A stretch of DNA of 64,000 nt, taken from assembly GCF_001715195.1 (NCBI RefSeq), contig NZ_MDWE01000042.1, forward strand, positions 1-64,000. The letters are read 5' to 3'. The number at the start of each line of letters is the position of its first letter. Position 1 is the first letter of the stretch. This stretch comes from Rhodohalobacter halophilus (lineage in GTDB: Bacteria > Bacteroidota > Rhodothermia > Balneolales > Balneolaceae). The translations under genes and the position numbers were made by a program. The notes under the pieces were generated by a model. That model was given only the letters and a program-made list of their open reading frames with translations, did no database searches and was not told where the DNA came from. Shown here piece by piece: positions 1 to 64,000 of this stretch.

Positions 1-212
1 AAATTAAAAATACCATCGGGAGGTAGATTCAAAATAACGAAGTCAATTCATTCTATGAGCTGGCTGTGCAGGATTTAATCTCACAAAATAAAATTAAGCT
101 GAAAATGGTGGATTTCTCAGCATCCTGGTGGGATGAAATTGACACACCTGAAGACCTATCCATGGCGAGTAACTCTCATCGGCAAGTTCACTATTTGAAT
201 GAAAATGCCTGA
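1..212 (+). pseudogene. C-terminal end of a sugar/choline-phosphate nucleotidyltransferase, frameshifted
   Basis: The 5' part lies outside the window. The readable tail contains WWDEIDTPEDL, which matches the C-terminal motif of LicC/GlmU-like nucleotidyltransferases that activate a sugar or phosphocholine with CTP or UTP. The frame that ends at the stop at 210-212 is blocked by a TAG at 24-26. The other frame reads smoothly up to about position 33, and adding one A to the AAAA run there would join the two. The stop overlaps the start of the next gene by 14 bases, which suggests translational coupling in a surface-polysaccharide locus. The broken frame may be a true pseudogene or a homopolymer error. 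Confidence 0.5.
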
Positions 213-1381
213 GCGAAGCTCATATATCAGGCAGCTTTTTTGGTTTTCTATCTCTATTTGCTCCTTTTTTACAAGAAAACAAAAATCACTGGTTGTATTA
301 ACCTCTTTTCACGGCGATGGATTTAGGGGAAATACGAAAGAGATATTTGAAAAGTTAGCAGACCATCCATTCTTAAAACCGATTTGGCTGAGCCGTAATA
401 AAGCCCTTGTTCATTCCATTCAAAGCAAGCACGGATCGGAATCTGCACTTCTCACCTACTCTATAAAAGGACTTTCAACGCTCGCATCGGCCGGTGTCAT
501 TTTATTAACGCACGTTACCAGCGATTATCCATTTATGTTTCTTCCGCGAAGAGCCGTCATAATACAAAGTTATCATGGGTTACCAACCAAAACGGGGTGA
601 GTACCTAAGGCCACATTCAGATAAGAAACCGAACGTTTTCCATCGGCTAATGTTAAAGTATCGATTTTCGCCTATCGATTATTTCCTCTCATCATCAGAA
701 ATAGTAACGGAAATTTTTTCGAAGAGATTTAACCTCACACATGACCAATTTATTCATACCGGCTATCCAATGTACGACAGCCTTAAAAACAATATTATTC
801 CTCCGAACTTCTCTGATGTTCTGCCCAAACCCCGGTGTGAATACAATTGTATACTCCTTTATGCACCAACTTTCAGAAAGAAAAACAAAACGAAGTGGTT
901 CCCTTTTAGTGATTTCACTGAAAAGAAGCTTGAACAGGTTCTACAAAAATATGAGGCTCTATTAATTCTAAGACCGCATCCTAATGAAAAGCTCGATTCA
1001 ACTCTTTTCAAAGCGAAAAATGACCGGATTGTAGTTATGGATCATCATACAGTAGAAGACACAACAGAATTACTAAAAATCGCTGACTGCATCATTACCG
1101 ATTACAGCGGTATCTATATTGAAGGTTTATTGGTGGATCTTCCCCCCATATTGATACCGTATGACCTGGCTCAATATGAGCGTTGGCTTCCGCTCCCCTA
1201 CCACGAAATTACACCCGGACCAAAAGTCTCTTCATTTAAGGAGTTTACAGAGTCACTTAAGCAGTCTGTAAACAACAAAGAAAAGTATCAGGCAGACAGA
1301 GAACGTGTGCGAAAAATATACTTCTCAAATTTTAAAAGGGGCGCAACCAAACGTGTTATCAATTTTTTAGAGACATTATGA
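199..1381 (+). pseudogene. CDP-glycerol glycerophosphotransferase-like (TagF/TagB family), frameshifted
   Basis: Members of this family transfer glycerol-phosphate or ribitol-phosphate units onto teichoic-acid-like or capsule polymers at the inner membrane. The gene is in two overlapping frames: an N-terminal 133-residue part ending in QSYHGLPTKTG, and a C-terminal part with LYAPTFR, LRPHPNEK and DCIITDYSGIYIEGLL, which are the usual nucleotide- and phosphate-binding motifs. The break is at 589-597. Removing one G from the GGGG run would join the frames into one protein of about 393 residues, a normal length for a short family member. The upstream nucleotidyltransferase piece fits a role in making the activated donor. 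Family call good, substrate unknown. Confidence 0.7.
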
Positions 1382-1398
1382 CAATTACCCTAAAGGAA

Positions 1399-2379
1399 TT
1401 ACTCCTCTTTCAGCTTTATGTTCTCTGAAGCTTCCCTCTGAATCTCACGGATCTCTTTATTTTTATCGCTGTAGGAGATCCACAGAAACAGTACCAGACT
1501 GGTGATTTTTCGCAGTACGCTGGAAACCAATAACATTCCGGCTACAGATGCCGTTGCCATATTCAGCATTTTAGACAGCTCAATTCCAGCCCACATGAAA
1601 ACCAGGTCTTTACTCGGAATGAAGGGAATCCGATTTACTACAATAATAATTGCCAGAAATGCGAACCAAACGGAAATGGGTGTATTTGGAATAACTACTG
1701 CCCACTGAACAACAAGAAGCCCGTGGTGTATCAAAAAGCGCGTGATATAGATCACAAAAACAATCGCAGATTTTTTCAATGAAAGCGAAAAAAGGTACTT
1801 GCGAAACTGTACGAACAGAACAATAAACACAACGGTAATCACCACGCCAAGAATCACATAGAACGTATTGACATCAGCGATCAGATCTTCGATGTCAATG
1901 ATTCCGGTAAATACCAAAATACCTACCAGCGTAAATGCCACCAGGTTGGATGTAACCGCGGAGAGTATGTTGTTGTCGCGAATGTTTTTGAGGATCTCTT
2001 TATCCTCCTTATCCAGGTGTTTGCGTCCCCAGGCAAACAGGTAGAACTCCCCCGAATAGCCCATCACTTCATCGTTAAATACCTTTTTTGTGATAAATCC
2101 CTTGAACAATTCCCATTTTTTTGTCCGCCAGACCTGCCCATAGATAAAAACTTCTGCAAAGGGAAGAGATACATAGAGCAGTCCGAAAATGATGTAAAAG
2201 AGCGGATGCGTGGGGAGTGAACGGATAACTTCACGCCACCCGATTTCATAGAGTTGGTAGAGAATAATCCCAACAATAAAGATGATCATCAACCGCCGCA
2301 GATTCCTCTTAAGCATCTCTGCCCGGGGGCTCTCCGAAAACTCGTTCCATTTTTTTTTCAACAACTCTAAACGTTTCAC
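1399..2379 (-). CDS. Integral membrane protein, possibly flippase-like (UPF0104/AglD-type)
   Basis: A 326-residue protein with a basic N terminus and about seven to eight hydrophobic segments (around residues 29-45, 60-80, 145-162, 172-192, 200-222, 228-250 and 280-300). The C-terminal tail is charged and probably cytoplasmic. The arrangement resembles the lysylphosphatidylglycerol synthase transmembrane/AglD flippase-like group, but I see no decisive motif, so this is only a suggestion. The start codon is GTG at 2377-2379. It converges on the polysaccharide gene that ends 17 bases away, and it is divergent from the gene at 2592. A lipid-linked glycan role would fit the neighbourhood but is inference. 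Confidence 0.55.
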   Translation of the reverse strand: MKRLELLKKKWNEFSESPRAEMLKRNLRRLMIIFIVGIILYQLYEIGWREVIRSLPTHPLFYIIFGLLYVSLPFAEVFIYGQVWRTKKWELFKGFITKKVFNDEVMGYSGEFYLFAWGRKHLDKEDKEILKNIRDNNILSAVTSNLVAFTLVGILVFTGIIDIEDLIADVNTFYVILGVVITVVFIVLFVQFRKYLFSLSLKKSAIVFVIYITRFLIHHGLLVVQWAVVIPNTPISVWFAFLAIIIVVNRIPFIPSKDLVFMWAGIELSKMLNMATASVAGMLLVSSVLRKITSLVLFLWISYSDKNKEIREIQREASENIKLKEE

Positions 2380-2591
2380 TATGCGGCTTCATTTTTTGGC
2401 TGTGGAAAGGTACCAATCATTTACAGTGAAAAGAAACCGGGTTTTTGGGTAACGTGAAACTTTTCCGTCCCCATTTGATTTAACATCACATACATACTTT
2501 GTTCACAACCTTTTCATTACTTTCACGTTGTGCTATAACTATTTAGAAAAGAAAGACGCGTTCGGCTATTATCTGAAAGAAATCCATTATC

Positions 2592-3668
2592 ATGATCTCA
2601 CAAGTAAAGTTTGCAGCCCTACTGTTTTTCATCACCCTGCTGATGGTACCCCGTCCGGGCAGTACACAGGTTTCAAATCCAAACGGAGACCTTACACCGC
2701 TGGACGCCGATATGATCTGGGCTCAAACTCTGGAAGGCAGTCATTTTAACGAGTTCTGGAACTATCAGTTCTATTTTAATGATGGAATTAAACTGCACGT
2801 CACTTTTTCTGCCGCAAATTTTGGCAACCTGAAAGACCCTGTAACCGGGGTTCGGCTCTCAGTCTTTAACCATGGAGGAGATACCTATCAGCTCTCTCGT
2901 GAATATCCTCTGCCTTATTTAGTTCAGGATACAGAGAACTATCGTTTTCAGCTTCGTGAGGATCGTCAGCTATTTTTTGAGGGGAAACTTCCTGAAAAAC
3001 ATCGGGTGGTCATTAATACATCCAAAGATGGGGTTGAGTACGATATAGATATCCGCCTGACAGATATTCAAAATGGATTTAAACTGGGTGACGGCGCATA
3101 CCGAATTGGAAATGAACGGGTGGGAATCGTTACCCACATTCCGTACGCAAAAGCATCAGGCCATGTAACCATAAACGGTGACCGAAAACGGGTTCAAGGT
3201 TCAGCTTATATGGATCATACGTGGCAGAATCAAACCACAACCAAGCTTATGCATAGCGGTTACCGGTTTGTTTATCATCAAGATAAAAACAACTGGGACC
3301 TGATTTACACCATGCAGCCGGATGATTCTCGCAACAATACGATGATCGGTCATCGAATTACTCGGGAAGACGGTGAGAAGAGATACTCCGCTGTTGCCAA
3401 CATGGACGTTGTCTCATCTCAAAAAGCGTTCGGAAACACCATTCCCAGAATCATAGATTTAAATCTGGAAAACAGCAGCAGTGTCCGGTTAACACGCACT
3501 GAAGACCAGGAGCGCTTCACAGTATTGGGTGAACTGAGCTGGGTGGCAAGACGTGCTGCCCGTGCGTTTCTTGGCGGCGAAGTTATCGATTACAGAGGTG
3601 AAGCCGTGCTCATGGAATCATCCAAACGCCCCAAGCACGGTGAGTATAACTTCTTCTTTGTGGACTGA
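2592..3668 (+). CDS. Secreted lipocalin-like protein (CrtC/AttH/Svf1-like)
   Basis: 358 residues with an N-terminal signal peptide (hydrophobic core about 6-20, likely cut before QVSNPNG). The body is rich in beta strand. It has a first half with HVTFSAANFGNL and a second half opening with a GxYMDHTWQN motif around residues 205-215. That repeated two-part layout and the central YMDH are features of the CrtC/AttH/Svf1 lipocalin-like group, which includes carotenoid hydratases and lipid-binding proteins. Nothing in the sequence fixes an enzymatic activity. The gene stands alone, divergent from the membrane protein at 1399-2379 and followed by a strong hairpin. Confidence 0.5.
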   Translation: MISQVKFAALLFFITLLMVPRPGSTQVSNPNGDLTPLDADMIWAQTLEGSHFNEFWNYQFYFNDGIKLHVTFSAANFGNLKDPVTGVRLSVFNHGGDTYQLSREYPLPYLVQDTENYRFQLREDRQLFFEGKLPEKHRVVINTSKDGVEYDIDIRLTDIQNGFKLGDGAYRIGNERVGIVTHIPYAKASGHVTINGDRKRVQGSAYMDHTWQNQTTTKLMHSGYRFVYHQDKNNWDLIYTMQPDDSRNNTMIGHRITREDGEKRYSAVANMDVVSSQKAFGNTIPRIIDLNLENSSSVRLTRTEDQERFTVLGELSWVARRAARAFLGGEVIDYRGEAVLMESSKRPKHGEYNFFFVD

Positions 3669-4019
3669 ATATAAGGCATGAATCACGAGAAATAAGATGT
3701 GAGATGTCTGCGGTTTTTCGATCTTCCCCTGCCTTTTCTACCCCCCCCCCGATTATTTCCATAAAAAAAGCTCCGGAAGGATCAGTTCCGGAGCTCTATG
3801 CTTTAGGTTCAGCATAAATAGGAGTGACTAGTTGACTAACCAGAGATAAGATTAGTTCTTATGCTGTTACTTACAAGAGAATCGACCTTACCTTTTGTTA
3901 CAAATTTTTTTTCAAAAAATCTTTTTTCCCATTTTTGGATGCGTTTGATAAAGATTTTTACGAATCTGTTTCTATTGAAATCGTACATTCCATTCAATTT
4001 GATAACCAATAACTCTACT
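3669..4019. other. Intergenic stretch with a C10 tract and a strong hairpin
   Basis: Positions 3741-3750 are an uninterrupted run of ten C. A 10-bp perfect stem (3769-3778 with 3786-3795, loop of 7) follows. It is preceded by seven A, so it makes a better Rho-independent terminator on the minus strand than on the plus strand. The rest is AT-rich and contains no coding frame that I would accept. Confidence 0.6.
3769..3795. terminator. Hairpin, probable terminator after the lipocalin-like gene
   Basis: Perfect 10-bp inverted repeat AGCTCCGGAA/TTCCGGAGCT with a 7-base loop. A-run on the left, no T-run on the right. It may block read-through between 3668 and 4020 or stabilise a 3' end. Confidence 0.5.
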
Positions 4020-5603
4020 ATGAAATTTATCTACACCTTACTGTTCACTCTCCTATTCACACCCGCAATAATGGCTCAAATGCCGGATGCACCGGATCGA
4101 GCGGATGGAGATGGGCCGTACGACAGGTTGATTATTCGGGGTGCTACCATGATTGATGGAACAGGTTCTCCTGCTGTTGGCCCTGTAGATATTGTGATTG
4201 AAGGAAATCGTATCGCTCAAATTCGCAATGTAGGGTATCCCGGTGTACCGATTGATGAACGTCGCCGCCCACAGGCTGAAGAGGGTGACCGTGAAATTGA
4301 TGCGGAAGGAATGTATATTCTTCCCGGTTTTGTTGATATGCACGCACACATCGGAGGTAATGCCCAGGGAACCGTTCCCGAGTATGTTTTTAAATTGTGG
4401 CTGGCCCACGGAATAACCGGAATTCGTGAACCCGGATCCTTTAACGGAGCAGACTGGACACTGCGTCATGCCGAAAGAAGTCGTAATAATGAAATTACCG
4501 CTCCCCGAATTTATCCATATTTCGGTTTTGGCATGGGCTATCCCGGCGGTGTTCAAACACCTGAACAGGCACGCGAATGGGTACAATCCATTCATGAACG
4601 GGGAGCTATGGGTATCAAATTCTTCGGTGCCCATCCGGATGTTCTGGAGGCAGCATTTGATGAAGCCAACAAATTGGGTCTTGGTTCAATGGCTCACCAT
4701 GCCCAAACGCATGTTGTTTACGCCAATGCATTGGAAACGGCAAAAATGGGTCTTCAGGGTATGACGCACTGGTATGGTCTCCCCGAAGCGATGTTTGAAG
4801 ATCAAGTTATTCAAAACTATCCACTCGACTACAACTACAGTAACGAACAGCATCGGTTTGAGGAGGCCGGAAAACTCTGGGATCAAGCTGCAGCCCCGGG
4901 AAGTGATCGATGGAACAGTGTTATGCAACAGATGCTCGATCTGAATTATGACCTAAACCCAACGTTCACCATCTATGAAGCCAGCCGCGACCTGATGCGA
5001 GGGCGCCGGGCCGAATGGCATGATAAATACACCCTTCCCTCACTCTGGAGGTTCTACCAGCCCGACCGCCGTGCACACGGCTCCTACTGGTTTGATTGGG
5101 GAACCGAACAGGAAGTTGCATGGAAACGCAATTACACTCTCTGGATGCAATTTGTAAATGAGTTCAATAATAGAGGCGGAACGGTAACGCTCGGCTCAGA
5201 TGCAGGATATATCTTCAAACTCTACGGTTTTGCCTACATCCGGGAAATGGAACTGATGCGCGAAGCCGGCTTCCATCCGCTTGAGATCTTCCAGTCTGCC
5301 TCACTGAAAGCAGCCGAAGTGCTCGGCAATGACCACGAACTTGGCACTATCGAAGTTGGCAAACTGGCCGACCTGGTTATCGTGGAGGAGAATCCACAGC
5401 AGAATATAAAAGTGCTCTATGGAACCGGAGCTATTCGGGTAGATGACAATAACGAGTTAAAACGAGTTGGTGGCGTAAAATACACCATCAAGGATGGAAT
5501 TGTTTTTGACGCAAAACAGCTACTTGACGATGTAGCCCGAATGGTAGATCAGAAAAAAGCTGAAGAGGAGTTTGAAATCACCCAGCCGGGATTGAACTGG
5601 TAA
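4020..5603 (+). CDS. Secreted metal-dependent amidohydrolase (imidazolonepropionase/dihydroorotase-like superfamily)
   Basis: About 527 residues. The ATG at 4020 is preferred over upstream in-frame starts because it begins a clean signal peptide (MKFIYTLLFTLLF...IMAQ). After it comes the N-terminal beta-sandwich strand typical of amidohydrolases, then DMHAHIGG (metal-binding HxH, about residue 107), conserved His residues in the middle of the barrel (AHHAQTHV), and the SDAGY aspartate near residue 400. The C-terminal ELGTIEVGKLADLVIVEENP closes the sandwich domain. These features place it in the superfamily with good certainty. The substrate is unknown; secreted relatives often act on dipeptides or cyclic amides. 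The next gene may be co-transcribed. Confidence 0.85.
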   Translation: MKFIYTLLFTLLFTPAIMAQMPDAPDRADGDGPYDRLIIRGATMIDGTGSPAVGPVDIVIEGNRIAQIRNVGYPGVPIDERRRPQAEEGDREIDAEGMYILPGFVDMHAHIGGNAQGTVPEYVFKLWLAHGITGIREPGSFNGADWTLRHAERSRNNEITAPRIYPYFGFGMGYPGGVQTPEQAREWVQSIHERGAMGIKFFGAHPDVLEAAFDEANKLGLGSMAHHAQTHVVYANALETAKMGLQGMTHWYGLPEAMFEDQVIQNYPLDYNYSNEQHRFEEAGKLWDQAAAPGSDRWNSVMQQMLDLNYDLNPTFTIYEASRDLMRGRRAEWHDKYTLPSLWRFYQPDRRAHGSYWFDWGTEQEVAWKRNYTLWMQFVNEFNNRGGTVTLGSDAGYIFKLYGFAYIREMELMREAGFHPLEIFQSASLKAAEVLGNDHELGTIEVGKLADLVIVEENPQQNIKVLYGTGAIRVDDNNELKRVGGVKYTIKDGIVFDAKQLLDDVARMVDQKKAEEEFEITQPGLNW

Positions 5604-5691
5604 TAATTTTCAATCAAATTGAATCTTTTTAAACAAATTATGGTATGAGTTGTTGATTCATAAATCCAAAAAAAATCAAAAGGTGACACTC

Positions 5692-6183
5692 ATGAAAAGT
5701 AAACTTACAGCTGCATTTGTCATACTTTCACTCAGCCTGATGCTCTCCACCGTACAGGCACAAGACAATTCAACAAATGGATCATTTGGAATTGGAGCTC
5801 AGGTAACGAACCCTGCCGGTATCGCACTAAAGGGATGGATTTCCGATAATGCTGCCATTGCTTCGGTCATCAGTTTTAACCTGTCTGAAAATGCCTCAAC
5901 TTTCTACATTCATGGAGATTATTTAATGCACAAGCGCTACAACACACCCGGCTGGGATGTTGGCTTCTTAAGCTATTACTATGGAGTAGGTGGACGCTAC
6001 CTCTGGCGTGATGCCGGGTTTGATAACAACTTTTTTGGAATTCGTCTGCCCGGAGGGCTGAACTTCACCTTCACTGACGTCCCGTTCGACTTTTATGTTG
6101 AAATGGCTCCCGTCGTTGACGTTTCACCTGATTTCAACTTCGGATTTACAGGCGGTCTTGGTTTTCGCTACTTCCTGAATTAG
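5692..6183 (+). CDS. Secreted small beta-barrel-like protein of unknown function
   Basis: 163 residues starting at the ATG at 5692, which opens a normal signal peptide ending at VQAQDN. An upstream in-frame start at 5650 would bury this signal. The mature part alternates aromatic and polar residues, is rich in Gly and ends GGLGFRYFLN. A terminal aromatic residue followed by a short tail is reminiscent of small outer-membrane barrels, but no named family is recognised. It lies 88 bases after the amidohydrolase and is followed by a good terminator, so the two genes may form one unit. Confidence 0.6.
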   Translation: MKSKLTAAFVILSLSLMLSTVQAQDNSTNGSFGIGAQVTNPAGIALKGWISDNAAIASVISFNLSENASTFYIHGDYLMHKRYNTPGWDVGFLSYYYGVGGRYLWRDAGFDNNFFGIRLPGGLNFTFTDVPFDFYVEMAPVVDVSPDFNFGFTGGLGFRYFLN

Positions 6184-6219
6184 CCCCCATAATCAACAGA
6201 TGACAGTCGTACTAATTTC

Positions 6220-6256
6220 ACAAAGGTCAGTTCAATAGCTGGCCTTTGTTTTTTTA
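6220..6256 (+). terminator. Rho-independent terminator
   Basis: 11-bp stem ACAAAGGTCAG/CTGGCCTTTGT with one G-T pair, an 8-base loop, then seven T. It follows the gene ending at 6183. Confidence 0.85.
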
Positions 6257-6315
6257 TGGTTTGATGACTAAACTGCCCCTGCCAAATTCAGACTGACATT
6301 CTCAACACATTTCCA

Positions 6316-7269
6316 ATGCTCCAAAATCTACCCGATCATTCAGCAATTGAAGACGCTCATAAACGAATTCAACCTTTTGCGCACCGCACACCTGTACTCA
6401 CATCATCTTATTTCAACCATAAAACAGGCGCGTCAATCTTTTTTAAATGTGAAAATTTTCAAAAAATAGGGGCTTTTAAATTCCGGGGTGCTTTTAATGC
6501 CATTTCACAACTACCCGAAGAGGATGGAAAAAAAGGAATTGTTACTCACTCTTCCGGAAATCATGCCCAGGCTGTGGCTCTCGCATCCAAGTTAAACGGC
6601 TATAAGGCAACCATTGTAATGCCCGATAATGCCCCGAAGGTAAAAGTGCAAGCCGTTCGGGAATATGGAGCGGAGGTCGTTTTTTGTGAGAATACAACAG
6701 ATGCTCGTGAGAGATCTGCACGAAAAGTCATCGAAGAGACCGGAGCGGTGTTTATCCATCCGTACAACCATCCCGATGTCATTGCCGGACAAGGCACATC
6801 GGCGAAGGAGTTATTGGAAGAGTATCCCGATTTAGATGTAATCATGGCACCGATCGGTGGCGGCGGACTCATCAGCGGTACGGCCATCTGGTCAAAATAC
6901 ATCAACCCGGAAATCAGAGTGATCGGAGCTGAGCCCAAATGGGCAGATGACGCCTACCGATCCTTTAAGTCCGAAGTTATTGAACCGGTGTTGCGAACCG
7001 ATACTGTTGCCGACGGCCTTCGTACCTCATTAGGTGAGTTGACGTTTCAGGCTATTCGGCTTCACGTTGATGACATACTGACCGTTTCCGAAGAGTCCAT
7101 TATCCAAACCATGAGAGACCTTTGGGAACGGATGAAAATTATTATTGAACCATCATGTGCAGTTCCATTAGCCGCAATCCTGGAAAATGATCTTAACCTG
7201 GAAGGCAAAAATATCGGGATCATCCTAACAGGCGGAAATGTTGATCTGGATAATCTGCCTTTCGCATAA
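6316..7269 (+). CDS. PLP-dependent serine/threonine dehydratase (threonine ammonia-lyase/serine racemase type)
   Basis: 317 residues, the length of catabolic-type threonine/serine dehydratases and serine racemases that lack a C-terminal regulatory ACT domain. The PLP lysine is K55 in GAFKFRGAFN. The phosphate and substrate loop SSGNHAQAVA lies at about 79-88 and the glycine-rich cofactor phosphate cradle GGGGLISG at about 180-187. The reaction is beta-elimination of Thr or Ser to a 2-oxo acid plus ammonia, or racemisation; sequence alone does not decide between these. The protein is cytoplasmic, the gene is monocistronic, and it converges on the secreted-protein gene at 7330. Confidence 0.88.
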   Translation: MLQNLPDHSAIEDAHKRIQPFAHRTPVLTSSYFNHKTGASIFFKCENFQKIGAFKFRGAFNAISQLPEEDGKKGIVTHSSGNHAQAVALASKLNGYKATIVMPDNAPKVKVQAVREYGAEVVFCENTTDARERSARKVIEETGAVFIHPYNHPDVIAGQGTSAKELLEEYPDLDVIMAPIGGGGLISGTAIWSKYINPEIRVIGAEPKWADDAYRSFKSEVIEPVLRTDTVADGLRTSLGELTFQAIRLHVDDILTVSEESIIQTMRDLWERMKIIIEPSCAVPLAAILENDLNLEGKNIGIILTGGNVDLDNLPFA

Positions 7270-7276
7270 ATAGAAA

Positions 7277-7300
7277 AGGCACGGCTAAACAACCGTGCCT
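7277..7300. terminator. Hairpin between convergent genes
   Basis: 8-bp stem AGGCACGG/CCGTGCCT with an 8-base loop and A4 on the left. It probably serves as a terminator for both converging genes. Confidence 0.55.
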
Positions 7301-7329
7301 CATCGTGTTAAGTTTGCAGAAACCGTTTT

Positions 7330-8175
7330 TTACTGATTAACTCTCACATCTGTTACCGTCATTAGCATGGTCATCCCCTCATCACTCTCCAACATACGCT
7401 CGAACTGTTCCATTTGCGGTTTGATTTGACGTTCGATCGCTTGACGCTGAGCTTCTGGCATCTGGCTGAGCTGCTGCTCCATCTCTCTCATCGCCTGCCG
7501 GGCTTCGGCAATCTCTTCCTCACTGAATTGCGATGCAATGCCATCAATTTTCATCGTCATTTTCATCGGCACCGGATAACCCGAATACGATTCATAACCG
7601 TCCATATTCATCGTCATTTTCATCTCCTGGTCTGTATTTACCGTCTGCTCCATCACTACCTGACGGATGTGCAAGCTTCCCGATTCCATCCAAATGGTTG
7701 CGCGATCAAAAACAATCTCCATATCCTCCATCTCCATCTCACTCTGATCCAAAGATTGAAGAAGCTCCCGGTCATTTACAAATACCCTGTATGTTTCTAC
7801 ACCGTTTAGGTTCTCCCGGGTGATGCTATCCGCCCCGCGGATCAGTTTCACCATTTGATCGGCTGATCCAGCCATTGCGCTAAAATCCATCTCCATAGCG
7901 TCTTTATTCTCAATTTCAAGATATGGAGTACCATTTTCACCGGTCTTCTTAACATATCGAGTAGTCATCTCCGGAATGAGGCTACCCTCATTCAGTTGCA
8001 TGGTCATCGTCATTGTTTCCACCTGAGACAACCACTGGGCATTTTTATTCAGCATCTCGTCAGCCAGTTGATTAGCCGAAGGCTGTGCAAAGACAGGGCC
8101 TGAAATCAGAGATAAAATTACTGCCGCCAGAATTGCATTCACTTGAACTAGTTTATTATTCATAACTCTACTCAT
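7330..8175 (-). CDS. Secreted LolA-like/outer-membrane lipoprotein-sorting-like protein
   Basis: 281 residues with a signal peptide (hydrophobic stretch around 12-27, cut after VFAQ). The following layout (SANQLADEMLNKNAQWLSQVETMTMTMQ...) resembles the opening of periplasmic LolA/LolB-like or MucB-like folds. The middle is very rich in Met and acidic residues in alternating beta-strand patterns. The C terminus carries a Gln/Glu-rich helical segment (about residues 215-260). No catalytic residues are visible. The role is most likely periplasmic lipid or lipoprotein binding, which is inference. A second in-frame ATG four codons in is an equally possible start. Confidence 0.55.
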   Translation of the reverse strand: MSRVMNNKLVQVNAILAAVILSLISGPVFAQPSANQLADEMLNKNAQWLSQVETMTMTMQLNEGSLIPEMTTRYVKKTGENGTPYLEIENKDAMEMDFSAMAGSADQMVKLIRGADSITRENLNGVETYRVFVNDRELLQSLDQSEMEMEDMEIVFDRATIWMESGSLHIRQVVMEQTVNTDQEMKMTMNMDGYESYSGYPVPMKMTMKIDGIASQFSEEEIAEARQAMREMEQQLSQMPEAQRQAIERQIKPQMEQFERMLESDEGMTMLMTVTDVRVNQ

Positions 8176-8271
8176 TTATTCTTTTTTTTGTGGTTGTGAT
8201 ATGTTACATATTTGTATTCAATAATCGAAACCGGGGTTTTGTTAAGCCCTTGAAATACCAACTACAATACT

Positions 8272-8658
8272 ATGCGTGAAGACGATGTATTTACTGCCAT
8301 GATCCGTGAGGAGCTTGAGCAACATGAACGCTTTTTCCTTTTTCAGGAAAGAGAACTGCTTCGCAGAAAGGAGTACAAAAAACTGGCCACGCAATCCCTC
8401 AGACAAACCCGTAATTTTGCCGTGATCGTTTTTTTGACTATTGTCGCCTTCTCACTGATCAGCATTATGCATTTTGTTGAATTTGGACAGCAAGGTGGGC
8501 TTTCACGGTTCACACTGGGTATGCTCTCTTGGGCTTTTGCACTCGCTTCCGTCTTCTTTTACACCAAAAACATACTCGAAAAGAAAAAATGTATGGAGCG
8601 TGTGCTAAAACTACTTGAAGCAAGGGAGCAATTTCGCGATACTGCAGGCAACCCTTAA
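8272..8658 (+). CDS. Small membrane protein of unknown function
   Basis: 128 residues. A charged N-terminal helix (about 1-44, many Glu/Arg) is followed by two hydrophobic segments (about 46-66 and 78-98) and a charged tail. The shape is that of a cytoplasmic-helix plus double-spanning inner-membrane protein. No family is recognised. The stop is only a few bases before the DUF3185 gene, so the two are likely co-transcribed. Confidence 0.6.
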   Translation: MREDDVFTAMIREELEQHERFFLFQERELLRRKEYKKLATQSLRQTRNFAVIVFLTIVAFSLISIMHFVEFGQQGGLSRFTLGMLSWAFALASVFFYTKNILEKKKCMERVLKLLEAREQFRDTAGNP

Positions 8659-8665
8659 CCTATTG

Positions 8666-8884
8666 ATGGACAGTTTTATGCAAAAAATGATCTCAGCAGC
8701 ACTTCTCGTAGGTGGATTAATCCTCCTCTATTTCGGCTATCAGGAGATGCAATCCTTTAGCAATGAAGTCAACGAATTTGTAACCGGTTCTCCGGACGAC
8801 CGTTCCATGTGGATGATTGGCGGAGGTGCCGCAATTGCCATTGCCGGGCTTGTTGGGCTGGTCCGTGGCAAAATTTTTAAGTAA
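8666..8884 (+). CDS. DUF3185 family membrane protein
   Basis: 72 residues with two membrane spans flanking a conserved loop (SNEVNEFVTGSPDDRSMWMIGGG). This matches the DUF3185 pattern of a first helix, an S...F.TGSP motif and a second helix rich in Gly. The start is placed at the ATG at 8666, or four codons later at 8678; an earlier in-frame start at 8615 would overlap the preceding gene by 44 bases and add unrelated sequence. The function is unknown. The gene follows another small membrane protein and ends before a terminator. Confidence 0.7.
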   Translation: MDSFMQKMISAALLVGGLILLYFGYQEMQSFSNEVNEFVTGSPDDRSMWMIGGGAAIAIAGLVGLVRGKIFK

Positions 8885-8909
8885 CAACTCAACTCTAAAA
8901 TCTGATCAG

Positions 8910-8942
8910 ACCGGACGTTAACCTTGTTGAAGTCCGGTTTTT
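8910..8942 (+). terminator. Rho-independent terminator
   Basis: 7-bp stem ACCGGAC/GTCCGGT with a 15-base loop, then five T. It follows the DUF3185 gene. Confidence 0.7.
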
Positions 8943-9200
8943 CACCCGCTTCCCTACAATTTATTCAAGGCTCACCTCCCCACGTTAAAACCTCTTGATT
9001 TTTCTACAGTAAAATACTGCAATCCATACTGGCAAGTCAGGTCCTGTTCATCCCGGCATCTCCGCCCCTATCCAGTTCATTTTTGCAAATGAAGAGATTA
9101 AAGCCTCCGTTAAATGATGTAAACATCATGTAAAACGTGAATTATTTGATACTTACATAAGTTGTTAAGTTGATCAGAAATTAAAAGAACTCACGCCTGC
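8943..9200. other. Upstream region of the TonB receptor, no gene seen
   Basis: Non-coding as far as I can see. It presumably contains the promoter of the receptor at 9201, but no box is convincing. Confidence 0.4.
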
Positions 9201-11615
9201 ATGGAAAATAGATACACCTTACTTGGAGTCCTTACCCTTTGCCTTTTCTTTTTCTATGAAAATGCATATTCCCAAACGGATAATCTATCCGTAATCAAAG
9301 GTACAGTGCTTAATTCAAATGGTGAGGGTGTCCCAAACGCGACTGTTGCCCTCCTCCCCTCCGACCCTGAATCGGATGAAATACTCGAAGGGACTGCAAC
9401 AACACCCGATGGCAATTTTGAAATTACTGTAGAACCGGGTGAGTACCGTTTGAGAATCACCTTTGTGTCGTTGAGCCCATATATCACCGAAGTAGAGATT
9501 ACAGCAGGTGAAACAGTAGATTTAGGTCAGATTGAAATGCAGGATAGTCAGGAGGAACTGGACGAAGTAGTCGTTCGGGGTGAGCGATCCTACGTTGAGA
9601 TGAATTTTGACAGCCGCCGATTTAATGTCGGTGAAGATGTTACCAGCATGGGAGGATCAGCGCTGGATGTACTGGATAATGTTCCATCCATCACAACAGA
9701 TTTTGAAGGTAATGTGAGTCTTCGAGGAAATCAGGGAGTACAGATATTGATTAATGGCCGGCCATCAAATCTTGTACGAGGCGGTACAGACGGATTAAGC
9801 AGTATTCCGGCAAGTTTGATTCAGTCTGTTGAGGTAATTACAAACCCATCAGCCCGGTATGAGGCACAAGGAACAGCGGGAATTATTGATATTATCCTCG
9901 TTGATAACGCACAGCTTGGTTTTAATGGAAACGTACGGGTAACCTCAGGTTATCCTCACGACCATAGCATCAGCACGAATCTGAATTATCAGAAAAATAG
10001 TATCAACTGGTTTTTAAACCTCGATTTTGAATATGAAAATCAACCGGAAACCGGTTCTGCCTTTCAGAGTTTCAGCGCCGACACCACCTATATTTTTAGT
10101 GAACAGAACGATGTAAGAGAGAAAGAGCGTGAAGGTGATATTTTCTTTGGAGCCGATTTTTTCCTGCCAAGCGAACAAGTCTTCACCGTTTCATCCCGGA
10201 TCAGCTTGGAGCGAGGTGATGAAGATGGAGATCTGTTATATACCGACTACAACCCGCCTGCTTCTCAGATTTACCGATCCGTTGATAGCAACTGGGATAT
10301 TCTCCGCCGTATAGATCGTGAAAATATTGAAGATACACGTGAACGGGATCTTGATATACGTCTGCAGTATGAAAATAAGTTTGAAGGTGATGACCATCGT
10401 CTCACGGCAGATTTCGATTTTGAGTGGGGAAGTGAAAGTGAGGATTTTCTACAAACCGGAGAAGCAGTGATCGGTGATTCAAATTTTAACGACAGACGAA
10501 CATTTTCGGATGAATCCTATCGCGAAATTCGTTTTGATACAGATTACGAGCGTCCCATTGGGGAGAACGGTCGTTTTGAAACAGGAATGAGAATTAACTA
10601 TGAATGGGAAGATAACGACTTCATATCTGAAGAGTTTATCGATGGGGTTTGGACTGAACCACAGGAAGAATTTACTCTCAGTGACAATTTCACATACATC
10701 GAAAATGTAAACGCCCTTTATGCCATCTACTCCGGACAAGCCGGCGATTTTACCTACCAGGCAGGTTTGCGCGCAGAAAATACAAATATAGAAACCAAGC
10801 TCGATCTGGCCGGAACTGAAAGCAGTCAAAATTATACAAACCTGTTTCCAAGTCTCTTTCTCTCCTACACCATCAGTGAGCAAAATTCCCTTCAGGTCAG
10901 CTACAGCAGACGTATTTCCCGCCCATGGTCACGCTATATTTTACCATTCACCCAAATTCGGGATTCACGAAACCGACGAGTGGGGAATCCGGACCTCGAC
11001 CCGGAAATTGGTAATTCTTATGAGTTAGGCTGGTTGCGTCGTTGGGAAACAGGCTCGGTACTGACCAGTTTCTACTACCGATACCGAACAGGGGTGATAG
11101 AAAATGTGTTTTCTATTGATGGTGATGGAATAACCACCCGGTTCCCAATTAACCTTGCTACAGAAGATGCCTGGGGAGTAGAAATTTCAGCCGATCAGGA
11201 TCTTTTTGAAGGCTTTCAGTTGTCAGGTAGCATGAACCTGTTTCAGTCCGAATCTGAGGGAGAGTTTGAAGGTGAACTTTATGAAAGCAGCTCCGAGTCT
11301 TTCACAAGTCGATTGCGTATCAGATATCAATTCCTGGAGAGCTGGAATTTCCAATCCTATATGTTTTACCGGGGGCCGCGCGAAACAACTCAAGGCCGGC
11401 GAGGTGGATCAGCATTCTTTGGAGCCGGACTGTCCAAACAGCTTTGGGACCGAAAAGCCCGAATATCTCTGAATGTGCGCGATCTGTTTAACTCCAGGAA
11501 CAGCGACAGGGAAGTGATTCGTGACAATTCCTACACACTCAATAACTACAGCTGGTCGTCCCGCTCTTTCAGAATCACGTTTCAGTACAATTTTAACTCC
11601 CAAGGAGGTCGATAA
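9201..11615 (+). CDS. TonB-dependent outer-membrane receptor with carboxypeptidase-regulatory-like domain
   Basis: 804 residues. A signal peptide ends near YSQTDN. Residues about 33-112 form a carboxypeptidase-regulatory-like beta-sandwich (IKGTVLNSNGEGVPNATVAL). Then comes the plug domain with LDNVPSITTDFEGNVSLRGNQGVQILINGRPS and IPASLIQSVEVITNPSARYEAQGTAGI, and a long barrel region whose last strand ends RITFQYNFNSQGGR. This is the architecture of the Bacteroidota outer-membrane beta-barrel family that works with the CarboxypepD_reg-like domain. Such receptors import large or scarce ligands using TonB energy. No SusD partner is adjacent, so this is not a typical polysaccharide-utilisation pair. 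The ligand is unknown. Confidence 0.88.
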   Translation: MENRYTLLGVLTLCLFFFYENAYSQTDNLSVIKGTVLNSNGEGVPNATVALLPSDPESDEILEGTATTPDGNFEITVEPGEYRLRITFVSLSPYITEVEITAGETVDLGQIEMQDSQEELDEVVVRGERSYVEMNFDSRRFNVGEDVTSMGGSALDVLDNVPSITTDFEGNVSLRGNQGVQILINGRPSNLVRGGTDGLSSIPASLIQSVEVITNPSARYEAQGTAGIIDIILVDNAQLGFNGNVRVTSGYPHDHSISTNLNYQKNSINWFLNLDFEYENQPETGSAFQSFSADTTYIFSEQNDVREKEREGDIFFGADFFLPSEQVFTVSSRISLERGDEDGDLLYTDYNPPASQIYRSVDSNWDILRRIDRENIEDTRERDLDIRLQYENKFEGDDHRLTADFDFEWGSESEDFLQTGEAVIGDSNFNDRRTFSDESYREIRFDTDYERPIGENGRFETGMRINYEWEDNDFISEEFIDGVWTEPQEEFTLSDNFTYIENVNALYAIYSGQAGDFTYQAGLRAENTNIETKLDLAGTESSQNYTNLFPSLFLSYTISEQNSLQVSYSRRISRPWSRYILPFTQIRDSRNRRVGNPDLDPEIGNSYELGWLRRWETGSVLTSFYYRYRTGVIENVFSIDGDGITTRFPINLATEDAWGVEISADQDLFEGFQLSGSMNLFQSESEGEFEGELYESSSESFTSRLRIRYQFLESWNFQSYMFYRGPRETTQGRRGGSAFFGAGLSKQLWDRKARISLNVRDLFNSRNSDREVIRDNSYTLNNYSWSSRSFRITFQYNFNSQGGR

Positions 11616-11685
11616 ACCGACATAATCGTAAAGGCTTTATCTGAAAAGTGATATCCCTAAGCCTTCCTGAAAAAGATCAGTAAGG

Positions 11686-12033
11686 TTAGTCACTCTTCTT
11701 ATTGTTTAAACGCTGAACAGCTTCATCCATATCCCGAAAAAGTTCCCATTTGTACATTCCGGAGTTGTGGCCATCATCCCAATGAATTTTCAGAGCGTGA
11801 TTCCCAATCGGTTCAGCTTTTGTAATTTTGTACTCCCTGGGAGGGTCTATCTTGAATAGCTCCGGCTCATACTTGCCCATATTTGAATGACCGCCACGGC
11901 ACGTTACACAAGGGCAATTTTTTCTTAATCCAAACAGTGGCAGTTCTGTTTTATGACCGTCAGCCCACTCAATGCTAAACATCTGATCCGAATTACTTAC
12001 ATCTACCGATACCGGTTTGTATCTTGGGTCCAT
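11686..12033 (-). CDS. DUF971 domain protein (gamma-butyrobetaine hydroxylase N-terminal-like)
   Basis: 115 residues. The motif ADGHKTELPLFGLRKNCPCVTCRGGH carries the CxxC pattern seen in DUF971/GBBH-like N-terminal domains, and a second strand pair reads ALKIHWDDGHNSGMYKWE. The four conserved Cys/His positions suggest zinc or iron-sulfur binding; family members have been linked to Fe-S cluster assembly, but that role is not shown here. The gene is divergent from the membrane protein at 12114 and shares an 80-base control region with it. Confidence 0.8.
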   Translation of the reverse strand: MDPRYKPVSVDVSNSDQMFSIEWADGHKTELPLFGLRKNCPCVTCRGGHSNMGKYEPELFKIDPPREYKITKAEPIGNHALKIHWDDGHNSGMYKWELFRDMDEAVQRLNNKKSD

Positions 12034-12095
12034 TCCTTGATGAGTTCTGCTTACAAATTGAAATTTTCTGATACGTTTGTAAATCTTCTACAGAC

Positions 12096-12103
12096 CAAAT
12101 ATA
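12096..12103 (-). promoter_or_regulatory. Possible Bacteroidota-type -7 box for the DUF971 gene
   Basis: On the minus strand this reads TATATTTG, which fits the TAnnTTTG element. No clear TTG -33 element at proper spacing was found, so support is partial. Confidence 0.35.
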
Positions 12104-12113
12104 CGCACGATTT

Positions 12114-12836
12114 ATGTGGATTTTAAGCATCGTTTTACTTTTGATTTTTTCAGGTTCTGCATGGCTTGGCAGCAGGCGTTCTTTCCATTTAGATCAGCTT
12201 ACTCCGCCCCTGGTGCTAAACTCTCTTTTATCAGTCCTTGTATTCTTTACATTTCTGATCATTGCCAATTCGTTTGGATATTTTCCACAATCGGTCGCCG
12301 CTCCATTTATGATGGGGCTGTACATTGCAATCGGAGGGTTTTTCTTTGGATATGCATTTCGGCTGTATCAGCACCGAAGCAGTTCCGGTTTGATACTCTA
12401 TCAGAACCGCTCCTTCTGGGTCGATCACGCTCCGAACCTGCTCGCAGTAGCCATTATCATTTTTGGACTCTATCGAACATCCATCCTGACCGACCTTTCG
12501 GTAACTGGAATCCGAATCACATCGGGTCTCTCGCTTGTTGGTTTTGGCCTGTTTACCTGGACACTCAAACCTGTTCCTGAATTCCGAAAAGAAGGAGTAT
12601 TGATACTCGATCGACGAATTCCCTGGCCTGATGTCGTTTCCTGGCACTGGCAGAGCGAAACGATACTCGTAATCGAATTTCTGGCAGGACACAATAAGGA
12701 TGATCAGAGAATCAAACAGTTCACCACGTCCATCCCGGAAATGGAGCGAAAGGAGATTGAAACCGTACTCAAATCAAAAATGGAAGAGTTTGCGGATGAG
12801 CGGCGAAAAAGGATGTTCGAACAGGATGAGGCTTAA
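12114..12836 (+). CDS. Integral membrane protein of unknown function
   Basis: 240 residues. About five hydrophobic segments in the first 150 residues (around 1-17, 33-53, 62-82, 104-120, 133-150) are followed by a soluble C-terminal part with a beta-rich stretch (EGVLILDRRIPWPDVVSWHW...ILVIEFL) and a charged helix. The C-terminal half looks like a small membrane-associated PH-like domain, which is inference. No family is recognised. A TACGTTTG box at 12072-12079 may be its -7 element. Its stop overlaps the stop of the CoA-binding gene on the other strand by four bases. Confidence 0.55.
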   Translation: MWILSIVLLLIFSGSAWLGSRRSFHLDQLTPPLVLNSLLSVLVFFTFLIIANSFGYFPQSVAAPFMMGLYIAIGGFFFGYAFRLYQHRSSSGLILYQNRSFWVDHAPNLLAVAIIIFGLYRTSILTDLSVTGIRITSGLSLVGFGLFTWTLKPVPEFRKEGVLILDRRIPWPDVVSWHWQSETILVIEFLAGHNKDDQRIKQFTTSIPEMERKEIETVLKSKMEEFADERRKRMFEQDEA

Positions 12837-13267
12837 ATCGATCGGTGATCTACCATAATACATCGATTTTTGATGTATGTTAACCCACTCTCCTCTGCCC
12901 TCTTTTTTGCCGATTCGGTACTCACATCAAGCTGTGTCCAGATGACAGGTTTTTGATTTCGGTCGTTACTCCACGTTAAAATATCGTCAACTACCTTATC
13001 CGTGTACATTTTATTCCGAAAAACATTCATCACATCAACGCTTTTATCCTGCGGGATGTCGAAAATAGAAGGGTAGCTTTTCAATCCAAGAACATTCGAT
13101 TCATTCGGGTTTACGGGAATCACCTCAAAGCCCTGATCCACCAGATATTTTGTGATGTGATTACTGGTTCTGTAAGGGTTCGATGAGGCGCCAATCACGG
13201 CAATTGTCTCAATCGATCCAAACAGCTCTTTCAGGTTAATGTTGGCGGGGCCGAATAGTACGCTCAA
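12833..13267 (-). CDS. CoA-binding domain protein (YccU-like)
   Basis: 144 residues forming a single Rossmann domain. The nucleotide-loop region is IAVIGASSNPYRTSNHITKYL (about 20-40) and the later motif YPSIFDIPQDKSVDVMNVFR matches the YccU/CoA-binding pattern. The C terminus carries NRCIMVDH, conserved in this family. The start codon is TTG. The molecular role of stand-alone CoA-binding proteins is not established. A paralogue lies at 45854-46333 under a SAM riboswitch and shares the NRCxxVDH end. Confidence 0.82.
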   Translation of the reverse strand: MSVLFGPANINLKELFGSIETIAVIGASSNPYRTSNHITKYLVDQGFEVIPVNPNESNVLGLKSYPSIFDIPQDKSVDVMNVFRNKMYTDKVVDDILTWSNDRNQKPVIWTQLDVSTESAKKRAEESGLTYIKNRCIMVDHRSI

Positions 13268-13292
13268 ATTCTTTATTCTGCTTTAAAATCGT

Positions 13293-13300
13293 TATCTTTG
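13293..13300 (+). promoter_or_regulatory. Possible -7 promoter box for the FKBP gene
   Basis: TATCTTTG fits TAnnTTTG and sits 40 bases before the TTG start at 13341. The -33 element is not clear. Confidence 0.4.
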
Positions 13301-13340
13301 GAACACTTAACACAATAATTTAAAATAAATACAAAACATT

Positions 13341-13772
13341 TTGTCAAAAGTAAAAGACGGAGATACCGTAAAAGTTCATTACACCGGCACATTGACTGAC
13401 GGTACGGTATTTGACACTTCAGCAGAACGAGAACCATTAGAATTTACATTGGGTCAGGGCCAGCTGATTCCCGGTTTTGAAAAAGCCGTTGTTGGAATGA
13501 GCGTTGGCGACTCAACAGAAGTAGACATCCCAAGTGATGATGCCTACGGTGAAGCAAGAGAAGATTTGGTTATTTCAGTACCGAAAAATCAGCTCCCGGA
13601 TGATGTAGAACCACAAGTTGGAATGCAGCTTCAGGTAAACCAGCAGGATGGACAACCTATTCCTGTTCGTATTACTGAAGTTGGAGAAGAGAATCTGACT
13701 CTGGATGCCAACCATCCGCTTGCAGGGAAAGATCTTAAATTTGAGATTGAACTGGTAGACATTGCCAATTAA
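13341..13772 (+). CDS. FKBP-type peptidyl-prolyl cis-trans isomerase, SlyD-like
   Basis: 143 residues with no signal peptide, so cytoplasmic. The FKBP half-domains VKVHYTGTLTDGTVFDTS and LEFTLGQGQLIPGFEKAVVGM flank an inserted flap region (about residues 70-125), as in SlyD. The His-rich metal tail of enterobacterial SlyD is absent. Its activities are isomerisation of Xaa-Pro bonds and chaperoning. The start is TTG at 13341; nothing upstream in frame fits. Monocistronic, with a strong terminator immediately after. Confidence 0.9.
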   Translation: MSKVKDGDTVKVHYTGTLTDGTVFDTSAEREPLEFTLGQGQLIPGFEKAVVGMSVGDSTEVDIPSDDAYGEAREDLVISVPKNQLPDDVEPQVGMQLQVNQQDGQPIPVRITEVGEENLTLDANHPLAGKDLKFEIELVDIAN

Positions 13773-13796
13773 TCTCTTTTAGAAGCGAATCTTACA

Positions 13797-13837
13797 AACC
13801 CGATCCGATTGCATTTGTGCATTGGATCGGGTTTTTT
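13797..13837 (+). terminator. Rho-independent terminator
   Basis: 10-bp stem AACCCGATCC/GGATCGGGTT with a 17-base loop and six T. It ends the FKBP transcript and lies upstream of the methyltransferase start. Confidence 0.85.
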
Positions 13838-13910
13838 ATTGGATGAAACCACCGACTTCTCAAATAGTGATTTCTATAAACCGACAAACGATTTTAACTC
13901 TTTCATTTTA

Positions 13911-15068
13911 ATGGCCGATTTCAACAAAAAGAGTACCGTCAGTATCACTTGTCCACTGGGGCTTGCCCCACTTCTTGAAAAGGAAGTACGGGTTTTGGGT
14001 TTTGAACCCAAGACAAAACGCAAAACCGGAGTAGAAATTGAAGCGACACTGAACGACTGTATACTGCTCAATTTTTGGCTCCGAACTGCCCACCGGGTTC
14101 ACTATATGATCGATGAAAAACCGATTAAATCCCCGGATCAGCTCAGAAACTGGCTCAAAAAAATGCCTTGGGAAGAGTGGATTTCAGAAAATGGATATTT
14201 CTCCGTTACATCCAGAGTAGACCATCCAACGATTGATAACGACCAGTTTGCCAATCTGGTGGTAAAAGATGCGGTTGTTGATCGTATCCGGTTTAAAAAG
14301 TCGGACCGGCCAGACAGCGGTTCAAACCTTAACGACACTGTGCTCTTTCTCTTTTGGAACCGGCGGAACGCTCGAATATTTATCGACACTTCCGGAGAAT
14401 CACTATCACGACGTAATTATCGCTCATCATCAGTTGCAGCTCCCATGCAGGAGACGCTGGCGTCTGCCATCGTTCAATCTACACGCTGGAAGCCGGGACA
14501 AGAACATTTCATCAACCCAATGACCGGAAGCGGCACCATTGCCATTGAAGCGGTTATGATCGCCTTGAATCGTGCACCGGCCTCGCTTCGGAATAACTTT
14601 GGGTTCATGCATGTTATCGGCTATGATGAGTCCTACTACCAGCAAGTGAGGGATGAAGCCAAGAAGAAAGCTACAAAAGATGTACACGGTAAATTTATTG
14701 CCACCGATAATAACCCTCAGGCGATTATAGCCGCCAAGAAAAATGCGAAAACTGCCGGGGTAGATCATCTGATCGACTTTCAAACGTGTGAATATGATCA
14801 AACCCCCATCCCGGACGGTGACGGCGTAGTTGTATTCAACCCGCCTTATGGCATGAGACTGGAAGATAACACCGATTTGAGACCACTGTATAAGGGGATC
14901 GGCGATTTTATGAAGAAAGATTGTCCCGGTAAAACCGGTTATGTTTTTACCGCCAACATGGCTCTGGCTAAAAAAGTGGGCCTGCGTGCCAAATCCAGAA
15001 CCACGCTGTTCAACTCTACCCTGGAGTGTAAACTGTTTGAGTATGAATTGTACAAGGGAAGTAAGTAA
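13911..15068 (+). CDS. THUMP-domain class I RNA methyltransferase (RlmL/YpsC-like)
   Basis: 385 residues from the ATG at 13911; a longer reading from 13809 would run through the terminator hairpin and is rejected. The N-terminal THUMP/ferredoxin-like part (SITCPLGLAPLLEKEVRVLGF...) precedes a Rossmann methyltransferase with motif I NPMTGSGTIAIEA (about residue 203) and motif IV NPPYGMRL (about 310), typical of N2-guanine methylation. Family members modify 23S rRNA (G2445 in E. coli by RlmL). It lacks the second methyltransferase domain of E. coli RlmL, so it corresponds to the short YpsC type. Confidence 0.88.
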   Translation: MADFNKKSTVSITCPLGLAPLLEKEVRVLGFEPKTKRKTGVEIEATLNDCILLNFWLRTAHRVHYMIDEKPIKSPDQLRNWLKKMPWEEWISENGYFSVTSRVDHPTIDNDQFANLVVKDAVVDRIRFKKSDRPDSGSNLNDTVLFLFWNRRNARIFIDTSGESLSRRNYRSSSVAAPMQETLASAIVQSTRWKPGQEHFINPMTGSGTIAIEAVMIALNRAPASLRNNFGFMHVIGYDESYYQQVRDEAKKKATKDVHGKFIATDNNPQAIIAAKKNAKTAGVDHLIDFQTCEYDQTPIPDGDGVVVFNPPYGMRLEDNTDLRPLYKGIGDFMKKDCPGKTGYVFTANMALAKKVGLRAKSRTTLFNSTLECKLFEYELYKGSK

Positions 15069-15092
15069 TAGACTCAACTCTATCTGAATAGA

Positions 15093-15635
15093 ATGCGAAT
15101 CACCATCACAGCTCTGACCCTTCCATTTTTATTTGCATGCAGCTCTCAATCAAACAACCCAAAAAAATTCCTCGAAAACTACTCCCAATATTGTGGGTAT
15201 GCGTACGAGGGATCAACAAATTTTGTGGACCTGAGCAGCGGAGATCTGTTCGAACATGCCCGGTTGATCATCAATTTAACGGACTGTGAAGATGATGAAA
15301 TCAGGATTCCCTTTCATATTGATGAGGACACCTCCCGCACCTGGATTGTAAAGATGACGTCTCAGGGTCTGCATTTAAGCCACGATCACCGTTATCCGGA
15401 TGGAAAAGAGTACGACAACAATTTCTATGGCGGATATGCAGATCATGAAGGGAGTTCATCGATTCAATATTTTCCCGCAGACCAGAGAACAGTAGATGAG
15501 CGTCCGGCAAGAGCGGCAAACCGATGGGCTAAAGAGATTGATACTGTAAATCATAAATATTACTACCGGCTCTACCTGAACGGTGAACTCAGGCTCGAAA
15601 CTGAGTTTGATCTGTCTCAGCCAATTGAACTGTAA
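15093..15635 (+). CDS. Putative lipoprotein of unknown function
   Basis: 180 residues. The N terminus MRITITALTLPFLFAC ends in a lipobox, so Cys16 would be lipidated. The mature part contains paired cysteines and a beta-rich pattern with many His/Asp/Tyr (LHLSHDHRYPDGKEYDNN). No family is recognised. The gene begins 24 bases after the methyltransferase stop, which suggests co-transcription without implying shared function, and it converges with the O-methyltransferase that ends 4 bases beyond its stop. Confidence 0.65.
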   Translation: MRITITALTLPFLFACSSQSNNPKKFLENYSQYCGYAYEGSTNFVDLSSGDLFEHARLIINLTDCEDDEIRIPFHIDEDTSRTWIVKMTSQGLHLSHDHRYPDGKEYDNNFYGGYADHEGSSSIQYFPADQRTVDERPARAANRWAKEIDTVNHKYYYRLYLNGELRLETEFDLSQPIEL

Positions 15636-15639
15636 GCTG

Positions 15640-16275
15640 TTAGCTCTTTACTTTCACAATCATAACTCCATCACGAAGTGGCAGCATTAACTGCTCTGCT
15701 TCATGATCATCGCGAATAATCTCATTCATTTTATGGATGGCTTCAGCCTTTCGATTATTCTGATTCAATACATCTCCGCCCCATAAAACGTTATCTACTA
15801 CAATGAGTCCCCCCGGTTTGATTTTCTCTTTTGCCAACCGATAGTAAGCGGGGTAGTTCACTTTATCGGCATCGAGAAAAATGAGATCAAATGTGCCATC
15901 CAGTTTTGGAATAATTTCAAGTGCATTGCCCATCTTCTGTCGAATTTTTGAACAATAGGGTTCTCTCTCAAAAAAAGGTTCCGAAATTTTGCGGTAACGC
16001 TCGTTCATCTCACAGGTGATCAACTCACCATCATCAGGCAGAGCATCGGCCATCATCATTGCCGAATACCCGGTAAATGTACCCACTTCCAATATTCGAC
16101 GTGCCCCTGAAATTGCGACCAGCAGCTTCAGCAGCATACCGGTCTGCCGGCCGCTAAGCATATCGATATACTCCAGATCTTCATCCGACGCCTTCACCAG
16201 CTCCTTGATGATATCCGGCTCTTCTGTTGTGAACGATTCCGTGTAATCTGCAATTTGTTTGTTCGTAATCTCCAT
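15640..16275 (-). CDS. Class I SAM-dependent O-methyltransferase (caffeoyl-CoA OMT-like, YrrM type)
   Basis: 211 residues, the usual length for the Methyltransf_3 family. The SAM motif ILEVGTFTGYSAMMMADALP lies at about 60-80. The metal/substrate motif DLIFLDADKVNYPAYY (about 130-145) and VVDNVLWGGDV (about 158-168) are both characteristic. These enzymes methylate catechol-like or tRNA hydroxyuridine hydroxyls (the YrrM/TrmR relation is known for Bacillus); which applies here cannot be read from sequence. Divergent from the acyltransferase at 16423, with palindromes in between. Confidence 0.88.
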   Translation of the reverse strand: MEITNKQIADYTESFTTEEPDIIKELVKASDEDLEYIDMLSGRQTGMLLKLLVAISGARRILEVGTFTGYSAMMMADALPDDGELITCEMNERYRKISEPFFEREPYCSKIRQKMGNALEIIPKLDGTFDLIFLDADKVNYPAYYRLAKEKIKPGGLIVVDNVLWGGDVLNQNNRKAEAIHKMNEIIRDDHEAEQLMLPLRDGVMIVKVKS

Positions 16276-16339
16276 ATAACGTAAACTCTTTACTGAACCT
16301 TAAATTTATTTAGTGTATAGAAAGATGTACACCCCTCGT

Positions 16340-16378
16340 CCCGGCGAAATACCGCCGGGTCACTCCCCTCGAGGGGAG
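16340..16378. repeat. Pair of GC-rich palindromes in a divergent intergenic region
   Basis: CCCGGCG (16340-16346) and CGCCGGG (16353-16359) form one stem. The perfect 16-base palindrome CTCCCCTCGAGGGGAG (16363-16378) follows. The second resembles the CCCTCTCAAGAGGG hairpin at 42460-42473, which may be a dispersed short repeat. Confidence 0.55.
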
Positions 16379-16422
16379 AATTTCTTACTACATACTCATC
16401 AAACTCTTCCACTATTTTTATC

Positions 16423-17100
16423 GTGAGTAAATCATCAACAGATTTCATACCTGCTAACGAGTCGAAATGGTTTATCTCCATTTTTGATCTCTACGTTCGA
16501 AATCTTTTTTGGCGACGATTCAAACATATAGCGATTGATCAACAGTACCAACCCGGCCCCGAAAGTAAAACTATCTATTATCTAAATCACACCTCCTGGT
16601 GGGATGGGCTTATCCCCCTCCTTCTAAATCAAAAAATTTTTAAACAGAAAGCAAGAGCTTTGATGGAAGATAAGCAGATGCTCCGGCACAAGTTTTTCCG
16701 CAAAATCGGCGCTTTTTCCGTCAACCTTGATGAGCCTCGCGCAGCCATAAAGTCTCTTCGATATGCCGTAGATTCTATGGATCGTCCGAACTCAAGTCTG
16801 TTTATCTACCCGGAGGGTGAAATTGTCCCTTTTTCAACCCAAAAACCTACTTTCCGCAAGGGATTGCCCTGGATTGCCGATCGTGTTCCCGATTCTGAAA
16901 TAGTACCGATAGCGATTTACATCCATACGGCTCGTTACGACAAACCTGAACTTCACATCAAAGTGGGGCAGCCGGTTCTTTTTCAGTCGAATCAATCCAC
17001 TGAGGAGTTGAACAGCTTGTTTGAAAAGAGAATGCAGCAGTTACTATCGGAACTACAGCGGGATGCTCTCAAAAACCCATCTCTGTTTCGGAAGGTTTAA
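16423..17100 (+). CDS. Lysophospholipid acyltransferase family protein (PlsC-like)
   Basis: 225 residues. The catalytic HX4D motif is NHTSWWDG at about residues 54-61, and the glycerol-phosphate binding motif appears as LFIYPEGE near 125-132. These are the two key blocks of the 1-acyl-glycerol-3-phosphate acyltransferase superfamily, which adds an acyl chain to lysophospholipids or related acceptors at the inner membrane. The start is GTG at 16423; no better start was seen. The acceptor could also be a carotenoid glycoside or ornithine lipid; context does not decide. Confidence 0.85.
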   Translation: MSKSSTDFIPANESKWFISIFDLYVRNLFWRRFKHIAIDQQYQPGPESKTIYYLNHTSWWDGLIPLLLNQKIFKQKARALMEDKQMLRHKFFRKIGAFSVNLDEPRAAIKSLRYAVDSMDRPNSSLFIYPEGEIVPFSTQKPTFRKGLPWIADRVPDSEIVPIAIYIHTARYDKPELHIKVGQPVLFQSNQSTEELNSLFEKRMQQLLSELQRDALKNPSLFRKV

Positions 17101-17234
17101 AAAGTTGCTCTCAAAAACGATTACCGATCAGTGTAAAAAAGCCTTAACTTTTTCTGTTTTAGTTTACAGTTAAACGATTTTGATGCATCTTAGTGGTTGC
17201 ACAAGACCTAATATTTAGAAAATATTGATTCACT

Positions 17235-18656
17235 ATGAGTGAAATTCAACCGAGTGTCAGTTACAGTTTTACCATGCGGCTTGCCATTGAAAACAAGCCG
17301 GGAATGCTCGCCAAAGTATTAAATGAAATTGCGAATCATCGCGGAGATCCAGGCGGTGTGGATGTTGTAGCCGTGGAGGGAAAATTTAAAATTCGTGATA
17401 TAACTGTAAGTGCTCGTGACGCAAAACACTCTCGGGAAATCGTTGAAGCCGTCAAACAGATTGATGGTATTGGTGTAAAATATGTTTCGGATCGTGTGTT
17501 TCTGCTCCATATTGGCGGCAAAATCAGTATTAAAAACAAAGTACCCGTTGATACCCGGGACACACTTTCGATGGCTTACACACCCGGTGTGGCTCGAATT
17601 TGCAAAGCTATTGCAAGGGATAAAAAGAATGCCCACTCTCTTACGATCAAACAGAATTCTGTGGCTGTTGTAACGGATGGAACCGCTGTGTTGGGCCTTG
17701 GAGATATTGGGCCGGAGGCTGCCATGCCGGTTATGGAAGGAAAAGCGATGCTTTTTAAAGAGTTCGCGGATATAGATGCCTATCCGATCTGCCTGAGTAC
17801 CAAAGATGCTGATGAAATTGTCAGAACGGTTAAGAATATTGCCCCCGGTTTTGGAGGAATCAACCTGGAGGATATCGGAGCACCTAAATGTTTTGAAATT
17901 GAGCACCGTCTTAAAGAAGAGCTCGATATCCCCGTGTTTCATGATGACCAGCACGGAACAGCCATCGTAGCACTGGCCGCCACCATCAATGCTTTGAAAG
18001 TTGTGGGGAAGAAGCTGGAAAATATTCGGGTTGTGGTAGTTGGAATCGGTGCAGCAGGAAGCGCCATCAGCCGCATACTGATTGAAGCCGGAGTGAAAGA
18101 GCTCCTACCGGTAGATATTGATGGAATTTTAAATCGAGATAATACTGATCATCTCGATGAAAACAAACGGTGGGTAGCCGAAAACGCGAATCAAAATAAA
18201 ATTACCGGTGGGTTGATGGATGCTACCAAAGGCGCCGACCTCATCATTGGGGTGAGCGGCCCTGATACCATTCCGGTTGAAGCTGTAGAGCAGATGGCAA
18301 ACGATGCCGTTGTATTTGCGATGGCCAATCCCGATCCCGAAATTCGACCCGAAAAAATTCAGGGTAAAGCGCGGATTATCGCCACCGGCCGCAGCGACTA
18401 CCCAAATCAAATCAATAACGTACTTGCATTTCCCGGAATTTTCAGGGGAGCTCTCGACGCCAAAGCATCAGACATTAACGAGGAGATGAAACTGGCAGCT
18501 GCCTACGCAATTGCCAACTGTATCGGTGAGGATGAAGTGGGAGAAGAGTATATCATCCCAAGTGTGTTCAATAAAAAAGTTGTCAGAGAAGTTGCCAAAG
18601 CCGTAAAACAGGCAGCTTATGACAGCGGTGCGGCAAAAGAAGTGTCAGATGTATAA
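17235..18656 (+). CDS. NAD(P)-dependent malic enzyme with N-terminal ACT domain
   Basis: 473 residues. An N-terminal ACT-type domain (about 8-85, [20 protein letters not shown]) is fused to the malic N-terminal domain ([33 protein letters not shown]; catalytic HDDQHGTA near 237) and the NAD-binding domain ([16 protein letters not shown], about 262-277). The reaction is oxidative decarboxylation of malate to pyruvate, supplying NADPH or pyruvate. The ACT domain suggests control by a small ligand, probably an amino acid (inference). Monocistronic, followed by a hairpin. Confidence 0.92.
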
Positions 18657-18660
18657 AAAA

Positions 18661-18690
18661 AGGTGCAGAACCTCTCAGCTCTGCACCTTT
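18661..18690. terminator. Bidirectional terminator between convergent genes
   Basis: 9-bp stem AGGTGCAGA/TCTGCACCT with a 10-base loop, A-run on the left and a short T-run on the right. Confidence 0.75.
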
Positions 18691-18710
18691 ATGGGGTCAT
18701 CTAATAATTC

Positions 18711-19103
18711 TTACAGCATATCTCGAAGCCGTTCATTTAACTTCTCCATTTTATTGGAGACCGAATTTTGAATATCCTTAGCTTTATTTTTGATCGCTTC
18801 CCAGGAATCTTTTGATGCGTTTTCTACTTCATCAATTGCTTGTTCAAGTTCTGATCTATCATCTTTAAGCTCATCCAGTACCTTTTCAACTCCTTCGCCA
18901 AACTCCTCCCCGGCATCAGAAACCCGGTCACTTAAATCCTCAATTTGTTCGTTTAGATCACCCCGAAGGTTCTCAAGATCAGTTACAATCTCCTGACGCT
19001 CCTGTTCAAAGTTTTGAGTTTGATCTTCAGATGAATCAGCACACTGAATAAACGTTGCTAAAACAAAGAAACCTGACATTAAAAGTGACAAAGTTCGTAA
19101 CAT
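18711..19103 (-). CDS. Coiled-coil lipoprotein of unknown function
   Basis: 130 residues from the ATG at 19103, which gives a lipoprotein signal (MLRTLSLLMSGFFVLATFIQC). A start 11 codons upstream would add a charged stretch before the signal and is less likely. The rest is almost entirely helical and acidic, with heptad-like spacing of Leu/Val (LENLRGDLNEQIEDLSDRV), so a coiled coil anchored by lipid in the periplasm is likely. Similar small proteins are often stress-induced, but no family is named. Divergent from the META-domain lipoprotein gene. Confidence 0.6.
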   Translation of the reverse strand: MLRTLSLLMSGFFVLATFIQCADSSEDQTQNFEQERQEIVTDLENLRGDLNEQIEDLSDRVSDAGEEFGEGVEKVLDELKDDRSELEQAIDEVENASKDSWEAIKNKAKDIQNSVSNKMEKLNERLRDML

Positions 19104-19160
19104 ATTTACAATTCTTGGTTCGAATTTTCTATTCATTCAACTCCTTCTATCGTAAAGATT

Positions 19161-19227
19161 TAAAAATGTTTCAAAGCTTTTTTGAAGTCGCTATAATCCT
19201 TTACAAGAAGTCATTGAAACATTTTTA
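19161..19227. repeat. 14-bp perfect inverted repeat in a divergent promoter region
   Basis: TAAAAATGTTTCAA (19161-19174) and TTGAAACATTTTTA (19214-19227) are exact reverse complements separated by 39 bases, between the two divergent lipoprotein genes. A candidate operator for both or a long hairpin. Confidence 0.65.
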
Positions 19228-19276
19228 CCTGAAGCTGCTTTATCCATAACAACATCACTTCACTTTATATTAAATT

Positions 19277-19714
19277 ATGCGATCACTAAAACTTCTCTTC
19301 AACCTCACTTTTGCAATTCTGATATGGTTTGGTTGCAGCTCCGAAGATCAGATTAGAAATTCATCTCTCCAGGGAGTTGATTGGTCATTAATCGAGGTAA
19401 ACGGTAAAGTCTATGAATTTGAAGAAGATGATAGTAATCGGCCTTTCATTCACTTTGACAATTCTGAGAAAAGGGTTTTTGGGTCTACAAGCTGTAATAG
19501 AATTGGCGGAATGTACAGTGTTGACAATGAGTCTAAGGAGCTCAGTTTTCATCAGCTTGCCTCTACCAAAATGGCCTGTCCGGATATGACCATTGAAAAT
19601 GAATTTACAGCAATGCTTGATGAGGTAGAACAATATGAAATCAGTTCGAACAACTTGAAATTTTATAACTCTGCAGGAGAGTTAATTGCAATTTTTGAGA
19701 TTGCAGAACAGTAA
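19277..19714 (+). CDS. META-domain (HslJ-like) lipoprotein
   Basis: 145 residues. The lipobox IWFGC gives lipidation near Cys20. The META domain spans about 33-140 with WSLIEVNGK, STSCNRIGGMYSV and LASTKMACPDMTIENEF, all characteristic of the HslJ/META family. In E. coli HslJ is an outer-membrane heat-inducible protein affecting novobiocin resistance. The usual role is not well defined. The paired Cys residues may form a disulfide in the periplasm. Divergent from the coiled-coil lipoprotein at 18711-19103 and sharing the inverted repeat upstream. Confidence 0.82.
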   Translation: MRSLKLLFNLTFAILIWFGCSSEDQIRNSSLQGVDWSLIEVNGKVYEFEEDDSNRPFIHFDNSEKRVFGSTSCNRIGGMYSVDNESKELSFHQLASTKMACPDMTIENEFTAMLDEVEQYEISSNNLKFYNSAGELIAIFEIAEQ

Positions 19715-19746
19715 GGATCGAGTTAATTCTGAACTTTACAAATCCA

Positions 19747-19769
19747 TCTGACTGCTATAAGCGGTCAGA
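19747..19769. repeat. 3'-end hairpin, family A copy 1
   Basis: 9-bp stem TCTGACTGC/GCGGTCAGA with loop TATAA. It begins 7 bases beyond the stop of the minus-strand flavoprotein. It shares TCTGACYGC-nnTAA-GCGGTCWGA with the hairpin at 21413-21443. Confidence 0.6.
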
Positions 19770-19775
19770 CGATTC

Positions 19776-21332
19776 TTATTCCTTATACTTAACACAGGCT
19801 ACCGCACATTTCTCCCCATCCATCGCAGCAGAAATAATTCCACCGGCGTAACCGGCTCCCTCTCCGCAGGGATAGAGCCCCTTCACTCGAACATGCTGGA
19901 ATGTTTTCCAGTCGCGCGGAATACGAACCGGTGAGGATGTCCGTGACTCGGGAGCATGAACCACAGCTTCATTTGTGAGATAACCTTTCATAGATCGATC
20001 AAACTGTTTGAAACCCCGGACCAGCGCATTGTGAATAAAATCCGGAAGTACATTACTCAACTCTACAGATTTTATTCCCGGAGCATAGGATGTATTTGGC
20101 AGATCGGCCGAGAGTTTTCCGTCCACAAAATCGACCAGTCGCTGTGCCGGTGCGGTCTGTGTTTTTCCTCCCATCTCCCACGCCCGCTGTTCTATCAATT
20201 TTTGGAACTCCATGGCAGCTAATGGACCATGCTTGGCAAACGGTTCAAAATCCTCCTCCCGAAGTTCTACTACAATTCCTGAATTTGCGGTGGCCCGCGC
20301 CCGTCTGGATGAAGACCAGCCGTTGGTTACGATCTCCCCCGGTTTGGTGGCACAAGGGGCAATCACTCCACCCGGACACATACAGAATGAGTACACGCCA
20401 CGATCGTCCACCTGCTTGGCGATACTGTAGGGTGATGGCGGCAGATAGTCACTGCGCACATCACAGCTGTACTGAATGGAGTCGATCAGGGACTGCTGAT
20501 GCTCCACCCTCACGCCAATTGCCAGCGGCTTGAGCTCAATCTCAACGCCTTTCCGATGAAGCAGCTCAAAAATATCTCGTGCAGAGTGGCCGGTTGCCAA
20601 TATCACCTGATCAGCCTTAAATGTATCTCCCGACAGCGTCTTAACGCCTGTCATCTGGTCACCCTCGATAATGAAATCCGTCACTCGGGTATTGAAGTGA
20701 ATTTCTCCTCCATGATTCAGAATACACTCCCGCATCTTTGCGATGATGGGTGGAAGTTTATTCGTGCCAATATGCGGATGAGCTTCCACCATGATATCCC
20801 TCACAGCACCAAAACCGACCAGAAGACGCAGAATCCGATCTACATCTCCCCGTTTTTTGGAACGGGTATATAGTTTTCCGTCCGAATACGTTCCGGCCCC
20901 ACCCTCACCAAAACAGTAGTTGGAATCCTCATTTACAATATGCTTCACGTTGATTCCCTTCAAATCCTGAATGCGCTCTTTTACATCCTTGCCACGCTCC
21001 AGAATGATCGGCTTCATGCCCAGCTCAATGAGTTTCAGTGCCGCAAAGAGTCCGGCCGGACCCATCCCCACAATGATCACCTCCTCTTCATTGCCAACAT
21101 GTGGATAGTCCGGCAGGGATATCGGCTCCTCTCGGTACTCCTCACCAACGTATACATTCACCTTCAAGTTGATAATCACGTCTTTCTGTCTGGCATCGAT
21201 CGATCGCTTCAGGATCTCAATGTGGTTGATCTCATCCATGGGAATGTTCTTCTGCTGAGAGAGATATCTCTCCAATAAATCAGGCTTTGCGGCGGTCTCC
21301 GGATCGACCCGTAACTGGTACTCTTTAATCAT
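19776..21332 (-). CDS. FAD-dependent oxidoreductase (COG2509-type flavoprotein)
   Basis: 518 residues from the ATG at 21332, where the conserved opening MIKEYQLRVDPE starts; a frame open further upstream adds nothing recognisable. The protein has an N-terminal ferredoxin-like segment (about 1-85), then the dinucleotide-binding IIVGMGPAGLFAALKLIELG (about 94-113). Further FAD/NAD motifs follow, including GEGGAGTYSDGKLYTR, ILATGHSARDIFELL and CGEGAGYAGGIISAAMDG near the end. This is the widespread COG2509 family, annotated as FAD-dependent dehydrogenase or FixC-like; the substrate is unknown. Downstream of the sorted amidase on the same strand. Confidence 0.85.
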   Translation of the reverse strand: MIKEYQLRVDPETAAKPDLLERYLSQQKNIPMDEINHIEILKRSIDARQKDVIINLKVNVYVGEEYREEPISLPDYPHVGNEEEVIIVGMGPAGLFAALKLIELGMKPIILERGKDVKERIQDLKGINVKHIVNEDSNYCFGEGGAGTYSDGKLYTRSKKRGDVDRILRLLVGFGAVRDIMVEAHPHIGTNKLPPIIAKMRECILNHGGEIHFNTRVTDFIIEGDQMTGVKTLSGDTFKADQVILATGHSARDIFELLHRKGVEIELKPLAIGVRVEHQQSLIDSIQYSCDVRSDYLPPSPYSIAKQVDDRGVYSFCMCPGGVIAPCATKPGEIVTNGWSSSRRARATANSGIVVELREEDFEPFAKHGPLAAMEFQKLIEQRAWEMGGKTQTAPAQRLVDFVDGKLSADLPNTSYAPGIKSVELSNVLPDFIHNALVRGFKQFDRSMKGYLTNEAVVHAPESRTSSPVRIPRDWKTFQHVRVKGLYPCGEGAGYAGGIISAAMDGEKCAVACVKYKE

Positions 21333-21412
21333 TGAAATGGATTTTTGCGGTTTGAGCGTAGAAAATAGGAATAAATCTGTATCATCCCGATGATTGAATT
21401 TGAATTTACGTT

Positions 21413-21443
21413 CCCGTCTGACCGCGGTAAGCGGTCTGACGGG
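21413..21443. repeat. 3'-end hairpin, family A copy 2
   Basis: 13-bp stem (21413-21425 with 21431-21443) with one T-T mismatch and loop GGTAA. It lies directly beyond the stop of the minus-strand amidase at 21446 and is the same family as 19747-19769. Confidence 0.6.
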
Positions 21444-21445
21444 GA

Positions 21446-22894
21446 TCATCGAATGTAAATCATCTGTTTCATCTCCCGGTAATTTCCGGCCTGTATTTCA
21501 TAAAAATAGACTCCGCTGGCCAGGCCGGTTGGTGTCCAGTTCACTTCGTGTTCTCCCGCTTCGGTCATCTCATCATAAATTCGATCGACTCTCTCACCGT
21601 TAACGTTGTAAATATCGATACTTACCCTTAAATCTTCATCAAGTGATAAAGAGATTGTCGTTTCATTTGAAAATGGATTCGGATAGTTCTGATTCAGTTC
21701 AAACGGAAAATCCACTATTTCCTCCGGTGGTTCAGACTCGCCGGTTTCCACCTGAGATCGAATATCCGGCAGAAGCTGATATAGATTCTCTCCCGGACAA
21801 GCCGTGGCCGAAACATCCCTGTGCCCTGAAATGACCGGGAGGAGATTTCCGGCAAGATATCCGCTGCTTTGGGAATCAATCCCTTTTTGCGTGAAACGCC
21901 AGCCAATTGTCTTCACCAATGCATCCAGGGCGAGTACCTGCGGCTGCCCCGGAGTTGGCTGTGCGCCTGGCTCAAACTGTCCCAGCAATGCAATTCCAAC
22001 GCTTCGGCTGTTGGCAGTTCCCGCATGTGCTCCCTGAACATCTGTCTCTTCCAGGTTGGGATTGTACCGTCCCTGGTAGATTGTCCCTTCGTGATCGATC
22101 AAAAAGTTATAGCCAATATCGAGCCAGCCGTTGTCATTTACATGCCAGTCCCAGATTTGCCGCACAACCTGCACCGGATTTGCCGGTTCATTAGCAGTGA
22201 CAGTATGATGCACCAGTGAGTGAGAAATATCAATCGGTGTGGGCGAGTAACTTGGTTCAAGTTCCGATGGCGGCAGATCACCCCACCAGCCCGATCGATC
22301 TACAATCTCCGGCATATCATAGCTTTTCGAAGCCATTTTTGAATTCTGCACATTTTCAAAATCGTCTCCCTCAACCAACCTGGCATCAGCTCCCGTAACT
22401 TTAACTTCCTGTAGCGTAATAGAGGTCGGCATCTCAATTTGTACTTCAAACTGATCATGTGTCTCACCGGATTGCGTCACATAGAGCATTGCCCAATAGT
22501 AACCGCTTGGAGATTCTTGAGGAGAGAGATATCCGTACGATGAGGTCCAATCACCAAAATTTTCGCCCTGAGGAGTACTTCGAATTTGTAACCTAAACTC
22601 ATTCAGGTTGATGGATTGATCTTCAATTTTCCACCCAACGGCCAGACCTGTAAATGGCTGTTCCGTTTCTCCACTCAGTTTGATGATGTTTCGATTCGAA
22701 GATTTAGATCTCAAATTATTACTGACCGTATGCTCAGTCCAGCTCCATACCGTTCTTGGCAGTTGATCCGGTTCAGATTGAACATTCTTTTCATCAGACT
22801 GGACAAAGATAGTTGTATCCTGTGCCCAGACCGACGGAATAGTAGTACAAAAGAGTATCAAGAAAATAAAGCCCTTTCTAAACTCAGAAGTCAT
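21446..22894 (-). CDS. Secreted N-acetylmuramoyl-L-alanine amidase (PGRP type) with type IX sorting domain
   Basis: 482 residues. A signal peptide (ends VWAQD) is followed by a beta-rich N-terminal part. The amidase/peptidoglycan-recognition domain is at about 220-380 with LVHHTV (zinc His), WHVNDNGWLDIGYNFLIDHEG, AHAGTANSRSVGIALLG and ISGHRDVSATACPGE (second zinc site). The enzyme cleaves the amide between MurNAc and L-Ala. The last 85 residues (NQNYPNPFSNETTISLSL ... ASGVYFYEI) are a type A C-terminal sorting domain of the type IX secretion system, so the protein should be exported across the outer membrane and anchored or released. Confidence 0.9.
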   Translation of the reverse strand: MTSEFRKGFIFLILFCTTIPSVWAQDTTIFVQSDEKNVQSEPDQLPRTVWSWTEHTVSNNLRSKSSNRNIIKLSGETEQPFTGLAVGWKIEDQSINLNEFRLQIRSTPQGENFGDWTSSYGYLSPQESPSGYYWAMLYVTQSGETHDQFEVQIEMPTSITLQEVKVTGADARLVEGDDFENVQNSKMASKSYDMPEIVDRSGWWGDLPPSELEPSYSPTPIDISHSLVHHTVTANEPANPVQVVRQIWDWHVNDNGWLDIGYNFLIDHEGTIYQGRYNPNLEETDVQGAHAGTANSRSVGIALLGQFEPGAQPTPGQPQVLALDALVKTIGWRFTQKGIDSQSSGYLAGNLLPVISGHRDVSATACPGENLYQLLPDIRSQVETGESEPPEEIVDFPFELNQNYPNPFSNETTISLSLDEDLRVSIDIYNVNGERVDRIYDEMTEAGEHEVNWTPTGLASGVYFYEIQAGNYREMKQMIYIR

Positions 22895-22989
22895 AACTGC
22901 TAATTAAGATAAATTTTTACGAATGAGTGAAAGAAATTTTTCTACATTCATAGCCATAAATTGTTTCGAATAAGAACCTAAACAAACGC

Positions 22990-24552
22990 ATGGGATATAT
23001 GAAGAAAGCACTACAACTTTTTGCATTTCTGTTTCTGGTTTCATCCTCGTTGGCCATAGCACAGAGCCAGGAAGAGATTGTCAACCAAATTGTAACAGAA
23101 GCCAATGAAAATTCACAACTCGAAGAGCTGGCACATCACCTTCTGGACGTTATCGGACCAAGACTTGTAGGGACGCCTCAACAGCAAAAAGCACACGACT
23201 GGGCTGTAGAGCTGTTTGAAAGCTGGGGTATCGATGCCCGTAATGAACAGTATGGAACCTGGCGAGGATGGGAAAGAGGCGTTACTCATGTTGATATGAT
23301 TGAGCCACGTGTTGTAACGCTTGAAGCGATGCAGCTGGCCTGGAGCCCGACAACACCCGAGGGCGGAATTGAAGCGGAAGTTGTCTCTTTACCCTGGGTA
23401 GACAGTGCCGGAGAATTTGAAGAGTGGCTTTCTAAAATCGAGGGGAAGTTTGTACTTGTTTCCATGCCACAAATCACCGGCAGACCGGACTATAACTGGG
23501 AAGAGTGGGCTACGGAAGAGTCGTTAGAAAAAATGCGTCAGGATCGTGAAGAACAGATGCGCGCATGGAGAGCTAATATTGAGAACACCGGATACAATCA
23601 GAGATCTCTGCCGGCTGCACTTGAAGACGCCGGAGCTGCGGGTCTGTTGATGTCGAACTGGAGTCGCGGCTTTGGTACCAATAAAGTTTTTGGCGCCGCT
23701 ACGGATAATATCCCTCACATTGATGTACTTCTTGAGGATTACGGTATGCTCTGGAGATTGGCTGAAAACGGGTCGAATCCTGTGATTCGGGTAAATGCTC
23801 AATCAAAAGATATGGGAGAAGTTCCAACGTTCAATACAATTGCTGAAATTCGAGGAACAGAGAAGCCGGATGAGTATATCATCCTTTCGGCTCACTACGA
23901 CTCCTGGGATGGCGGAACCGGAGCAACCGATAACGGTACCGGATCGATTACGATGATGGAAGTTGCCCGAATTCTGAAGAAAGTCTATCCAAATCCAAAA
24001 CGTACGATTCTGGTTGGCCTCTGGGGAGGTGAAGAGCAAGGGTTGAACGGCTCAAGCGCTTTTGTTGAAGATAATCCGGAAATCGTTGACGGTTTGCAGG
24101 CTCTCTTCAATCAGGATAACGGAACCGGGCGTGTGGCAAATATCAGCGGACAGGGATTCCTGCACTCTTATGATTATTTGACACGCTGGCTCTCCGCAGT
24201 TCCTCGTGATATTACACAGCATATCGAAACCAACTTTCCCGGGCTGCCGAGCGGCGGCGGAAGCGATCACTCCTCTTTTGTAACAGTGGGTGCACCGGGT
24301 TTTATGACAAGCTCGTTAAGCTGGGACTATTACAGCTATACCTGGCACACCAACCGCGACACGTACGATAAAATCGTGTTTGATGATGTTCGAAATAACG
24401 TGGTTCTGATTGCTACACTGGCTTACATGGCAAGTGAAGATCCTGAAAAAACATCTCGCGAGCGTCGCGTGCTCCCGATCAACCCAAGAACAGGTGAGCA
24501 GATGACCTGGCCGAATCCAAGAACTCCGAACCGTCAGGGCGGACTGGATTAA
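22990..24552 (+). CDS. Secreted M28-family zinc peptidase with PA-like insert
   Basis: 520 residues, or three fewer if translation starts at the ATG at 22999. The signal peptide ends near LAIAQ. The PA-like segment lies around 110-270 and contains the ALEDAGAAGLLMSNW stretch. The catalytic part has HYDSWDGGTGATDNGTG (His and bridging Asp), GLWGGEEQGLNGSSAF (Glu-Glu pair), QDNGTGR (Asp) and SDHSSF (final His), the five-ligand pattern of co-catalytic di-zinc M28 aminopeptidases/carboxypeptidases. It likely trims peptides in the periplasm or outside the cell. No sorting domain is visible at its C terminus. Confidence 0.9.
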   Translation: MGYMKKALQLFAFLFLVSSSLAIAQSQEEIVNQIVTEANENSQLEELAHHLLDVIGPRLVGTPQQQKAHDWAVELFESWGIDARNEQYGTWRGWERGVTHVDMIEPRVVTLEAMQLAWSPTTPEGGIEAEVVSLPWVDSAGEFEEWLSKIEGKFVLVSMPQITGRPDYNWEEWATEESLEKMRQDREEQMRAWRANIENTGYNQRSLPAALEDAGAAGLLMSNWSRGFGTNKVFGAATDNIPHIDVLLEDYGMLWRLAENGSNPVIRVNAQSKDMGEVPTFNTIAEIRGTEKPDEYIILSAHYDSWDGGTGATDNGTGSITMMEVARILKKVYPNPKRTILVGLWGGEEQGLNGSSAFVEDNPEIVDGLQALFNQDNGTGRVANISGQGFLHSYDYLTRWLSAVPRDITQHIETNFPGLPSGGGSDHSSFVTVGAPGFMTSSLSWDYYSYTWHTNRDTYDKIVFDDVRNNVVLIATLAYMASEDPEKTSRERRVLPINPRTGEQMTWPNPRTPNRQGGLD

Positions 24553-24565
24553 ATAATTAATACCC

Positions 24566-24594
24566 TCGTGGCACGTCTCCAAGCCGTGCCACGA
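24566..24594. terminator. Hairpin after the M28 peptidase gene
   Basis: 10-bp perfect stem TCGTGGCACG/CGTGCCACGA with a 9-base loop, followed by ATTTTA. Terminator or REP-like. Confidence 0.5.
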
Positions 24595-24619
24595 ATTTTA
24601 CATCAACGTTTTATTATCA

Positions 24620-24651
24620 CCCGGTCATTTAATTTATGGCCGGGCTTTTTT
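24620..24651 (+). terminator. Rho-independent terminator
   Basis: 9-bp stem CCCGGTCAT/ATGGCCGGG (one G-T pair), 7-base loop, then T6. Its T-run merges with the start of the REP-like element. Confidence 0.75.
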
Positions 24652-24888
24652 GTAGCGTACCTACGGCACGTAAATATGATGGAGGGATCCTATTCCCACT
24701 TCTACCCATGTTTTGTCCCTAACGGGACAATTCAATTATCGATTTTTTTAGTTAAAAAAACTGACTAAAATTTTTTCTGAAATCAAATAGTATGACCACT
24801 CACAACCCTCCGTCCCATAGGGACGAAACATGGGTAGAGATTTGCAACCCTAAAACAACAACAGTACCGTCAGGTACGGAACAAAAAG
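24646..24888. repeat. Two REP-like elements in inverted orientation around an AT-rich core
   Basis: Copy 1 (24646-24728) contains CGTACCTACGGCACG and CTACCCATGTTTTGTCCCTAACGGGAC; copy 2 (24812-24888), on the other strand, contains the matching GTACCTGACGG and CTACCCATG...GTCCCTATGGGAC. Each copy thus has two small palindromes. The core 24729-24811 is AT-rich with complementary T and A runs. No transposase gene is present. The layout is that of a non-autonomous REP/BIME-like or MITE-like unit (inference). Confidence 0.7.
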
Positions 24889-24951
24889 TTTTAAAACGCC
24901 TCTTCATCCCGTAGCACGATTTTTTAAAAAAATCCCCATCCCGTAATTTTT
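24889..24951. other. AT-rich gap, nothing seen
   Basis: Short AT-rich sequence between the REP-like pair and the stop of the D-2-hydroxyacid dehydrogenase, with a T/A-rich hairpin around 24921-24933. Confidence 0.3.
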
Positions 24952-25914
24952 TTATTGCCTGGACGCTTTCAGGTGCCGCCTATCCAGAAACTCTTTGATA
25001 TTCGCATAAACCCCATCAATCAACTCGGTTCGGGCTTCCACACTCGACCAAGTGATATGTGGTGTTAGGAGCAATCTCTCACTGTTTTTAACCCGGAGCA
25101 GCGGATTCTCTTTTTCCATAGGTTCATTTTCAAAAACATCCAGTGCTGCTCCCGCTATTAATCCCTCATCTATCGCTTTGGCCAGGTCTGCTTCATTCAC
25201 AATACGTCCCCTTCCGGTATTGATCAAAATCGCCGAGCTCTTCATTTTTTTGATCTGCTCGTAGGCAATCAAATTGTCTGTATTCTCATTGAACGGGGCA
25301 TGGATGGAAACCACATCCGATGTTTCCATCATTTCATCCAATTCCAGTCGCTTGTAAGGCTGATCTGTATTTTTTCCGGAGGTTGAATAGTAAACCACTT
25401 CAGCATCAAATGCCTCTGCGATTTGCGCCACCTTTTGTCCGATCGTCCCCAGACCGATAATTCCAAACAGTTTCCCCCTCAGTTCATGAAACGTGATGTC
25501 CGTATTCGTAAAGATCTCACTTTCGGTATAATCTCCACTCTTGATAAACACATCATAATAGTCCAAATCCTGCATCAGCCTGAATAACATTGCAAACGTA
25601 GATTGGGCAACACTATGAGTTGCATAACCAGCAACATTTTTTACAGCCACTCCGTATTTCTCAGCTGCATCCATGTCCACATTGTTCATGCCTGTTGCAG
25701 CAATGGCAATCATCTTTAATTGATCGGAATACTTTGATAGCATTTCGTCATTCAGAACAACTTTGTTTGTGATGACAATATCCGCATCCTTAATCCGCTC
25801 TTCGGTTTGATCCGGCCGCGTGGACGGGTAAAATGTAACTTCACCAAGCTTTTTCAATTGATCCAGGTTTGGCGGTGTTCCTACTGTTTTGGTATCTAAA
25901 AAGACGATTTTCAT
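24952..25914 (-). CDS. D-2-hydroxyacid dehydrogenase (glycerate/hydroxypyruvate type)
   Basis: 320 residues from the ATG at 25914; the frame also has a TTG two codons earlier. The NAD-binding fingerprint FGIIGLGTIGQKVAQIAEAF lies at about 147-166. The catalytic residues are Arg in NTGRGRIVNE (about 235), Glu in FENEP (about 264) and His in TPHITWSS (about 286). This places it in the NAD-dependent D-2-hydroxyacid dehydrogenase family that reduces 2-oxo acids such as hydroxypyruvate or glyoxylate. It follows the glycosyltransferase on the same strand after a 17-base gap, so they are likely one operon. Confidence 0.88.
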   Translation of the reverse strand: MKIVFLDTKTVGTPPNLDQLKKLGEVTFYPSTRPDQTEERIKDADIVITNKVVLNDEMLSKYSDQLKMIAIAATGMNNVDMDAAEKYGVAVKNVAGYATHSVAQSTFAMLFRLMQDLDYYDVFIKSGDYTESEIFTNTDITFHELRGKLFGIIGLGTIGQKVAQIAEAFDAEVVYYSTSGKNTDQPYKRLELDEMMETSDVVSIHAPFNENTDNLIAYEQIKKMKSSAILINTGRGRIVNEADLAKAIDEGLIAGAALDVFENEPMEKENPLLRVKNSERLLLTPHITWSSVEARTELIDGVYANIKEFLDRRHLKASRQ

Positions 25915-25931
25915 TATCAATCGGTTTTATT

Positions 25932-27167
25932 TCAATGTTTATTTTTCTCTTCAATCCACTTCGACATATACTTGGTCCCCTGCTGATAGTGGTGCATCAG
26001 CATAGAGCCGGTAAAATTCTTTTTTCTTTGATTCTGCAGATTTTCATGTAGATCAGCCACACGATTTAGAAAATTATCTGCGAACTTTGCTTTATCAAAA
26101 TTCTGTTTCAGTAGCTTGAAGCCTGTCTGCTGAGACGTCTTCCACTTCTCCCTGTTTTCGTGAAGATCTACTGCACATTTTGCAAACTCAACCGCATCAT
26201 CTGCAACAGCTCCCGGCCACTTTTTTGGCTCAGCAATTCCTTCGGCTCCGATGGTTGTGGTTACACTCGGCGTTCCGAATCGCATGGCATCAGCCAGTTT
26301 TCCTTTCAAACCGGCACCGAAGCGTAAGGGCGCCAATAGAACTCTTGCCTTACTGATTACCTCTTCGGCTGACTCAGCCCATCCATGGACCAAAAATCCC
26401 TCTTTCGGGTTGTGCAGCTGATGTACCTTCTGCGAGGGATAAGCACCGTAGATATTCAGTTTTGCACTCGGTAATTCTTTGCGGATTAGTGGCCAGATCT
26501 CCTCCTTTAGCCAAAGTACAGCATTCCAATTGGGTTCGTGCAGGAAATTTCCGATTGAAACAAAATCACTTCGTTCATCAAACGAAACCGCAGATTTGGA
26601 CGGTACGTCATCCATCAAAAATGGCAGATAGTAAAGCAGGTTCTCTGGTATCTTGAATTGATTTTGCAGTAACTCAATCTCAAATTCGGAGATTATCAGA
26701 GAAAGATCACACCGGTAGATACTCGCTATTTCCCGCTTGGCGACTTCTTCATCCGGGAGCATCTCCGGGGTAAAATTTTGTCCGCTTTTCCATGCATGTT
26801 GCCGGGCCGATCGCAGACAGTGCAGATCTTCGGTATCCAAAATTCTCACCGCGTCCGGACACTCCTCTGCCACCCTCCATCCAAACTGCTCCTCCGTCAT
26901 AAAACGGTCGAACATGACAACATCCGGCTGCAGATCTCTTATAAACTTGTTGAAGGAAGAGTTATTCATGCATATAGAACTCTTATGCACCCCTATGCTG
27001 TTCAAATCTATCGCAAATTCACTGTCTGATGCAGCACTGGCAAATGTTATTTTATAGCTATCTTGCTGAAAAATATCGATCAGCTCCATCATTCTGCTGC
27101 CGGCAGCAGATGAGTTTGGCTCCGGCCACACCTTACCGATAATCAACATTTTCTTTGATTTCTTCAT
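25932..27167 (-). CDS. GT4-like glycosyltransferase
   Basis: 411 residues from the ATG at 27167 (a TTG two codons upstream is also in frame). The N-terminal domain begins KKMLIIGKVWPEPNSSAAGSRMMELIDIF, which fits nucleotide-sugar-dependent GT-B enzymes. The C-terminal domain has FVSIGNFLHEPNWNAVLWLKEEIWP, then VHGWAESAEEVISKARVLLAPLRFGAGLKGKLADAMRFGTPSVTTTIGAEGI, a clear donor-binding region in which the usual E-x7-E helix is altered. Acceptor and sugar are unknown. It is the first gene of a two-gene unit with the hydroxyacid dehydrogenase. Divergent from rnd. Confidence 0.82.
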   Translation of the reverse strand: MKKSKKMLIIGKVWPEPNSSAAGSRMMELIDIFQQDSYKITFASAASDSEFAIDLNSIGVHKSSICMNNSSFNKFIRDLQPDVVMFDRFMTEEQFGWRVAEECPDAVRILDTEDLHCLRSARQHAWKSGQNFTPEMLPDEEVAKREIASIYRCDLSLIISEFEIELLQNQFKIPENLLYYLPFLMDDVPSKSAVSFDERSDFVSIGNFLHEPNWNAVLWLKEEIWPLIRKELPSAKLNIYGAYPSQKVHQLHNPKEGFLVHGWAESAEEVISKARVLLAPLRFGAGLKGKLADAMRFGTPSVTTTIGAEGIAEPKKWPGAVADDAVEFAKCAVDLHENREKWKTSQQTGFKLLKQNFDKAKFADNFLNRVADLHENLQNQRKKNFTGSMLMHHYQQGTKYMSKWIEEKNKH

Positions 27168-27295
27168 GGCCAAAAACTATCCAATTCTTCCATCTTTAGC
27201 AGAAATTTTTGGCGGATCACCAACAATTACAAAGTCTATTTTTGATAAGTTCGAGTTCTTGATACCTTTCGCCTGACATTTCACAATAATAATTT

Positions 27296-28450
27296 ATGAG
27301 TATACGCTATATCGACAAGGATGAAGAGCTCAGCTCTGTCGTCCGCCATCTCGAATCTACCGACCAAATCGCAATCGATCTTGAATTTGACAGAAACCGG
27401 TATCGCTACGGATTTAATCTCTGCCTGATTCAACTATTTGACGGTGAAGACTGTCACCTGATTGATCCGTTAAGCGACGAGATTCAAACTGAAATGCTCT
27501 TTCCCGTACTCGAAAATTCAGGAATTGAAAAAGTTGCCTTTGCTTTTCAGGAAGATCATCGGCTGCTCCATTATATCGGCTGCCGGCCCAAAAATATTTT
27601 TGACCTTCGAATTGCTTCTCAACTCCTAAATCATCCACCGGCATCGTTGACCAATATCGTTGAAGATGTGTTGGACGTTCACATGGGTAAATCGTCTCAG
27701 GATAGCAATTGGTTTAAACGTCCGCTTAAGCAGAATCAAATTCAATATGCGGCCAAAGATGTTTTACACCTATTTGATTTAAAAGAGAGTCTGCTCAACT
27801 CCATGAATGGCTCGGAAATAATGAAATGGATAAGGGAAGAGAATGGTGCCTGGGACCAAATACAATACGATGGATCAGACATTAACAACTACATTAAAGA
27901 GAAAGATAAGCGAGGACTTTCAGAAACTGAGTGGCACGTTTTTAAAGCTTTGATGACCTTTCGTGAAGAGATAGCCGAGAGTTCCAACCGCCCCTCTTAC
28001 CAGATTTTCAGTAAAAAATTGATTTACAAAATAATTGAAGACCCAAGCAGTGTCCAAAACTGGACAGAACAGAAAGGTGTTTTCAGGCGAATTAAAAACC
28101 GGCACTATCAGAACAAAATTCAGAAGCTGATAAAACAGGTATTGAAAGAGGCAGAAAACCTTGGGCTCTCTCCCTCCGCACCGGCCAGAAAATCTCCCAC
28201 ATCAGAAGAGATGAACCAAATAAACCTCAGAAAGCAGAAAATTCAGCGGGCCAAAAATGAATTTTTCGGGCCTATAAAAGAGAAAATATCCGAGGATTAT
28301 GGGAATGAAGTGAGTACCTACCTGTTTAGCAACCGTACCATATCAGAAATTGTTATGGGCAATAACGGCTCTCTCGAAAAGTATAAACGGGATTTACTTA
28401 ACCGTTATGCTTCAGAGTTGAATCTGAATCCTGAACATTACCTGAGCTGA
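27296..28450 (+). CDS. rnd: Ribonuclease D
   Basis: 384 residues. The 3'-exonuclease domain (about 1-170) has the DEDDy residues: D28 and E30 in IAIDLEFD, an Asp in FAFQEDH near 84, and the last Tyr/Asp pair in QYAAKDVLHLFDL near 150. A helical HRDC-type region follows (KRGLSETEWHVFKALMTFREEIAE) and a second helical repeat ends the protein. It trims 3' ends of tRNA precursors and other structured RNAs. Divergent from the glycosyltransferase, converging on the DUF389 gene with a 4-base gap. Confidence 0.9.
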   Translation: MSIRYIDKDEELSSVVRHLESTDQIAIDLEFDRNRYRYGFNLCLIQLFDGEDCHLIDPLSDEIQTEMLFPVLENSGIEKVAFAFQEDHRLLHYIGCRPKNIFDLRIASQLLNHPPASLTNIVEDVLDVHMGKSSQDSNWFKRPLKQNQIQYAAKDVLHLFDLKESLLNSMNGSEIMKWIREENGAWDQIQYDGSDINNYIKEKDKRGLSETEWHVFKALMTFREEIAESSNRPSYQIFSKKLIYKIIEDPSSVQNWTEQKGVFRRIKNRHYQNKIQKLIKQVLKEAENLGLSPSAPARKSPTSEEMNQINLRKQKIQRAKNEFFGPIKEKISEDYGNEVSTYLFSNRTISEIVMGNNGSLEKYKRDLLNRYASELNLNPEHYLS

Positions 28451-28454
28451 TTTT

Positions 28455-29471
28455 TTACATAAACTGTGTATAGATAATCAGGGCCAGACCTGCCAAAAGA
28501 GTGAGCCAGATAATGATGGCATAGCGGCTGAGCTCTTCTCCTTCACGTCGTTCCCGAAAGCTTTTGGGTTTTATTCCCTGAAGAAGAAATGTAACAACCC
28601 CGGCAAGATTTACACAGATCACATAGGTGATAGTAAGAACTCCGGCCCCAAATGCGAGATCATACCTTCCGCTGCCTATTAGCAAACCGGTAGCAACCAT
28701 TGGAGGTAGCAGCGCCACTGCAACCATTACACCGATTACCGCAGCAGAAATTCCTCTTGTGAAAGAGAGGCAGCCGGCAATACCCGCAGCAAGTCCAAGC
28801 GCGATATCGGCAAAGCTCACAACCGTACGAGATGAGATTTCATACACATCCGGATCAAACTGAATCAAAAATCCCATCAAAATAGAGAGCGCCATTCCGA
28901 GTGAGAATCCATACATAATCGATTTCATGGATCGAATCATCAGGGCTTTATCACCCAATGTTGTAGCAAGTGAAAGCCCGACATTCGGTCCTAAAATAGG
29001 TGCTATAACCATGGCTCCGATCACCATGGCGCCACTATCTCGAATCAAGCCGTTTGCGGCAACCACGCATGAGAGGGCAATCAATACAAAATAGACCCAG
29101 GAGCTGTCTACAACGGCTTTAACTTCCTCATAAAGTTCATCCCTGGAAATTCGTTTTACACGCTTCTCCTCCTGATCTTTCTCTTTCTGCTTCTGTTCTG
29201 CTGAATCTCCCTTCTCTTCTTTTGGCTCCTGTTTTGGAATGGTGGCAGAAACCGGCAACAGAATTACACGATAGTCATCCCTGTGTCCAATTTTTTTATC
29301 AATGTCTTCCAGGATCTTTTCGGTGAGCTCCACATCGGCCAAAATATGGATCGTTGTTCTGCCTGAGACGGAGTCGTCCACCCACTGCTCAATCACATCC
29401 TCCTGGGCGATAAACTCTTCATTGGCATCGTAATTCTCCGGGGTAATAATCTGTATCAGTCTGAGAGCCAT
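28455..29471 (-). CDS. DUF389/TIGR00341 family membrane protein
   Basis: 338 residues. A soluble N-terminal part (about 1-85) has a ferredoxin-like pattern. A Glu/Lys-rich linker (EKEEKGDSAEQKQKEKDQEEKR, about 80-105) leads into six or so membrane spans containing NGLIRDSGAMVIGAMVIAPILGPNVG and RGISAAVIGVMVAVALLPPMVATGL. These two repeated MVIGA/PxxGP-like blocks define the DUF389 family. The function is not established; some members are associated with phenolic or metabolite transport. The acidic linker suggests a flexible connection of sensor and membrane parts (inference). Confidence 0.85.
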   Translation of the reverse strand: MALRLIQIITPENYDANEEFIAQEDVIEQWVDDSVSGRTTIHILADVELTEKILEDIDKKIGHRDDYRVILLPVSATIPKQEPKEEKGDSAEQKQKEKDQEEKRVKRISRDELYEEVKAVVDSSWVYFVLIALSCVVAANGLIRDSGAMVIGAMVIAPILGPNVGLSLATTLGDKALMIRSMKSIMYGFSLGMALSILMGFLIQFDPDVYEISSRTVVSFADIALGLAAGIAGCLSFTRGISAAVIGVMVAVALLPPMVATGLLIGSGRYDLAFGAGVLTITYVICVNLAGVVTFLLQGIKPKSFRERREGEELSRYAIIIWLTLLAGLALIIYTQFM

Positions 29472-29574
29472 GGCAGAATATGATCTATAATTTCAAGTAA
29501 ATCAAGCACTCCTAATATTGTACGACCGGTCTACATTTTTAAAGAATATGGAGCTTTATTCTGAAGAAATTGAA

Positions 29575-29614
29575 ACAAAAAAGAAGAGCCGGCTTTCAGT
29601 CAGAAAGCCGGCTC
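29575..29614 (-). terminator. Rho-independent terminator for the DUF2892 gene
   Basis: 12-bp perfect stem GAGCCGGCTTTC/GAAAGCCGGCTC with a 5-base loop. On the minus strand it is followed by a T-rich run. Confidence 0.8.
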
Positions 29615-29691
29615 CTAACCTATCTCGACAGATATGATCGCAGACTTTTAAGCCTGCATCATTGTGTAAGCAATTGTCAATCAAACAATAA

Positions 29692-29898
29692 TCAATTAGC
29701 TCTCTCAATATTGGGTTTGGTAGTCTCTAATTTTAATAACTGATAAATCGGGCAGAACGATGCTGTTCCCGAAAAAACGAGGATTAACCCCAAAAATCCC
29801 CAGAAATTATCAAAATAGAGTCCAGCCCCTACAATCAGGGCTCCGATTAAAACCCGTATAACCGAATCGATGTAACCTACATTTTTCTTTAAAATCAT
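29692..29898 (-). CDS. DUF2892 family small membrane protein
   Basis: 68 residues with two short membrane spans (about 13-27 and 32-48). The body MILKKNVGYIDSVIRVLIGALI, then GLILVFSGTASFCPIYQLLKLET, matches the YgaP transmembrane/DUF2892 family, in which a GT.FCP(L/I)Y motif is conserved. In YgaP this module anchors a rhodanese domain; here it stands alone. No rhodanese or sulfurtransferase gene is adjacent. Monocistronic with a strong terminator. Confidence 0.85.
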   Translation of the reverse strand: MILKKNVGYIDSVIRVLIGALIVGAGLYFDNFWGFLGLILVFSGTASFCPIYQLLKLETTKPNIERAN

Positions 29899-30134
29899 AA
29901 TGTCAACCTCTCAAAGTTTAATTAACAGATTGACGAAATTTCAAACCTTTCGATTTTTGCTTCATCATCTCTTCTTGTTTCTGTTACTATGATAAGCAAC
30001 TCAATGAAAACCCTACCACATGCAGATCCCGATCTGATGATGATATCTCCCATTATCGGACCATAGGGGAATTCCCTATACCTGCTATCTTCACTGAAGG
30101 GTTCGACCTATAAGGGATGATGCTGCCTTTTCAT
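29899..30134. other. Non-coding control region with a near-palindrome
   Basis: Between divergent genes. ATAGGGGAATTCCCTAT at 30063-30079 is a near-perfect palindrome (one extra G). No coding frame. Confidence 0.4.
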
Positions 30135-30142
30135 TATATTTG
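30135..30142 (+). promoter_or_regulatory. Possible -7 promoter box for mtnA
   Basis: TATATTTG fits TAnnTTTG, 40 bases before the ATG at 30182. The -33 element is unclear. Confidence 0.38.
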
Positions 30143-30181
30143 AATTGCACCTCCAATTAATAAAACAGTTCAACAATCATT

Positions 30182-31231
30182 ATGGATTTTAAACCGCCAT
30201 TTCAATCCATTGTCTGGAATGGAGATCATGTAACAATTATTGATCAGACATATCTGCCTGAACGGGAAGTCTATCTGAATTTATCATCGGCCGGACAGGT
30301 TTGGGATGCAATTAAAAAACTGAAAGTCAGGGGGGCACCGGCTATCGGCATTGCGGGTGCATATGGCCTCTACCTTGGATTAAAAACCGTCACAGAAACC
30401 TCATTCGAATCGTTTTACAGCGAGGCCGATCGAATAGCGGAGTACCTAAATTCTGCGCGTCCCACAGCCGTTAACTTATCGTGGGCGTTAAAACGCCTGA
30501 TGGCAACGATCTATGCGGTGAAAGATCAGCCAATTACCGATATAAAACAGACCATACTCGAAACTGCCGTTACCATTCACAACGAAGACCGCAGACTTTG
30601 CAAATCAATCGGTGAAGTGGGGCTTGAAGTGATTCCGGACAATGCCAGAATTCTCACCCATTGCAATACCGGAGGGTTGGCAACCGGAGAGTACGGAACA
30701 GCCTTTTCGGTTATTTTGCACGCTCATCATGCAAAAAAACTGAAACAGGTTTGGGTTGATGAAACTCGTCCACTGCTTCAGGGATCGCGCCTTACAGCCT
30801 GGGAACTGCAGAAAGCTGACATTCCATTTAAGTTGAATGTGGATTCTGCAGCTGCTTATCTAATGCAGCAGGGTGAGATGGATTTGGTTATTTTGGGTGC
30901 AGATAGAATCACCAAAAACGGTGACACGGCAAACAAAATTGGAACCTACTCCCTCGCCGTACTGGCTGACGCTCACAATATTCCGTTTTATGTAGCTGCG
31001 CCCTACTCTACGATAGACATGGACCTGGAAACAGGCAAAGAGATTGAAATAGAACAGCGTGATGCCGAAGAGGTAACCCATTTTGGGAGTAAACGGACGG
31101 CTCCCAAAAAAACGGATGTATTTAACCCTGCTTTTGATGTAACGCCAAACGAATTAATCACGGCAATCATCACCGAAAAAGGAGTGATCAAACCTAACTT
31201 TAAAACCAACTTTGAGAAGCTCTTTGGCTAA
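30182..31231 (+). CDS. mtnA: S-methyl-5-thioribose-1-phosphate isomerase
   Basis: 349 residues, normal length. VRGAPAIGIAGAYGLYLG (about 48-65), THCNTGGLATGEYGTA (about 159-174) and the catalytic region LGADRITKNGDTANKIGTYSLA (about 237-258, with the catalytic Cys in HCNTG and Asp in GADRI) are diagnostic for MtnA. It isomerises methylthioribose-1-phosphate to methylthioribulose-1-phosphate in the methionine salvage pathway. No other salvage gene (mtnB, mtnC, mtnD) is adjacent, so the pathway is dispersed or incomplete. Converges with the beta-propeller lipoprotein with a 1-base gap. Confidence 0.93.
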   Translation: MDFKPPFQSIVWNGDHVTIIDQTYLPEREVYLNLSSAGQVWDAIKKLKVRGAPAIGIAGAYGLYLGLKTVTETSFESFYSEADRIAEYLNSARPTAVNLSWALKRLMATIYAVKDQPITDIKQTILETAVTIHNEDRRLCKSIGEVGLEVIPDNARILTHCNTGGLATGEYGTAFSVILHAHHAKKLKQVWVDETRPLLQGSRLTAWELQKADIPFKLNVDSAAAYLMQQGEMDLVILGADRITKNGDTANKIGTYSLAVLADAHNIPFYVAAPYSTIDMDLETGKEIEIEQRDAEEVTHFGSKRTAPKKTDVFNPAFDVTPNELITAIITEKGVIKPNFKTNFEKLFG

Positions 31232-31232
31232 A

Positions 31233-32435
31233 CTACAACTGTTGAGTTGAATACCGTACCACTTTTTTGAAACCGTCATGATCCTGTTCAACAGCATAAA
31301 CACTGCCATTTTTTACAGTTTGAATCATGCTCTCTCTTGGCCAGTTAAAAATAGCTTCCACAGGGCTCGTTTCATGAACAGGGTTTAAAATCCACCACTC
31401 AAATACATTTTCATTTTCGGGGATCATTGCCACCCAGATATTACCTGAATCATCCGTCAACATGGTGTAGATTGCCGGCCAGGTTTGCGGGTAAATTGCA
31501 CTCTCACGAGTAAGTTGTAACTGACGGTTATGGCTGAACTGTTCGCTGACCAATCTTTCTGCATCCAACGTTGCACGGGCAAATGGGTATGTAATTTTTC
31601 TGATGATTTCTCCGCTCAAATCTCGCTCCACTATTTCAAACTCTGTAGTTCGGGCGGTAAAGAAAACACCGTTTACTGTCTCTGTTATTAACGACCTTTC
31701 CGGATAAGGTAGCTGAAATGCTGAAGGCCGACCGGCATGATCACCAATAAGAAAATGATCTTCTTTCAGCGAAAAAAGGTTCAGTTTCTGTATTTCCCCA
31801 TCGTGGTTACCTCTTCGATAAAATCGTGACCTACCGTAAAATATAGCCGGATCTCTGTCGTCTCGATACTCAATTAAATAGTTTCCGTCCTGCATAAGCT
31901 GAATGGGTGCAGGGAAATATACCACCGAATCATCTTCAACTTGATACAATGCTGAATGGAACTCAGTACTCCCCAAAGTTTGATTATGCTCCAAATCAAA
32001 CCTAGTAACTCTGCGAAGCTGATCATCGAAAACATGCAGTGTATCTCCATTTACACGGACATTTCTGATGCTCTCAAATTCTCCGGCCTGATTTCCATAT
32101 CGGCCTAACGTATCAAGTAGCTCACCCTTCGGTGAGAACTGATAAACCGCTCTTACACGATGCCTTTCTGCAGAAATATACACCACACCATTTGGGGCCA
32201 CATCAATTGAAGGAATGTGTTCGATGAACAGCGAGTCGTGATATTCACCCTCATATGTCAGGGTAAATGCACTCTTTTTGATGGTTTGAACATCTGCTGA
32301 TTCCAAGGAGAGAATCGGCACGTCACTCATATTATCTGTTTCACTGTTGCATGCTAAAACAAGTATAAATAGACAAAACAGAACGACACATCTGTCAAAT
32401 CTCAAACTCTTCCGAAGTTTTCTATAATTAGGCAC
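31233..32435 (-). CDS. 6-bladed beta-propeller lipoprotein
   Basis: 400 residues, start GTG. The N terminus ends in the lipobox LFILVLAC, so the protein is membrane-anchored and faces the periplasm. The body shows repeated propeller blade patterns (IPSIDVAPNGVVYISAERHRVRAVYQFSPKGELLDTLGRYGNQAGEFESIRNVRV), the consensus of the 6-bladed beta-propeller family common in Bacteroidota. The role is unknown, possibly binding or signalling. It begins 14 bases downstream of the cysteine synthase gene on the same strand, so it may be co-transcribed with it. Confidence 0.8.
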   Translation of the reverse strand: MPNYRKLRKSLRFDRCVVLFCLFILVLACNSETDNMSDVPILSLESADVQTIKKSAFTLTYEGEYHDSLFIEHIPSIDVAPNGVVYISAERHRVRAVYQFSPKGELLDTLGRYGNQAGEFESIRNVRVNGDTLHVFDDQLRRVTRFDLEHNQTLGSTEFHSALYQVEDDSVVYFPAPIQLMQDGNYLIEYRDDRDPAIFYGRSRFYRRGNHDGEIQKLNLFSLKEDHFLIGDHAGRPSAFQLPYPERSLITETVNGVFFTARTTEFEIVERDLSGEIIRKITYPFARATLDAERLVSEQFSHNRQLQLTRESAIYPQTWPAIYTMLTDDSGNIWVAMIPENENVFEWWILNPVHETSPVEAIFNWPRESMIQTVKNGSVYAVEQDHDGFKKVVRYSTQQL

Positions 32436-32449
32436 AGCCCCTCATGGTG

Positions 32450-33436
32450 TTAAGAATCCAGAAAACCGTGCTCCTTCATCCACTCATCATTGTAGATTTT
32501 TGAGGTATATCGGGTGCCGCTGTCAGGTAAAATCACCACCATCAGATCGTTCTCACCAAGGTTATTTTCTCGGGCATACTGTAATGCTCCGTGAACGGCC
32601 GCGCCGCACGAACCGCCAATAAAAAGCCCTTCCTCTTTGGCCAAGCGCCGCGTCATTTGAAATGCATCTTTATCACACACCTGAACGACTGCATCCAGAA
32701 GATTTATATCCACATTTTTGGGAATGATATCTTCACCGATTCCTTCTGTTAGATAGGGTTTTACTTCACTTTTATCAAACTCGCCGGTTTCAAAATATTT
32801 TTTATATACAGATCCCACACTATCCACACCAACCACTTTCACATCGGGATTCTGCTCTTTCAGATATTTTGCAGTACCGGTAATGGTTCCCCCGGTTCCC
32901 ATCCCTGCCACGTAGTGGGTTATTTTTCCTTCGGTCTGCTCCCATATCTCCGGACCGGTGGTTTCATAGTGAGCCTGTTTATTACTCAGATTGTCATACT
33001 GATTTGGGTAGTATGAATTTGGTATCTCTTCGCTTAACCGTTTAGCTACCGAATAGTAGCTGCGTGGATCGTCCGGCTCTACATTGGTTGGGCATACTCT
33101 AACTTCGGCACCCAACGCCCGCAGAAGATCAATTTTCTCCTGGCTCTGCTTATCGGTAGTGGTAAAAATACATTTATATCCGCGTACTGCAGCAACTAAA
33201 GCCAATCCCATTCCGGTATTCCCTGAGGTTCCCTCAATAATGGTTCCGCCGGGCTTGATCAATCCTTTCTCCTCAGCATCATCAATCATCTTCAGGGCAA
33301 TCCGATCTTTGATACTCTGACCCGGGTTCAGATATTCAACTTTTGCCGCAACCGTAAGTTTAAGGCCATCGGTTACTTTATTTAGCCGAACCAGCGGCGT
33401 GTTTCCAATCGTATCAATTATTGAGTTGTGAATCAT
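32450..33436 (-). CDS. Cystathionine beta-synthase-like/cysteine synthase PLP enzyme
   Basis: 328 residues, without the C-terminal CBS regulatory domain pair. The PLP lysine is K43 in PGQSIKDR. The substrate loop EGTSGNTGMGLALVAA and the phosphate loop GTGGTITGTAKYL are present. Two segments, KPYLTEGIGEDIIPKNVD and VILPDSGTRYTSKIYNDEWMKEHGFL, resemble eukaryotic cystathionine beta-synthase more than CysK, so condensation of serine (or O-acetylserine) with homocysteine is plausible. O-acetylserine sulfhydrylase activity remains possible. With mtnA next door and a methionine operon at 45.6 kb, this fits a set of sulfur amino acid genes. Confidence 0.85.
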   Translation of the reverse strand: MIHNSIIDTIGNTPLVRLNKVTDGLKLTVAAKVEYLNPGQSIKDRIALKMIDDAEEKGLIKPGGTIIEGTSGNTGMGLALVAAVRGYKCIFTTTDKQSQEKIDLLRALGAEVRVCPTNVEPDDPRSYYSVAKRLSEEIPNSYYPNQYDNLSNKQAHYETTGPEIWEQTEGKITHYVAGMGTGGTITGTAKYLKEQNPDVKVVGVDSVGSVYKKYFETGEFDKSEVKPYLTEGIGEDIIPKNVDINLLDAVVQVCDKDAFQMTRRLAKEEGLFIGGSCGAAVHGALQYARENNLGENDLMVVILPDSGTRYTSKIYNDEWMKEHGFLDS

Positions 33437-33620
33437 AATACATTCTCTTTGAGCGATAAACTTTTGCGCTGAATATAGGGATTTTTAAACGCGATTTTCT
33501 AATCAAACCTTTTCAAAACAGCTGTTGACGAAAGAGGTTTTATCTCTTTTTCTTTAGTAATGGAAAAATTGTAGATTTGAGCATCATAAAAGAACAAATT
33601 GATTCCTTTCTAAATTGACT

Positions 33621-33896
33621 ATGTTTCTCGAACAAGATAAACCGAAAGACTACGACTGCGGCTACAATCTGGATTTGATGATTGCCGCCATCCCAAGAAT
33701 TGACGACCATCAGGAGCGGGTACGCTACGCAAAACGTGTTGTTGGACTGATTAAGCAGAGCCATCCAAACTGGGTTGATAACAACGGTCAGAGTCGCCTG
33801 GCATGGGAGTACTACTTTGAACTGGCAGATTACAATCCGAGAGATTATGGAATTCAGAACCCGTTTGAAACCGGCCAGAAAGACGACGCAGAGTAG
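33621..33896 (+). CDS. DUF4290-like protein
   Basis: 91 residues from the ATG at 33621 (a TTG two codons earlier is possible). The pattern YDCGYNLDLMIAAIPRIDDHQERVRYAKRVVGLIKQSHPNW...LAWEYYFELADYN follows the DUF4290 layout seen in Bacteroidota: a central helix pair with I.D..R...A..V...M and a later W...F. The function is unknown. Divergent from the cysteine synthase gene with about 180 bases between. Confidence 0.6.
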   Translation: MFLEQDKPKDYDCGYNLDLMIAAIPRIDDHQERVRYAKRVVGLIKQSHPNWVDNNGQSRLAWEYYFELADYNPRDYGIQNPFETGQKDDAE

Positions 33897-34023
33897 CAGA
33901 ACCTCAATCAGAGCTACAGACTTTACGCCTGATTGATCTCAGTAAATCTTTGATTATCACAGCTCTCTCACTCTTTTGTGTTCCAACAGGATAGCACTAA
34001 CTTTTCTGTTTTGGAATGATAAA

Positions 34024-34053
34024 CTTTCAATTTATATTGAAAGTATTGAAAGA
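34024..34053. promoter_or_regulatory. Perfect palindrome plus direct repeat upstream of the men operon
   Basis: ACTTTCAAT-TTAT-ATTGAAAGT (34024-34045) is a 9-bp perfect inverted repeat; ATTGAAAG repeats directly at 34046-34053. It lies 20-50 bases upstream of menF. Candidate operator. Confidence 0.55.
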
Positions 34054-34073
34054 TGACGGACTGAAACATACAC

Positions 34074-35528
34074 ATGGATATAGATTTTTCAGATCACATT
34101 ACTCCCACCGAGTTTATTGAAGCTCTTGACTCGCCTTCATTTACCGGGTTTTTGAAAGAGATAAAAGAATCCAAAAAGCCCATACTTTCAGTTACGCTGC
34201 CCATTGCAGCAATTGATCCATTAGCCGCTTTGGAGCTGAACAGTGAATACCGTCAGCAGTACTACTGGGACCATCCTGAAAACGACATTGCCATAGCAGC
34301 CGCGGGATGTATCAGAGAGTTAAAATCGACGGGAAAAGATCGGTTTGGTGAAATTTCTGCGCAGACACGCTCCATGAAAAATCAAATTGAAGCCTACACA
34401 GCCATTAAACACTCCATGGCCGGCCCACTCTTTTTAGGGGGCTACTCATTTTCCGATCACAATATTGGAAAAGTTTGGAAAAAATTTGGCGGGGCTCGTT
34501 TCGTCCTTCCCGAGTGGCTTATTGTAAAAAATGGCCAGCTACACCTGCTTACTCTTACTATAGATCGAAGAAATTGCTCTCCGGATGAAATTTATCAGGT
34601 TATCATCAGCCGTATCACAGATTTCCTAAACCTATCAGGCCGATTACAGGATAAACCACTCAAGGAACCTAAATCATCGTCCATTCTGTGTACACTTCAA
34701 TCTCCGGAGGATAAACAGAAGTGGGTAAAAAAGGTTGATCGTGCCCGAAAGATGATCTCGGCAGAGAAGTTTGAAAAAATTGTACTGGCACGATCGGTGG
34801 ATGTCGAATCCAAGCATAAGCCGGTGTTTACTCTATTGACTCATAAGCTTCGGCAAAAATATCCGGAGTGCTTCAATTTTATGATTCAGAAAGATGAAGA
34901 GACTGCATTTATAGGCGCTACTCCGGAACGGCTTGCATCGTTCAGAAATCAGGTCTTTATGACGGAAGGCCTGGCAGGAAGTACATCCAGAGGTAAAAGT
35001 GCCATAGAAGATGAAGTTCTTGCCAAAGATCTTCTTCAAAGCCGAAAAGACCGGGAAGAGCACCAGTTTGTAGTGAAAGCGATCCAGGAAAACCTGGAGC
35101 CTCTCAGTGAGAAAATTGAAAACCCGGAAATGCCTCAAATTAAAAAGCTGAAGAATGTTCAACACCTCTTCACACCTATTTCTGCATCCATCAAAAAGGG
35201 AGTGCAGATTCATGATCTGATTCGCGAACTTCACCCAACTCCGGCGGTTGGCGGATTTCCACGGGAGGAGGCCGTTTCATACATTCACGAAATTGAACAG
35301 ATCGACAGAGGGTGGTACGCGGCACCGGTTGGCTGGTTTAACCTGAATGGATGCGGAGAATTTGCTGTTGCCATCCGAAGTGCACTGCTTCACCAAAACC
35401 GTGCAACACTCTATGCAGGATGTGGAATCGTAGCAGATTCCGACCCCGATAAAGAGTGGAATGAAACCCTTTTAAAGTTCCGGCCCATGATGGAATCCCT
35501 AACAGGTTCACACGACTACCATGAATAG
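34074..35528 (+). CDS. menF: Isochorismate synthase
   Basis: 484 residues. The C-terminal chorismate-binding domain is recognisable: KFEKIVLARSVDVES, AFIGATPERL, VFMTEGLAGSTSRG, HQFVVKAIQENL, VQHLFTPISA, LHPTPAVGGFPREEAVSYIHEIEQIDRGWYAAPVGW and the last ALRS/AGCGIV block. The N-terminal extension is typical of MenF/EntC. It converts chorismate to isochorismate, the first menaquinone step. Its stop overlaps the menD start by 8 bases. The palindrome just upstream may be its operator. Confidence 0.92.
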   Translation: MDIDFSDHITPTEFIEALDSPSFTGFLKEIKESKKPILSVTLPIAAIDPLAALELNSEYRQQYYWDHPENDIAIAAAGCIRELKSTGKDRFGEISAQTRSMKNQIEAYTAIKHSMAGPLFLGGYSFSDHNIGKVWKKFGGARFVLPEWLIVKNGQLHLLTLTIDRRNCSPDEIYQVIISRITDFLNLSGRLQDKPLKEPKSSSILCTLQSPEDKQKWVKKVDRARKMISAEKFEKIVLARSVDVESKHKPVFTLLTHKLRQKYPECFNFMIQKDEETAFIGATPERLASFRNQVFMTEGLAGSTSRGKSAIEDEVLAKDLLQSRKDREEHQFVVKAIQENLEPLSEKIENPEMPQIKKLKNVQHLFTPISASIKKGVQIHDLIRELHPTPAVGGFPREEAVSYIHEIEQIDRGWYAAPVGWFNLNGCGEFAVAIRSALLHQNRATLYAGCGIVADSDPDKEWNETLLKFRPMMESLTGSHDYHE

Positions 35529-37203
35529 TCACCTTCGATGGACAAGTGAATTTATCCACTCACTTTATCAGTCCGGAGTACGCCATGCAGTGATCTCTCC
35601 GGGATCTCGCTCCACTCCCCTCACCTTTGCTGCCGCCATACACGATGGGATTGAACAACAGATAGTGTTGGATGAACGCAGTGCCGCCTTTATTGCACTC
35701 GGCATTGGCAAGTCTACCGGTACCCCGGCAGTTCTGATCTGCACTTCTGGTACCGCTGCTGTGAACTATATGCCGGCCATCACAGAGGCGAAGGAATCGG
35801 GTGTACCATTGATCGTTTTAACTGCCGACCGCCCTCCGAACTTACGGGGCATCGGCAGCTCACAAACAGTAGATCAGATAAAACTTTATGGCAATCAGAC
35901 AGTCTTTTTTCATGAAGCCGGTGAACCCCGTTTTGAGGTGCCGGATCTTAGAAGACTTCGGTATTTGGCAAAGCAGGCCGTGAGTCATGCAACTGAACAA
36001 GGCGGTGCAGTTCACATCAATTTCCCTTTTCGTAAACCGCTGGAACCGACAGTAGATGAAATTGAGACTGAAAAAACCCGCTTGGATAAACACCTCTCAT
36101 CAAAAACTGATCTCCAATTTCAGAAGGCACAACGAACCGTTTATCCGGGAGATAGTTTAAAAACGTTACTGTCAGAGTCGGTTCGCCCGTTAATCATTGC
36201 AGGACCGGCAGATCCGGCATACCGATTGTCTCAACAGCTTTCTGAGGTTGCTCAGCTAACGAATGCTCCCGTCATTGCTGAACCGGGAAGTGGAGTTAAC
36301 GCAGGCAACCAGCAAATTCATCGATATGAACAGTTTCTGAGGTCATCTGAAATTAGAAATGATCTAAAACCTGACATCATACTCCGCTTCAGCGATCAGC
36401 CTTACACTAAATCGGTGCTGACGGCTTTGGAGGAGTGGAATGAGATTCCAACTTTTCACTTTACAGCACGAAATTCAGACCAGGATCATACCCTGTCTGT
36501 GACTGATAAAATTATCCTCTCCCCGGTCGATCGGCTACATTTTGAGTCAACGGAACTCAACCCTGAAAAGAACTGGCTGAATCTATGGAAATCGTACGAT
36601 CAGAAATCACAGAAAGAGTTAGAAAAGTCCATTAAAGCGGAAGGTAAACTAACCGATGGCCATCTTTTTCAAAAAATTGACCGGTCACTGCCGAAAGCAT
36701 GGAATATCATGCTCTCCAACTCATTCATACCCAGAGATATGGCGATGTTTGGTTCATCCGGGGAATTTCAGTTTGTCAACCGAGGGGCTGCCGGTATAGA
36801 TGGGATCATCTCCACAGCCATCGGCATTTCGGCTTCAACAGAAAAACCGACCTGCTGCATAACCGGTGATCTAGCATTTTTACACGATTCCAACGCCCTG
36901 TTAAGTATCAGGCAAGCTTCAGAGCCTTTTCTACTTGTTGTAGTGAACAACGGAGGCGGTAATATTTTTAACATGCTTCCGGTTTCTGACAACAGAGAGT
37001 ATTTTGAAGAATGTTTTCTCACACCGCAAGCCGTTGATTTAGAACATCTGGCCAATGCGTATGGCATCCCCTATTCACTCATTGATTCTGTTCATCAACT
37101 GGACCGGTTCACACCAATTCGTGTGACAAAGCACAAAATTGTTGAGGTGCGAACTGACTCCAAAGCATCGATGAGAATGAGAAAAACTCTCTGGGGAGTT
37201 TGA
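35521..37203 (+). CDS. menD: 2-succinyl-5-enolpyruvyl-6-hydroxy-3-cyclohexene-1-carboxylate synthase
   Basis: 560 residues. Thiamin-diphosphate enzyme: the N-terminal pyrimidine domain has VISPGSRSTPL, LDERSAAFIALGIGKSTGTPAVLICTSGTAAVNYMPAITEA and VPLIVLTADRPPNLRGIGSSQTVDQ. The C-terminal diphosphate domain has ITGDLAFLHDSNALL followed by VVNNGGGNIFNMLP, the GDL...N metal-binding motif. It condenses isochorismate with 2-oxoglutarate to SEPHCHC. Overlaps menF, and menH begins one base after it. Confidence 0.95.
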   Translation: MNSHLRWTSEFIHSLYQSGVRHAVISPGSRSTPLTFAAAIHDGIEQQIVLDERSAAFIALGIGKSTGTPAVLICTSGTAAVNYMPAITEAKESGVPLIVLTADRPPNLRGIGSSQTVDQIKLYGNQTVFFHEAGEPRFEVPDLRRLRYLAKQAVSHATEQGGAVHINFPFRKPLEPTVDEIETEKTRLDKHLSSKTDLQFQKAQRTVYPGDSLKTLLSESVRPLIIAGPADPAYRLSQQLSEVAQLTNAPVIAEPGSGVNAGNQQIHRYEQFLRSSEIRNDLKPDIILRFSDQPYTKSVLTALEEWNEIPTFHFTARNSDQDHTLSVTDKIILSPVDRLHFESTELNPEKNWLNLWKSYDQKSQKELEKSIKAEGKLTDGHLFQKIDRSLPKAWNIMLSNSFIPRDMAMFGSSGEFQFVNRGAAGIDGIISTAIGISASTEKPTCCITGDLAFLHDSNALLSIRQASEPFLLVVVNNGGGNIFNMLPVSDNREYFEECFLTPQAVDLEHLANAYGIPYSLIDSVHQLDRFTPIRVTKHKIVEVRTDSKASMRMRKTLWGV

Positions 37204-37204
37204 G

Positions 37205-38014
37205 ATGAAACTTTATGCTGAGGGAGTGGTTTACCACGCCGAAATACATCAAAATAATTCCAAGCTGCCTCATCTGATTTTATTTCACGGTTTCATGGGA
37301 TCGGGTCGAGCGTTTAGCAATATTCTTTCCGAGCTTAAGGCTTTTTGTAATCCTGTTACGATCGATCTGATTGGTCATGGCAAAACGATAACACCCGATG
37401 ATGTGAATCTTTTTTCCGCCGAACGTCAAACAGAACAGAGCAAGTCAATATTAGATCGTTTTCAGTTTAAAAATCTGTATGTGTACGGTTACAGTATGGG
37501 CGGACGGTTACTATTTCAGTTGCTGACCTCGATCCCCAGTTACTTTCGCGGTGCACTTATAGAAAGTTCACATTGCGGAATTGATGATGAATCAACTCGA
37601 AAAGAGCGAGTGGAGGTTGACCAAAAACGGGCTTTAGAAATTGAACGTGATTTCGAAACATTCCTGGATAGATGGATGGGTATGCCACTATTTCAATCCG
37701 AGGATCAAACCTCATCACTTCTGTATAGAAACATCATGGAAGATCAATCACCCCGGAATCTGGCCTACTCTCTGAAAGGATTCGGGGCCGGCGTGATGCC
37801 TCCGGTGTGTGAAAAGTTGCATCAACTGCGAGTACCTCTCTATCTTATGGCCGGTTCAAACGACCAGAAATACGTGGATCGGATGACTGAAATATCAAAA
37901 CTGAGTAGCCACTTTGAACTAATTGTTGCCGAAAATGCCGGACACCGGGTTCACGCCGATCGTCCCGACTTACTCATAAAATCTCTAAAAAAACTTATAT
38001 CAACTCATGTCTGA
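37205..38014 (+). CDS. menH: 2-succinyl-6-hydroxy-2,4-cyclohexadiene-1-carboxylate synthase (alpha/beta hydrolase)
   Basis: 269 residues. Alpha/beta hydrolase fold with oxyanion loop LFHGFMGSGRAF, nucleophile S97 in YGYSMGGRLL, and the final His in ENAGHRVHADRPD. The SMGG pattern and position in the operon support MenH, which removes pyruvate from SEPHCHC to give SHCHC, although such folds vary. Starts one base after menD and overlaps menB by 8 bases. Confidence 0.85.
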   Translation: MKLYAEGVVYHAEIHQNNSKLPHLILFHGFMGSGRAFSNILSELKAFCNPVTIDLIGHGKTITPDDVNLFSAERQTEQSKSILDRFQFKNLYVYGYSMGGRLLFQLLTSIPSYFRGALIESSHCGIDDESTRKERVEVDQKRALEIERDFETFLDRWMGMPLFQSEDQTSSLLYRNIMEDQSPRNLAYSLKGFGAGVMPPVCEKLHQLRVPLYLMAGSNDQKYVDRMTEISKLSSHFELIVAENAGHRVHADRPDLLIKSLKKLISTHV

Positions 38015-38846
38015 CTGGAAAACTGTAAAAGAGTACGAAGATATTACGTATCGAAAACGAGACGGTGTGGCCCGAATCGCATTCAATCGGCCGGAAGTTC
38101 GCAATGCATTTCGCCCACAAACCCTTTTTGAACTGGAAGAGGCGCTGATTGATGCCCGGGAAGATACTTCGATCGGAGTCATTCTGCTATCGGGCGAAGG
38201 CCCTTCAAAAAAAGATGGCGGCTGGGCTTTCTGTTCAGGCGGAGATCAGAAAGTGCGTGGCAAGCGTGGCTATCAAGGTGGTGACGGTGTGCAAAGACTC
38301 AATGTCCTCGATATTCAGCGCATCATCCGATTCATGAGTAAAGTCGTTATTTGTGTGGTACCCGGCTGGGCTGTGGGCGGCGGACACAGTCTTCATGTGG
38401 TTTGTGATCTGACACTCGCCAGTAAAGAGCATGCCGTTTTTAAACAGACCGATGCCGATGTTGCCAGTTTTGACGGTGGATTTGGTTCGGCACTGCTTGC
38501 ACGTCAGGTGGGTCAAAAACGCGCGCGCGAAATTTTCTTCCTTGGCCGTGACTACTCCGCTCAGGAAGCGTATGAAATGGGTATGGTAAACGAAGTTGTT
38601 CCGCATGAAAAACTAGAAGAGACCGCATTTGAATGGGCTCAGGAGATCTTAGGGAAAAGCCCGACTGCCATTCGTATGATTAAATTTGCCTTCAACCTGG
38701 TGGATGACGGTATGGTTGGCCAGCAGGTATTTTCGGGTGAAGCCACACGCCTGGCCTACATGACCGACGAGGCTGAAGAGGGACGAAATGCTTTTCTTGA
38801 AAAGCGAAAACCTAATTTTAAGAAATTCCCCTGGTTGAGTTTATAG
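38007..38846 (+). CDS. menB: 1,4-dihydroxy-2-naphthoyl-CoA synthase
   Basis: 279 residues of the crotonase family. The region RIAFNRPEVRNAFRPQTLFELEEALIDARED is the start of the fold. FCSGGDQKVRGKRGYQGGDGVQRLNVLDIQRIIRFMSKVVICVVPGWAVGGGHSLHVVCDLTLASK covers the CoA and oxyanion sites, and DVASFDGGFGSALLARQVGQKRAREIFFLGRDY is diagnostic of MenB. The tail TDEAEEGRNAFLEKRKPNFKKFPW is also typical. It closes the ring from o-succinylbenzoyl-CoA. Last of the men genes here; menC, menE and menA are not in the window. Confidence 0.95.
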   Translation: MSDWKTVKEYEDITYRKRDGVARIAFNRPEVRNAFRPQTLFELEEALIDAREDTSIGVILLSGEGPSKKDGGWAFCSGGDQKVRGKRGYQGGDGVQRLNVLDIQRIIRFMSKVVICVVPGWAVGGGHSLHVVCDLTLASKEHAVFKQTDADVASFDGGFGSALLARQVGQKRAREIFFLGRDYSAQEAYEMGMVNEVVPHEKLEETAFEWAQEILGKSPTAIRMIKFAFNLVDDGMVGQQVFSGEATRLAYMTDEAEEGRNAFLEKRKPNFKKFPWLSL

Positions 38847-38879
38847 CTTGGATTTTCTTAAAGTCGTCAGACGAGGGGA

Positions 38880-40721
38880 TTACCGAAATCTTCGCATAAT
38901 TTCATCCATCGACATGTAGATGAGTGTCGGCTTTTGCAGCGGATCCTGGTAGGGCTCTTCACACGCAAAAAGCTGATCAATCAGCATCTCCATCTCCTCC
39001 TGAGTGAGGCGTTTTCCTCGCGGAATTGCGGTACGCGATGCAAAAGCGATCGCTACTTTTTCTCTGGCTTCCAGCTTCAATTGCTTGTCCAGATCGCGAT
39101 ATTGATGAAGCATATCTCTCAGAACTTGCCGTTCATCCCCGATATCAATATCGGCCGGTACACCATTGATCATGGCTGTGTTTCCGCTGAGCAGATCAAT
39201 ACTAAATCCCATTCGCTGTATAATTGGCAATAACTCCTTCAATAAGGAAAACTCCGTGGCACTCAGCTCTATCGTTCGAGCAAACAGAAGCTGCTGAGTG
39301 AACGGCAATGATTCTTCGGTTGCACTCAAGGTATTTTCGTAAATAATTCGTTTGTGTGCCGCATGCTGATCAATTACCGTCAAACCGGTACGGGTTTGGG
39401 TGAGGATATAGCGGTTATGTAGCTGCCAGAATGTTTTATCCCGGCTGTTCTCATTCTGCTTTGTTCTCTCTGATTGATCATCAGCTTGATCGCTTTGTGC
39501 CGATGCGTCGCCGTAGAGCTGTTCTGCACTTTCATTGCCATCCAATCCGGCTCTCTCCCTAAAGTTGATCCTTGACGGGAACTGAACCGGTTCCGATTGA
39601 CTGCTTCGATTCTGAAACTGACCGCCTGAAGAACCGCCCGGACTCACCTGATCAAAACTGAGGTCAAAATCGGAATTCATGAAGTCTGAATTACCAACAT
39701 CCGGCACTACAAAGTGTTCATTAAGTGCCTTTTTTACGACCGATCGAGCCAGCTGAATAATACTTCGCTCATCATCAAATTTTACCTCCATCTTTGCAGG
39801 ATGAACATTTACATCAACCTGACCGGGGTCTATCTCAAGAAATATTGCGTAAAACGGATACTCATTCTGCTTTGTCCACGCATCATACAAACTTAATATT
39901 ACATAACTTAGATAGCGATGCTGGAATGGCCGACCGTTCACAAAAAGAAACTGTTCTCCCCGAGATTTTTTAGCCAATTTTGGATCTGCAAGTACACCAC
40001 GAATTTTCACGTAGCTGGTCTCTTCACTGAACGGAATAAGACTGGCTCGATACTGCTTTCCAAAAATATCGGCCACCCGCTGCTCGAGCTCCTGTTTGGG
40101 CAGATGGTAAATTCTATCCCCATCGGCATGCAGTTCAAACTCAATCTCTGTGTTTGCCAGTGCAATATTCTGGAAGGTTCTGATTATGTGTTTCAGTTCC
40201 GTGGCATCCGTTTTTAAAAACTGACGGCGGGCAGGCACATTGTAAAACAAGTTTCGGATAGCTACAGATGTCCCGTCATCGGTGGCAACGGGTTCAAAAC
40301 GTTTCTCCTCTCCTCCCCAGATTTCAAGCAGAATACCGGAATCATCTTCTACCCGTTTGGTTTTCATCTCAACCTGCGAGATGGATGCTATGGATGCCAT
40401 CGCTTCACCTCGAAAACCCATAGTCCGAATTCGAAACAGATCATCTACCGACTGAATTTTTGATGTGGCATGGCGTTCAAAACAAAGCCTTGCATCTTCA
40501 GCCGACATTCCACAGCCGTTATCTATCACTTGAATGAGAGTTCGCCCGGCCTGCATAACGATCAGCTTTATTCGGTCGGCTCCGGCATCAACGGCGTTAT
40601 CGAGAAGTTCTTTGGCTACGGAAGCGGGTCTTTGAATTACCTCACCCGCGGCAATTTTGTTGGAAAGCTCGGGGGGCATGGTTCGAATAATAGATTGCCC
40701 CGTTTCTCCGGTTTGATTCAA
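38880..40721 (-). CDS. mutL: DNA mismatch repair protein MutL
   Basis: 613 residues, start TTG. The GHKL ATPase opens with ELSNKIAAGEVIQRPASVAKELLDNAVDAGAD; DNGCGM, CFERHATSKI and MGFRGEAMASI follow. A low-complexity linker rich in Ser/Gln (about 345-425) separates the C-terminal dimerisation domain. In the endonuclease motif the block reads DQHAAHKRIIYE, with Lys457 in place of the usual first Glu, and the late CPHGRP-type zinc motif is replaced by QDPLQKPT. The key endonuclease residues are therefore not all present. A small membrane-protein gene precedes it by 31 bases. Confidence 0.95.
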   Translation of the reverse strand: MNQTGETGQSIIRTMPPELSNKIAAGEVIQRPASVAKELLDNAVDAGADRIKLIVMQAGRTLIQVIDNGCGMSAEDARLCFERHATSKIQSVDDLFRIRTMGFRGEAMASIASISQVEMKTKRVEDDSGILLEIWGGEEKRFEPVATDDGTSVAIRNLFYNVPARRQFLKTDATELKHIIRTFQNIALANTEIEFELHADGDRIYHLPKQELEQRVADIFGKQYRASLIPFSEETSYVKIRGVLADPKLAKKSRGEQFLFVNGRPFQHRYLSYVILSLYDAWTKQNEYPFYAIFLEIDPGQVDVNVHPAKMEVKFDDERSIIQLARSVVKKALNEHFVVPDVGNSDFMNSDFDLSFDQVSPGGSSGGQFQNRSSQSEPVQFPSRINFRERAGLDGNESAEQLYGDASAQSDQADDQSERTKQNENSRDKTFWQLHNRYILTQTRTGLTVIDQHAAHKRIIYENTLSATEESLPFTQQLLFARTIELSATEFSLLKELLPIIQRMGFSIDLLSGNTAMINGVPADIDIGDERQVLRDMLHQYRDLDKQLKLEAREKVAIAFASRTAIPRGKRLTQEEMEMLIDQLFACEEPYQDPLQKPTLIYMSMDEIMRRFR

Positions 40722-40752
40722 CAGCTTATTCTTGAGTAGTTAGTTTTCTATT

Positions 40753-40968
40753 TCAGAGAATTGACATCAGGAAAATTACAGCGGCCAGCGCCACAGCATA
40801 AATCACAATGCGAAGATTCTGGCTCTTTTCGCGCCGTTGTCGGCTCAGGCTACGGGTTTTTATCTGAATCCGTTTTTTGCGTTTCTCTTCCTCTTCCGGA
40901 TTGTAGTACCGAAGCGGAATTTCAAATTTTTTGGGCTTTACTCTGCGCCCCATCATGGGTCTGATCAT
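40753..40968 (-). CDS. Small tail-anchored membrane protein of unknown function
   Basis: 71 residues, very basic (many Arg/Lys in a stretch of about 1-50), with one hydrophobic segment at the C-terminal end (IVIYAVALAAVIFLMSIL). This is the shape of a single-pass protein with a cytoplasmic basic domain. No family is recognised. It is 31 bases upstream of mutL and could be co-transcribed with it, but a link to repair is unsupported. Confidence 0.5.
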   Translation of the reverse strand: MIRPMMGRRVKPKKFEIPLRYYNPEEEEKRKKRIQIKTRSLSRQRREKSQNLRIVIYAVALAAVIFLMSIL

Positions 40969-41097
40969 AGGTATACTCCATTCTTTAGCCTGTTAACGAT
41001 CAAAATCGCGCTGTCGTGTAAAGATACAATTTGAAGGGAGAAATGTGCAGTTTTTTCTTGTCTATCCCGATTTTTTCAATCTGGCATTTTCAGTCCA

Positions 41098-41613
41098 TCA
41101 AAGGACTCTGCGGGTTCCTATATACCGCCCGGCCCAATACGGTTCAGCCAAATTAGAGATCATGACGCCGTTTGAGACCGAAGCGTGCAAAAAATTCCCC
41201 TCTTCCATTGCAATGCCAACATGCAGCACATTTCGACCGGTTCTGAAAAAAATCAGGTCACCGGGGCGAATGCTTTCCCGGCGTACTCCGGATCCGGTGC
41301 CCAGTTGCTCCCTCGTATTTCTTGGGAGATCTTCACCAAAAAAGTCGCGGTAAACAACTTGTGTAAATGCAGAGCAGTCAATTCCGTTGATGCCCGTTCC
41401 CCCTAATCTGTAGGGTGTCCCCTCCCACTCTCTGTGAGCACTGTGAAGTTGATTCACAACACGATCGAACGATGAAACAGAAGCTGTTATCGGCCTTGAA
41501 GCCGGGGGCTCTTCATCCGGTGCAGATGTAAGAGCACCGTCGCGGGGAACCACACCACAGGCGTTCAGCATCAGAAACAGGAGTAACAAAAGAGGCAATC
41601 GATTTGATGACAT
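41098..41613 (-). CDS. NlpC/P60 family cell-wall peptidase, lipoprotein
   Basis: 171 residues from the ATG at 41613, which starts a lipoprotein signal ending LMLNAC (a GTG six codons upstream is also in frame). The NlpC/P60 domain (about 50-170) has the catalytic Cys in NGIDCSAFTQVVYRDFFG, the first His in LHVGIAME and a following His in FLHASVSNG. It cleaves D-Glu-mDAP or related bonds in peptidoglycan stem peptides, probably anchored in the outer membrane. Divergent from pdxJ. Confidence 0.9.
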   Translation of the reverse strand: MSSNRLPLLLLLFLMLNACGVVPRDGALTSAPDEEPPASRPITASVSSFDRVVNQLHSAHREWEGTPYRLGGTGINGIDCSAFTQVVYRDFFGEDLPRNTREQLGTGSGVRRESIRPGDLIFFRTGRNVLHVGIAMEEGNFLHASVSNGVMISNLAEPYWAGRYIGTRRVL

Positions 41614-41650
41614 GTTGGCTTTCCGGTTCACAATTGGTAATGGGATGTTG

Positions 41651-41658
41651 TATCTTTG
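41651..41658 (+). promoter_or_regulatory. Possible -7 promoter box for pdxJ
   Basis: TATCTTTG fits TAnnTTTG and lies 28 bases before the pdxJ ATG. Identical to the box at 13293-13300. Confidence 0.42.
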
Positions 41659-41685
41659 AGCAAAACGAAAGTAACATACAAAACC

Positions 41686-42417
41686 ATGAAATTACTTGTA
41701 AATATCGATCATGTGGCAACACTTCGCAATGCCCGCGGTGAAGGTTATCCCGATCCGGTCGATGCTGCAACAGTTTGTGAAAATGCCGGAGCTGCGGGAA
41801 TCGTTTTTCACCTGAGGGGTGATCGCCGCCACATTCGCGATGAGGATGTCTACCGATTAAAAAACTCCGTGAAAGGTCTGCTCGATTTCGAGATGGCTGC
41901 CACAGACGAGATGATTAAAATTTGCAAAGAGATCCAACCGGAACTCTGCACGCTTGTTCCCGAAGGCCGCGAAGAGCTCACGACCGAGGGCGGACTGAAC
42001 ATGAAAAAAGTATATGATGACTTTGAAAACCGGGTATTTCCGAAGTTTGAAGGAACCGGTATCAAGATGAGTCTCTTTCTGGATCCAAACCCGGAAGATA
42101 TCAAACTGGCACACAAACTGGGTGCCGATGTCATTGAGCTTCATACCGGCGTTTATGCAAATGCCGTAACGGTCACCGAACGAGAAAAAGAGTTATCCCG
42201 ACTGAAGAAAGGCGCTGAACTGATTCATGAACTTGGCATGACCGTGAACGCGGGACATGGATTAAACCTCAATAATTTGGGTGAATTGATCCGGGAAGTC
42301 CCCTATTTGCAGGATATCAGTATTGGCCACGCGCTCATCTCAAAATCTGTTTTCTGGGGATTGGATCGCACGGTGAAAGAGTATCTGAAAATCATGGATG
42401 AAGCCAATGAGAAATAA
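41686..42417 (+). CDS. pdxJ: Pyridoxine 5'-phosphate synthase
   Basis: 243 residues from the ATG at 41686; an upstream in-frame TTG at 41656 falls on the promoter box. LLVNIDHVATLRNARGEGYPDPVDAA is the diagnostic N terminus. FHLRGDRRHI and the catalytic Glu/His region (CTLVPEGREELTTEGGLN; GHGLNLNNLGEL) follow. It condenses 1-deoxyxylulose-5-phosphate with 3-amino-2-oxopropyl phosphate to pyridoxine-5-phosphate. Followed by a terminator and then era. Confidence 0.95.
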   Translation: MKLLVNIDHVATLRNARGEGYPDPVDAATVCENAGAAGIVFHLRGDRRHIRDEDVYRLKNSVKGLLDFEMAATDEMIKICKEIQPELCTLVPEGREELTTEGGLNMKKVYDDFENRVFPKFEGTGIKMSLFLDPNPEDIKLAHKLGADVIELHTGVYANAVTVTEREKELSRLKKGAELIHELGMTVNAGHGLNLNNLGELIREVPYLQDISIGHALISKSVFWGLDRTVKEYLKIMDEANEK

Positions 42418-42459
42418 CTTCAATGTAACTGCAGTATAAATTTTTCAACACCCCCAATT

Positions 42460-42483
42460 CCCTCTCAAGAGGGGACTTTTTTT
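42460..42483 (+). terminator. Terminator after pdxJ
   Basis: Short stem around CCCTC-TCAA-GAGGG followed by a run of seven T. The palindrome resembles the one at 16363-16378. Confidence 0.7.
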
Positions 42484-42504
42484 ACAATTACTAAATAGAT
42501 TAAT

Positions 42505-43386
42505 TTGACTGATCAACCACATAAGTCGGGCTATGTAGCCATCATCGGAAAACCAAATGCCGGAAAATCGACCTTGATGAACCGGATTTTGGGCACAAAA
42601 ATCTCCATCACCACTCACAAACCACAAACCACCAGGCACCAGGTTGTGGGAATATTTTCAGATGATGATACACAGATCATATTTCTGGACACTCCGGGAG
42701 TTATTTCTCCAAAATATGAACTCCAGCGGGCGATGATGAACACGGTAGAACGAGCCCGAGCCGATGCCGATGTAATCCTTTTTCTGTTTGATCCGACCGA
42801 TCGGTTTCCTACCGATGAGGTGATCGAGCTTCTAAAAACCATCAACAAGCCGATTTTTCTGGTTGTGAACAAAATGGATCAAGCCGACAAAAAACGAGCC
42901 GAAGGGAAAGTCCGTGAACTTGAAGAGAAACTGCGGTTCAAGGAAATTCACTACGTTTCTGCACTGCAGGGTGAAGGCGTGGATGAGTTATTACAAGCTG
43001 TTCGAACCTACCTGGTTCCCGGCCCTCCCTACTATCCGAAAGAGGATTTAAGTGAACATCCGGTACGATTTTTTGTATCTGAACTGATCCGTGAGCAGCT
43101 ATTCCTGCAATTTGATGAAGAGATACCCTACTCCTGCACCATCGATGTGGTAAATTACGATGCAGACACAGATATAGACCGAATCAGCGCCGATATCATC
43201 GTAAACCGAAAATCACAGAAAGGAATTTTGATTGGAAAAAAAGGTGCGGCCATCAAAGAGCTGGGAATAAAATCAAGAGAAGCGATCGAAGGATTTATCG
43301 GTAAAAAAGTATTTCTGGACCTGCACGTGAAAGTGCGTGAAAAGTGGCGCGAAAAAGAGAACTGGGTACGAAATTTTGGGTATTGA
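42505..43386 (+). CDS. era: GTPase Era
   Basis: 293 residues, start TTG at 42505. P-loop AIIGKPNAGKSTLMNRIL (G1) at the N terminus, DTPG (G3) and NKMD (G4). The C-terminal KH domain with SQKGILIGKKGAAIKELGIKSREAIEGFIGKKVFLDLHVKV is the GxxG RNA-binding loop. Era binds the 3' end of 16S rRNA and couples ribosome assembly with cell growth. Confidence 0.96.
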   Translation: MTDQPHKSGYVAIIGKPNAGKSTLMNRILGTKISITTHKPQTTRHQVVGIFSDDDTQIIFLDTPGVISPKYELQRAMMNTVERARADADVILFLFDPTDRFPTDEVIELLKTINKPIFLVVNKMDQADKKRAEGKVRELEEKLRFKEIHYVSALQGEGVDELLQAVRTYLVPGPPYYPKEDLSEHPVRFFVSELIREQLFLQFDEEIPYSCTIDVVNYDADTDIDRISADIIVNRKSQKGILIGKKGAAIKELGIKSREAIEGFIGKKVFLDLHVKVREKWREKENWVRNFGY

Positions 43387-43485
43387 TCGTTTACCGACTG
43401 TTTATCATCTTCCCAGAGATTTACAACCCGTTACAATCTTTTGATCTACATTTCAGACAAACCTCAACCCAAGATTTTACCTTCC

Positions 43486-45339
43486 ATGAAAAAATTGGCT
43501 GCCGCACTGTTTCATTTTTATTTTTTCATTGTATTCGTCACATCATCGTCAATCGCTCAATCGTCCTCAATCACCGTTCCTGTAATTGAAGACGGCCAGG
43601 CACAGGTGATAGAAGCATTTAACAATCCGGAAGAGTGGATCCGCCATGATCTATGGGTTGAAACCGATTTTGATACCGACGGTGATGGAAAACCGGACCG
43701 AATGTATGTATCGGTAACACGACCTGCCCAAACCGAAAACGGTGACCTTCAACTTCCTGTAATCTATGAAACCAGTCCCTATTACGCCGGCACGGCACGC
43801 CCGCCATACGATTTCTTCTGGGATGTAAAACAGGAACTGGGCGAGGAGCCACCTACTCGAAAACCGGGACCGGATGTGCAGCGACGCGGAGAACGCCCGA
43901 TCATATCCAACTCGCATATCGCTACCTGGGTTCCAAGAGGCTTTATCGTCGTTCACTCAACATCACCCGGAACAGGATTGTCGGACGGATCCCCTTCTGT
44001 TGGCGGTGAAAATGAAGCCCTGGCACCAAAAGCAGTGATTGATTGGTTAAACGGACGCGCAAACGGATACTCTACACGCGATGGAGATGAGATCGTTGAG
44101 GCGTACTGGACCAATGGAAATGTAGGTATGACCGGCACCTCCTACAACGGATTTTTACCATTTGCTGCCGCAACAACCGGTGTAGATGGTTTGAAGGCGA
44201 TAATTCCTGTTGCTCCTGTGACTTCGTTTTATATGTACTACCGATCTAACGGATTGGTACGTTCGCCGGGCGGTTACCTTGGTGAAGACGTTGATGTACT
44301 TTATGATTTTGTGCACAGCGGTGACGAATCGAAACGGGAGTATAACAACCGCACCATGCGGGATGGAATTATGGCAGAGGGCTTGGACCGCAAAACCGGC
44401 GACTACAACGATTTCTGGGAAGAGCGCGACTACCTGAAACAAATGGATGGCTACAAAGCCGCTACGCTTTTTGCACACGCCTTTAATGACTGGAACGTTA
44501 TGCCTGAGCACACCTATCATGCGTATGAAAAACTGAAAGAGATGGGTGTACCATCGATGGTGTACTATCACCAGGGCGGGCACGGCGGAGAACCTCCGCA
44601 TGAACTGATGAACCAGTGGTTTACACGGTATCTTTTTGGGGTTGAAAACGGAGTTGAAGATCTGCCCCGCTCGTGGATTGTCCGGGAACGCGATGAGCGT
44701 GACGAACCCACTCCGTATGATGACTTCCCTCACCCCGCAGCCTCTGACGTTACCTTCTATCTGTCGCCCGGAGCCCCTGAACGCGGTGGTCTGACGCTGA
44801 GCAGGCCTGCCAAACAGGGCACCGAAACGCTGACCGACAACTTTTCCTTTACCGGTTCATCACTGGCCCGGGCTGAGTGGACCGGTCACCGGCTGATCTA
44901 CCTGACGCCCGAACTTGCCGATTCGGTGCACATCTCGGGAGCTGCATCGGTATCGATAACCCTGGCCAGCAGCAAGCCGGCTGCCAACCTCACGGTCTGG
45001 ATGGTCTCCCTGCCGTGGAATGACGGGCGGAACTCTCAAATTACCGACAATATCATCACCAAAGGGTGGGCGAGTCCACAGAATCACAGCTCCATCCACC
45101 AGAGTGAACCGCTCGAACCCGGAACGTTTTACACCGTTGAGTTTGACCTTCAGCCTAACGATCAGATCATTCCCGCCGGGCAGCAGATCGGACTGATGAT
45201 CTTTTCAAGCGATAAAGAGTATACCCTTTGGCCGCAACCGGGTACGGAGTTAACGGTCGACCTCGGACGCACCACGCTGACGCTTCCGGTTCTCTATGGT
45301 GAGGAGGCATTTTCAGGGATTGACTGGAACGGCAACTGA
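43486..45339 (+). CDS. Secreted CocE/NonD family hydrolase (X-Pro dipeptidyl-peptidase S15-like)
   Basis: 617 residues from the ATG at 43486, which gives a signal peptide ending SSSIAQ; the frame is open further upstream but adds a non-signal stretch. The catalytic domain has the nucleophile S219 in TGTSYNGFLPFAA, an Asp in HAFNDWNVMPEHTY and the His in YYHQGGHGGEPPH. A C-terminal jelly-roll with VWMVSLPWNDGR and DLQPNDQIIPAGQQIGLMIF follows. The family includes cocaine esterase and prolyl dipeptidyl-peptidase. The first half has composition like its neighbours; from about 44640 onward G+C rises, which is odd within one gene. Confidence 0.88.
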   Translation: MKKLAAALFHFYFFIVFVTSSSIAQSSSITVPVIEDGQAQVIEAFNNPEEWIRHDLWVETDFDTDGDGKPDRMYVSVTRPAQTENGDLQLPVIYETSPYYAGTARPPYDFFWDVKQELGEEPPTRKPGPDVQRRGERPIISNSHIATWVPRGFIVVHSTSPGTGLSDGSPSVGGENEALAPKAVIDWLNGRANGYSTRDGDEIVEAYWTNGNVGMTGTSYNGFLPFAAATTGVDGLKAIIPVAPVTSFYMYYRSNGLVRSPGGYLGEDVDVLYDFVHSGDESKREYNNRTMRDGIMAEGLDRKTGDYNDFWEERDYLKQMDGYKAATLFAHAFNDWNVMPEHTYHAYEKLKEMGVPSMVYYHQGGHGGEPPHELMNQWFTRYLFGVENGVEDLPRSWIVRERDERDEPTPYDDFPHPAASDVTFYLSPGAPERGGLTLSRPAKQGTETLTDNFSFTGSSLARAEWTGHRLIYLTPELADSVHISGAASVSITLASSKPAANLTVWMVSLPWNDGRNSQITDNIITKGWASPQNHSSIHQSEPLEPGTFYTVEFDLQPNDQIIPAGQQIGLMIFSSDKEYTLWPQPGTELTVDLGRTTLTLPVLYGEEAFSGIDWNGN

Positions 45340-45385
45340 CCCGCTGAACGGTGAAGCGGAAACCGGATTTCACAAAATTGAAAAA

Positions 45386-45393
45386 TAAATTTG
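45386..45393 (+). promoter_or_regulatory. Possible -7 promoter box for the methionine leader
   Basis: TAAATTTG fits TAnnTTTG and lies 35 bases before the leader-peptide ATG. No clear -33 box. Confidence 0.35.
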
Positions 45394-45427
45394 CATTTTC
45401 TTTGCAGACAGCAATATCTTAAAGCCA

Positions 45428-45514
45428 ATGAAAAATTCTACCCGACATAGCGGCATTTTTGCAATCTGTACCATGTGTATGTGTATGCATAGCTACATAT
45501 CGTACAGAGGGTAA
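45428..45514 (+). CDS. Met/Cys-rich leader peptide (28 codons) of a transcription attenuator
   Basis: ATG at 45428, TAA at 45512. The 28-residue product is MKNSTRHSGIFAIC, then TMCMCMHSYISYRG. Codons 14-20 read Cys-Thr-Met-Cys-Met-Cys-Met: three UGU and three AUG codons in seven. Seven bases at the end of the frame (CAGAGGG, 45505-45511) are exactly complementary to CCCTCTG (45542-45548), which is also part of the left arm of the terminator just downstream. A ribosome stalled for lack of Cys/Met would leave 45505-45511 free to form the antiterminator; one that reaches the stop would cover it and let the terminator form. This is the classic attenuation geometry. No characterised family with this peptide is known to me. 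Confidence 0.72.
   Translation: MKNSTRHSGIFAICTMCMCMHSYISYRG
45467..45506 (+). other. Possible pause hairpin inside the leader reading frame
   Basis: TGTAC (45467-45471) can pair with GTACA (45502-45506) and ATGT with ACAT further in, with a small internal loop. It spans the Cys/Met codons and overlaps the antiterminator strand, as the 1:2 hairpin does in classic attenuators. Confidence 0.4.
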
Positions 45515-45539
45515 CTTTTCATGAAATAATTTATTTGAT

Positions 45540-45568
45540 GGCCCTCTGGAAACAGCAGGGCCTTTTTT
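45540..45568 (+). terminator. Attenuator terminator of the leader peptide
   Basis: Stem GGCCCTCTG (45540-45548) with CAGcAGGGCC (45553-45562, one bulged C), tetraloop GAAA, then T6. Its left arm competes with the antiterminator strand 45505-45511. Confidence 0.82.
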
Positions 45569-45585
45569 GTTCAGTTTAACTGAAC
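45569..45585. promoter_or_regulatory. Operator-like palindrome between attenuator and riboswitch
   Basis: GTTCAGTT-T-AACTGAAC: 8-bp perfect arms around one base. Candidate binding site for a dimeric regulator, or part of a second promoter feeding the riboswitch. Confidence 0.5.
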
Positions 45586-45608
45586 ATCGTTCTTTATCAA
45601 AACTGAGT

Positions 45609-45731
45609 CTTATCAAGAAAGGTGGAGGGACAGGCCCTGTGAAACCTTAGCAACCGCCCCGGTTTATCCGGGGGCCAGGTGCTAAATCCTGCCCGTCACG
45701 GTTTGAATGAACCGCGACAGGGAAAGATAAG
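45609..45731 (+). ncRNA. SAM-I (S-box) riboswitch aptamer
   Basis: P1 CTTATC (45609-45614) pairs with GATAAG (45726-45731). The core shows the S-box consensus: GGTGGAGGGAC, GGCCC, TGAAACC, AGCAACC, then GGTGCTAAATCCTGCCC, and a P4 hairpin around CGGTTTGAATGAACCG. High SAM is expected to close P1 and allow the downstream terminator, switching off the methionine genes. Confidence 0.95.
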
Positions 45732-45768
45732 AAGTCTGGCTCCCCTGTAGTTCACAGGTTCTGTATAA

Positions 45769-45818
45769 AGCCTCTTCTGAAAATCTTTCCCGCAGGATTT
45801 TCGGAAGAGGCTTTTTTT
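45769..45818 (+). terminator. Expression-platform terminator of the SAM riboswitch
   Basis: 17-bp stem (45769-45785 with 45796-45812, one mismatch), 10-base loop, then T7. It precedes the first structural gene by 35 bases. Confidence 0.88.
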
Positions 45819-45853
45819 GTTTGAATCCAATTTAATTCCAAACTGCAGGACCC

Positions 45854-46333
45854 TTGAAAAGCACATTTAACAACTGGTATGAAACAAAGATGCGGGCAAC
45901 TCCGGAGTTGTCGGATGAGACCGACCGGATTGAGCAGCACCTCGACCGGATCCGGACTGTCGCGATCGTCGGGCTTTCACGCAACCGGCACAAAGACAGC
46001 CATTTTGTGGGCCGGTACCTTCAAAAGGCCGGATATACCATCTACCCCGTCAACCCCGGGGCCGACGAGATACTGGGCGTCAAAGCTTACCCCGACCTGA
46101 AATCAATTCCCGAAGCGGTGGATGCAGTCGACATTTTTGTGAAACCCGAGTCGGTACCCGCAGTTGTTGAGGCATCCATCGCCATCCGCCCAAATATTAT
46201 CTGGCTTCAGCTGGGCACCGGGAATCACCCGGATCAAAAAGCGATCGCTGAGCAAAATGGGATCACCCTGGTGCAAAACCGGTGCATGAAAGTGGATCAC
46301 CAGTTCCTGATTCGCGACCGGGACAACGTCTGA
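45854..46333 (+). CDS. CoA-binding domain protein, first gene under the SAM riboswitch
   Basis: 159 residues, start TTG with an AGGA box a few bases upstream; an ATG twelve codons later is an alternative. Single Rossmann-type CoA-binding domain: VAIVGLSRNRHKDSHFVGRYLQKAGYTIYPVNP, YPDLKSIPEAVDAVDIFVKPESV, and the C-terminal NRCMKVDH. It is a paralogue of 12833-13267. The biochemical role is not established, but placement directly under a SAM riboswitch and before metY suggests a link to sulfur amino acid metabolism (inference). Composition here is clearly G+C-rich compared with most of the window. Confidence 0.85.
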   Translation: MKSTFNNWYETKMRATPELSDETDRIEQHLDRIRTVAIVGLSRNRHKDSHFVGRYLQKAGYTIYPVNPGADEILGVKAYPDLKSIPEAVDAVDIFVKPESVPAVVEASIAIRPNIIWLQLGTGNHPDQKAIAEQNGITLVQNRCMKVDHQFLIRDRDNV

Positions 46334-46375
46334 TATCCAAAACCATTTTAAAAAAACATAACACCAACTGAATAA

Positions 46376-47719
<1,344 letters not shown>

Positions 47720-47743
47720 CACGATACTGCAGCATAACAAAAA

Positions 47744-47772
47744 AACCCGGCTCCGAAAATCGGAACCGGGTT
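47744..47772 (+). repeat. Intra-operon hairpin
   Basis: 13-bp stem with one mismatch (AACCCGG-c-TCCGA / TCGGA-a-CCGGGTT), loop of three A, only two T after. It could partly terminate or stabilise the metY message. Confidence 0.5.
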
Positions 47773-47842
47773 CAAAACCATAACGCCGGAAGGCACTTTT
47801 TAGCGGAAGACCAACCGGCATCATGACAAACCAAATATACAA

Positions 47843-48928
47843 ATGAGTCACGTAAAATTCGCATACTGGGTTCCCAATGTCAGCGGCGGGCTTGTGGTTT
47901 CAACGTTGCCGCAACAGACCGACTGGACATTTGAGGCCAACAAACGATACGCACAAACAGCAGAACAGAACGGCTTTGATTACGCACTGCTTCAAACCCG
48001 CTTTATTGCCAGCTATGGCGCCGACAAACAGCTTGAAGCAGCTGCACTGGGATCGGCACTGGCTGCCGTTACCGATAAAATCAACCTGATTTCAGCGGTT
48101 CATCCGGGTTTATGGCATCCGGCCGTCTACGCCAAAATACTCTCTACAATAGACCGGGTAAGCGGCGGACGCGCAGCCGTAAATGTGGTCAGCGGATGGT
48201 TCAAGGGCGAGTTCACCTCCTTTGGCGAACCCTGGCTGGAACATGATGAGCGCTACAGGCGATCGGAAGAGTTTATTAAAGTTCTGCGACAGCTCTGGAG
48301 TGAGGAGAAAGCCAATTTCAGAGGCGACTTCTACCAAATCAGTGATGCCCCCCATAAACCCAAACCGGTTCGCGAAGAGGGTATTCCCATCTTCCAGGGC
48401 GGCAACTCCAAGGCAGCCCGGCAGATGGCTGCCAAAGTCTCCGATTGGTATTTCATGAACGGCAATACCAACCAGGGAATACGGGATCAGATCGATGATG
48501 TAAAACAGCTCGCTCAAAAAGAGGGCCGGGAAGTCAAGTTTGCACTCAACGGTTTTGTGATTGTACGCGATACCGAAGAGGAGGCAATCGCACAGCTGGA
48601 ACAGATCATCACCCATGCCAACGATGACGCCGTTGAAGGGTTTCGAAAAGCCGTTCAGCAAGCCGGTGCCTCATCAAAAGAGGGCGAAGGAATGTGGGCC
48701 AACTCTTCCTTCGAAGACCTGGTGCAGTACAACGACGGATTTAAAACCGGGTTGATCGGCACCCCTGAACAGGTGGCCGACCGAATCATCGAATTGAAAG
48801 AGCTGGGGGTAGACCTGGTGCTAACCGCATTTCTCAATTACGATACGGAACTCGAGGAGTTTGGAAAAAAAGTGATCCCGCTGGTCAGGGAAAAGGAACA
48901 GGAACGCCAAAAGGGAGCCGCGGCCTGA
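47843..48928 (+). CDS. sfnG: FMNH2-dependent monooxygenase, dimethylsulfone monooxygenase (SfnG)-like
   Basis: 361 residues of the LLM bacterial luciferase-like family. The opening HVKFAYWVPNVSGGLVVSTLPQQTDW and the block GGRAAVNVVSGWFKGEFTSFGEPW match the SfnG/SsuD subgroup; EGIPIFQGGNSKAARQMAA and GNTNQGIRDQIDD are further family marks. Known SfnG enzymes convert dimethylsulfone to methanesulfinate with reduced flavin from a partner reductase, not seen here. In a SAM-controlled methionine operon, release of sulfur from organosulfur compounds for methionine synthesis is a reasonable inference. Substrate unproven. Confidence 0.82.
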   Translation: MSHVKFAYWVPNVSGGLVVSTLPQQTDWTFEANKRYAQTAEQNGFDYALLQTRFIASYGADKQLEAAALGSALAAVTDKINLISAVHPGLWHPAVYAKILSTIDRVSGGRAAVNVVSGWFKGEFTSFGEPWLEHDERYRRSEEFIKVLRQLWSEEKANFRGDFYQISDAPHKPKPVREEGIPIFQGGNSKAARQMAAKVSDWYFMNGNTNQGIRDQIDDVKQLAQKEGREVKFALNGFVIVRDTEEEAIAQLEQIITHANDDAVEGFRKAVQQAGASSKEGEGMWANSSFEDLVQYNDGFKTGLIGTPEQVADRIIELKELGVDLVLTAFLNYDTELEEFGKKVIPLVREKEQERQKGAAA

Positions 48929-48986
48929 CACCTGCCGAAAACTGAATACTCACTCTGCTTAAAAACATTTAAAAACGAAAGAACCC

Positions 48987-49526
48987 ATGAGTACAACAAT
49001 CAAAACCACCCCCAAGCACGATCCGGAACTGGAAAAATCACTTTTAAACCTGATTGAAGGGATTCGGAGCGACCCCAAACAGGCCGGTGCAACCTTTAAG
49101 GCTCGTTCAGAGCTTACCGAGGGATTCCTGGCCGATATCAATGTCCGGGATTTCACGTTCCACTCTGATGAACCCAAAGACCTGGGCGGCACCGACAAGG
49201 GGCCCAACCCGGTTGAATATGTACTCGGCGCCTTTGCCGCGTGCCAGGAAATTGTCATCAAAGCGTACGCCACCGTACTGGGCATCCGGGTATCGTCGGT
49301 ACGTGTCGATGTACAGGGCAAACTCGATCTGCACGGATTCCTGAACCTCTCTGACGAGCGGCCGGGCTTTACCGGAGTCACCTACCAGACCGTGATTGAA
49401 ACGGATGAAACGGATGAAAAAAAGCTGAAACAGCTTGAAGAGTTCTCGGTTAACAGATGCCCGGTGCTCGACATCGTTCGCGATCCGGTGCCCGTTGAAG
49501 GCTCCATTCAATTTCAACAACCCTAA
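48987..49526 (+). CDS. OsmC family protein
   Basis: 179 residues. The N-terminal extension is followed by the OsmC fold: TFHSDEPKDLGGTDKGPNPVEYVLGAFAACQEIVIKAYATVLGI contains the first active-site Cys, and NRCPVLDIVRD the second, the peroxidatic/resolving pair of OsmC/Ohr-like proteins. These reduce organic peroxides or act on acyl or sulfur-adduct substrates; the exact role here is unknown. Its place after sfnG, under sulfur control, suggests sulfur redox handling. Confidence 0.85.
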   Translation: MSTTIKTTPKHDPELEKSLLNLIEGIRSDPKQAGATFKARSELTEGFLADINVRDFTFHSDEPKDLGGTDKGPNPVEYVLGAFAACQEIVIKAYATVLGIRVSSVRVDVQGKLDLHGFLNLSDERPGFTGVTYQTVIETDETDEKKLKQLEEFSVNRCPVLDIVRDPVPVEGSIQFQQP

Positions 49527-49613
49527 TTAGATATCTGCAAGCCTCTTCCGGCATAAAGCCGGGAGGGGCCTGCCATCAACCAGAACCCTGAAACCAAACA
49601 GAAGGATGCAAAC

Positions 49614-50660
49614 ATGAATCAAGGAATTACGCAAACCCGCTTGGAGGATCATTTTATCACTGAATCGGGTGCCCGGCTGGAGTCGCCCGAAGTTGCCTAC
49701 AAGACGTGGGGAACGCTCAATGGCGGCCGCGACAATGTGGTTCTGATCTGTCATGCTTTGACCGGCCATGCGGCTGCCGATGAGTGGTTTCCCGGCATCT
49801 TTGGCAAGGGCAACATCTGCGATCCCGATCAGCATTTCATCATCTGCATCAATGTTCCCGGAAGCTGCTACGGATCGGTGGGCCCGCAGTCGGTCAATCC
49901 GCAAACCGGCCGGCCCTATCGCAACGACTTCCCCGAACTGACTATCAGGGATATGGTGCGATTTCAGCAGCAGTTTCTGGATCAGCTGGGTATCAACGGA
50001 ATTGAACTGGTCATCGGCGGTTCCATGGGCGGCATGCAGGCGCTGGAGTTTATTATCATGGATCGCCGTTCTCGTTCAGCTGTACTGATCGCCATGGGGA
50101 AAGCTCATACCCCTTGGGCGATCGGTATCAGCCATGCTCAGAGAACTGCCATCACCAACGATCCCGGCTGGAAAGATGGGAACTACGAACTGAATGAGGG
50201 TCCGTTTCGTGGTGTAGCTGCTGCCCGAATGATGGCAATGATCACCTATCGGGCACCGGAGGATTACAACCGAAAATTCGGACGAAAGCTTCAAAATGAA
50301 GATGGTCAATTTCAGATTGAGTCCTACCTGAACCACCAGGGTGAAAAGCTGGCCAAACGGATGGATGCTCATACCTACATTACGCTGACAAAAGCAATGG
50401 ATTCACACGATATCTCCCGTGGCCGCAGTGACTTTGAACAGGTTCTGGACCGGGTAGAAATTCCGGTTCAGGTCATAGGTATCCGTTCAGACCACCTCTA
50501 CCCCATTGCTGAACAGAAAGAGCTTGCGGACCTGCTCCCCAATGGGCGATATGCTGAGATCGATTCACCTGCAGGCCACGATGGATTCCTGATTGAATTT
50601 GATCAACTCAATGAAATCATCATCCCATTTGTAAAACATAAAGAACTTCAATTTATCTGA
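49614..50660 (+). CDS. metX: Homoserine O-acetyltransferase
   Basis: 348 residues. Alpha/beta hydrolase-fold acyltransferase with LESPEVAYKTWGTLN, the catalytic Ser137 in VIGGSMGGMQALEF, Asp in GIRSDHLYPIAEQ and His in SPAGHDGFLIEF. It activates homoserine with acetyl-CoA for MetY. The first third is G+C-rich like the upstream genes; base composition falls toward the window average after about 50100, which marks the right edge of that block. hom starts three bases after its stop. Confidence 0.94.
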   Translation: MNQGITQTRLEDHFITESGARLESPEVAYKTWGTLNGGRDNVVLICHALTGHAAADEWFPGIFGKGNICDPDQHFIICINVPGSCYGSVGPQSVNPQTGRPYRNDFPELTIRDMVRFQQQFLDQLGINGIELVIGGSMGGMQALEFIIMDRRSRSAVLIAMGKAHTPWAIGISHAQRTAITNDPGWKDGNYELNEGPFRGVAAARMMAMITYRAPEDYNRKFGRKLQNEDGQFQIESYLNHQGEKLAKRMDAHTYITLTKAMDSHDISRGRSDFEQVLDRVEIPVQVIGIRSDHLYPIAEQKELADLLPNGRYAEIDSPAGHDGFLIEFDQLNEIIIPFVKHKELQFI

Positions 50661-50663
50661 ACC

Positions 50664-51734
50664 ATGTCACATTTACACGCCATTAAAAAATCATCTGCTC
50701 CATTCATCAAACCCAAACCCGTGAAAAAAGTCTTTATTGCCGGAGTCGGTGCTGTAGGGTGCACACTCATTCAGCAGCTGGAAAATCACCCATCATTAAA
50801 TGTCTTGGGATATTGTAATTCACGTCACGTTCAATGGCTTGATGGGGAGAAGGTGCATTACCAGCATAAAGACTTGCAAAAAGCTCCCGCAAAGAACTGG
50901 GATGAAATCATCAAAAAACTTACAACCTATAAACGGGGAAGCGTTATTTTTGTAGATGCAACAGGAAGTCCTGAAGTCTCTACACTGTACCCTTCACTGT
51001 TTGAACATGGTATTCATATTGTAACACCGAGTAAACTGGCCAACACTCAGAGCCAGGAAACTTTTGACAAACTTCACAGGATTGCCTTGGAAAATGAAGC
51101 CGAATTCTATTTTGAAACAAATGTAGGTGCCGGGCTTCCTGTTATCAGTACGGTCAAGAACTTAATTGCATCGGGTGATGAAATCCTTGAAATCAGCGGA
51201 GTGGTGTCCGGTACGATGACTTATCTCTTCTCTGAGCTGGAAAAAGGAGCCTCATTCAGCGAAACGGTCAATAAAGCCCGAACTCTCGGTTACGCAGAAC
51301 CCGATCCCCGGGATGATCTATCCGGAGAAGATGTAGTACGCAAGTTCCTGATTTTAGCCAGAGTTTGTGGTATTAAGATAGAACGGGATGAGGTGGCAGT
51401 TGATTCGCTTATTCCTGAACATCTTCAAAACGTGGAGCCGGGTCAATTTCTGGAGGGGCTGAAGGATTCAGACAAGGATTGGGAAAAAAGAATTGCTGAA
51501 GAATCTCAAAAGGGAAAAGTATTGCGCTACACAGGTAAACTGACAGGTAGGAAAATCAGTGTAGGCATTGAGGCTGTACCTAAACTCTCTGCATTGGGCA
51601 GTTTAACCGGAACCACAAATCTCATTACTCTTCGCACCAAACGATACAACGATCAACCTTTAACCATACAGGGTCCCGGGGCAGGAAAAGAGGTTACCGC
51701 TGCCGGCGTTTTGGCAGATCTCCTGAAAATATAG
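50664..51734 (+). CDS. hom: Homoserine dehydrogenase
   Basis: 356 residues without an aspartokinase domain or C-terminal ACT domain. The NAD(P) fingerprint VFIAGVGAVGCTLIQQLENHP lies at about 23-43. The substrate domain has ATGSPEVSTLYPSLFEHGIHIVTPSKLANTQSQ, FYFETNVGAGLPVISTVKNLI and the catalytic region YAEPDPRDDLSGEDVVRKFLILAR (catalytic Lys in RKF). It resembles the dehydrogenase half of ThrA. It makes homoserine for metX and for threonine. Last gene of the riboswitch operon, followed by a strong terminator. Confidence 0.92.
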   Translation: MSHLHAIKKSSAPFIKPKPVKKVFIAGVGAVGCTLIQQLENHPSLNVLGYCNSRHVQWLDGEKVHYQHKDLQKAPAKNWDEIIKKLTTYKRGSVIFVDATGSPEVSTLYPSLFEHGIHIVTPSKLANTQSQETFDKLHRIALENEAEFYFETNVGAGLPVISTVKNLIASGDEILEISGVVSGTMTYLFSELEKGASFSETVNKARTLGYAEPDPRDDLSGEDVVRKFLILARVCGIKIERDEVAVDSLIPEHLQNVEPGQFLEGLKDSDKDWEKRIAEESQKGKVLRYTGKLTGRKISVGIEAVPKLSALGSLTGTTNLITLRTKRYNDQPLTIQGPGAGKEVTAAGVLADLLKI

Positions 51735-51736
51735 AT

Positions 51737-51778
51737 CTAAAAAAACCTCCTGATCTTTTTCATCAGGAGGTTTTTTAG
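51737..51778. terminator. Bidirectional terminator
   Basis: Perfect stem, 17 bp or more, centred on ACCTCCTGAT/ATCAGGAGGT, with A-run and T-run flanks. It ends hom on one strand and the PGDxF protein gene on the other. Confidence 0.9.
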
Positions 51779-51793
51779 ATGTCAACGGCTAAA

Positions 51794-52429
51794 CTATTTC
51801 ACACTTCCCACTACAATGGCTGGAATACTAGCAATTTTCATTTCCGGATTGCTCTTTTCCGGCACTGCAAATAGGATGATTGCCAAAGGTGAACCTTTGC
51901 TGTTCCGCATTTGGCTTAATGCACGTCTCCCAATGTCAACAGCCATTCGCTCCAAATTTAAAAATGCATCTCCGGGGATGAATGCGTCTCCGGGAATGAA
52001 TGCATCGCCCGGAATGAATGCGTCTCCGGGGATAAAAGCATCCCCAGGAATGTACCTATCCAAGTCTCCGGCCAGTTGCCGTCCATTCATCATTCTGCTC
52101 AGTGATACAGGGCGTTCAGATAAGATCAACTGATGACTTGCCTTACCAATGATTCCATTTTCCCCCACTATGAACGATAACATTTGTCCGCCGGAGTTAT
52201 CCAGTTCTTGAGTTGACTTTACACTCAGTCTTCCATTTTCAACAATCCAGCGTGCAAGTTCTTCCGGGGCAACCCCTTTCTCTCTACTGTCAGATACTAA
52301 CATGCTATAGCTCCTCTCATTCAATTCCATCCTAAAAACAGACTCTCCTGAAGTTTGAGCTAATAAATTCGAATTAAAAATTACTGTAAATAATAAGATC
52401 CCCGATATTGATAAGATAACTTTTCTCAT
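51794..52429 (-). CDS. Secreted protein with five tandem IPGDAF hexapeptides, unknown function
   Basis: 211 residues. Signal peptide about 1-24 (ends LLAQ). An N-terminal conserved module (VFRMELNERSYSMLVSDSREKGVAPEELARWIVENG) is shared with the paralogue at 52624-53247. Residues 127-156 are five exact copies of IPGDAF (bases 51962-52051). The C-terminal module LERMAVDIGRRALSQ...LAIILFAVPEKSN is also shared. No known domain is recognised. The repeat copies differ at synonymous positions, so they are not a recent slippage product. Confidence 0.62.
   Translation of the reverse strand: MRKVILSISGILLFTVIFNSNLLAQTSGESVFRMELNERSYSMLVSDSREKGVAPEELARWIVENGRLSVKSTQELDNSGGQMLSFIVGENGIIGKASHQLILSERPVSLSRMMNGRQLAGDLDRYIPGDAFIPGDAFIPGDAFIPGDAFIPGDAFLNLERMAVDIGRRALSQMRNSKGSPLAIILFAVPEKSNPEMKIASIPAIVVGSVK
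51962..52051 (-). repeat. Five-copy 18-bp tandem repeat coding IPGDAF
   Basis: Five in-frame 18-base units, 90 bases, encoding IPGDAF five times with synonymous variation. Confidence 0.9.
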
Positions 52430-52572
52430 TGATGTACTCTTTAAATTAAAATTTAGGCCATTTGAATTAATCGAACCACAATTTGACCTTTAACTCTATA
52501 TGCGTAAAGGATTTGGATTAGCTGTCAAATGCACTTTAAGACTGACCGATGGTTTTTCTGTCTGTAATTTTT

Positions 52573-52608
52573 CATAAAAAAACCTCCCCGGTATAATGTG
52601 AGGAGGTT
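52573..52608 (-). terminator. Rho-independent terminator for the PGDHF protein gene
   Basis: 7-bp stem AACCTCC/GGAGGTT followed on the minus strand by a T-run. Confidence 0.75.
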
Positions 52609-52623
52609 CTCTTGATGAACTTG

Positions 52624-61678: not shown

Positions 61679-62872
61679 TTGTACTATACAACACCAAATA
61701 GCAAAGTAGGATCCATCTTCAACACCACGCAGGAAGAGCTCGAAACTCCCGTTCAGGGAAGTGACCGGGTGATCCTAGTCTGTGTATTTATGTTGATGAC
61801 TGTGGGCGCTATCGCCGTCTACTCCTCAATTGCCTATTTTGCGCAATCGCACGGTACCTCTGCGGCTACGCTGGTTTCGAGCCATATTGTTAAATTGGGG
61901 ATTGCATTTATCGCCATGATTGTGGCTTCAAAGCTTAATTATCGAGTATTAGCACGATTTAGCCGCATTGCGGTCGTCTTCAGCTGGATTCTCTTAATCG
62001 CTGTTATGGTCTATGGCGATATGGTATTTGGCGCCCGCCGTTCGCTCTCAATTGCAGGATTTTCGTTCCAGCCTTCATCGTTTGCAGCAATGGCCCTCAT
62101 TCTTCACGTAGCCGTTCTGCTCCACGAAAAACAGGAGTATATCAAAGATTTTAAACGGGCTTTTGTACCCATTTTGATCTGGGTAACCATCACCTGTTTC
62201 CTTATTGCACTCGAAGACTTTAGCAGTGCGGCACTTCTGATGGGAATTTCTATCTGCATGATGTTTGTAGGACGAATTAGTGCGGTACAGCTTTTCGGCT
62301 TAATTCTGATTGGAATTATTGGCGGTAGCACACTTGTCATGAGTTCACCGGAAAGAACAAGCCGTGTGACAAACTACATCACACAAGTAAAAGACATTAA
62401 TAGCGAAAACCTTGAATCGAGCAGCGGGTACCAGGCACAGCAAGCCCATATTGCCATTGCCCGGGGCGGACTCATAGGTGTTGGTATTGGAAAAAGTACG
62501 CAGCGGGATTTTCTACCTGCACCCTACAACGATTTTATTTTTGCCATCATTGCTGAAGAGTACGGTATGATTGGCTCTGCGGCAGTTATGCTCATTTTTA
62601 TTGTCATTCTATGGCGGGGAGTAGGAGTGATTGCACGCTTCGCTCCCGATTCGCTGGGCACCCTTCTTGCACTCGGTGCTACCTTAATGATTACGCTTTA
62701 CGGATTTGTGAATGCAGCCGTGGCCACGGGATTGTTTCCGGTTACCGGACTGCCGATGCCGTTCATCAGCTATGGAGGTACCAGCATGCTATTTGCAGGC
62801 GTGATGGTTGGAATTTTACTCAATATTTCAAAGCACAACCTGAAAACGCAGAACAGATTTTATAACGGATAA
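61679..62872 (+). CDS. ftsW: Peptidoglycan glycosyltransferase FtsW
   Basis: 397 residues, start TTG at 61679, about ten membrane spans of the SEDS family. FGARRSLSIAGFSFQPSSFAAMALILHVAVLL, GYQAQQAHIAIARGGLIGVGIGKSTQRDFLPAPYNDFIFAIIAEEYG and TGLPMPFISYGGTSMLF are characteristic (YQ...IA.G...G.G.G; PFISYGG). With ftsI it makes and cross-links septal glycan. murG begins on the last base of its stop. Confidence 0.95.
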   Translation: MYYTTPNSKVGSIFNTTQEELETPVQGSDRVILVCVFMLMTVGAIAVYSSIAYFAQSHGTSAATLVSSHIVKLGIAFIAMIVASKLNYRVLARFSRIAVVFSWILLIAVMVYGDMVFGARRSLSIAGFSFQPSSFAAMALILHVAVLLHEKQEYIKDFKRAFVPILIWVTITCFLIALEDFSSAALLMGISICMMFVGRISAVQLFGLILIGIIGGSTLVMSSPERTSRVTNYITQVKDINSENLESSSGYQAQQAHIAIARGGLIGVGIGKSTQRDFLPAPYNDFIFAIIAEEYGMIGSAAVMLIFIVILWRGVGVIARFAPDSLGTLLALGATLMITLYGFVNAAVATGLFPVTGLPMPFISYGGTSMLFAGVMVGILLNISKHNLKTQNRFYNG

Positions 62873-64000
62873 TGACCACGGTTCAAAAGAACATATCATC
62901 CACAGACACCCGTTCAGTTGCGGCAGAACCCATCAGGGTTCTGCTTGCAGCCGGCGGTACCGGTGGACACGTCTACCCGGCCATTGCCATTGCCGATGCC
63001 GTGCGTATGATTCAGCAGCAGGCAGACATTCTGTTTGTAGGCACACGAGACCGTATGGAGTGGCAAGCTGTTCCAAAGTCGGGTTATGATATTAAAAGCG
63101 TGTGGATCAGCGGATTTCACCGGAGGCTGACCCCTCAAAATCTACTGTTCCCTTTTAAACTCTTGACCAGCATTATCCAAAGTTACTCCATCATCCGATC
63201 ATTCAAACCGGATATAATGGTTGCATGCGGAGGGTTTGCTGCAGGCCCGGTTGGCTGGGTTGCCGCAAAACTTGGAGTACCGATAGTTTTACAGGAACAG
63301 AATAGCTATCCCGGTGTTACAAACAGACTTTTGGCAAAACATGCCGTTACAATATTCACCGCATTTGAAGGTGCGAAACAGTACCTCCCCGCTGATAAAA
63401 TCAAATTAAGCGGAAATCCGGTACGCGGTGAACTTACAACCTCAGACCGTCAAGATGCATTAACGTCGTTTGATTTTGATGAATCAGCCCCGGTGCTGTT
63501 GATTTTAGGAGGAAGCGGCGGAGCACTGGCTCTCAACAACATCATGAAGGAGAAACTGGATGAGCTTCATGATGGAGCCGGCTTGCAGATTATCTGGCAG
63601 TGTGGCAAACGCTACTTCTCCGATCTTAAAAAAGAGATTGATTCCGACGACTATCCCAACCTGCGGCTTATGGAGTACATTGATGATATGCCGGCCGCAT
63701 ACGGTGCTGCCGATCTGGTTGTAACCAGAGCCGGAGCCGGAACCTGCAGCGAATTAATGATACTGGGTCAGCCGGCAATTCTGGTGCCCTCCCCTAACGT
63801 TGCGGGAGATCATCAAGCTAAAAATGCCGCGTCCATGGTTGAAGCCGGTGCAGCTGTTCTACTACCGGAAATAGAGCTTGAAAAAAGGTTTACAACTGAG
63901 GTTACCGCTCTGATTAATGATAGCGGACAGTTGAAAAAGATGAGTGATGCCATGATCTCTCTGGCTAAACCACATGCAGCAAATACCATCGCAGAAGAAA
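62872..64000 (+). CDS. murG: UDP-GlcNAc:lipid I N-acetylglucosaminyltransferase (3' end beyond window)
   Basis: At least 376 residues, incomplete at the window edge though near full length. The ATG at 62872 overlaps the ftsW stop (TAATG). A 20-residue extension precedes the usual start: RVLLAAGGTGGHVYPAIAIADAV is the first glycine-rich loop, CGGFAAGPVGWVAAKLGVPIVLQEQNSYPGVTNRLLAKHA the middle block, and LILGGSGGALALNNIM and TRAGAGTCSELMILGQPAILVPSPNVAGDHQAKNAASM the donor site. GT28 family. It adds GlcNAc to lipid I at the inner face of the membrane. Confidence 0.96.
   Translation, partial: MTTVQKNISSTDTRSVAAEPIRVLLAAGGTGGHVYPAIAIADAVRMIQQQADILFVGTRDRMEWQAVPKSGYDIKSVWISGFHRRLTPQNLLFPFKLLTSIIQSYSIIRSFKPDIMVACGGFAAGPVGWVAAKLGVPIVLQEQNSYPGVTNRLLAKHAVTIFTAFEGAKQYLPADKIKLSGNPVRGELTTSDRQDALTSFDFDESAPVLLILGGSGGALALNNIMKEKLDELHDGAGLQIIWQCGKRYFSDLKKEIDSDDYPNLRLMEYIDDMPAAYGAADLVVTRAGAGTCSELMILGQPAILVPSPNVAGDHQAKNAASMVEAGAAVLLPEIELEKRFTTEVTALINDSGQLKKMSDAMISLAKPHAANTIAEE

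Follow-up and report, generated by a model that had tools for sequence, protein, structure and literature searches.

The window analysed here is a 64,000-nt stretch of Rhodohalobacter halophilus contig NZ_MDWE01000042.1 (GCF_001715195.1). Downstream of an S15-peptidase gene, whose stop codon lies at 45339, and ahead of a putative operon for methionine synthesis, the sequence carries the elements of a leader-peptide attenuator. The original prediction had placed an ORF at 45428-45514, CAGAGGG at 45505-45511, an exactly complementary CCCTCTG at 45542-45548 and a T6 terminator at 45540-45568; all these coordinates hold, and the complementarity is exact. A probable promoter, as well as a SAM-I riboswitch at 45607-45733 with its own terminator, had been missed. 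The features of the attenuator itself are as follows.

45391 to 45420, forward strand: probable promoter of the Bacteroidota type, with TTG at 45391-45393, a 21-nt spacer and TATCTT at 45415-45420, found by pattern scan.
45428 to 45514, forward strand: leader peptide ORF of 28 codons, reading MKNSTRHSGIFAICTMCMCMHSYISYRG followed by the stop codon.
45467 to 45487, forward strand: putative sensor codons Cys14-Thr-Met-Cys-Met-Cys-Met20, read from the sequence, the Cys/Met cluster being kept in relatives.
45505 to 45511, forward strand: predicted antiterminator strand (region 2), CAGAGGG, the exact complement of 45542-45548.
45540 to 45568, forward strand: intrinsic terminator 1, predicted by folding, with CCCTCTG as its left arm and a T6 tail.
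45542 to 45548, forward strand: shared arm (region 3), CCCTCTG, able to pair with region 2 or inside the terminator, and covarying with region 2.
45568 to 45586, forward strand: TGTTCAGTTTAACTGAACA, a perfect inverted repeat of small size that separates terminator 1 from a boxA-like motif; no role is assigned to it.

In the leader ORF, Cys and Met occupy codon 14 and codons 16-20, codon 15 being Thr. A cluster of codons for the product amino acids of the operon, which makes homocysteine/Met, is therefore present. The promoter match (TTG-N21-TATCTT) ends only 7 nt upstream of the leader ATG, so that the transcript may be nearly leaderless; the message may begin almost at the leader start codon, but no transcription start has been mapped. 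The same 21-nt spacing recurs in many relatives, and a pattern scan finds the strict pattern ahead of 36 of 88 leaders. Both this promoter-like site and the purifying selection seen in the leader frame alone (see below) fit a translated ORF, in the absence of translation data.

Folding assigns -16.3 kcal/mol to terminator 1 (z -2.9 against shuffles) and -16.5 kcal/mol to the alternative antiterminator (z -3.8). The two structures are thus almost equal in energy and both lie well below their shuffles; an intrinsic terminator separates the leader ORF from the genes. Region 2 lies over the last leader codons in the window and 3' of the stop codon in most congeners. Counted from the first base of that codon, its first paired base is found at -11 to +7 nt in all scored loci, close enough throughout to be reached by a terminating ribosome, in agreement with the spacing argument made at the outset. 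On this geometry, region 2 would be covered once the ribosome has arrived at the stop codon, and left free by a stall early in the Cys/Met run. In some relatives the last Cys/Met codon is merely 4-8 nt upstream of region 2; a stall at that codon would cover region 2, and only earlier stalls would work. A pause-type hairpin over the Cys/Met codons, also part of the original prediction, fares less well: region 2 is 76% paired to the leader vs 64% with shuffled leaders. Sequestration of region 2 is therefore barely above the shuffled controls, and a pause or protector hairpin remains weakly supported. As for the inverted repeat that follows the terminator, a hairpin below -2 kcal/mol occurs at its position in just 42 of 94 relatives, which makes its conservation doubtful.

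Terminator 1 is followed by a second regulatory module and then by the genes. These, together with a distant gene of possible relevance to cysteine metabolism, are given here.

45589 to 45595, forward strand: boxA-like element GTTCTTT, a motif between terminator 1 and the SAM aptamer.
45607 to 45733, forward strand: SAM-I (S-box) riboswitch aptamer, RF00162, 83.6 bits vs a gathering score of 44.4.
45767 to 45819, forward strand: intrinsic terminator 2, the riboswitch expression platform, a 20-pair stem followed by a T run.
45854 to 46333, forward strand: CoA_binding_2 domain protein (PF13380, E 4e-37), first gene of the putative operon.
46388 to 47719, forward strand: metY, O-acetylhomoserine sulfhydrylase (TIGR01326, 692.9 bits, over the curated cut-off).
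47843 to 48928, forward strand: sfnG-like dimethylsulfone monooxygenase, sulfur scavenging (TIGR04021, 596 bits, over the curated cut-off).
48987 to 49526, forward strand: OsmC-family protein (PF02566), by synteny often beside metY/metX in relatives.
49614 to 50660, forward strand: metX, homoserine O-acetyltransferase (NF001209, 382.5 bits, over the curated cut-off).
50664 to 51734, forward strand: homoserine dehydrogenase, hom (PF00742).
32450 to 33436, reverse strand: CBS-like gene (TIGR01137, 480 bits, below the curated cut-off).

The riboswitch is identified by a covariance-model score over gathering and by a terminator platform 3' of the aptamer, SAM binding being inferred. Since this module and its own terminator stand between the attenuator and metY, the Cys/Met leader is, as far as the sequence can tell, the first of two sensors in one 5' region. 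The motif between them, GTTCTTT, is found no more than 45 nt (mostly 15-25 nt) upstream of the aptamer in 93 of the 100 SAM loci of the metY type in the order and in none of the 15 loci of a second type. The same letters also occur 5' of 16S rRNA in relatives, e.g., GTTCTTTGAGAATATTGAG. GTTCTTT resembles the boxA of rRNA antitermination sites; no function is assigned to it here.

MetY produces homocysteine, the precursor of Met. The named near relatives of the metY of the window are Balneolaceae and Aliifodinibius salipaludis. The sfnG-like gene sits between metY and metX, and sulfur scavenging thus appears to be controlled by the same two-sensor leader. Elsewhere in the window, on the minus strand (31233-33436), the CBS-like gene is followed by a 400-aa ORF without an NCBIfam family; the two could possibly serve reverse transsulfuration. 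Genes resembling cysE and cysK are present elsewhere in the genome. The cell may therefore link homocysteine and Cys, in which case joint sensing of both sulfur amino acids would be sensible, an inference from gene content.

To what degree the leader is conserved was assessed on SAM-riboswitch loci fetched from relatives, two loci (G046 and G055) having been fetched twice. Within the order Balneolales, to which the genome belongs, 88 of the 100 metY-type SAM riboswitches that were fetched have a Cys/Met-rich leader upstream (30 of the 36 genera), vs none of the 15 loci of the second type. Behind one of the latter, the gene pair checked encodes a homocysteine S-methyltransferase and a pterin/B12-binding protein, which by their annotation make up a split MetH (metH-like). 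Of 141 regions lying 5' of SAM riboswitches, 80 have at least five Cys/Met within 8 residues, vs a single one of the 141 reverse complements and 0.14% of dinucleotide shuffles; statistically, the cluster is far from chance. None of the 79 leaders for which a pairing was called lacks either Cys or Met. Cys is the more frequent residue (345 vs 236 Met), and both of its codons are in use (TGT 239, TGC 106). In within-genus pairs of leaders, pN/pS amounts to 0.46 in the leader frame vs 0.97 and 1.03 in the other two frames, which indicates that the peptide sequence is constrained and not the RNA alone.

The peptide is not conserved letter by letter. The original prediction had proposed CTMCMCMHSY as a conserved tail; in 147 relatives, the exact pattern TGYACNATGTGYATGTGYATG matches only the genome of the window and one congener (G009). 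The letters CTMCMCMHS(Y/H) are thus not conserved among these relatives, and the part of the proposal that stands is a Cys/Met cluster near the stop codon, kept upstream of metY. A cultured member of the Balneolaceae with the element is Aliifodinibius salipaludis WN023 (L202/L081), whose leader reads MKRIQKHICRLCCMCMCMPHLQPED. The loose pattern WKBx7 has at least hundreds of matches in the own genome and is of no use for locating more leaders; no Cys/Met leader was seen in the fetched loci around cysE-like matches or around the CBS-like gene of congeners.

This freedom of sequence also bears on what the peptide might do. Soft metals can be bound by peptides rich in Cys and Met, and TnaC is a known case of a nascent chain that arrests the ribosome in response to a metabolite. 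The cluster could accordingly bind a metal such as copper, or the nascent chain could arrest the ribosome on a metabolite, without codon supply being read at all. We regard this as very unlikely, given that the order and number of Cys and Met vary freely among leaders without any fixed motif, that the N-terminal half is variable, and that no Pfam or NCBIfam model covers the peptide; moreover, the named downstream genes belong to Met/sulfur metabolism and the partner sensor is one for SAM.

Twelve metY-type loci were not scored as leader-bearing; they comprise all five scored loci of one genus plus singles. Of these twelve, L100 and L172 have a weaker frame with Cys. In the genus concerned, g5 (L058, L165, L188, L189 and L190), the leader attenuator is absent and the metY-type SAM riboswitch is kept, apparently a natural loss of the attenuator. 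In another genus, g24 (L095, L098, L103 and L168), the leader is kept without a U-tract terminator, and the two ends of the leader ORF are complementary to each other, e.g., ATTATCTCACA/TGTGAGATAAT, beside the boxA-like motif.

Comparative evidence for a switch also comes from covariation between region 2 and the terminator arm. The letters of the two strands differ by lineage: CAGAGGG/CCCTCTG in the genus of the window, elsewhere CGGAGGG/CCCTCCG, AGGGCTT/AAGCCCT, CGAAGGGC/GCCCTTCG or GGAGAGCCT/AGGCTCTC. Over 80 distinct sequences, pairing of region 2 with its own arm averages -12.95 kcal/mol vs -10.18 kcal/mol with swapped arms (sd 0.24; best of 2000, -11.02), and leader windows further upstream pair with the arm at just -3.4 to -4.2 kcal/mol. 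Of the 88 leader-bearing relatives, 84 have a called terminator hairpin; in a few loci (e.g., L038, L047-L049 and L054) the automatic calling took a neighbouring hairpin, which makes the test on 80 sequences conservative. With these loci left out and a single sequence drawn for each of 29 genera (20 draws), own arms give -14.2 kcal/mol and swapped arms -11.1 kcal/mol (mean z -8.1), and none of 1000 permutations reached the observed pairing. Compensatory types are spread across many genera: at one helix position, 5 genera have A-T and 12 have G-C, and at the one after it 7 have G-C and 11 have A-T. The register for these counts was the best pairing among GGG-like motifs near the stop codon, so that the compensatory percentages lean towards pairing; the swap tests are independent of that choice. 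Since permutations break the phylogeny, the z-scores and significance overstate independence. With these reservations, comparative sequence data back a mutually exclusive antiterminator. The attenuator proposal would have been refuted by an unconserved frame with freely varying hairpins; instead, frame and cluster are conserved, and the covariation that it anticipated between 45505-45511 and 45542-45548 is found in swap tests and compensatory changes alike.

These data also leave very little room for the trivial explanation, already disfavoured, that the hairpin at 45540-45568 merely terminates the S15-peptidase gene and that the ORF is there by chance. The hairpin does lie about 200 nt past the stop codon of that gene, but a promoter-like site and a conserved frame intervene, the block of leader, region 2, terminator, SAM riboswitch and metY recurs in 30 genera and in other classes, and the terminator arm covaries with the leader. 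This reading can hardly be maintained.

The anatomy, the conserved frame and Cys/Met cluster, the covariation of the two strands and the riboswitch are computed results. Taken together, they make it highly probable that the metY-metX operon is preceded by a ribosome-mediated transcription attenuator with a mixed Cys/Met run and, as a second module in series, by a SAM-I riboswitch. That the leader is translated, that the ribosome stalls and the polymerase reads through, that both amino acids are sensed and that the two sensors form a logic gate are inferences. With ample charged tRNA-Cys and tRNA-Met, the ribosome would reach the stop codon and cover CAGAGGG, and the terminator at 45540-45568 would form. 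If either charged tRNA were scarce, the ribosome would stall in the Cys/Met run, region 2 would pair with CCCTCTG and RNA polymerase would pass. The next checkpoint would be the SAM aptamer, whose own terminator is expected to form at high SAM. The leader would thus be read serially, charged tRNA-Cys/tRNA-Met first and SAM second, and since both terminators must be avoided, full transcription of the operon would require a shortage of Cys or Met together with low SAM. The attenuator interpretation originally put forward is supported by the conserved frame, purifying selection and covariation, with the qualifications that a SAM-I riboswitch follows in series, that the pause hairpin is weak and that joint sensing is inferred. 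Against a serial attenuator speak the 12 metY-type loci not scored as leader-bearing, the lack of a U-tract terminator in g24 and the weak sequestration of region 2; expression, ribosome-profiling and ligand data are lacking.

Joint sensing of Met and Cys is inferred from codon content and from the presence of both residues in each of the 79 leaders with a called pairing. The leader might instead sense essentially cysteine, the Met codons being incidental. Cys is indeed the commonest leader residue, some leaders are dominated by it (those of Cytophagales end in CCCCC, and L100 has ACSKQLCKQC), and actinobacterial cys operons have Cys-only leaders (PMC1262725). Nevertheless, no leader with a called pairing lacks Met, which dominates elsewhere (MSMSMSMMSC in L183, NMMMCMMM in L273, VMMCMM in L234), and the run in the window is one of alternating Met and Cys codons. 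We therefore consider a cysteine-only sensor unlikely, although it is the strongest of the rival readings.

Another possibility is that leader translation acts mainly on riboswitch folding or on Rho access, through coupling or in a boxA-dependent manner, and not on terminator 1. The four g24 loci, whose leader lacks a U-tract terminator and can pair at its two ends, would fit such an output, as would the boxA-like motif between the two modules and the leaders of Cytophagales, which lie 3' of the aptamer without an evident U-tract terminator. In nearly all other relatives, the window included, there is a terminator hairpin that covaries with the leader, and an output of this kind is rather improbable as the main one. 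A serial attenuator acting at terminator 1 remains the preferred reading for the window.

The SAM-riboswitch loci sampled from other families of the phylum have no leader upstream of the aptamer, and the leader had on that basis seemed confined to the order. This notion was overturned by searching upstream of metY in other bacteria, where similar leaders were found in 17 of 100 regions vs 0 in reverse complements, in Ignavibacteria, Cytophagales, Gemmatimonadota and others. They come in three arrangements. In the first, a leader-terminator precedes the SAM riboswitch as in the window (Ignavibacteria-type loci L214, L221, L236, L244 and L253). In the second, the SAM aptamer comes first and the leader starts shortly after its end (Pontibacter L248 and L271, Thermonema L257, Cyclobacteriaceae L267, as well as L288 and L290); these leaders have terminal runs such as MCMCCCCC and show no evident U-tract terminator. 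The reversed order of the Cytophagales type is possibly Rho-dependent, and the riboswitch may control the leader itself. The third lacks a SAM riboswitch at gathering score (Gemmatimonadetes L245, Eisenbacteria L240, L308 and Melioribacter L234). Region 2 and the arm form 11 contiguous pairs (-28 kcal/mol) in L245, and no SAM riboswitch was found in the genome of L308. In Melioribacter L234 the leader attenuator is doubled: two Cys/Met elements follow one another some 400 to 80 nt ahead of metY, each with a region 2 that matches its own arm (CGAAGGG/CCCTTCG and GTGAAGGG/CCCTTCAC).

A wider reading, which we offer tentatively as conceivable but short of probable, is that these leaders form an undescribed, widespread family of dual-codon (Cys + Met) attenuators, a movable module that would control metY across the Bacteroidota/Ignavibacteria/Gemmatimonadota neighbourhood. 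The module would stand before a SAM-I riboswitch (Balneolales, Ignavibacteria), directly behind the aptamer and so perhaps under riboswitch control itself (Cytophagales), on its own, or in two copies (Melioribacter), and in Balneolales the rRNA-like boxA would add Nus-factor control to make a three-input leader.

The paradigm for such elements is provided by the classical trp, his, thr and ilv attenuators, with which the window shares a short promoter-near ORF rich in the regulated residues, one arm common to terminator and antiterminator, a region 2 at the stop codon and biosynthetic genes downstream. In comparison, the window element combines two sulfur amino acids in one cluster, is followed by a riboswitch and belongs to a type found in Balneolales and other bacteria without a described element in the open-access literature searched. 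The SAM-I module scores as a full member of RF00162 with a terminator platform, but is here the second sensor behind a leader-peptide attenuator. A leader ending in ARCMCRRMCAF, metL, has been described as Met-dependent upstream of metNIQ in Streptomyces lividans (PMC8079986). Like the window leader, it has its Cys and Met codons in a cluster and is followed by methionine genes, but it precedes an importer and has no typical intrinsic terminator, nor has a SAM riboswitch been reported for it (PMC8079986). The window leader is not upstream of metNIQ; the genes downstream are those for the CoA-binding protein, metY, sfnG, osmC, metX and hom. Actinobacterial leader peptides upstream of cys operons and cbs also have Cys-codon runs near the stop codon and sulfur genes downstream, but contain Cys only and lack terminators, Rho having been proposed (PMC1262725); the Cytophagales variant, ending in CCCCC without a U tract, is closer to them than the window element is. 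More than one leader element in a single 5' region, short ORFs or a riboswitch among them, is likewise known from the tandem attenuators of Salmonella mgtCBR (PMC3641672) and from the M. tuberculosis B12 riboswitches with uORFs (PMC11260477), which respond to other signals and have no Cys/Met attenuator before a SAM riboswitch. Leader peptides have also been predicted for amino-acid operons in a flavobacterium (PMC9723704), and a cysS uORF is known in Rhodobacterales (PMC8632094).

The peptide had not been recognised as a described attenuator, and no description of a Cys/Met leader before metY or in series with a SAM riboswitch was found in the open-access literature, Rfam, Pfam or NCBIfam, subscription papers not being excluded. 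Pfam and NCBIfam have no model for these leader peptides, and at a lax threshold Rfam returned nothing credible for the attenuator, the sub-threshold matches being to microRNA, snoRNA and histone stem-loop families. Both modules are of known kinds; the dual-codon sensor and the combination appear to be undescribed in the open-access literature searched.

If the inferred function is true, a natural two-sensor leader RNA reads tRNA charging for two sulfur amino acids and then the end product SAM. Since the order of the sensors differs between lineages, the combination and exchange of RNA regulatory modules can be studied directly. The presence of a boxA-like motif before one type of SAM riboswitch and not the other raises the question of Nus factors at riboswitches. 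Leader-peptide attenuation with covariation support is extended to Balneolales and several other groups, and for metY regulation in these bacteria the analysis would, if it is right, provide an explicit, testable rule.
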